35,240 nucleotides of DNA from Cyanobacteria bacterium SIG32 (lineage in GTDB: Bacteria; Cyanobacteriota; Vampirovibrionia; Gastranaerophilales; Gastranaerophilaceae). The stretch is from NCBI GenBank assembly GCA_015152455.1, contig SUTY01000008.1, positions 1 to 35,240 of the forward strand. The letters run 5' to 3'. Under the pieces are notes generated by a model that saw only the letters and a list, made by a program, of their open reading frames with translations, was not told where the DNA came from and searched no databases. The first letter of the stretch is position 1, and every line of letters starts with the position of its first letter. The position numbers and the translations under genes were made by a program. Shown here one piece after another: positions 1 to 35,240 of the stretch.

Positions 1-53
1 AATGACTTGAGTAATTCTTCTTTTTCCTGAACTGTATAAGGTTTTCTTTTCAT
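1..53 (-). CDS. Partial CDS running off the left edge (MKRKPYTVQEKEELLKS...)
   Basis: ATG at 53..51 on the minus strand preceded by a strong RBS (TAAGGAGGTAAAG); only 17 codons visible. Confidence 0.5.
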   Translation of the reverse strand, partial: MKRKPYTVQEKEELLKS

Positions 54-73
54 CTTTACCTCCTTATATATTA

Positions 74-119
74 AAACCCTAAAACCATCTTTTTTTTTCT
101 TTGTCTAGTTTTAGGGTTT
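74..119 (-). promoter_or_regulatory. Perfect 12-bp inverted repeat between hydA and the partial gene (attenuator or terminator candidate)
   Basis: AAACCCTAAAAC (74-85) / GTTTTAGGGTTT (108-119), 22-nt loop. Confidence 0.5.
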
Positions 120-143
120 CAGTTCACTTTCGAGCCTCTTTTT

Positions 144-1892
144 TTATTTTACATCTCTGTATGAATTTTGGAATCTATCAAAATACACTGTGTGTAACAA
201 TTCATGAGCTTTGTGAGAGTTTGGTTTTTCCAAATAATCACTATATAGTTTTTGAATTGATTCATTCAGGTGAGATTTACGAACCTTAAGTTCTTTATCT
301 TCTTTATAAAGACCTTCAGCACGTTTAGCTTTTACTGTTGTGTCATCACAACTTCTTGGTTGCCCACCACCATTAATACAACCACCAGGACAAGCCATAA
401 CTTCTAACAATGCAAATTGTGCCTTGCCTTCTTTGATTTCTTTCAATGATTTTTCAGCTTCTTTCAAGGTAGAAACAACTCTTACAACAAGTTTTGTACC
501 TTTTAAGTCTAACTCAACATCACGGCATCTGTTTGAAGTGCCACGTAAAGGTTTGATATCAACGTCTTGAAGCGGTTCACCTGTTGCATACTCATAAGCT
601 GTACGAACTGCAGCTTCAGCTACACCACCTGACGCACCAAAGATAGTACCTGCACCTGTATATTCACCATATGGAGAATCAGCTTCTTCAGGTTCTAATG
701 ATGCAAAATCAATACCTGCACTCTTAATCATCTTACCAAGTTCTTTTGTTGTTAAAACAAAATCTGTATCTTGCATATTGTTGTGTGAAAGTTCAGAACG
801 AAGTGCTTCAAACTTTTTACCTGTACAAGGCATAATTGAAACAATTGTCAAATCTTTTCTTTCAACACCCAACGCTTTTGGTAACAAATCAACCAAAACT
901 GCTGATTGCATTGACATTGGCGATTTACAACTTGATAAATGTTTTGTCATATCAGGGTGCATAGTTTCTACATATTTAACCCAGCCAGGACAACAAGATG
1001 TAAATAACGGTAAGTTTTCACCAGATTTTAATCTACCTAAAAATTCTGTTGCTTCTTCCAAAATTGTTAAGTCAGCTGCAAAGTTTGTATCAAATACCAT
1101 ATCAAATCCGATACGTCTTAACGCAGCATTCATTTTGCCAATTACGTTTTCACCAGGTTTCAATCCAAACATTTCACCTAATGCAACACGAACAGATGGT
1201 GCCATATGAGCTACAACCTTCATTGATGGGTTTGTAATTCTAGCCCAAACATCATCAATATAAGATTTGATAGACAACGCACCTGTCGGACAAACCGCAA
1301 CACATTGACCGCAATTGATACAATCAACTTGACCTAAAGGTCTGCCATTCATTGGTTGAACAAGCGTTTTAGAACCACGATTTGCAAATCCTAAAACTGA
1401 ATGTCCTTGATATTCAGAACAAGCTCTTACACAAGCTCCACACAAAATACATTTGTTTGGATCTCTAACAATTGCTGGACTGCTATCATCAACAGGTAAA
1501 AATTCTTCTTTTTCAGCGTAACGAATTTCTTTAATACCGTATTCTTCAGCATATCTTTGAAGTTCACAATCACCTGATTTTTCGCAAGTCAAGCATTTTC
1601 TGTCGTGATTTGCTAACAATAATTCTAAAACTGTTTTTCTGATTCTTCTTGTTTTTTCTGTATTTAGATGAATTTTAAGCCCAGCTTCTGGTGGCATTGT
1701 ACAAGATGATTGAATACCTCTGCCTTCAACTTCCACAACACACATTCTGCAAGCACCAAATGAAGTTAAATCAGGGCGATAACAAAATGTAGGAACATTC
1801 ATGCCAGCTTTTCTGATAACTTCAAGCAAATTAGGCTCGTCTGTAAATTCAACTTCTTTTCCGTCAATAAATAATGTTTTCTTATCTGTCAT
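144..1892 (-). CDS. hydA: [FeFe] hydrogenase catalytic subunit, HydA/HndD type
   Basis: H-cluster motifs FTSCCPGWVKYVE, IMPCTGKKFEA, MACPGGCINGGGQP; N-terminal 2Fe-2S domain and 4Fe-4S motifs CILCGACVRAC and CINCGQCVAVC. Confidence 0.95.
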   Translation of the reverse strand: MTDKKTLFIDGKEVEFTDEPNLLEVIRKAGMNVPTFCYRPDLTSFGACRMCVVEVEGRGIQSSCTMPPEAGLKIHLNTEKTRRIRKTVLELLLANHDRKCLTCEKSGDCELQRYAEEYGIKEIRYAEKEEFLPVDDSSPAIVRDPNKCILCGACVRACSEYQGHSVLGFANRGSKTLVQPMNGRPLGQVDCINCGQCVAVCPTGALSIKSYIDDVWARITNPSMKVVAHMAPSVRVALGEMFGLKPGENVIGKMNAALRRIGFDMVFDTNFAADLTILEEATEFLGRLKSGENLPLFTSCCPGWVKYVETMHPDMTKHLSSCKSPMSMQSAVLVDLLPKALGVERKDLTIVSIMPCTGKKFEALRSELSHNNMQDTDFVLTTKELGKMIKSAGIDFASLEPEEADSPYGEYTGAGTIFGASGGVAEAAVRTAYEYATGEPLQDVDIKPLRGTSNRCRDVELDLKGTKLVVRVVSTLKEAEKSLKEIKEGKAQFALLEVMACPGGCINGGGQPRSCDDTTVKAKRAEGLYKEDKELKVRKSHLNESIQKLYSDYLEKPNSHKAHELLHTVYFDRFQNSYRDVK

Positions 1893-1904
1893 AATTTAAT
1901 TCCT

Positions 1905-3767
1905 CTACTTTAATACTATTGCCTTAAATGGACAGTTGTTTAAACAAGCCTCGCACTTAATACATTTATCTTGATTAATTACGTGAGGTTGTTTTACTGT
2001 TCCTTCAATTGCACCGACAGGGCAAGTTCTTGCACACTTAGTACAACCCTTACATTTGTCTTCTTCGATTACAATTGTTTTCATTGCTGTACATACGCCT
2101 GCAGGGCATTTTTTGTCAACAATGTGAGCAATATATTCATCTCTAAAGTATTTCAAAGTTGAAAGCACTGGGTTTGGAGCAGTTTTACCCAAACCACATA
2201 ATGAACCGTCTTTAACCGTATGAGCAAGTTCTTCCAATAAATCAAGATCTGAAAGTTCGCCTTTACCAGCGACGATTTTTTCAAGAATTTTCAACATGTT
2301 CTTTGTACCTTCACGACAAGGAACACATTTACCGCAACTTTCATTTTTAGTAAAGTTCATAAAGAATCTTGCAACTTCAACCATACAAGTATCTTCAGCC
2401 ATAACAACCAAACCGCCTGAACCCACCATAGCTCCTGCTTTTAATAAGTTGTCATAGTCAAGAGGCAAGTCTAAATGCTCTTCAGTTAAACAACCACCTG
2501 ATGGACCACCGATTTGAACCGCTTTGAATTTTTTACCACCACGAATACCACCACCAATATTAAATACGATTTCTCTTAATGTTGTACCCATTGGAACTTC
2601 AATAAGACCTGTGTTATTAACTTCACCTGTTAAAGCAAATGTTTTTGTACCTTTTGAAGTTTCAGTACCCATTTGAGCAAACCATTCTGCACCATTTAGC
2701 ATAATTACAGGAATATTTGCTAATGTTTCAACGTTATTAATCAATGTTGGTCTTCCAAACAAACCTTTATTTGCAGGGAATGGTGGTTTTGGTCTTGGCA
2801 TGCCTCGTTCACCTTCAATAGATGCAATAAGAGCAGTTTCTTCACCACAAACAAATGCTCCAGCACCTTCTTTAATATGTAAATCAAATGAGAAATCACT
2901 TCCCATAATATTTTTACCTAAGAAGTTTCTAGCCTCAGCATCTGCAATAGCTTTTCTTAAACGTTTAATTGCAAGAGGATATTCAGCACGAACATAAATA
3001 TAACCTTCGTCTGCACCAATTGCAAAAGCAGCAATTGCCATACCTTCAAGAAGTTTGTGCGGGTCACCTTCCATAATTGAACGATCCATGAATGCACCTG
3101 GGTCACCCTCATCACCGTTACAAACTACATATGATTTTCCACCTTTATTAGCGGCAGTAAATCTCCATTTTCTACCTGTTGGGAAGCCGCCGCCGCCACG
3201 ACCTCTTAAACCTGATTTTTCAATTGTATCAATTACGGCATCAGGATTATTTTCTTCTAAAATATTTGCTAATGCTTCATAACCTCTAACAGCAATTGCT
3301 TCATCTAAAGATTCAGCATTGATATGACCGCAATTAGCTAATGCAGTACGAGTTTGTTTTGCATAAAAATTAATTTCTTCGTTTTTATGAACGTGTTCAC
3401 CTGACATTGGATCTGTATATAGTAATCTTTCTACAGGTTTGTTATTTCTAACATGACTTTCATAAATTTCTTCAACATCTTTATAGCGAACTTTAACATA
3501 AGTTACGTGTTTATCTGGAATAATTACCAAAACACCTTGTTCACAAAAACCGTGACATCCTGTTGGCACAATTGTCATTTTATCGTAATCAGTTAAAACT
3601 GAAACATCTGCACCAAGCTCTTTAAATCTTTCTATAACACCTAAAGAACCGTTTGCAACACAGCCTGTACCTGCACAAACAAGAACTCTTAGTCCTTGTT
3701 GTTTAACAGCTTCCTGAGCTTTCTTTTGTTCTTCTTTGATATCAATAGTTAATTTTGTTTTTTCCAT
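1905..3767 (-). CDS. hydB: NuoF-like NAD(P)H-binding flavoprotein subunit of the hydrogenase (HydB/HndC)
   Basis: GLRGRGGGGFPTGRKW, CNGDEGDPGAFMDR, ESCGKCVPCREGT; C-terminal 2x[4Fe-4S] CKGCTKCARTC / CIKCEACLNNC. Confidence 0.95.
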   Translation of the reverse strand: MEKTKLTIDIKEEQKKAQEAVKQQGLRVLVCAGTGCVANGSLGVIERFKELGADVSVLTDYDKMTIVPTGCHGFCEQGVLVIIPDKHVTYVKVRYKDVEEIYESHVRNNKPVERLLYTDPMSGEHVHKNEEINFYAKQTRTALANCGHINAESLDEAIAVRGYEALANILEENNPDAVIDTIEKSGLRGRGGGGFPTGRKWRFTAANKGGKSYVVCNGDEGDPGAFMDRSIMEGDPHKLLEGMAIAAFAIGADEGYIYVRAEYPLAIKRLRKAIADAEARNFLGKNIMGSDFSFDLHIKEGAGAFVCGEETALIASIEGERGMPRPKPPFPANKGLFGRPTLINNVETLANIPVIMLNGAEWFAQMGTETSKGTKTFALTGEVNNTGLIEVPMGTTLREIVFNIGGGIRGGKKFKAVQIGGPSGGCLTEEHLDLPLDYDNLLKAGAMVGSGGLVVMAEDTCMVEVARFFMNFTKNESCGKCVPCREGTKNMLKILEKIVAGKGELSDLDLLEELAHTVKDGSLCGLGKTAPNPVLSTLKYFRDEYIAHIVDKKCPAGVCTAMKTIVIEEDKCKGCTKCARTCPVGAIEGTVKQPHVINQDKCIKCEACLNNCPFKAIVLK

Positions 3768-3768
3768 C

Positions 3769-4266
3769 TTATGCTTCCTCTTTCATTATGGTATCTAACA
3801 CAATGCTAATAGCATCTGAAGTCATTTGAGGATAAACTTTTTCGTTTATAACTACAACAGGTGCTAAACCACAAGCGCCTAAACAACTAACTGTTTCTAA
3901 TGAGAACAAGCCGTTATCACTTGTTAATTGTCCTTCTTTTAGATTTAATTTGTTTCTAATTGCGTTTAATACAGGCATTGAACCTCTAACGTGGCATGCA
4001 GTACCATCGCAAACTTTTATTTCATATTTGCCTTTTGGCTCTAATGAAAACTGCGCATAAAATGTTGCTACACCAAAAACTGTTGCAGGAGATAATCCTT
4101 CAATTTTTGTTCCGATATAAATCATAGCTTCTTCAGGTAAGTATCGGTATTCTTCCTGTACTTTTTGTAGAATAGCAATTAAGTTAGACTTTTTGAAATC
4201 ATAAGTGCTCAAAATTTCATCCAGCTTAGATGTGCTAATCTTGTGTGAACTGCCTACACTCATCAT
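3769..4266 (-). CDS. hydC: NuoE-like 2Fe-2S subunit of the hydrogenase (HydC/HndA)
   Basis: VCDGTACHVRGS...SCLGACGLAPVVVI thioredoxin-like [2Fe-2S] motif; adjacent to hydB. Confidence 0.93.
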   Translation of the reverse strand: MMSVGSSHKISTSKLDEILSTYDFKKSNLIAILQKVQEEYRYLPEEAMIYIGTKIEGLSPATVFGVATFYAQFSLEPKGKYEIKVCDGTACHVRGSMPVLNAIRNKLNLKEGQLTSDNGLFSLETVSCLGACGLAPVVVINEKVYPQMTSDAISIVLDTIMKEEA

Positions 4267-4296
4267 TAACTCCTATTTAATTGTATATATTAACCC

Positions 4297-4326
4297 AGAT
4301 TGTTAAAGACCACCAATAAACAATCT
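4297..4326. promoter_or_regulatory. Inverted repeat in the hydCBA 5' region (candidate operator or leader hairpin)
   Basis: AGATTGTT (4297-4304) / AACAATCT (4319-4326), 14-nt spacer, 31 bp upstream of the hydC start. Confidence 0.4.
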
Positions 4327-4375
4327 TAACAAAATTATTGCACGTTCATACTAGAAAATCAAGTTTTTTACAAGA

Positions 4376-4864
4376 TTATTTTGTAACTTTTTCAGTCATC
4401 TCCTGAATATTTCTATATAAATTCCTCAAAAAGGTATCTTCATTTGTTTTTTTAGTCTTTCTTGCATACTGCAACCCCTCTGAAGGCATATCAAAAAGCA
4501 TATAATCTGTTTTTTCAACTCTGTGGATTTTCTTTGTATCCGCAGATATGAGTTTTTCATCTTCCAAGCCATTTAGTAAATTTGTCACTTTTACTAGCAA
4601 CTTACCTGCTAAAGACTCATCTTTATGCGGTTTAACCGCATAACCAGATGTGACAGCTTCTTGCGCATCATAAATATCAACACCTACACCATTTTTCATT
4701 ACATAATTAGCCATCACCTTTTGAGCATCTTTCATTTCTTCATAGGCAGGCTTATTAATTCTATCTCCATGTATTGTTACAAAATTATTTAGTAACTTTT
4801 GTTCTTTGTTTCTTCTATATTCAACTCTTACTTGGCGTAATTTTGCCATTACTTTACTAACCAT
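4376..4864 (-). CDS. Hypothetical protein (162 aa)
   Basis: ORF between hydC and nth on the same strand; no family recognised. Confidence 0.7.
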   Translation of the reverse strand: MVSKVMAKLRQVRVEYRRNKEQKLLNNFVTIHGDRINKPAYEEMKDAQKVMANYVMKNGVGVDIYDAQEAVTSGYAVKPHKDESLAGKLLVKVTNLLNGLEDEKLISADTKKIHRVEKTDYMLFDMPSEGLQYARKTKKTNEDTFLRNLYRNIQEMTEKVTK

Positions 4865-4877
4865 ATATTTCTCTTTT

Positions 4878-5513
4878 TCAAATATTCATATCACAATAAT
4901 CTCTAATTGGGCATTCTCCACATTTTGGATTAATTGGCTTACAAACATTTTGCCCATGCGTAACCAATAATGTATTTATATCAATCCAATATTTTTGTGG
5001 CATCTTTTCTCTTAATGCAAATTCAGTTTCTTCTGGAGTTTTTGTTTTTACATAACCCAAACGATTTGAAATTCTATGCACATGCACATCAACACATATC
5101 GCAGGTTTTTTGAAGCCTTCACTCAAAACCAAATTCGCCGTTTTTCTTCCGACTCCATTAAATTTACACAATTCTTCAATAGAATCAGGGACTTTGGAAT
5201 CATACTTATCTACCAAAATTTTTGAAAGCTCCACTATTTGTTTTGCCTTATTAGCATAAAATCCTACAGGATAAATAGCTTTAGCTAAAGCATCAGAATC
5301 CACATTGGCAAAATCAACAGGCGTTTTTCCTAATTTCAACATTCTTAATGTAGCAGGATAAGTTGTTCTGTCATTTGTTCTCAAACTTAATATACAAGCA
5401 ATCAAAACTAAGTATGGATCATTAAAGCTATCCATTAATTTAACAAATTCGCTTTGTGGTTGCTCAGCTTTTTTTAATATTTCTACAATTTTATCTATAT
5501 TACTTTTTGACAT
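4878..5513 (-). CDS. nth: Endonuclease III
   Basis: FNGVGRKTANLVLSEGF HhH motif, DVHVHRISNRLGY, C-terminal Cys cluster CKPINPKCGECPIRDYC. Confidence 0.95.
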   Translation of the reverse strand: MSKSNIDKIVEILKKAEQPQSEFVKLMDSFNDPYLVLIACILSLRTNDRTTYPATLRMLKLGKTPVDFANVDSDALAKAIYPVGFYANKAKQIVELSKILVDKYDSKVPDSIEELCKFNGVGRKTANLVLSEGFKKPAICVDVHVHRISNRLGYVKTKTPEETEFALREKMPQKYWIDINTLLVTHGQNVCKPINPKCGECPIRDYCDMNI

Positions 5514-6525
5514 TTAAAAGTCTTTCTACGTCAATCGTTGTTTTTAACTTCAACGCATAAATATTATCTTTATTAAAACGTAATAATTTTACCGCATCTT
5601 TTTCTGTTGTTACAATATTACCTCTTATATCAACCAAATCTATTGGCGAATACTGATGATGATCGTCAAGGGCGATAGCATCTTTCAAATGATAACCAGA
5701 TAAAAAATCAAAAAATTGTTGAGGTTGACCTATTGCGCAAATAGCTGTTACCGCCTCACCTTCATCTAATCTTTCACCTGTTTTTATATTGTAGATATAA
5801 TCAGGTTCTGTATAACACAAATGCGTTTCTATGCTTAAACGTTTTTGCATAATTTTTGCAAATTTTTCAGCCTTTGTATGATCAATATTTTTGCTCACAA
5901 CTAACAATTTATCTATTCTATCAAGCGCTTCTGCACCCTCTCTCAATGGACCTGCAGGAAGTAATTTTTCATTACCTAAACCCATTTTACTGTCCATCAA
6001 GACAATATCTATATCTCTATGAAATTTTCTATGTTGAAATCCATCATCTAAAACTATTTTAGTTACACCAAAATGTTCAATAGCAAATTTTGCAGCTTTA
6101 TATCTGTCTTTACAAGTTAACACACAAACATTTTCAGCTTTTTGAGCCAACATAAACGGTTCGTCACCAGCCATAGCCGCAGTATAAAATATATTTCTAC
6201 CGTCAGAAATCACATTGACATTTTTATTTGAAAGTTTGCCACCATAACCTCTAGAAACTATAGCGACTTTTTCGCCTTTTTTAGCTAAATATCTGACGAT
6301 TTCAAGGACCACAGGTGTTTTACCAACCCCACCAGTTGTCATATTTCCTACTGAAATTACATATGCGTCAACTTTTTTAGGACGTAAAATCTTTTTATCA
6401 TACAACCAATTTTTTAAACTACTACCAACACCATAAACATAAGAACAGCATTCTAAAAGTTTGACCAAACCACCTTTGGCATCTCTATCATAATGAAGTT
6501 GTGTAATTCTGGTTTTTAAATTCAT
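5500..6525 (-). CDS. lpxK: Tetraacyldisaccharide 4'-kinase
   Basis: ISVGNMTTGGVGKTPVV Walker A, SRGYGGK, GDEPFMLAQ, LDDGFQH motifs; overlaps nth by 14 bp. Confidence 0.93.
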   Translation of the reverse strand: MNLKTRITQLHYDRDAKGGLVKLLECCSYVYGVGSSLKNWLYDKKILRPKKVDAYVISVGNMTTGGVGKTPVVLEIVRYLAKKGEKVAIVSRGYGGKLSNKNVNVISDGRNIFYTAAMAGDEPFMLAQKAENVCVLTCKDRYKAAKFAIEHFGVTKIVLDDGFQHRKFHRDIDIVLMDSKMGLGNEKLLPAGPLREGAEALDRIDKLLVVSKNIDHTKAEKFAKIMQKRLSIETHLCYTEPDYIYNIKTGERLDEGEAVTAICAIGQPQQFFDFLSGYHLKDAIALDDHHQYSPIDLVDIRGNIVTTEKDAVKLLRFNKDNIYALKLKTTIDVERLLNVKK

Positions 6526-6529
6526 ATCC

Positions 6530-7888
6530 TTAGAACATTAATCTGAACAATAAAAATCTTTTGTTTAATTTTTCTGAGAATTTTCTCAAATTACAAGTTG
6601 TTGCTGAAGTATCTTCAATAATTTGTTGAATCTCAGTTTTGTTTTCTGGTGTCAAATTATTCAATGACGCCAATGTTGTTGAAATATCTGTCATAGCTTT
6701 ATTAACTGTATTCACAGTATATGACAAATCTTTCTTTAAATTATCATCTTTAGTCATAGAGTTAATATATCCGCTGATCTCATTTACATTACGCATTGTA
6801 ATTCTTAAATCACTTGCAATAGCTTCAGCGTTACCATTATCCATAATTTTGTTTAGATTTTTAGCTAACAAATCAAGAGCATCAGCCGTTGAATAAAGTT
6901 TATCTTTAAACTCTTTATCTCCAAGATATTTATTTAAGTTAGCAGAAAGTTTAGAAAAATCATTACTTGTTCTATCAAGCATTGTCATCAACTGTTTCAA
7001 ATCACCATCTGATGCATCTATTAATTTATCAAATTTAGCGATAGTTTCTGCTGATTGAGCAGTTAATGAATTAATATTAGTAACAGAATTTTGCAATTCT
7101 ACAATAATTTCATCAGATAATAGTTCATTTATTTTTCTATTAGTTTCAGTTAGAGATTCAGCAGCTTTGTACTGCCATTCCATAAAATCTGAAATACGCA
7201 TTGGTTCAACAATTGTATATGGGGATTTTTGTTCAGGATAAGGCAAAATCGTATCATCTAACGTTGCAATTCGAAGTTTTTTATCATTTTTCGCATATTG
7301 AGCTGAACCTTTCATAAATTCTGGTAAAATTAATCCAGGTAAATCTACAACATAATCAATCTTATAAGCTGATTTGGTAGAAATATTATCACGATAATTA
7401 TAAGGAACTGCATCACGTGAAATAATTTCAATTGATTTCACTTTCCCAACGGTATAAAATTTATCATCCAGTTTCATCTCTACAGGGTCATCTTTATACA
7501 ACAAGTCTTTTGCCTGCATTGACAAATATACCGTTCTTGTTTTTGGAGGGGTAATTTCCAAGAATAATTCACCAATCAAACCTGATTGTTGAATTGAAAA
7601 CACAGAGGCTTTAGGAATTTCAATATCAGGATCGGTAATAACAAATTTTACTTTTACATAATTTTCTTCACCCTCAACAACAGGTTTTACTTCTTCAACT
7701 TGTCCAACTCGAAGCCCCATCATTTGAACTCCAGCACCAGGACGCATACCATTGACATCTTTAAATTGAATTTCAACTCTGTCAGCACTGGAAAAAGCAC
7801 GACCTTTAACCCTGAAGATTACACCAAACAACATAACCAATGCTATAAGTGTTAATAAACCTACCTTAAATGATGATGAGAATTTCAT
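6530..7888 (-). CDS. MCE/MlaD-family protein
   Basis: N-terminal TM segment then VEIQFKDVNGMRPGAGVQMMGLRVGQVEEV (MCE domain), long helical C-terminus. Confidence 0.85.
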   Translation of the reverse strand: MKFSSSFKVGLLTLIALVMLFGVIFRVKGRAFSSADRVEIQFKDVNGMRPGAGVQMMGLRVGQVEEVKPVVEGEENYVKVKFVITDPDIEIPKASVFSIQQSGLIGELFLEITPPKTRTVYLSMQAKDLLYKDDPVEMKLDDKFYTVGKVKSIEIISRDAVPYNYRDNISTKSAYKIDYVVDLPGLILPEFMKGSAQYAKNDKKLRIATLDDTILPYPEQKSPYTIVEPMRISDFMEWQYKAAESLTETNRKINELLSDEIIVELQNSVTNINSLTAQSAETIAKFDKLIDASDGDLKQLMTMLDRTSNDFSKLSANLNKYLGDKEFKDKLYSTADALDLLAKNLNKIMDNGNAEAIASDLRITMRNVNEISGYINSMTKDDNLKKDLSYTVNTVNKAMTDISTTLASLNNLTPENKTEIQQIIEDTSATTCNLRKFSEKLNKRFLLFRLMF

Positions 7889-7952
7889 GAGCTTCCTCTA
7901 ATTATTCTGCTACAAAATAATTGTATCAAAAAAGAAAATTTTGTGCAAAATG

Positions 7953-8693
7953 TTAAACAAACAATTTATATAAAACAACCGCACAAGAAACACTTAAATT
8001 TAATGATTCTACAGTACTTGCCATTTCAATTTTAACACTATTTGTCGCCCAATTAATTAATTCATCTGACAAACCATCTGCCTCACTTCCAAACATAACA
8101 ACGCAAGGCAATTTCACATCAAAACTTTTTAGATGATTGTTTGTTCTTGGTAATGTTGCAATGCGTTCAAAACCACCGAACATCTGCTTCAACTCAGCAA
8201 AATTTTTAATTTCAACTACAGGAATTTTCCACAAATTACCGACTGAAGCCCTTACACATTTGGGATTATACAAATCAACGCTTTCACCGTACAACACGAC
8301 TGCATCAGCACCAAAAGCAACAGAAGTACGAAGAATTGTACCTAAATTCCCTAAATCTTTAATATTTTCCAGTAATACAACTTTTTCTGCATTTTTTAAA
8401 TATGATTTGTCATAAACCTTTTTGTAACCAACTGCAACTGCATCAGGTGCCGAATCTGTTGTTGAAATCTTTTTTAGTACAGGTTCATTTGTTAAAATAA
8501 TCTTATCACCAAGAAACGCATATTCCTCAGCTTTTTCAGATAATACAAATGCGTAATCAATTTTTATGCCTGCATTAAACGCTTCTTCTATAGCTTTATA
8601 TCCTTCCAACAAAAATTTCTCAGTTCTGTATTTTTTTTGTTGAAGTTTAACGGTTTCTTTTACCAAATCATTATTTAAACTTGTAATTTCCAT
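7953..8693 (-). CDS. TrmH/SpoU-family RNA 2'-O-methyltransferase
   Basis: LLENIKDLGNLGTILRTSVAFGADAVVL, VVMFGSEADGLSDEL, IEMASTVESLNLSVSCAVVLY. Confidence 0.92.
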   Translation of the reverse strand: MEITSLNNDLVKETVKLQQKKYRTEKFLLEGYKAIEEAFNAGIKIDYAFVLSEKAEEYAFLGDKIILTNEPVLKKISTTDSAPDAVAVGYKKVYDKSYLKNAEKVVLLENIKDLGNLGTILRTSVAFGADAVVLYGESVDLYNPKCVRASVGNLWKIPVVEIKNFAELKQMFGGFERIATLPRTNNHLKSFDVKLPCVVMFGSEADGLSDELINWATNSVKIEMASTVESLNLSVSCAVVLYKLFV

Positions 8694-10247
8694 CTATATA
8701 ACTCCAAATTCTTCAAGCCATTTTTTTTCTTGTTCATTTAATATAGAATAATCTATTAATTTGTTTTCATACGGCAGATGTACAAATGAATTTATCTTGC
8801 CATTTTTTAGATAACAAGAATTTTCAAGCCTTACACCAAAATGTTCTGCATTATATAATCCTGGTTCAATTGTAAAACACATATTTTCTTTGAAAGGTTC
8901 TTTTGCAATTTCACTTTTACCAAGATTTGGCGGTGCTTCGTGTACATTTATACCAATTCCATGCCCTAAACCATGATTAAAAACAAACCCCTTTATTTTA
9001 TTCGAGTCAAAAAATTCTCTTGTTGCACTGTCAATTTCAAATCCTGACGTATTTGGCTCTATTTTAGTATTGTAAGCTCTTAAAAATGCTTTCAAAACTG
9101 TCGTATATACTTGTTTCTGCAATTCAGTAGGTTTACCTTTTACAAACACTCTTGTTATATCTGTAGCCAACCCCCCTTCAAAATATGCACCACAATCAAT
9201 TAAAACAAGACTACCGTTTCCTATTATTTCATTTTTAGAAGACTTAGAATAATGAGCCAAAGCCGAATTTTGATCTTTTGCGACAATCGAATTAAAACTC
9301 AAAGATTTTGCACCATTTTTCATGAATTCTTCTTCTAATTTTTGTGCAATATCATATTCTGAAATATTATCATTATTTAAAATATACTCTCTTACAGCTA
9401 AAACTGCCTTATCTGTTTTATTGAAAGCGTCAATATAATGAGAAATCTCAGCATCTGTCTTACAAGATTTCATTTTTTTTATCGGACTTGTTGCCATATC
9501 TTGCACTCTGTTTTTTATTAAAGAATAATCATATGCATTAATTGTTATTTTATCAACAAAAATCTTTTTATTCAAAGTTTTTATGTAATCTTCAAACTCA
9601 CTTTGATCTTCAAATAAGTGTGCTTCATCATTCAAAACAATAACTTTCGCTTTAATCATAGATGAAAACGGTACAGAAAAATCCCTCATGTTAAAAATGT
9701 AAGAAACTTCTTCCAAATTAGTAACCAAAATTGCCTCATCTTCTTTTAAATTCAATTCAGAAATTTTTTCTTCAACAGATTTGCCTGTAAAACCACAAGA
9801 CAAAACTTCTCTTGCACTTTCTTTAAAATTTACATCTTCACAAATCGGATCTACTGATAAAAGTTTTGTTTTTACACGAGCTTGAATTTTTTCAACTGTA
9901 GCTTGTGAATTTTTACGAGAAAAAACACCTAATACCGAATCTTGTGGGATTTTATTTAGCATTTCTTCTAAAAAAGATTGTCCCGTTTGTAGCTTTACAA
10001 CCGTTACTATGTTATGATCGACTTCTTGATCAGCTTGAATATGATAACGCCCATCAACAAACAAAAAAACATTGTCTTTTGAAACAAGGGCATCACCAGT
10101 AGAACCGGTGAACCCTGTTAAATGATATCGAGAATTTTCTGCCAAAGTATTATACTCCACCAAAAATTCATTTGTGGAATTTACAAGCAAAAAGTCGATT
10201 TTTTCTTCGACCATAAATTCTCTTATTTTTTTTAGCAAATTATCCAT
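8694..10247 (-). CDS. Xaa-Pro aminopeptidase (M24 family)
   Basis: LVLIDCGAYFEGGLATDITRVF, FNHGLGHGIGINVHEAP, CFTIEPGLY, GVRLENSCYL metal-ligand motifs. Confidence 0.93.
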   Translation of the reverse strand: MDNLLKKIREFMVEEKIDFLLVNSTNEFLVEYNTLAENSRYHLTGFTGSTGDALVSKDNVFLFVDGRYHIQADQEVDHNIVTVVKLQTGQSFLEEMLNKIPQDSVLGVFSRKNSQATVEKIQARVKTKLLSVDPICEDVNFKESAREVLSCGFTGKSVEEKISELNLKEDEAILVTNLEEVSYIFNMRDFSVPFSSMIKAKVIVLNDEAHLFEDQSEFEDYIKTLNKKIFVDKITINAYDYSLIKNRVQDMATSPIKKMKSCKTDAEISHYIDAFNKTDKAVLAVREYILNNDNISEYDIAQKLEEEFMKNGAKSLSFNSIVAKDQNSALAHYSKSSKNEIIGNGSLVLIDCGAYFEGGLATDITRVFVKGKPTELQKQVYTTVLKAFLRAYNTKIEPNTSGFEIDSATREFFDSNKIKGFVFNHGLGHGIGINVHEAPPNLGKSEIAKEPFKENMCFTIEPGLYNAEHFGVRLENSCYLKNGKINSFVHLPYENKLIDYSILNEQEKKWLEEFGVI

Positions 10248-10528
10248 TATTTTTTATCAGTTAATTGGATTAAGTGCCATCCAAATTGAGTTTGAACAGG
10301 TTGTGATACTTCGCCAACTTCCATAGCGAATGCAGCATCTTCAAACGGTTTAACCATCATACCACGGCCAAAAAATCCTAAATCACCACCATTATAACCT
10401 GATGGGCATAATGAATTTTCTGAAGCAGCTTCTGCAAAAGATTTACCATTTTTAATTTCTTCTAACAAGCTCATCGCTTCTGATTCTGTTTTTACTAAAA
10501 TGTGACTTGCTTTAACTTCTGTTGTCAT
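10247..10528 (-). CDS. Parvulin-type (PpiC) peptidyl-prolyl isomerase, 93 aa
   Basis: KASHILVKTESEA...GGDLGFFGRGMMVKPFEDAAFAMEVGEVSQPVQTQFGWHLIQL. Start moved from 10591 to 10528 (RBS AAGGAG; promoter at 10557-10585 would leave the longer start upstream of transcription). Confidence 0.92.
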   Translation of the reverse strand: MTTEVKASHILVKTESEAMSLLEEIKNGKSFAEAASENSLCPSGYNGGDLGFFGRGMMVKPFEDAAFAMEVGEVSQPVQTQFGWHLIQLTDKK

Positions 10529-10556
10529 AATTTTAACTCCTTTTTTATACAAAGGA

Positions 10557-10585
10557 ATTATAAACCAAAATGCACACAATAACAA
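10557..10585 (-). promoter_or_regulatory. Sigma-70 promoter for the parvulin gene
   Basis: TTGTTA-N17-TATAAT on the minus strand. Confidence 0.6.
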
Positions 10586-10786
10586 GTCCAAAAAAGAAGT
10601 AAGTCCAACATATTTTAAACCAAACCGCTAAAGAAAAACTCTTATCGCAACCCCGAAAAAGTGTCTGGATACATTGAACTTACATATTCATGATAACGTT
10701 TTTTTAGGGGCATTACACCATTCTCTAGAGTAACTTTTTAGCATGAGAAAATACTTTTATATTACTAATTCTATCGAACTAGAAAA

Positions 10787-10819
10787 ATAAACAAGAGCCC
10801 CAAAAGGACTCTTGTTTAT
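10787..10819 (-). terminator. Rho-independent terminator downstream of tRNA-Gly
   Basis: Perfect 11-bp stem ATAAACAAGAG / CTCTTGTTTAT followed by a T-rich tract on the minus strand. Confidence 0.75.
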
Positions 10820-10821
10820 GG

Positions 10822-10894
10822 AGCGGAAGACGAGACTCGAACTCGCGACAGTCTGCTTGGAAGGCAGATACTCTACCAACTGAGCTACTTCCGC
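10822..10894 (-). tRNA. tRNA-Gly (TCC anticodon)
   Basis: Minus strand GCGGAAGTAGCTCAGTTGGTAGAGTATCTGCCTTCCAAGCAGACTGTCGCGAGTTCGAGTCTCGTCTTCCGCT; canonical cloverleaf, anticodon loop CTTCCAA. Confidence 0.95.
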
Positions 10895-11024
10895 AACAAG
10901 AACATAATAAAATAAACATTTTTTTTTTGCAACAACTTTATACCATTAAAAATAAAAAAAGCAGAGATATTTATTCAAAAATATGTTATAATAATAATAC
11001 AAGCATCTTGGAAGTATAAAATTT

Positions 11025-12071
11025 ATGGTAAAACCACAACCTAAAAGAATTACATCAGAAAACTACCTAAAATACTATTACGATATCCCTTACGAGGGGT
11101 CAACCTCTGCTGGCAAACCTCTAAGACGACTTCGTAATATCAGATGTCCTTATCGGGGAATTAAAATAATTTCTAGTGATGCGATAAAAGGATTTGAAAA
11201 AAATCTTGCTGAATGCAAAACTGCCGAAGAATTTGTGAATTTACTACATGGTTATACTGATTTCATGTTACCAACCGAAAAATCTATGTATGCTATTTTC
11301 AGCGATTTTGCAAATTTAAACCCAAAAGACAACCTGCAAAACTGTTTACAAATGATTTGTGACAACTGTCTTACCAGACTAAAACTTGAGGAATTTGAAG
11401 TGTTAGATGAGGTTGATGAATTATCTCGAAAACTTTCACCAAGTACGGCAATCAAACTTAGAGAAAAAACAACTCGTTGCAGACAACTGATATTAAGCAA
11501 TAGTAAAAAAGATACATTCAAACGTAAAGAATTTTTAAGTTCTTTAGAAGAAATTCAACCAAAAGAAAACGAACGTGAAATTTTCATTGAAATCAAGACA
11601 AAAGCTCTATTTTTGCCAACATCAGAAAGTAGTAAAAATGCGTTTATCGTAAAGTATTGCAAAAGAAAACAACCTGAAATCGCACGTCGCATATTTATTG
11701 CATCAACTGCATCTATTGAGCACGTAACACCAGCATCAGCAGGTGGTATAAACTCTATTGGAAACTTTTTATTAACAACTGCAAACGGAAACAGATACCG
11801 AGAGAACATGCCCTTACATATATATATTAAAAGATTTCCTGAAATTCCAACTTACATGCAACAATATATAGATGATGTTGTAGAATCCATACATCAAGGC
11901 AAAATGCAAGGTAATGAAACATATCCTTACAAAATTAAAAAGAAACTTTTTGATGAATCAGAGGGCAGAATTTTAATAAGTCTTTCTAAATACAAATATT
12001 CTGAAGAAGATGCGGCTGAAGCAGTCAAAGAGTACGAACACAGATGGGATAAATACAAAAAGAATTATTAG
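11025..12071 (+). CDS. Uncharacterised protein with degenerate HNH-like motif
   Basis: ASIEHVTPASAGGINSIGNFLLTTANGNRYRENM resembles an HNH core; related motif in the 21317..22756 product. Confidence 0.65.
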   Translation: MVKPQPKRITSENYLKYYYDIPYEGSTSAGKPLRRLRNIRCPYRGIKIISSDAIKGFEKNLAECKTAEEFVNLLHGYTDFMLPTEKSMYAIFSDFANLNPKDNLQNCLQMICDNCLTRLKLEEFEVLDEVDELSRKLSPSTAIKLREKTTRCRQLILSNSKKDTFKRKEFLSSLEEIQPKENEREIFIEIKTKALFLPTSESSKNAFIVKYCKRKQPEIARRIFIASTASIEHVTPASAGGINSIGNFLLTTANGNRYRENMPLHIYIKRFPEIPTYMQQYIDDVVESIHQGKMQGNETYPYKIKKKLFDESEGRILISLSKYKYSEEDAAEAVKEYEHRWDKYKKNY

Positions 12072-12100
12072 TTGCCAAAAGTTTAAAAAAATGGTAGGAT
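12072..12100 (+). promoter_or_regulatory. Sigma-70-like promoter of prepilin cassette 1
   Basis: TTGCCA (12072-12077)-N17-TAGGAT (12095-12100); aligns with 23220-23248. Confidence 0.6.
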
Positions 12101-12105
12101 AAGAG

Positions 12106-12136
12106 GTGATCAAGGTTTTAGTGACCAAGTGATCAA
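12106..12136 (+). repeat. Degenerate octamer array A (GTGAYCAA)
   Basis: GTGATCAA 12106-12113, GTGACCAA 12121-12128, GTGATCAA 12129-12136; the two latter directly adjacent. Confidence 0.65.
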
Positions 12137-12185
12137 AGTGATACATTTTAAGGTTGGAAGATCCAACAGAATAGGAGATCGTAGT

Positions 12186-12236
12186 ATGTTAAAAAGTGAA
12201 GCTATGACTGGCTTTAAGACCTTAGGGGGGGGGTAG
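12186..12236 (+). CDS. Micro-ORF MLKSEAMTGFKTLGGG* ending in G9-TAG; candidate phase-variable 5' end of the prepilin gene
   Basis: AGGAG RBS at 12173-12177, ATG 12186, G9 at 12225-12233, TAG 12234-12236; G8 would open the frame into the prepilin. Confidence 0.5.
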   Translation: MLKSEAMTGFKTLGGG

Positions 12237-12267
12237 AAACGCTCTCCTAGCAAGGCTTTCGGATGTT

Positions 12268-13281
12268 TTGGGATTATTCCCTCGCCCTATGGGAGAGGGT
12301 AAGGGTGAGGGGGCAGCATTTACTTTAGCTGAAGTCCTAATCACCTTGGCAATTATTGGCGTTGTTGCAGCAATGACAATTCCGACATTAGTTGCAAATT
12401 ATCAACAAAGATCTTGGGATACTGCATCAAGTGTTTTCAATAGAAGACTTGGTGAAGCATTGAAAATTATGAATGCTAATTCTAGTCTAGCAGGTTTTGA
12501 TTCTACTGCTGATTTTGTTGAAGAATTATCTAAACACATTAAAATAGTTAAAACATGTTCTAGTGATAAACTTACTGATTGTTTTACATCAGAAATTTTA
12601 ACTACTGCAGATCCTGTTGAAACAAGTAAGTTAAAAGCATCTAAAAATCTTTATTCAACAACAGACTATGGCACAGAAACAATTGGTGTAATGTTTGGTG
12701 ACGGAACATCTGCACTAATCGCTTACAATAAAAACGCAACAGAAGATCCATATTCAAACACAGTAGTAAGATTTTCAGGTGGACGTGATAGTGTAGCTAT
12801 GGGTACTGATGCAATATCTATTCTATATGATATTAACGGTCTAAAAACACCTAACCAAATGGATACAGGTAAGGATATAAGAGGATTAAATATTGCAATT
12901 AAAACTGGTGCTCCTTTCAAAAACCTTGGTAAAATATCAACACCAGTAGATTGTTCAACAACTGCTTCAACATCTACAGATGCAAAAATCAAAGCTGATT
13001 ATGACGCATATTGTGGACCAAATCCGTCAGGCTATTCATCTGACTACTGGGCAGGAGCTAAGAGAGCTTGCGTAGATGAAGGCATGCATTTACCAACACG
13101 ACAAGAACTCAAAGACCTCTATGCAAGAAAGGGTGAAGAAGGAATTCCAACTTCCGGCTGGTTCTGGTCTTCGTCAGAGGACAATATCTACCACGCGTGG
13201 GTACTCGACTTTGCCAGTGGGGAAGAGCCCATCAGCTACAAGGGCGACAACAACGATTACGTGTTGTGCTTAGGTAATTAA
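12268..13281 (+). CDS. Type IV prepilin-like protein with DUF1566/Lcl_C-like (C-type lectin fold) C-terminus; true start uncertain
   Basis: GAA^FTLAEVLITLAIIGVVAAMTIPTL prepilin signature; C-terminus GMHLPTRQELKDLY...SGWFWSSSEDNIYHAWVLDFASG...DYVLCLGN. ORF-track start is a TTG without RBS; alternatives are ATG 12289 or fusion to ATG 12186. Confidence 0.85.
   Translation: MGLFPRPMGEGKGEGAAFTLAEVLITLAIIGVVAAMTIPTLVANYQQRSWDTASSVFNRRLGEALKIMNANSSLAGFDSTADFVEELSKHIKIVKTCSSDKLTDCFTSEILTTADPVETSKLKASKNLYSTTDYGTETIGVMFGDGTSALIAYNKNATEDPYSNTVVRFSGGRDSVAMGTDAISILYDINGLKTPNQMDTGKDIRGLNIAIKTGAPFKNLGKISTPVDCSTTASTSTDAKIKADYDAYCGPNPSGYSSDYWAGAKRACVDEGMHLPTRQELKDLYARKGEEGIPTSGWFWSSSEDNIYHAWVLDFASGEEPISYKGDNNDYVLCLGN
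12291..12313 (+). other. G-quadruplex motif in the prepilin leader coding strand
   Basis: GGGAGAGGGTAAGGGTGAGGGGG: four G>=3 runs with 3-nt loops. Confidence 0.6.
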
Positions 13282-13303
13282 AATCACCTATTTCCCAATT
13301 TTT

Positions 13304-13328
13304 CCTCGGCCCTTTCAAGGGGCCGAGG
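13304..13328 (+). other. GC-rich hairpin just downstream of the prepilin-lectin stop codon
   Basis: CCTCGGCCC / GGGCCGAGG 9-bp stem, loop TTTCAAG, no T-tract; overlaps palindrome GGGGAATATTCCCC (13327-13340). Confidence 0.7.
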
Positions 13329-13380
13329 GGAATATTCCCCACAAAAATCAAAGTTAGACTTTACAAAAAAAATATTTTGC

Positions 13381-13420
13381 GTTGAATAGTTAAAAAGTTT
13401 AAAGGTTGAATGGTTTGATA
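13381..13420 (+). repeat. Degenerate octamer array B (GTTNRAWR x5)
   Basis: GTTGAATA|GTTAAAAA|GTTTAAAG|GTTGAATG|GTTTGATA, five consecutive in-phase octamers. Confidence 0.5.
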
Positions 13421-13443
13421 TTATAACTTTTTCAATAAAATAC

Positions 13444-13472
13444 AGGTCAGAATTTCGGTTCTGACCTTTTTT
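13444..13472 (+). terminator. Rho-independent terminator
   Basis: AGGTCAGAA-TTTCGG-TTCTGACCT then T-run. Confidence 0.85.
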
Positions 13473-13525
13473 GATATCCTATTAACTTATTTACTTATCT
13501 AATCTATTTATGCTATTCTGATTTT

Positions 13526-15391
13526 ATGAAATGGGTTGTGTATATTATTTTAGTTTTGGTGATAGTTATGGGACTATTAAAGTCTTGTATTAATCGTGAT
13601 ATTCCAGAAACAACAAGTTTTCAAAACACAATTCAAACAACCAAAGAAATAATTTATCCTGAAGATCAAAAAACTATAACCATTGACGGTGTTGATTATT
13701 TGCAATCTCAAGCTCCTGTTGGCAATTTTGGAGGAGCATTAACATCTTCAACAATCGGAGAAGGTCCAAAAACATTTAATCCGTTTAATTCAAAAGATAA
13801 TATCTCAAGCATAATGTCAGAAATAATGTACGACGGTCTTTTGACAACTCACCCAATTTCAGGTCAACCAATTCCAAAACTTGCAAAATCTTTCACAATT
13901 TCTGACGACGGCAAAGACTACATAATTAATTTACGCAAAGGACTCAAATGGTCAGACGGTAAACCAATTACCGCAGATGACGTTGTTTTCACCTGGCGTG
14001 ACATAATTTTTGCTGGATTTGGAAATACTTCTACCAGAGATTCGATAATAATTGACGGCAAACTTCCTACAGTAGAAAAAATAGACAACTATACAGTAAA
14101 ATTCACAACCCCAAAACCTTACGCACCTTTCGTAAGAATGCTTTCTACTCCAATTGCACCTAAACATATTTTCATGCCTGCAGTTAAAAAAGGTACTGAA
14201 TATTTTGAAACTTTCCTGTCAACAAATACAAGACCTCGAGATTTTGTAATTTCAGGAGCTTTTAAACTCAAAGAATACGTGCCTGCACAACGTGTTGTTT
14301 ATGAACGAAACCCCAATTACTACATCATAAACAAAGATAACAAAAAATTGCCATACCTCGACAAACTTGTATATTTGATAGTTGGCGATTTGAATAATGA
14401 AGTCTTAAAATTTGAAGCGAAAGAAATTGACACAATCAGCCTACAAGGTTCTAAAGTCGCACGATACAAAGCAATGGAATCATATTCTGATTTTACAATA
14501 CATAATCTTGGCCCTGATACAGGAACAATGTACTTGGCTATGAATTTGAATAATCGCAAAAATGACAAAGGCGAATTTTATGTAAAACCTGAAAAACAAA
14601 TTTGGTTTCAAGATGTTAATTTCCGTCGTGCCGTTGATCTCGTGGTTGACAGAAAAAACATTGTTTTAAATATTGCAAACGGAATCGGCGCACCTTTATT
14701 TACTGCGGAAAGTCTAAACTCAATTTTCTTAAACAAAAATCTACAACCTTATGACAAAAACATAGACAAAGCCAAAGAACTTTTAAAACAATCAAACTTT
14801 TCTTGGGATAAAAACGGACAACTATATGACAAGTTTGGCAACCGCGTTGAATTCGATATGCTGACTAATGCTGGTAATACAGAGCGTGAGGCAATCGGAG
14901 TTATGGTGAAACAAGACTTAGAAGATTTGGGAATGAAAGTTAATTTCAAACCTATAGAATTCAATTCTCTTGTAAATAAACTTGTGAATACTCTTGATTG
15001 GGACATGGTGATAATGGGCTTTACAGGCTCTCCAATAGAACCAAATGGCGGTAAAAACGTTATGATGTCTGATGGAACTCTACACGTTTATAATATGAGA
15101 TTAGCTAAAGATAAAAATTCTCCTCGTTATAATTTTGAAAAACGTATTGACGAATTATTCACCAAAGGAGCCTTGGCTACTAAATTTGAAGACAGAAAAA
15201 AATATTATGACGAATATCAACAAATAATTTATGATGAAAAACCTTTTATTTACTTGTATGCACCAACAAGAATTATCGCAATTAGAAATAAATTCAAAAA
15301 CATATTTCCAACTTCCTTGGGTGGTGTAACATATAACATAGAAGAAATATTTATTGATAACGAAATTCAAAATGACAAGAGGTCAAAATAA
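13526..15391 (+). CDS. Peptide ABC transporter substrate-binding protein (SBP_bac_5 / OppA-DppA family)
   Basis: LAKSFTISDDGKDYIINLRKGLKWSDGKPITADDVVFTWRD, VDLVVDRKNIV; hydrophobic N-terminus. Confidence 0.93.
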   Translation: MKWVVYIILVLVIVMGLLKSCINRDIPETTSFQNTIQTTKEIIYPEDQKTITIDGVDYLQSQAPVGNFGGALTSSTIGEGPKTFNPFNSKDNISSIMSEIMYDGLLTTHPISGQPIPKLAKSFTISDDGKDYIINLRKGLKWSDGKPITADDVVFTWRDIIFAGFGNTSTRDSIIIDGKLPTVEKIDNYTVKFTTPKPYAPFVRMLSTPIAPKHIFMPAVKKGTEYFETFLSTNTRPRDFVISGAFKLKEYVPAQRVVYERNPNYYIINKDNKKLPYLDKLVYLIVGDLNNEVLKFEAKEIDTISLQGSKVARYKAMESYSDFTIHNLGPDTGTMYLAMNLNNRKNDKGEFYVKPEKQIWFQDVNFRRAVDLVVDRKNIVLNIANGIGAPLFTAESLNSIFLNKNLQPYDKNIDKAKELLKQSNFSWDKNGQLYDKFGNRVEFDMLTNAGNTEREAIGVMVKQDLEDLGMKVNFKPIEFNSLVNKLVNTLDWDMVIMGFTGSPIEPNGGKNVMMSDGTLHVYNMRLAKDKNSPRYNFEKRIDELFTKGALATKFEDRKKYYDEYQQIIYDEKPFIYLYAPTRIIAIRNKFKNIFPTSLGGVTYNIEEIFIDNEIQNDKRSK

Positions 15392-16363
15392 GTGGACATA
15401 CTAAAATACATACTGAAACGAATACTACAAACTATACCGCTACTTATCATAGTATCGTTAATTAGTTTTTTCATAATTCGACTTTCGCCTGTTGATCCTC
15501 TTGCAGAACTTAGATTAAATCCGTCAGTATCTCAAGAAACCTTAGAACGTGAAACACAAAGATTAGGATTAGATAAACCAATTATCGTACAATATGGCAA
15601 ATGGGCAAAATCATTTGTTAAGGGCGATTTAGGCATAACATCAAACGGCGAAAAGGTTAGTACCAAATTAAAAGAAAGAATTCCAAACACATTACTTTTA
15701 ACAACAATAGTAATCCTTTTAACCTGGCTTGTTGGTGTACCTCTGGGAATACTTGCCGCTTTAAAATGGAAAACTCCTACAGATAAAGTTTTAACCGTAT
15801 TAACAAGTATAGGCATGGCAATTCCTTCATTTTTCTTTGCGGTATTACTTTTGATTTTTGCCGTCAGGACTGGTTGGTTCCCTATAGGAGGTTTAACAAG
15901 TGCAAATTTTGCAGATATGGGATTTTTTGCCCAAGTTGCAGATATTGCTCATCACTTATTTTTGCCTGTAATTGTATTGTTCACAATTTCACTGGCTGGA
16001 CTTCAAAGACAAATGCGAGCAAATATGCTAGATGTATTAGATAGCGAATATGTAAAATTTGCAAGAGCCAAAGGTTTAAGTGAAGTTCAAGTTGTATATA
16101 AACACGCTTTGAGAAACGCAGTAAACCCTCTAATCACACTTTTGGGATTTGAATTTGCTGGGCTGTTAAGTGGTGCAGCTTTAACAGAATACGTATTCCA
16201 ATACCCTGGTTTGGGCAGATTAATTTTGGAGGCAGTATTAAAATCTGACATCAATTTAGTTATGGCATCTTTGATGATGGGTGCAATTATGCTTGTATTA
16301 GGCAACTTAATTGCAGATATTTTACTTATCATTACAGATCCAAGGATTAGGGTGAAAGCATGA
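15392..16363 (+). CDS. Peptide ABC transporter permease (DppB/OppB family)
   Basis: RILQTIPLLIIVSLISFFIIRLSPVDP...; EAA loop YVKFARAKGLSEVQVVYKHALRNAVNPLITLLG. GTG start. Confidence 0.93.
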   Translation: MDILKYILKRILQTIPLLIIVSLISFFIIRLSPVDPLAELRLNPSVSQETLERETQRLGLDKPIIVQYGKWAKSFVKGDLGITSNGEKVSTKLKERIPNTLLLTTIVILLTWLVGVPLGILAALKWKTPTDKVLTVLTSIGMAIPSFFFAVLLLIFAVRTGWFPIGGLTSANFADMGFFAQVADIAHHLFLPVIVLFTISLAGLQRQMRANMLDVLDSEYVKFARAKGLSEVQVVYKHALRNAVNPLITLLGFEFAGLLSGAALTEYVFQYPGLGRLILEAVLKSDINLVMASLMMGAIMLVLGNLIADILLIITDPRIRVKA

Positions 16364-17424
16364 GAGAAGTTTTAATTCAATTATGGAAAGATAAATTTGC
16401 TCGTATTGCTCTAATAGTCCTTGGAGTAATTTATTTGGCACTATTTTTTGCTGATTTTTTGGCACCTTATACTAAAGATTTTTCTGACAGATCAATGGCA
16501 TACGTACCTCCATCAAAAATTTTTACAATAGATGAAAATGGCAAATTCTCAAGACCTTACACATACAATTACATAAGAGAATTTGATCAACAAAATCTTG
16601 AAATGAAATACAAACTTGATCGTTCAAAAAAATATTATTTAAAGTTTTTCGCTCAAGGTCAATCATACAAATTCTTAGGTCTAATACCTATGAAACGACA
16701 CTTGGTAACTGTAGAACCTAATGGCAGACTATTTTTACTTGGTAGTGATATCAATGGACGAGATGTTTTTTCAAGACTGCTTTTTGGTGGCAGAATTTCA
16801 ATGACAATTGGGTTTTTAGCTTTATTTGTGCTATTCCCTATTGGGTTGTTATATGGTGGTATTTCAGGATATTTAGGTGGTAAAATTGATGCAATTATGA
16901 TGAGATTTGCTGAAGCTGTAATGTCTATTCCGAGCTTCTATTTGCTAATAATTTTGGCATCAATTTTACCATCAGGAATGACCAGCATACAAAGATTCAT
17001 ATTAATTGTCATAATCTTAGCCCTAATCGGTTGGGCAGGATTTGCACGTGTAGTAAGAGGGATGGTTTTATCAATTAAAAATCAAGAATTTGTTCAGGCT
17101 GCAAAATCAATAGGCCAATCAAAACTTGGCATCATAATAAAACACATTTTGCCTCAAACAACCAGCTTCGTAATCGTTGCAATGACACTATCTGTACCGT
17201 CATACATTTTGTCAGAATCTGGATTGAGCTTTTTGGGATTAGGTATTCAACAACCTGATGCCAGCTGGGGTAATATGTTAAAAGAAGCACAAGAATTCAC
17301 AAATATAATATACCGACCTTGGCTTTTAACTCCGGGATTTTTAATTTTTGTTGCAGTTTTGTCTTTTAATATGATAGGTGATACAATTAGAGATATTTTA
17401 GATCCCAAATCCAAAGTTAAATAA
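16360..17424 (+). CDS. Peptide ABC transporter permease (DppC/OppC family)
   Basis: GSDINGRDVFSRLLFGGRISM, EFVQAAKSIGQSKLGIIIKHILPQTTSFV; 4-bp overlap with the upstream permease. Confidence 0.93.
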   Translation: MREVLIQLWKDKFARIALIVLGVIYLALFFADFLAPYTKDFSDRSMAYVPPSKIFTIDENGKFSRPYTYNYIREFDQQNLEMKYKLDRSKKYYLKFFAQGQSYKFLGLIPMKRHLVTVEPNGRLFLLGSDINGRDVFSRLLFGGRISMTIGFLALFVLFPIGLLYGGISGYLGGKIDAIMMRFAEAVMSIPSFYLLIILASILPSGMTSIQRFILIVIILALIGWAGFARVVRGMVLSIKNQEFVQAAKSIGQSKLGIIIKHILPQTTSFVIVAMTLSVPSYILSESGLSFLGLGIQQPDASWGNMLKEAQEFTNIIYRPWLLTPGFLIFVAVLSFNMIGDTIRDILDPKSKVK

Positions 17425-17433
17425 GGAGAGTAT

Positions 17434-18144
17434 ATGGAATTATTAAATTTTGATTTAACCATAGTATTAAGAGTAATATCCGCATTATTGTTAGGTTTTG
17501 CAATTGGCTTAGAAAGAGAAATGACAAACAAATATGCAGGCTTAAGAACAAACATTTTGGTTTGCTTAGGAGCATGCGTATTCACAATAATATCCATATA
17601 CGGATTTCCAGCAATTACCGTTACTGCTGCCGAATACGGAACTCGAGATACCGCTCGTGTTGCTGCTCAAGTTGTAACAGGTATCGGTTTTATTGGTGGT
17701 GGCACAGTGCTAAGACATGGTGCTACTGTTTTTGGATTAACAACGGCTGCAACATTATTTATGTCCGCCGCAATAGGTATGGCATGTGGCGCAGGAATGT
17801 ATGATCTGGCTATAATTGGAACAGTCGTATGTATTATCACATTGGTATCAGTAAGACTTTTTGAAAGAAATGTTTTGGTTTCTAGTACCAAAAACACCAA
17901 AAGATTAAAGGTTGCAATTAATTGCCAAAATCAAAATGCTACACAAATTTATGATTACATTATTGATAAATACCCTCAACTAAAAGAAATTAGCAAAAAA
18001 CTAAGCAAATCAGAAGAAAACATTACAAAAATTACTGTTATATTAGATGTTAAATCTAAAACACCTATGAAATCAATGTACAAAGAATTTCAAGCATTTG
18101 AAGGCGTTGAATCTATTTCAATTCAAGAATTTAATGAAGCATAA
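17434..18144 (+). CDS. MgtC/SapB family membrane protein
   Basis: LLLGFAIGLEREMTNKYAGLRTNILVCLGACVFTI, RVAAQVVTGIGFIGGGTVLRHG...GLTTAATLFMSAAIGMACGAGMY. Confidence 0.93.
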   Translation: MELLNFDLTIVLRVISALLLGFAIGLEREMTNKYAGLRTNILVCLGACVFTIISIYGFPAITVTAAEYGTRDTARVAAQVVTGIGFIGGGTVLRHGATVFGLTTAATLFMSAAIGMACGAGMYDLAIIGTVVCIITLVSVRLFERNVLVSSTKNTKRLKVAINCQNQNATQIYDYIIDKYPQLKEISKKLSKSEENITKITVILDVKSKTPMKSMYKEFQAFEGVESISIQEFNEA

Positions 18145-18150
18145 TAATAT

Positions 18151-18179
18151 TTGCCAATTCTGAATATTTTTGCTAAAAT
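18151..18179 (+). promoter_or_regulatory. Sigma-70 promoter upstream of yebC
   Basis: TTGCCA-N17-TAAAAT. Confidence 0.6.
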
Positions 18180-18211
18180 AAGTCCATAGACACTATTAGA
18201 GAGGAAAATTT

Positions 18212-18961
18212 ATGTCAGGACATTCAAAATGGTCAACCATTAAACACAAAAAAGCAAAAGTAGATTCACAACGTGCAGTTGTTTTTCAAAAATATTCAAG
18301 AGAATTAATCGTATCAGCAAGACTTGGAGGACCAGATCCTGCAGGTAATTTCCGTTTAAGAACTGCTATTGAAAAAGCAAAAGCTGCAGGTTTACCGAAC
18401 GACAACATTAAACGTGCGATAGATAAAGGTGCTGGTGCCGCTGGTGCTGAAAATTACGAAGAACTAATTTATGAAGGATACGCAGCAGGTGGAGTTGCAG
18501 TAGTTGTTGAAGCAATGACTGACAACCGAAACAGAACAGCTGGTGACATCAGAAGTTATTTCACAAAATATAACGGCAGTCTTGGTGCAACAGGTTGCGT
18601 AGGTTGGATGTTTGATCCAAAAGGCAGCATTACTTTCGATAAAGATGTTGATTACGACAAACTTTTTGAAACTGCAATTACACTTGATGCTGAAGATATT
18701 TTAGATGAAGAGGAAGAATACAAAGTTATAACTTCTACAGAAAAATTCCAAAGTGTAGTTGAAGGTCTTGAAGCTGAAGGATTCAAAAGTGTTAGTGCTG
18801 AATTAACCAGAATACCGCAAAACACAGTTGAAGTAACTGACGAAGCCGTTGCTTCTCAAATTCTAAAACTTTTAGACAAACTTGAAGAACACGACGACGT
18901 TCAAAACGTTTATGCAAACTTTGATATTTCTGATGAAATAATGCAAAAATTAGAGGGCTAA
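18212..18961 (+). CDS. YebC/PmpR (TACO1) family protein
   Basis: [65 protein letters not shown]. Confidence 0.96.
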
Positions 18962-20181
18962 TGCTAGATAAAATAAAAGAATTATCTCAACTGCTTAATG
19001 AAAGCTACAGCGAAAAATCCGTTGTAACAGTTTTGAGTGATTTTTTTGCTGAGCATTATAATTCAAATTTGTGTAACTTAGTTTTAAATTCAGAATATAC
19101 TTCTAATAATAAATTATATCCGCTTTATAAATATAGCAAAGTAATCGGATATTTAGAATTTGACAAGACTACAACGGAACTTGAAAGTTTTTTAGATACA
19201 ACTTTGTACATGATTTCATTAAAAATTCAAAATTTAGTTTTGTCTGAAAGAATGCAAAAAGCAATTGATTTTCAACATTCTATGAAAAATATTGCTAAAA
19301 TCATAGAAACACAATATGAATTAAGATACATCATTCCTCTATTAGGAGAAATGATAGACAAATTCGTTCAAAATCATTTAATTTATATCTTTATAAAAGA
19401 AGATACACACGCATTCAAACTAATGTGGCCTAACACTTGCAAAGAAACAAAAATTTTTGATATCATCAACGCTGAGCCACTAAAAAGAGTTACGATAGAG
19501 GGATTTGGAATTTTTCCATTGGTGAGTGAAAATAAAGTTTTAGGTTATATAGTAACTAAAAACATTGACTCTAAATTAACCCTTAAAGAAATTGAATACT
19601 TAGAAGAACTCTCAAATCAAGCAGCAACTACAATAAATAGAGCTAATGTATATGCTGAAATTTTAAAACACGCAACACTTGATGCTTTAACAGGTTTTTA
19701 CAACAGAAGACAACTTGAAGAGCGTATCAAACAAGAATTTTCGAGTTCTCAACGTCAAAAAACACCTCTTTGCGGAATAATGACCGATATCGACCATTTC
19801 AAAAATGTCAATGATACGTATGGACACGCTGTTGGAGATTTGGTATTAAAAACTGTTTCTAAAGTTATCCGCTCTCAACTTCGTGAATACGACGTAGCAG
19901 GACGTTATGGTGGCGAAGAATTTGCACTACTTTTACCTTTCACCAAACTTAATGAAGCCAAAATGGTTGCAGAACGTCTTAGAGATTCTATTGAAAAAAC
20001 TAAAATAGATATATCAGAAGTTAATTCAGAAAGTAGCGATAAGGAAATTAGTGTAACTATAAGTTTAGGTATATACGAATTGAAAGAAACCGACAACGAA
20101 GAAGATTTACTAAAAAATGCTGACAAAGCACTTTATCAGGCAAAAGGAACAGGAAGAAACAGAGTTATAATTTATGAATAA
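18961..20181 (+). CDS. Diguanylate cyclase (GAF-like N-terminus plus GGDEF)
   Basis: DALTGFYNRRQLEE, TDIDHFKNVNDTYGHAVGD, RYGGEEFALLLP; I-site RxxD (REYD) exactly 5 residues before GGEEF. Confidence 0.93.
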   Translation: MLDKIKELSQLLNESYSEKSVVTVLSDFFAEHYNSNLCNLVLNSEYTSNNKLYPLYKYSKVIGYLEFDKTTTELESFLDTTLYMISLKIQNLVLSERMQKAIDFQHSMKNIAKIIETQYELRYIIPLLGEMIDKFVQNHLIYIFIKEDTHAFKLMWPNTCKETKIFDIINAEPLKRVTIEGFGIFPLVSENKVLGYIVTKNIDSKLTLKEIEYLEELSNQAATTINRANVYAEILKHATLDALTGFYNRRQLEERIKQEFSSSQRQKTPLCGIMTDIDHFKNVNDTYGHAVGDLVLKTVSKVIRSQLREYDVAGRYGGEEFALLLPFTKLNEAKMVAERLRDSIEKTKIDISEVNSESSDKEISVTISLGIYELKETDNEEDLLKNADKALYQAKGTGRNRVIIYE

Positions 20182-20644
20182 TACATACGAAAAAATATGC
20201 AAAAATCTTGATGATACAAAAAATCTGGCACAAAAATTTGCAAGCCTTATAGAAGAAAAAGGTTGCTTTGTAAGTTTATACGGAGAAATTGGAGCTGGCA
20301 AAACAGCATTTGTAAAATTGGTTGCAGATGCTTTGGGCGTAAAAGAAAAAGTTACAAGCCCAAGTTTTGTAATCCTGAATGAATATCATACTGCCAAATT
20401 GCCTATCTATCACTTTGATCTGTATAGATTGGAACACGAAGGCGTTAGCACTATCCTTGACGAACTGAGAGAATATTCTGAAGGTAAACAGGCAACTTTT
20501 GTCGAATGGGCAGAATTTTCACAAGATGAAATACCTTTCAATCATTTAAAAATAAATGTTACATATGATGAAGACGATAACAGAAAATATTCGTTTGAAG
20601 CATTTGGTCATGATAACATTAAAGTTATAGAGGGACTAAAATAG
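20174..20644 (+). CDS. tsaE: tRNA threonylcarbamoyladenosine biosynthesis ATPase TsaE
   Basis: SLYGEIGAGKTAFVKLVADALGV, VTSPSFVILNEY, HFDLYRL, FVEWAEF. Confidence 0.93.
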   Translation: MNNTYEKICKNLDDTKNLAQKFASLIEEKGCFVSLYGEIGAGKTAFVKLVADALGVKEKVTSPSFVILNEYHTAKLPIYHFDLYRLEHEGVSTILDELREYSEGKQATFVEWAEFSQDEIPFNHLKINVTYDEDDNRKYSFEAFGHDNIKVIEGLK

Positions 20645-21255
20645 TGAAGATTTTGGCATTTGATACTTGCTTAGATAAAATGTATGTTGTACTAAGGACA
20701 GAAGATAGAATTTTATCATCAGAAATCGTAGAAAATACTGATAGCAAATATCATTCTGCTTTTTTAATTTCAACAATTTCAAAGATTTTGCAAGAAAATA
20801 ATGTAGAACCCAAAGATCTTGATGTTATTGGAATAAATATCGGACCTGGAAGTTTTACAGGCATAAGAGCTTGTACAACTGTTGCAAGAGTAATGGCTCA
20901 ACAACTTAACATAAAAGCAATTGGAGTTTCATCATTAGAAATACTTTCAAAAATAAAAAAAGAGAATCCTCTTGTTGCGCTTGATGCAAGAAAAAATAAA
21001 GCATATTTATGGTGCGACGGCGAAATAAAAGGGGCAATTGAACTGGAAGAAATCCAACAATTAATTGCAACAGATAAATATAACGTCATAACAGACGATA
21101 GATTACAAAAAACTCTAGGAGGAATTTCATACCAACAGGAAAAATATCCTTTAGGCGAAATTCTTTCGGACTTGGTGATTAAGAAGTTAAAGACTTCAAG
21201 TGGTAATTGGGCTGAATTAATGCCACTATACATACAACCACCACCAATGGGATAG
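20644..21255 (+). CDS. tsaB: tRNA threonylcarbamoyladenosine biosynthesis protein TsaB
   Basis: ILAFDTCLDKMYV, IGINIGPGSFTGIRACTTVARVMAQ; GTG start, adjacent to tsaE. Confidence 0.92.
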   Translation: MKILAFDTCLDKMYVVLRTEDRILSSEIVENTDSKYHSAFLISTISKILQENNVEPKDLDVIGINIGPGSFTGIRACTTVARVMAQQLNIKAIGVSSLEILSKIKKENPLVALDARKNKAYLWCDGEIKGAIELEEIQQLIATDKYNVITDDRLQKTLGGISYQQEKYPLGEILSDLVIKKLKTSSGNWAELMPLYIQPPPMG

Positions 21256-21256
21256 A

Positions 21257-21299
21257 TTTGTCAGTTACGTTTCGTTACGAACTGGCAAATTTTTTTTTG
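21257..21299 (+). terminator. Rho-independent terminator after tsaB
   Basis: TTTGTCAGTT / AACTGGCAAA stem followed by a T10 run. Confidence 0.8.
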
Positions 21300-21316
21300 A
21301 GGGGACTTTAAAGATT

Positions 21317-22756
21317 ATGAAAATTTTACCGGTAATATTTTTCACAACACAAAAACCACAAAGATCTGATTACAATAAGAATCAGTATGATTCTTATTTG
21401 AATAAGGAACTTATTCAAGACACGTTCACATTTACTGGTAGAAAACCAATGTCAGGTAAAGAATTCAAGAAAAAATGCGCTCGATTTGTTCGTGATTTTT
21501 ACACTGGCGAACCAATGCTTGAAAGTTCTGATCTAACCAAAATGAAGAAACGAGGATTTTTTACCGGTACAATCAAGGAATTTCTTAAGAAAACCAAACC
21601 TTACGCAGAACAATTTATTGAACCGAAATCGGTAGAAGAAGAAGTTTACTTAAAAATAGCCGAAGCGGCCAAAACAAACCCTAATGCAACACTTCCAGAA
21701 TTATTTCAGAGTTGGTACAAACCTGCCAGAAGCTCTTTCCGTAGAGAACAAAAACCTTGTTTTGATTACATCAAAACCTTAGGTGCTATGCTTCCGCAAG
21801 AACATGCCGAACGATTTTTTAAGTTCATGGCAAAAATTGACCGCAAATTGTATGATGAACCTATTGTACAAGAATTTAGTATAAAAGAATTTAAGTATAA
21901 AATTTCTAAAACAATGGAAAAATCAACAGATATAGCCTTAAAAAACAGAATTTCCATGTATTTAGGACTACTTTCAGACCATAGTTTTGTTGATGATACA
22001 CCTATACATCCAAGTATTATAAAAAAGGTATTTAATTTTAAAAACGTAAAAGTTCCATATAGAAAATCAAAATATTATGATAAACATTTGAAACCTTACG
22101 AAACAGATAAAGATGCTGTTAAAATTAAAATTATTGAACTAATGCGTGACGCTTTAGCCGCTAAAGGTTATTTAAAACTAGAACGTATATGTAACGACAA
22201 TATCGATATGATTATGGGTAAACCTGTCAGAGTTCCGTTTAGTAACAAAACTTTTGTATATGATTTAGCTGAAGTATTACAAGACGTTCCTGATGAAAAA
22301 TTAAAAAAACAAATTCTTGCTGCGGCTGAAAATTTACCGTCTTCATCTCAAAGCCCTGAAGCTATGATTTTGAAACTTCACGACGCTGATGCGGACGTAA
22401 TTGGGGACAGATTATTTAATCCTGCTCTCGCTTCTATAGAACACTTCCACCCTGATTCTCTTGGGGGTTCTGACGATATGGTTAACTGCGGACTTGCAAA
22501 AAGATGGATTAACACTCTCAGAGGTAACGAAGCGCTTTGGGCATTCATTGAAAGAATGGGATTTGACTCAAAACATCAATATAGTTACGCAGATGATATT
22601 GTTAAATGTAATCACAAACAAAAAGTTCCATACGAAGACGCTTTAGGACATCTGGAAACTATTGAAAAAGAAGCAAGAATGGATTTAACTAAATATAAAG
22701 ATAAACTTAAACCGTATGAAGCTCCTGCAGATGTTATGAAAAAAAAAGTTTGCTAA
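21317..22756 (+). CDS. Uncharacterised protein with degenerate HNH-like motif
   Basis: ASIEHFHPDSLGGSDDMVNCGLAKRWINTLRGN; N-terminus contains DTFTFTGRK. Confidence 0.65.
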   Translation: MKILPVIFFTTQKPQRSDYNKNQYDSYLNKELIQDTFTFTGRKPMSGKEFKKKCARFVRDFYTGEPMLESSDLTKMKKRGFFTGTIKEFLKKTKPYAEQFIEPKSVEEEVYLKIAEAAKTNPNATLPELFQSWYKPARSSFRREQKPCFDYIKTLGAMLPQEHAERFFKFMAKIDRKLYDEPIVQEFSIKEFKYKISKTMEKSTDIALKNRISMYLGLLSDHSFVDDTPIHPSIIKKVFNFKNVKVPYRKSKYYDKHLKPYETDKDAVKIKIIELMRDALAAKGYLKLERICNDNIDMIMGKPVRVPFSNKTFVYDLAEVLQDVPDEKLKKQILAAAENLPSSSQSPEAMILKLHDADADVIGDRLFNPALASIEHFHPDSLGGSDDMVNCGLAKRWINTLRGNEALWAFIERMGFDSKHQYSYADDIVKCNHKQKVPYEDALGHLETIEKEARMDLTKYKDKLKPYEAPADVMKKKVC

Positions 22757-22859
22757 AAAATAATAAACAATTGTAAACTTTTTTTACTTTTTGCTTAAAA
22801 TCATTAAATTTTTACAAGAAGGTTTCCGATAACTTACTTGTAAGAATAGGAATGAAATT

Positions 22860-23147
22860 ATGGCAGATTCAGAATTTACTTTTAATAGACCGTACAAACC
22901 GTTTGGATTAAACGTAAAAGTCCCTGAAAGAACACTTAAACAAGCAAGTGAAACTTTAAGTAATTTAGCTAAAGCACCTGCAGATCCTCTGTTCAAGTTT
23001 TTAGAAGAAAATGAGAAAGTGTTCAATGGTGACTTAACATTCCAAATCAATAAAATATTTGCAGAAAGTTTTACTATTGGTTCTGCAATGCGTATGGAAG
23101 ACGAAAAAATGAACGGTATGCCACCATCATTTGATATGCACTTCTAA
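22860..23147 (+). CDS. Hypothetical protein (95 aa)
   Basis: ORF MADSEFTFNRPYKPFG..., followed by a clear terminator. Confidence 0.65.
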   Translation: MADSEFTFNRPYKPFGLNVKVPERTLKQASETLSNLAKAPADPLFKFLEENEKVFNGDLTFQINKIFAESFTIGSAMRMEDEKMNGMPPSFDMHF

Positions 23148-23177
23148 TCGCAATAACAAAAGTTTTTCTCCTTTTTT

Positions 23178-23202
23178 AAACGCCACAAACGGCGTTTTTT
23201 TA
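23178..23202 (+). terminator. Rho-independent terminator
   Basis: AAACGCC-ACAAAC-GGCGTTT plus T-run. Confidence 0.85.
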
Positions 23203-23219
23203 TTATAAAAATTCAGTTA

Positions 23220-23248
23220 TTGCCAAATATTGAAAAAAAAGGTAAGAT
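23220..23248 (+). promoter_or_regulatory. Sigma-70-like promoter of prepilin cassette 2
   Basis: TTGCCA-N17-TAAGAT, aligns with 12072-12100. Confidence 0.6.
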
Positions 23249-23254
23249 AAAAAG

Positions 23255-23286
23255 GCGCTAAGATACTAAGGCAGTAAGGCACTAAG
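23255..23286 (+). repeat. Octamer array C (consensus RYRSTAAG x4)
   Basis: GCGCTAAG|ATACTAAG|GCAGTAAG|GCACTAAG in perfect phase; partial reverse-complement octamers follow (CTTAGTAT|CCTAGTAA). Confidence 0.7.
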
Positions 23287-23339
23287 AATTTACAAATAAA
23301 AGAACTTAGTATCCTAGTAACTTATAAAAAAGGAACAAA

Positions 23340-23414
23340 ATGCTTAAAACCCAAGTAAAAACTTCAATAACTTACTTACATACTAACTCCCTAACTTCAT
23401 TAGGGGGGGGGTAG
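23340..23414 (+). CDS. Micro-ORF MLKTQVKTSITYLHTNSLTSLGGG* ending in G9-TAG (cassette 2)
   Basis: AAGGA RBS at 23330-23334; G9 at 23403-23411; TAG 23412-23414; shares 25-nt block with cassette 1. Confidence 0.45.
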   Translation: MLKTQVKTSITYLHTNSLTSLGGG

Positions 23415-23460
23415 AAACGCTCTCGTAGTCTGGGTTTTGGCGGTTTGCACAAAATCATAC

Positions 23461-23488
23461 CGTCATCCTGAACTTGTTTCAGGATCTC
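23461..23488. repeat. REP-like palindrome CGTCATCCTGAACTTGTTTCAGGATCTC
   Basis: ATCCTGAA-CTTGT-TTCAGGAT 8-bp perfect stem. Confidence 0.65.
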
Positions 23489-23519
23489 TAAATAAATTGA
23501 TAAATAATATAAAAATTGA

Positions 23520-23555
23520 AAGGTTGTTAACAAGAATTAGATCTTGTACAACCTT
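23520..23555 (+). other. Stem-loop between cassette 2 and prepilin 2
   Basis: AAGGTTGT-TA-ACAAGA / TCTTGT-ACAACCTT with 2-nt bulge, followed by a T-rich stretch. Confidence 0.55.
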
Positions 23556-23592
23556 GTTTTGTTATGTGAAAAACAAATTTCAAGAAAAAAGT

Positions 23593-23678
23593 CCTCCCTT
23601 GCTAGGGAGGATTTAGGTGGGTGTTTATTAATAATAAAAGCTCACCCACCCCCAGCCCCGCCCTAGCGAGGGAGGGGA
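23593..23678. repeat. Long imperfect inverted repeat (MITE/REP-doublet-like)
   Basis: Left CCTCCCTTGCTAGGGAGG...GGTGGGTG and right CACCCACC...CCGCCCTAGCGAGGGAGG are inverted homologous copies around TTATTAATAATAA. Confidence 0.65.
23645..23663 (-). other. G-quadruplex motif on the minus strand
   Basis: Minus strand GGGCGGGGCTGGGGGTGGG, four G-runs with 1-2-nt loops. Confidence 0.65.
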
Positions 23679-23736
23679 GTAAAGAACAGTAATTTAAAAA
23701 ACAGTAGTACATATAAAAAATGAAAGGAAAAAGGTT

Positions 23737-24498
23737 ATGAAAAAAACTGTAAAAAACTTGATCACTTGGTCACCTAGTCACTTGATCACTTCCCCAAAAT
23801 CCGCTTTTACTTTGGCTGAAGTTCTAATCACCCTAGCAATTATTGGTGTCGTTGCGGCAATGACAATACCTACCTTGATAAGTAATTACAAAAAACAAGT
23901 TGTAGAAACAAAATTATCCAAATTCTACACCACAATGAATCAAGCTATTAGATTATCTGAAGTTGACAATGGTTCTATTTTGACCTGGAAAAGACTTGAA
24001 GTTGATGAAATCGTCGATAGTGAGGGAAACCAACAAAAAATAACAACAAATTCTCTAGAATGGTTTAACAAATACATTGCACCATATATAAAAATAGCAA
24101 AAGTCGAAGAAGTTGAAAACGACCGTGAGGGGAATATTTTGATTTATTTTCTTGATGGATCATTAGTAAGTATAGGAGCAAACAGTTGGTTATTCTATCC
24201 TGATGCAAAAGACTACAAGTCAAGTATTGGAACAGACGGATATGTAACAAGAGATACCGCAATATCTGGAAGTAAATATTTCACATTCCATTTTAACCCT
24301 CATAGTTCTTCACGCCACCATAAAGGAAAAGGGATGGAACCATATGGTGTTGGTTGCGACCTTTGTACCATAAAACATTTCAAAACTAGAGCTGACATTG
24401 GTTGCAGAAAAGATGCCACAAACGAAGCCGCATATTGTACAAAAGTCATCCAGTTAAACAACTGGAAAATTCCTAAGGATTATCCATTTGAATTTTAA
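23737..24498 (+). CDS. Type IV prepilin-like protein
   Basis: KSA^FTLAEVLITLAIIGVVAAMTIPTLISNYKKQ; RBS AAGGAAAAAGG. Confidence 0.88.
   Translation: MKKTVKNLITWSPSHLITSPKSAFTLAEVLITLAIIGVVAAMTIPTLISNYKKQVVETKLSKFYTTMNQAIRLSEVDNGSILTWKRLEVDEIVDSEGNQQKITTNSLEWFNKYIAPYIKIAKVEEVENDREGNILIYFLDGSLVSIGANSWLFYPDAKDYKSSIGTDGYVTRDTAISGSKYFTFHFNPHSSSRHHKGKGMEPYGVGCDLCTIKHFKTRADIGCRKDATNEAAYCTKVIQLNNWKIPKDYPFEF
23758..23789 (-). repeat. Octamer array D inside the prepilin 2 leader coding sequence
   Basis: TTGATCAC|TTGGTCAC|CTAGTCAC|TTGATCAC; reverse complement gives GTGATCAA|GTGACTAG|GTGACCAA|GTGATCAA, the array A unit. Confidence 0.75.
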
Positions 24499-24566
24499 AT
24501 AAATTGATACATTTACTTGTTTTTGGAGTTATTGTTTTATATAATAACTCCAAAAGGAGTATGGAT

Positions 24567-25418
24567 ATGTTAACAGAAATTATGGGATTAGTAGATAAGT
24601 TTGAAACTGTTTTTAAAACTTTTAAACTTGACATTGTTTTGAGTGCAATCATTAACTTAATCATTATTGCAGTATTATTCAAACTAACAAATTTGTTTAT
24701 GCAAAAATTAAAAGAAAGAGCTGCAAAACAAGATTCTTCAGCCTTATCAAACCAATTAATTCCGATTTTGGATAAAATAATCAAGTTCTTAATTCTATTC
24801 TTCGTTATCGCTTCATTTTTACAAACCAACGGTTACTCAATAACATCTTTAATAGCAGGTTTTGGTATAACAGGTGTTGCAATAGGTTTTGCAGCCCAAC
24901 AAACCGTTGCAGATTTCTTCGGAACGCTTGCGATTATTGCAGACAAAATGTATAAAATCGGAGATTATATAAGTATTGCAGGAGTTGAAGGTACTGTAGA
25001 AGATGTAAATATGCTTTCGACAAAAATCAGAACTCTTGACGATTTTTTAGTTACTGTTCCAAACAATAACATATCTGGTGCTACAATTGTTAATATGTCA
25101 AAAGCTAAAAAACGCCGTATCAATGAAGTTTTTGGGGTAACTTATGACACAAGTAATGAAAAACTTCAAGAAGCAATGCAAATTATCAAAGATGTTTGTA
25201 ACGAACACAATAACGTAACAAAAGACACCAACGTATTCATTGAAACCTTGTCTGCAAGTTCAATTGATATAAGACTTCAAACTTACGTAAAAACAGGCGC
25301 TTTTGCAAATTTAGCAAAAGTTCGTTCTGAAGTCATTTTGGAAGTTGTAAAACGTTTTAGAGATGCGGAAATTGATTTTGCATTCCCATCACAATCCATT
25401 TATATCGAGAAAAAATGA
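24567..25418 (+). CDS. MscS-family mechanosensitive channel
   Basis: IAGFGITGVAIGFAAQQTVADFFGTLAIIADKMYKIGDYISI, VPNNNISGATIVN. Start chosen at 24567 from RBS AAAAGGAG. Confidence 0.92.
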   Translation: MLTEIMGLVDKFETVFKTFKLDIVLSAIINLIIIAVLFKLTNLFMQKLKERAAKQDSSALSNQLIPILDKIIKFLILFFVIASFLQTNGYSITSLIAGFGITGVAIGFAAQQTVADFFGTLAIIADKMYKIGDYISIAGVEGTVEDVNMLSTKIRTLDDFLVTVPNNNISGATIVNMSKAKKRRINEVFGVTYDTSNEKLQEAMQIIKDVCNEHNNVTKDTNVFIETLSASSIDIRLQTYVKTGAFANLAKVRSEVILEVVKRFRDAEIDFAFPSQSIYIEKK

Positions 25419-25885
25419 ATATAAAAATAATCGCATTAGGAAAAATTAAAGAAAAATTTTTAAAAGACGGAATAGATGAATTTCTAAAACGTCTTGGACC
25501 TTATGCAAGCATTGAAGTTATAGAATTAGCACCTATTGAAATTAAAGACGAAAACTTAATCGAACGAGTTTTAGAACAAGAGGGTGAAAAAATACTTTCT
25601 CACATAAAACCTCAATCTTACGTTATTACATTAGAAATTCAAGGCAAAATGCTTTCTTCCGAAGAACTTGCTGAAAAAATTGCATCTTTAACTAACGACG
25701 GAATTGGTGAGATAATTTTCGTAATCGGTTCTTCTTGTGGAATTTCCAAAACTGTTTCAGCCAGAGCTAACTTTAAACTAAGCATGTCTAAAATGACATT
25801 TTTACATCAATTTGCAAGATTAATTTTGGTCGAACAAATTTATAGGGCATTCAAAATTATCAAAAAAGAAACATACCATAAATAG
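25415..25885 (+). CDS. rlmH: 23S rRNA (pseudouridine1915-N3)-methyltransferase RlmH
   Basis: FVIGSSCGIS...KLSMSKMTFLHQFARLILVEQIYRAFKIIKKETYHK. Confidence 0.92.
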   Translation: MNIKIIALGKIKEKFLKDGIDEFLKRLGPYASIEVIELAPIEIKDENLIERVLEQEGEKILSHIKPQSYVITLEIQGKMLSSEELAEKIASLTNDGIGEIIFVIGSSCGISKTVSARANFKLSMSKMTFLHQFARLILVEQIYRAFKIIKKETYHK

Positions 25886-25910
25886 CAAAAAAAATATTTA
25901 GGGTTTTTAT

Positions 25911-27785
25911 ATGAAAATCATGCATGTTGAAAAAGTAAAATTAAATACTCAAACATATTACACACAACAAAGAACCAAAAACAATGCTACAATTGCATTC
26001 CAATCAAATTCTAATTTACTGACTGCAAAATTAGAACAACTGGCAACATTAAATAAACCCTTTTTTTCTGGTAAAAATTACGAAATTGGACTTTCAACTG
26101 GGGAGTTAGTTGATAGGACATTGCCGTTTCATTTAACCGAAATCAATTTACTTTCTGAGGATTCTCCACAATACCAAAAACTAGAAAAAGGGGACAAATT
26201 AGCACTTGTTCATTTAGTTAAGGCTGCAAATATTATTGACGACATTGAATTACAACTTGATGATGAGAACAATGTCCCATTTCGTAATTATTTAGTACGA
26301 GAAATAGCTAAGGGCAATACAGATGCTACAAGAGCAAAACGTCTTTTTGATTCGCAAAGGGGAATTTTTGCACAAGATAAATTATTTCATCACTATTCTC
26401 TTGCAAAAGGATTAAACCAAGCCCCTGGGAGAGGGGTATATCCAAGAGATTTGGACGTTGTTGAATTTCACGAAACATTGAGAGAAATGCTAGAAAAAGG
26501 AATGGATGAAGAAGTCAAAAACATTTTAACTCAAAGAACTGTTGTCGTAAGAGATGGCAAATATTTAAAAGGAATTGACTATGTGGATAAATTTAAAACT
26601 GAATTCAGTATGGCTGCAGAACACTTAGAAAAAGCAGCCGAAGTTTCCACAAATAAAGATTTTAATGAATATCTAAGACTTCAAGCAGAGGCTTTTAAAA
26701 CTGCAGATCCTATGCTTGATGCAAAAGCTGATATAAAATGGGCAACATTACAAGATACACCATTAGATTTTACATTATCAAGAGAAAACTACGAAGATAA
26801 ATTTACACAAACAATATCAGAAAACGAAGAATTATCTGCTATGCTCAAAGAAAGAGGAATTACTCCAATTCCTAAAGATTTTTTAGGCGCAAGAGTTGCA
26901 ATTGTAGATAAAAAAGGTACAGAATTTTTAAAACAGGCAAAAGCGTTTATGCCAATTCTTGCTCAAATGATGCCATACAAAAACGAATACCAACAGGTTA
27001 TAACTACAGATAATAGCAAACAGACATCTGTTGATTTAGATTTGGTAATTGTTACAGGCGATTTAGGAGCAAGTAGAGGAAAACTTTCTGTCGCAAATAA
27101 TCTGCCAAATAGCGACAAATTGGCTCTTAGCTTAGGCGGTGGCTGCAGAAATGCGTATCACAAACAAATGCGTTTCGATAAAAGACAATTATTTGAAGCC
27201 TATACAGGAATCCTTGAAAATAAAGGCAAAAAATACATAACAGGCGAAAGTATGCATTATTTTACAGTTGGTCACGAAAATGCACACACGCTCGGACCTA
27301 AGAATGTGAAAAATCTTGGCAAATACAGAAATATTATCGAAGAAAATAAAGCTGACGTTGCTGCAATTGCCTTTGTTGATAAATTAACCCAACTAGGACT
27401 TTATTCTAAAAAAGAACGTGAAGGGATTTTACTATATTTTGTAACTCAAAACTTCTTACCAGCAAAACCTGATATGGCTATTGCTCATAGAGTTCGACAA
27501 GTAATGCAGGCAAAATATTTTGAAGAAAATGGTGTTTACAAATTAACAAGTGACGGAAAACTGAAGGTTGACCTCGAAAAAGTTGTACCTACTGCTCAAA
27601 AAATGCTTCAAGAAGTTATAAGAATTCAAGTTGATGATAGCTATGAAGCTGCAGAAGAATTTGTTAATAAGCACTTTGTCTGGACACCTACAATGCAAAG
27701 TATTTCAAAGCATCTTCGTTCGTCTTCCACATCTTTAAACTCATATATAAATACACCATTAGCTGACAAACTTGCTCGACAATAA
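25911..27785 (+). CDS. M49-like (DPP III family) zinc metallopeptidase, copy 1
   Basis: HENAHTLGPK (HExxH) plus EENKAD about 22 residues downstream; near-colinear with the 27864..29585 product. Confidence 0.75.
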   Translation: MKIMHVEKVKLNTQTYYTQQRTKNNATIAFQSNSNLLTAKLEQLATLNKPFFSGKNYEIGLSTGELVDRTLPFHLTEINLLSEDSPQYQKLEKGDKLALVHLVKAANIIDDIELQLDDENNVPFRNYLVREIAKGNTDATRAKRLFDSQRGIFAQDKLFHHYSLAKGLNQAPGRGVYPRDLDVVEFHETLREMLEKGMDEEVKNILTQRTVVVRDGKYLKGIDYVDKFKTEFSMAAEHLEKAAEVSTNKDFNEYLRLQAEAFKTADPMLDAKADIKWATLQDTPLDFTLSRENYEDKFTQTISENEELSAMLKERGITPIPKDFLGARVAIVDKKGTEFLKQAKAFMPILAQMMPYKNEYQQVITTDNSKQTSVDLDLVIVTGDLGASRGKLSVANNLPNSDKLALSLGGGCRNAYHKQMRFDKRQLFEAYTGILENKGKKYITGESMHYFTVGHENAHTLGPKNVKNLGKYRNIIEENKADVAAIAFVDKLTQLGLYSKKEREGILLYFVTQNFLPAKPDMAIAHRVRQVMQAKYFEENGVYKLTSDGKLKVDLEKVVPTAQKMLQEVIRIQVDDSYEAAEEFVNKHFVWTPTMQSISKHLRSSSTSLNSYINTPLADKLARQ

Positions 27786-27808
27786 ATAATTCTACTTCAA
27801 ATGACTTA

Positions 27809-27838
27809 TTGCGGACAACCTTAAAATAATGCTATAAT
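27809..27838 (+). promoter_or_regulatory. Sigma-70 promoter for the second M49-like gene
   Basis: TTGCGG-N18-TATAAT. Confidence 0.6.
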
Positions 27839-27863
27839 TCGTATTATTAAAAGGAGAATTATT

Positions 27864-29585
27864 ATGAGAAATTTTGAGCTTAATTTATCAATGGAAGAAT
27901 TAGAAAAACGTACGCACAAAGATTATTTAATTACAAAGAAATTTTTAAAACCTGATTCTCCTGAATATCTTGAATTAGCAGATGGCGACAAACAAGCACT
28001 CAAACACTTGGTCAAAGCTGCAAACCATATCGGCAAAATTAATATGCAACTTGATTGTCATGATAACGTTGAATTTGAAGAATTCCTTGTTGAAGAAATT
28101 AAAAAAGGCAATAAACAAGCTGAATTAACCAAAATTCTTTTTGATGCCCAAAAAGGTATGAATGCAATTGACACAATGTCAACAAAAATCAATCTTGCAA
28201 AAGGGATTGAAGAATTACCAGGTAAAGGTGTCTATCCAAAAGATTTATCAAAAGCAGAATTTCACGAAATTTTAACAAGAATGATAAACGAAAACAAAAT
28301 TGATGAAGTTAAAAAAATCTTAACTCAACGTTCTGTTGTTGAACGCAGAGGCGAATATTTAGTTGGTATAGACTACATAGACAAATTCAGATCCGAATTT
28401 GAACTTGCAGCCAGAGAATTAGAAAAAGCGGCCGAAGTTTCAACAAATGAAGATTTTAATGAATATTTAAGACTTCAAGCAAAAGCATTTTTAACAGCAG
28501 ATCCAATGCTTGACGCTTATGCTGATAAAAAATGGGCAACTTTACAAGATACACCACTAGAATTCACCATAACACGTGAAAATTACGAAGATGAAATGAC
28601 AGGCACAATCGTTGAAAACTCTGAGTTAAAAGAATTACTGGACAAACACGGAATATCTCCAACTCCAAAAGATTTTTTAGGTGGAAGAGTCGGCATAGTA
28701 AACAAACAAGGTACAGAAGCACTTATGGCAATAAAAAAATATCTTCCTGAAATTGCTAAAAATATGCCATTTGCTGATGAATACGAACAAAATATTTCAC
28801 CAGACAAAGATACAAAACAAACAATGGTTGACGTTGATATGGTTCAAGCATCAGGTGATGTCGGCGAATACAGAGGTGGAATCACTTTGGCAGAAAACTT
28901 ACCAAATGACGATAAACTTTCACTACAAATCGGTGGCGGACGCCGTAATGTTTACCACAGACAAATTCGCTTTGTTAGCGATATGAAAAAACTTCAAGAA
29001 AGACTAGATGAAATATTAGACAAAAATCAACATCAATATTACTTAAACGAAGCTGATCATTGGTTCACAATCGGACACGAAAACGCACACTCACTTGGAC
29101 CTAAAAAGGGTTGCGAAGGTCTTGGCAAATATAGAAACATTATTGAAGAAAACAAAGCAGATATGGGTGCATTAGCTTTTGTAGATTTACTCACAGAACT
29201 TGGAATGTATTCAGAAGAACAACGCAAACAAATGATAGTAACCTTTATTGCGGATAACTTCTTAAAATCTAAACCAACTCTAAGCCAAGCTCATAGAGTC
29301 AGAACTGTTATGCAAAACAATTATTTCGCAAATCGTGGAGCATACGAACTTGTTGACGGTAAAATACACGTTAATATCGATAAAGTCGTGCCTATTGCTA
29401 AAGAAATGCTTGCTGAAATTGTAAGAATTCAAATTAACGAGAAATTTGAAGAAGCTGAAAAATATGTAAACGATAATTTCATTTGGTCAGACAATATGGA
29501 GGTTATCGCACAAAAACTTCAAAAAATTAATAAAGCTCTTAACGGCAGACTTGAAACAAAACTTGCCGACGAATTAGCAAAATAA
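27864..29585 (+). CDS. M49-like (DPP III family) zinc metallopeptidase, copy 2
   Basis: HENAHSLGPK plus EENKAD; tandem paralog of the upstream gene. Confidence 0.75.
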   Translation: MRNFELNLSMEELEKRTHKDYLITKKFLKPDSPEYLELADGDKQALKHLVKAANHIGKINMQLDCHDNVEFEEFLVEEIKKGNKQAELTKILFDAQKGMNAIDTMSTKINLAKGIEELPGKGVYPKDLSKAEFHEILTRMINENKIDEVKKILTQRSVVERRGEYLVGIDYIDKFRSEFELAARELEKAAEVSTNEDFNEYLRLQAKAFLTADPMLDAYADKKWATLQDTPLEFTITRENYEDEMTGTIVENSELKELLDKHGISPTPKDFLGGRVGIVNKQGTEALMAIKKYLPEIAKNMPFADEYEQNISPDKDTKQTMVDVDMVQASGDVGEYRGGITLAENLPNDDKLSLQIGGGRRNVYHRQIRFVSDMKKLQERLDEILDKNQHQYYLNEADHWFTIGHENAHSLGPKKGCEGLGKYRNIIEENKADMGALAFVDLLTELGMYSEEQRKQMIVTFIADNFLKSKPTLSQAHRVRTVMQNNYFANRGAYELVDGKIHVNIDKVVPIAKEMLAEIVRIQINEKFEEAEKYVNDNFIWSDNMEVIAQKLQKINKALNGRLETKLADELAK

Positions 29586-29609
29586 CAACAATTATAAAAT
29601 TCATAATCG

Positions 29610-29648
29610 AAATATCCTCTTGTTAACAAATAAAATAAGGGGATATTT
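29610..29648. terminator. Terminator-like hairpin between convergent genes
   Basis: AAATATCCTCTTGTT / AATAAGGGGATATTT with G-T wobbles. Confidence 0.6.
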
Positions 29649-29668
29649 TATTATCACATTTAAGCACA

Positions 29669-30451
29669 CTAATAACAAGTTTCTTTTTGATAAGCCCAAG
29701 CAGAATGATTATGAATACTTTCAAAGGCTTCACACTCAACTTCAAATTCTTTAACTAATGGATGTTGTCTAAGTTTTACAACAGATTCCCTTAAAACATC
29801 TTCTACAAATCTTGGATTTTCCCAGGCTTTTTCTGTTACAAATTTTTCGTCTTTTCGTTTCAATAACGGATAAAGTGGACAAGATGCACAACTTTCAATA
29901 AGTTCTATCAAATCTTCAATCCAAATTTGCTCTGTTTCATCATACGAAACTTTAACAGAAATCAAAGCTCTTTGGTTATGTGCGCCATAGTCAGAAATCT
30001 CTTTAGAACAAGGACACAACGTTGTCACAGGAACAACAACACCTAAAATAAATTTATATGCACCGTTTTCAATTCTGCCTTCAAAAGAACAATCATAACT
30101 CATTGAGGCAGTAAAACCGGTCACAGGAGCACTTTTTTCAATAAAATATTTGAATTTGAATTCAACTTCACCACTTTCGGCATGAAGTTTTTTCAAAATA
30201 GATTCAAGACACCCTTTAATATCGACACCTAAAAGATTTTTGGTTTGATATTGACTTAAGACTTCAACAAAACGTGACATGTGAGTCCCTTTGTATCTTT
30301 TAGGTAAAGATACATTCACACGTGCCTTTGCATACACAACCTGATTAGAATTATTTTTACGCTGAATAGTCAACGGCATAGCAATATGCTTAATCCCAAC
30401 CTTTTGTATATCAACTTCTCTTGTATCTTCCGAATTTTGAATATCTTTCAT
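29669..30451 (-). CDS. folE2: GTP cyclohydrolase FolE2 (type IB)
   Basis: RYKGTHMSRFVEVL, VVPVTTLCPCSKEISDYGAHNQRALISVKV, CASCPLYPLLKRKDEKFVTEKAWENPRFVEDVLR. Confidence 0.95.
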   Translation of the reverse strand: MKDIQNSEDTREVDIQKVGIKHIAMPLTIQRKNNSNQVVYAKARVNVSLPKRYKGTHMSRFVEVLSQYQTKNLLGVDIKGCLESILKKLHAESGEVEFKFKYFIEKSAPVTGFTASMSYDCSFEGRIENGAYKFILGVVVPVTTLCPCSKEISDYGAHNQRALISVKVSYDETEQIWIEDLIELIESCASCPLYPLLKRKDEKFVTEKAWENPRFVEDVLRESVVKLRQHPLVKEFEVECEAFESIHNHSAWAYQKETCY

Positions 30452-30474
30452 ATAGATATTCTAACACAAAAGCA

Positions 30475-31206
30475 TTAATAGTAGTTTATTTTAAATCCCT
30501 CTTCTAATAAACGAGCACCACAACCCTGTCCATTAGAGTTATCTGTAGGCAAAACTTTTTGCCCTTTTTGTCCGCATAAAGTTGCATCTTCATGCCAAGG
30601 TGTCCACCAAGCTGGACCAGCATTGGAATCACCCCAAGGGAACATTAAAGGCAAGTGTTCATATCTATTTGTACTAACATCCATAACAAACATAAATAAA
30701 TCTTTTCCATAAGTATTAGGAGCAGCTAGACCATTTGTGTCCATCAAAAGTAACAATGCACCATAAACACTACCCAAACAAGATAATGATGAACCATCTG
30801 CAAAAATAACCGTATAAGGACTTAAAACATCATCAAAATCTACATTTGAACCATCAATACCATACATTTTTTCTGGCAAACATTCATTCTTTTGTTCACT
30901 TCCTCGGCAAGTTTTCATAACCTTAAATGTAGATTCAAACATATTATCAATATGAGTATAATCTTCATCAACAACGGCTTCAAGATAATAATCCTGAATA
31001 GGAGAACAGATACTTGATGTACAATATTCATCAACCAAATATAACCTAAAACCGTTCATAATCATTGAATATGTTTTAGCAAACTTGGTTTCAAATTGCC
31101 TTCTTTGAAAATCTGTAATTAATGTTGGTATCGTCATAGAAGCCACCATGCCTATGATCCCAAGCGTTATAAGAACTTCTGCTAACGTAAAACCCAGCTT
31201 TTTCAT
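30475..31206 (-). CDS. Type IV prepilin-like protein with minimal canonical leader
   Basis: MKKLG^FTLAEVLITLGIIGMVASMTIPTL. Confidence 0.9.
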   Translation of the reverse strand: MKKLGFTLAEVLITLGIIGMVASMTIPTLITDFQRRQFETKFAKTYSMIMNGFRLYLVDEYCTSSICSPIQDYYLEAVVDEDYTHIDNMFESTFKVMKTCRGSEQKNECLPEKMYGIDGSNVDFDDVLSPYTVIFADGSSLSCLGSVYGALLLLMDTNGLAAPNTYGKDLFMFVMDVSTNRYEHLPLMFPWGDSNAGPAWWTPWHEDATLCGQKGQKVLPTDNSNGQGCGARLLEEGFKINYY

Positions 31207-31295
31207 AATATACTCCTAATATATAAATTCCCAATTCAGAACAATTATAACATTTTTTCTTTATTAAACAAACAAAAATTTACAAAATAAAAAAA

Positions 31296-31318
31296 AGACC
31301 TTGTGATATCCAAGGCCT
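31296..31318 (-). terminator. Terminator downstream of the thioredoxin-like gene
   Basis: Minus strand AGGCCTTG...CAAGGTCT then T-run. Confidence 0.6.
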
Positions 31319-31417
31319 ATCCGTTTAAATAAGAAGAGAGAGCTTTATACTATAATAAAGTCCCATTTCTTCTAAAAATTGCTAAATTTTAACGAAAATG
31401 TTTACATTACTTTACAA

Positions 31418-31882
31418 TTACTTTTCTGGAACTGAATCCAATAGTTTTCTAACACGCAAATAACGATCCAATTCTACTCTCATTTTTTTCAAATCAGCAT
31501 ATATAGAATTGCTTATGTGAACTCTGTTATCATACTTTGGATCAATAATGTATAACGTTGGATATCCACCCAAAGTAACATCTTCTACTAAAGTTTTATA
31601 ACGAGGATTTTCTGCGTTCAACATAACAACGTTATAGTCCTTTTTATAGATTGAACTAATTGTTTTGTATTTAGGCATAAACTTTAAACAATATCCACAC
31701 CAATCAACATAAAATAATGCTAACATTGGTTTGTCAGATACAACAGCATCTTCATATTTAATCCCTATATTATAATCTGACGGTTTGTGTTTTTGATTCA
31801 TAGTGCCGTAAGCATAAGCACCAACAGAAGCCAATACAACAACTAACAAAATACTTAAACCAATAATTATTTTCTTCTTCAT
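31418..31882 (-). CDS. Membrane-anchored thioredoxin-like protein
   Basis: N-terminal TM, LFYVDWCGYCLKFMPKYKTI. Start moved from 31936 to 31882 (RBS GGGAGG). Confidence 0.85.
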   Translation of the reverse strand: MKKKIIIGLSILLVVVLASVGAYAYGTMNQKHKPSDYNIGIKYEDAVVSDKPMLALFYVDWCGYCLKFMPKYKTISSIYKKDYNVVMLNAENPRYKTLVEDVTLGGYPTLYIIDPKYDNRVHISNSIYADLKKMRVELDRYLRVRKLLDSVPEK

Positions 31883-32103
31883 ATTATCCTCCCTCACATA
31901 TAAATAATACAACAAAAAATACTGATATAAAAGCATTTTTCAAGATTTTTGAAAAATTCAACTTAATATTTCTTAATAATATGTTAAAAATGTTATATAT
32001 TTGGGTATATATAAAGTATATACTATTTGTGTTAATCTTGTGTTTACCTTTACTTGCAAAAAGCAAGTACAAAATTCGTGTTAAGAAGAAGAGGAGTTTT
32101 AGA

Positions 32104-33006
32104 ATGAGCAAAAATTCACCAATCAAAATGAAGAAAGTTTCAAATTTTTCCAACCCTGCAAACAATGAAGTTTTACAAGCAGATAGCATTTTATCTGATT
32201 ATCTCAAAGAAATTGCCCAATATCCATCACTAAGCGCAAAAGAAGAACGAGCAATTGCAAAACGAGCAAAAGAAGGCGACATTGAAGCTAAACAAAAATT
32301 AATCCAATCTAATCTAAAATTAGTTATTACAATCGCAAAAAAAGCAATTCACACTTCAAATTTACCTATGGTTGATTTAATTCAAGAGGGTAATTTAGGC
32401 TTGATGATTGCTGCTGACAAGTTCAATTACAAATTAGGTTATAAATTTGCAACATACGCAAGCTGGTGGATTAAACAATCAATGTTCAAAGCAATTTCAG
32501 AACAATCACATTGCATGAAAATTCCTGTATATATTCAAGAAACTTTGTCAAAATTTTCAAAAATTAAATCAGAAATGGAAAAAAATGCAAACGAACAAGT
32601 AAAAACCGAAGATGTTGCGAAGAAAATGAACATTTCCGCAGATAAAATTGATACATTTTTATCTGCATATACAAAAACCATTTCAATTGAAAGTGGCTTA
32701 GAAAGAGCTGATGGCAAAGAAATGAACGTTGCAGACATGCTAGCTGATGAAACAAGCAATGTTAGTGAAAAAATTGAATTTGAAGGCTTAAAAACCGATA
32801 TAGAAATGGTTGTATCAACATTAAAAGACAGAGAACAGGAAGTTGTTAAAATGCGTTACGGTCTAGGTGATACAACACGTCACACCCTAGAAGAAATCGG
32901 AAATATTTATGGCGTAACAAAAGAATGTATTCGTCAAACAGAATTAAGAGCTTTGAAAAAAATGAAATTATCTGGACAAGATTTATTGTCAGGTTACATT
33001 TCTTAA
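32104..33006 (+). CDS. RNA polymerase sigma-70 family factor (no region 1.1)
   Basis: DLIQEGNLGLMIAADKFNYKLGYKFATYASWWIKQSM, VVKMRYGLGDTTRHTLEEIGNIYGVTKECIRQTELRALKKM. Start set at 32104 (RBS GAGGAG) instead of 31981. Confidence 0.92.
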   Translation: MSKNSPIKMKKVSNFSNPANNEVLQADSILSDYLKEIAQYPSLSAKEERAIAKRAKEGDIEAKQKLIQSNLKLVITIAKKAIHTSNLPMVDLIQEGNLGLMIAADKFNYKLGYKFATYASWWIKQSMFKAISEQSHCMKIPVYIQETLSKFSKIKSEMEKNANEQVKTEDVAKKMNISADKIDTFLSAYTKTISIESGLERADGKEMNVADMLADETSNVSEKIEFEGLKTDIEMVVSTLKDREQEVVKMRYGLGDTTRHTLEEIGNIYGVTKECIRQTELRALKKMKLSGQDLLSGYIS

Positions 33007-33040
33007 TTCGTCGTGTGTTTTATGTGTTTATAGTTTATTA

Positions 33041-33066
33041 AAATCGCCAAGAGGCGATTTTTTATT
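33041..33066 (+). terminator. Rho-independent terminator after the sigma factor
   Basis: AAATCGCC-AAGA-GGCGATTT plus T-run. Confidence 0.85.
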
Positions 33067-33117
33067 TTAATACAAATAAACGGTTTACTTTAGAAAAAAA
33101 TTTATTATTATATAAGT

Positions 33118-33648
33118 ATGAAAAGATTTTTAACTATAATTTTCAGCTTTATAATTTTTTCTTCCTGCGCGGCATTTGCAGAAGGCGACTTGTGGGATAA
33201 TTACGGAGATCCGCATACTTATGGGCAGAAAGCAGTATCCGATAAGGAATTCGATAAAGCGTTAGAAAGTAAAAAGAAAAAGAAAAAAAGAAACAAAAAC
33301 GTACCTAAAGGAAACGAATTTCATCAAAGCAACGAAACTCAATTTATAAAAGAAGCTGAAGAAGAAATGCCTGTTCTTTGTATTCCTGTAAAACTTCAAG
33401 TTGGAGAAGATGTTATTCCTATAGGTCATTACCAGGTTGACGGCGAAAAAAAGGATGGAAATACATTCCTAAATTTATACCAAGCACACTTTTTAATTGC
33501 TAGTATCCCAGCTACAGAAACCCAAGATGATTATGGAAAAGAAACCGTTCATTTTGTCGAACTTCTAGGAGTTAACGACACCCAAGTTAAAATAATTTTT
33601 GGTTCTTTAGAACTTAACGCATATAGTATAATTAATATTGCCCAATAA
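33118..33648 (+). CDS. Hypothetical exported protein
   Basis: Signal peptide MKRFLTIIFSFIIFSSCAAFAEG; Lys-rich stretch SKKKKKKRNK. Confidence 0.7.
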   Translation: MKRFLTIIFSFIIFSSCAAFAEGDLWDNYGDPHTYGQKAVSDKEFDKALESKKKKKKRNKNVPKGNEFHQSNETQFIKEAEEEMPVLCIPVKLQVGEDVIPIGHYQVDGEKKDGNTFLNLYQAHFLIASIPATETQDDYGKETVHFVELLGVNDTQVKIIFGSLELNAYSIINIAQ

Positions 33649-33667
33649 ATACTCTTTGGTGTATAAT
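33638..33667 (+). promoter_or_regulatory. Sigma-70 promoter for deoB
   Basis: TTGCCC-N18-TATAAT, overlapping the 3' end of the upstream CDS. Confidence 0.55.
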
Positions 33668-33686
33668 TTATACAAAAGGGGTAAAT

Positions 33687-34856
33687 ATGAAAAGAGCAAT
33701 AATAATTGTAATTGATTCTATGGGTATTGGCGCAATGCCTGATTGTAGAGAGTTTAATGACATTCCGGAATGCAATACATTAAAAAATGTTTGCGCTTTT
33801 AATAAAGGTTTGAAAGTACCTAATATGGAAAAAATGGGGTTAGGTAATATTCAGGATTTTGAAGGAATTTCAAAAGTTTCTAATCCTACAGCACAATACG
33901 GAACAATGGTTGAAAAATCAAAAGGGAAAGATACAACAACCGGACACTGGGAAATTGCAGGTCTTGTATCAGAAAAACCATTTGCAACATTTCCTGACGG
34001 ATTTCCAGACGAATTAATTCAACAATTTATTAAAGAAACAAATTGTGGTGGAATTTTAGCTAATATTCCAGCTAGCGGAACTGCAATAATTGAAAAACTA
34101 AATGAAGAACACCACGCAACAAAATTTCCGATTGTTTACACATCAGCTGATAGTGTTTACCAAATTGCAGTTGATACTGATTTAATTCCTTTAGAAACTT
34201 TATATAATTGGTGTGAAATTGCAAGAAAATTACTTGATAATGGTGGTTATAATGTTTCAAGAGTAATAGCAAGGCCTTATAAAGTTATTGATGGAAAACC
34301 TACAAGAATTTCAAAAGATAGACGTGACTACTCAATGGTTCCATCTCATACAATATTAGATGATATAAAAGATAGGGGCGGAAAAGTTATCGGCATTGGA
34401 AAAATTGAAGATATATTTTCAAAAGCTGGTATTACCCACGCAATCCACACCGGAACAAACAAAGAAGGCTTAGAGTTAACCCTTAAAGCCATCAAAAACG
34501 AATTAGATCTTAATACCATTGCATATGAAAATAAAAATTACGGAGAACCAACATTGATATTTACAAATCTTGTTGATACTGATATGCTTTTTGGACATAG
34601 AAACGACGCAGTAGGATATGGCAAAGCAATCGAAGAAATTGATGAATACATTGGAGTTATGCTAAATGAATTATCCGAAGATGATTTGTTAATTATAACA
34701 GCAGATCACGGTTGCGATCCAACAGTTCCTGGAACTGACCACACCAGAGAACAAGTTCCTCTACTTGTTTACAACAAAAACATACCTGGTAAAGATTTAA
34801 AAGTAATTAATGGCTTTGATTATGTTGCAAAAATTTTAAAAGACTGGATATTTTAA
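33687..34856 (+). CDS. deoB: Phosphopentomutase
   Basis: MKRAIIIVIDSMGIGAMPDC, GKDTTTGHWEIAG, IGKIEDIFSKAGIT, TADHGCDPTVPGTDHTREQVPLLVY. Confidence 0.96.
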   Translation: MKRAIIIVIDSMGIGAMPDCREFNDIPECNTLKNVCAFNKGLKVPNMEKMGLGNIQDFEGISKVSNPTAQYGTMVEKSKGKDTTTGHWEIAGLVSEKPFATFPDGFPDELIQQFIKETNCGGILANIPASGTAIIEKLNEEHHATKFPIVYTSADSVYQIAVDTDLIPLETLYNWCEIARKLLDNGGYNVSRVIARPYKVIDGKPTRISKDRRDYSMVPSHTILDDIKDRGGKVIGIGKIEDIFSKAGITHAIHTGTNKEGLELTLKAIKNELDLNTIAYENKNYGEPTLIFTNLVDTDMLFGHRNDAVGYGKAIEEIDEYIGVMLNELSEDDLLIITADHGCDPTVPGTDHTREQVPLLVYNKNIPGKDLKVINGFDYVAKILKDWIF

Positions 34857-34921
34857 ATTTTTGTTTTATAATAAATTTGTGGACCAAGTTCACAGACAGT
34901 AAAAAATAAGGAGAAATAGAA

Positions 34922-35098
34922 ATGACAGTAAAAGTTAACGATTCTTGTATCGGTTGTGGCGCTTGCGAATCAATTTGCGACGCTGTATTTTCAGTAGATG
35001 GTGTTGCTCAAGTTAATGAAGCAGCAGTAGCAGATAACATTGATGCAGTAAAAGAAGCTGCAGATGCATGCCCAGTTAGCGCTATTGAAGTAGAATAG
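34922..35098 (+). CDS. Small single-cluster [4Fe-4S] ferredoxin (58 aa)
   Basis: MTVKVNDSCIGCGACESICDAVFSVDGVAQVNEAAVADNIDAVKEAADACPVSAIEVE; RBS AAGGAG. Not in the supplied ORF track. Confidence 0.93.
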   Translation: MTVKVNDSCIGCGACESICDAVFSVDGVAQVNEAAVADNIDAVKEAADACPVSAIEVE

Positions 35099-35112
35099 TT
35101 TTTAATAAAACA

Positions 35113-35141
35113 AAAAAAGACCCCTTAGAGGGGTCTTTTTT
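35113..35141 (+). terminator. Rho-independent terminator after ferredoxin
   Basis: AAAAAAGACCCC-TTAG-AGGGGTCTTTTTT. Confidence 0.85.
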
Positions 35142-35160
35142 ATTGCTTAAATTTTAAAAT

Positions 35161-35198
35161 AAAAAAGCCCCCAAGAAAGAATAACAGGAGGCTTTTTC
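35161..35198 (-). terminator. Terminator for a convergent minus-strand gene
   Basis: AAAAAGCCCCC...GGAGGCTTTTT; minus strand ends in a T-run. Confidence 0.6.
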
Positions 35199-35214
35199 GT
35201 TTTGTTATGCAAAA

Positions 35215-35240
35215 TTAAACACTAGCTAAAGAAGTAGCTT
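35215..35240 (-). CDS. Partial 3' end of a minus-strand CDS (...ATSLASV*)
   Basis: Open frame ending TAA just upstream of a minus-strand terminator; only 8 codons visible. Confidence 0.35.

Follow-up and report, generated by a model that had tools for sequence, protein, structure and literature searches.

The window analysed here, a whole stretch of 35,240 nucleotides from Cyanobacteria bacterium SIG32 (Gastranaerophilaceae), contains a run of nine G residues inside a type IV prepilin leader, and the question raised by this locus is whether the tract decides if the prepilin is translated. The initial annotation had proposed a phase-variation switch, with ribosomal or transcriptional slippage as an alternative reading. 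The G9 tract is considered likely to be a contingency locus in the prepilin leader that switches translation by phase variation; this reading was supported by all computable tests, and switching within a population was not shown.

Locus anatomy and reading frames

On the forward strand, the Shine-Dalgarno sequence AGGAG (12173..12177) is followed at 8-nt spacing by ATG 12186. Reading from this ATG gives only the mini-ORF MLKSEAMTGFKTLGGG (12186..12236, +), which enters the G9 tract (12225..12233, +) and is ended by TAG 12234-12236, directly 3' of the tract. The prepilin frame (GGT AGA AAC ...) is without a stop from within the tract up to 13281, covering the post-tract leader GRNALLARLSDVLGLFPRPMGEGKGEGAA (12232..12318, +) and the mature type IV pilin (FTLAEVLITLAIIGVVAAMTIPTL..., 320 aa; 12319..13281, +), and the leader frame is also open in paralogues with different leader modules. 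Loss of one G or gain of two (G8 or G11) fuses ATG 12186 to the prepilin frame, and RNALLARLSDVLG is an example of the predicted leader peptides; the G10 reading stops after ...GGGVETLS; actual G10 copies were found in the genome. In the proposed slippage switch, G8 and G11 are ON, G9 and G10 are OFF, and the mini-ORF is the OFF product.

All of these features, namely the G9 with its RBS-preceded ATG and TAG-terminated short product, the open prepilin frame, the effect of one G fewer or two more, and the G10 stop, had been claimed in the initial annotation and held. The claim that neither TTG 12268 nor ATG 12289 has a visible ribosome binding site also held, with only a weak AAGG near the TTG and the ATG unconserved. 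The view that the window copy was assembled in the OFF state is supported, the frames being out at G9, and it is inferred from sequence alone, as is expression.

Further elements surround the tract. A 5'-UTR hairpin, GTTGGAA-GATCCAAC (hairpin GTTGGAAGATCCAAC; 12153..12167, +), lies directly 5' of the Shine-Dalgarno (SD) sequence, and a compensated hairpin variant, GTTGGGAAAACCAAC, occurs at the matching pre-SD position in paralogues L057 and L153. A REP-like inverted repeat, CCCTCGCCC...GGGTGAGGG (12279..12312, +), doubles as leader coding sequence and holds ATG 12289 in its loop. A terminator-like hairpin with a T tail (13444..13467, +) is found 3' of the pilin gene. The RNA fold of the tract region was not decisive (z = -1.85).

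The window prepilin (FTLAEVLITLAIIGVVAAMTIPTL) meets the type IV prepilin criterion of a hydrophilic leader followed by about 21 hydrophobic residues with Glu5, and the signal at its N-terminus is of class III. Its GspG/PilA-like N-terminal matches were under the cut-off and its weak C-terminal Lcl_C match was sub-threshold; paralogue 23737 exceeds the TIGR02532 and PF07963 cut-offs. Gly at -1 has been called invariant in bacteria (PMC4471445), and this criterion is not met by the window copy, which has Ala; over the 129 tract-prepilin places described below, the residue is A in 65, G in 60 and S in 4. The window protein is concluded to be pilin-like with a lineage-typical Ala at -1, cleavage at this Ala being inferred. 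A prepilin peptidase is encoded in the same genome (PF01478 at G000:C95:45289, where G000 is the window's own 1.7-Mb assembly and C numbers are its contigs). The C-terminal parts of paralogues carry DUF6613 or no known domain, so the gated proteins vary in their exposed parts. In loci L037, L038, L039 and L040, an in-frame insertion doubles the signal motif (...AAFTLAE-GATHVGNCANYRKSAFTLAEVL).

Two classes of locus were distinguished. In class 1, represented by the window locus, the pilin ORF extends to the tract and no SD-ATG lies 3' of it, at most a weakly preceded TTG, and therefore the only well-supported translation route runs through the tract. In class 2 (23403/23737 type), tract and pilin are separated by a stop; in 24 of 25 such loci in G000 an SD-ATG of its own precedes the pilin, the sole exception (L036) being frameshifted. 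The second tract of the window belongs to class 2: its mini-ORF (23340..23414, +) runs from ATG 23340 through G9 23403-23411 to a TAG, and the prepilin 3' of it (23737..24498, +; DUF6613 and N_methyl) has its own SD and ATG (MKKTVKNLITWSPSHLITSPKS-AFTLAEVL) and is not gated by frame. About 24 G000 loci retain a tract ahead of such a self-starting pilin, where frame gating is impossible.

Tract copies and length variation

The initial annotation had called a G9 run conspicuous, and this held. In 1.7 Mb of this composition, chance would give about 0.25-0.34 runs of G>=9 on both strands, and G000 carries 73 overlapping G9 matches, or 53 distinct tracts with flank enough to compare. Almost all of these tracts stand 5' of paralogous prepilin genes. 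When 751 bases around the tract were searched against G000, 50 matches were obtained, and the upstream block (SD, ATG and tract) was present in about 30 near-identical copies, the window locus being one of them, with the SD kept in nearly all. The earlier account of one locus is thereby extended to about 30 block copies in the genome, with a similar layout across gut Gastranaerophilales.

Tract lengths in G000 are fairly uniform (G9 in 43/53, G10 in 10/53). The 27 exact-pattern matches comprise 18 with TTA-G9, three with A->G at unchanged total length, five longer by one base, and one interrupted tract, GGAGGTGGG; no pure tract of the G000 block has a length that gives the pilin frame. The interrupted tract belongs to the paralogue on contig C98 (L035/L095) and has the length of G8. 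This copy reads stop-free from MLKNEAMTGFKTLEVGRNALLARLSDVLG... into FTLAEVL (leader MLKNEAMTGFKTLEVGRNALLARLSDVLGLFPRPMGEGKGEGAA^FTLAEVL, 412 aa), which is precisely the leader that had been predicted for loss of one G.

Downstream of the tract, most G000 copies carry the REP-like repeat, and others have a shorter form of this repeat, a repeat of the HPELVSGS type, a fusion straight to FTLAEVL (L048) or an extra GATHVGNCANYRKS unit. Every module type is read in one frame relative to the tract, the G8/G11 frame. In an alignment of 33 copies of the MLKSEA block from G000, the leader region is indel-free except for the tract, with gaps only at the far upstream edge. Palindromic repeats, REP-like and others, were observed to code for prepilin leaders, being exchanged between copies with the frame intact. 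A few copies are degenerate (L036, L046). Numerous contigs (C1, C24, C25, C48, C71 and others) terminate inside prepilin copies, and the real copy number is therefore probably above the assembled count.

Comparison of homologous loci showed that paralogues differ in tract length. Between them, tract length varies while the flanks stay constant, which meets one criterion for a contingency locus. Where two copies have identical flanks, their tract lengths are unequal in 10 of 20 pairs in the poly-C genome G091 and in 3 of 10 in G000; the sole such pair in G072 combines L370 (G10, in frame, ON) with L374 (G11, out of frame, OFF), and the sole pair in G053 combines G10 with G12. The usual length also differs by genome (G9 in G000, G10 in G053, G10-11 in G072, C11-12 in G091 and C8-9 in G043). 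Only one copy of a G000 locus from another strain was found (L096, 99% identical), and it is also G9; it was the one copy recovered when viral contigs were scanned for length variation at the same locus. L096 is an IMG/VR contig on which the G9 tract prepilin has phage-like genes as neighbours, and it may represent the edge of a prophage in a related strain.

MutS is encoded in G000 and in all genus members tested, and 9-long tracts may therefore switch slowly. Loss of mismatch repair as the source of mutability was rejected on the same observation.

Frame statistics and spread among relatives

Frame statistics were compiled over 129 tract-prepilin places in 57 assemblies, for which several different assemblers had been used; since many loci are paralogous, these counts lack independence. 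From the tract to FTLAEVL, the leader has an open pilin frame in 127/129 places. When 60 nt of pilin are added to the leader, the pilin frame is open in 126 places and the two alternative frames in 0 and 20. No ATG, GTG or TTG occurs between tract and pilin in 119/129, and in some places just 3-4 residues separate the tract from FTLAEVL. A start preceded by an SD lies 5' of the tract at 118/129 places, usually 6-12 codons upstream, and the SD-ATG is confined to one frame class in 112/121.

At 13 of the 118 places with such a start, it is in the pilin frame; the tract has one surplus G at 51 places and lacks one at 54. The in-frame count departs from one third (p = 4e-8) and the two offsets do not differ (p = 0.85). 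The in-frame share is thus 11% (genome-bootstrap interval 5-17%), where one third would be expected if frame were irrelevant. Out-of-frame readings end early (median 3-4 codons) and do so more often than composition predicts, a result weakened by paralogy.

When about 85,000 species genomes were scanned for at least 8 G followed within about 70 nt by an FTLAEVLIT-coding motif, at least 118 stretches matched, nearly all titled Gastranaerophilales, Melainabacteria, Scatousia or unnamed gut MAGs. The only rows apparently outside the group were a Muribaculaceae-labelled contig, a genome with the label Fusobacterium sp. CAG:439 and a few with generic labels. Within the window's GTDB family, tract-prepilin loci were found in 18/80 genomes (11/41 genera) and the pilin motif in 65/80, while the reversed control pattern gave 0/80.

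Poly-C tracts in an unchanged layout occur in 8/80 family genomes, in other genera, and poly-C loci with an SD-ATG mini-ORF and leader were identified in G008 (L100), G006 (L110), G043, G091, G074 and G103. The opposite base stands at the equivalent position in these convergent loci, which argues that it is a slippery homopolymer that is conserved, and not polyglycine, a GGG frameshift site or a G-quadruplex. At L284:5907-5946 (minus strand), G11 and G10 tracts stand in a tandem duplication before one prepilin.

Rival readings, proposed mechanism and known systems

If ribosomes shifted frame in a programmed manner or transcription slipped at the tract, every cell would make some prepilin and the tract would be no switch between cells. 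For this reading, most assembled copies are out of frame, one offset dominates per genome (16/20 one too few in G053, mostly one too many in G000), and long G or C runs are slippery. However, a fixed direction of shift would be required, and the two offsets are equally common across assemblies (51 vs 54); in-frame and out-of-frame copies share identical flanks (L370 G10 vs L374 G11 in G072), same-flank copies in G091 would require opposite shifts (C11 vs C12), and a gene needing constant expression would be in frame. Since both poly-C and poly-G are used, no single slippery codon pair or tRNA accounts for the tracts. Slippage of this kind is unlikely as the main mechanism and is not excluded as a source of leak.

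A separate possibility is that the prepilin is translated from a start 3' of the tract (TTG 12268 or ATG 12289) and that the mini-ORF is an unrelated uORF or regulatory leader peptide. The window copy does contain this TTG and ATG, and class 2 loci such as 23737 have separate starts, but ATG 12289 is replaced by GCG or ACG in paralogues L031, L034 and L032, TTG 12268 has no strong SD, and no start codon follows the tract in L048 or in 119/129 places elsewhere. There is little room for this reading, and the mini-ORF as a pure leader peptide was rejected for class 1, where post-tract starts are unconserved or absent. That the frameshift is an assembly or sequencing error, or that the family is decaying into pseudogenes, is suggested by the draft state of the MAGs, by the many copies at contig ends and by the few degenerate copies. 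Against this, the architecture recurs in all 57 assemblies with long pilin ORFs intact, the G000 leader block is indel-free outside the tract, leaders are open in nearly all places, and random errors in an in-frame gene would not yield 89% out of frame; error or decay is thus held to be very improbable.

The phase-variation switch remains the preferred reading. Besides variable length between constant flanks, the locus meets two further criteria for a contingency locus: a G/C tract of at least 9 inside an ORF near its 5' end, and an SD and start upstream with a full ORF at some tract lengths and an early stop at others. The points against it are the absence of read-level or population data, the fairly uniform lengths in G000, the lack of any pure block tract in the pilin frame, the unchanged G9 in the single copy from another strain, the roughly 24 G000 tracts ahead of self-starting pilins, the presence of MutS, and the dependence among counts from paralogous loci. 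Under the switch reading, translation would begin at the SD-ATG upstream of the tract, and slipped-strand mispairing in replication, which is inferred, would lengthen or shorten the G tract. Ribosomes would read on from the mini-ORF into the prepilin in the G8 and G11 states (ON) and would reach a stop within a few codons in the G9 and G10 states (OFF). A bias in length change would keep tracts near 9-10, and the frame of the leader would set whether the usual length is ON or OFF, here mostly OFF. Given dozens of tract-prepilin loci, a population may consist of cells carrying different small pilin sets; an ON/OFF mixture within the population, reversible switching, pilus expression and any benefit are likewise inferred.

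A bolder reading, to which we lean only slightly, is an OFF-biased combinatorial pilus coat in gut Gastranaerophilales. Tens of structural pilin genes per genome would each be gated independently by a G/C tract that is usually of an out-of-frame length; each cell would thus express a random small subset, and the device would have arisen or been re-tuned several times (poly-G, poly-C). If true, these non-photosynthetic gut Cyanobacteriota would own one of the largest homopolymer-controlled surface-gene batteries, unusual in targeting structural type IV pilins. The great size of the prepilin families in these genomes would be explained, and pili facing host, phage and neighbours are predicted to be heterogeneous between cells. 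Searches of the open-access literature turned up no earlier report of phase variation in Gastranaerophilales, Melainabacteria or Vampirovibrionia, the one match being a flagellin survey. Structural type IV pilin leaders with tens of tract copies were also unreported in the open-access literature searched, and an earlier report elsewhere is possible.

Among known systems, Campylobacter jejuni is similar in its many poly-G contingency loci of G8-G11. An insertion bias at G8-9 and a deletion bias at G10-11 have been described there (cited in PMC4085013), and a bias of this type would keep tracts near G9-G10, as observed in these genomes. C. jejuni belongs to a different phylum from Gastranaerophilales, and its tracts lie mostly in surface glycan and flagellar modification genes, not in pilins. 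In Bordetella fim, a poly-C promoter tract switches fimbrial subunit genes; that system acts through promoter spacing on chaperone-usher fimbriae, whereas the one proposed here is translational and concerns type IV pilins.

Parallels also exist with Neisseria. As in pilE/pilS, a type IV pilin repertoire is varied, and C tracts occur in a few pilS alleles (PMC5953494); unlike pilE/pilS, where silent cassettes are recombined into one expressed locus, each copy here has its own SD, start and tract. A silent-cassette system was rejected for these loci, the aligned copies retaining SD and ATG. Poly-G/C phase variation of pilC (Jonsson 1991, cited in PMC5953494) and other Neisseria poly-G loci share a G/C homopolymer of at least 9 inside the ORF, with ON and OFF set by frame, and the modal poly-G length in pathogenic Neisseria is about 9 (PMC5953494). 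Poly-G tracts of all kinds number about 15-19 per Neisseria genome (PMC5953494). The pilC gene encodes a single adhesin/assembly factor and is present in 1-2 copies, whereas here the tract lies in the leader of a structural pilin with dozens of paralogues.
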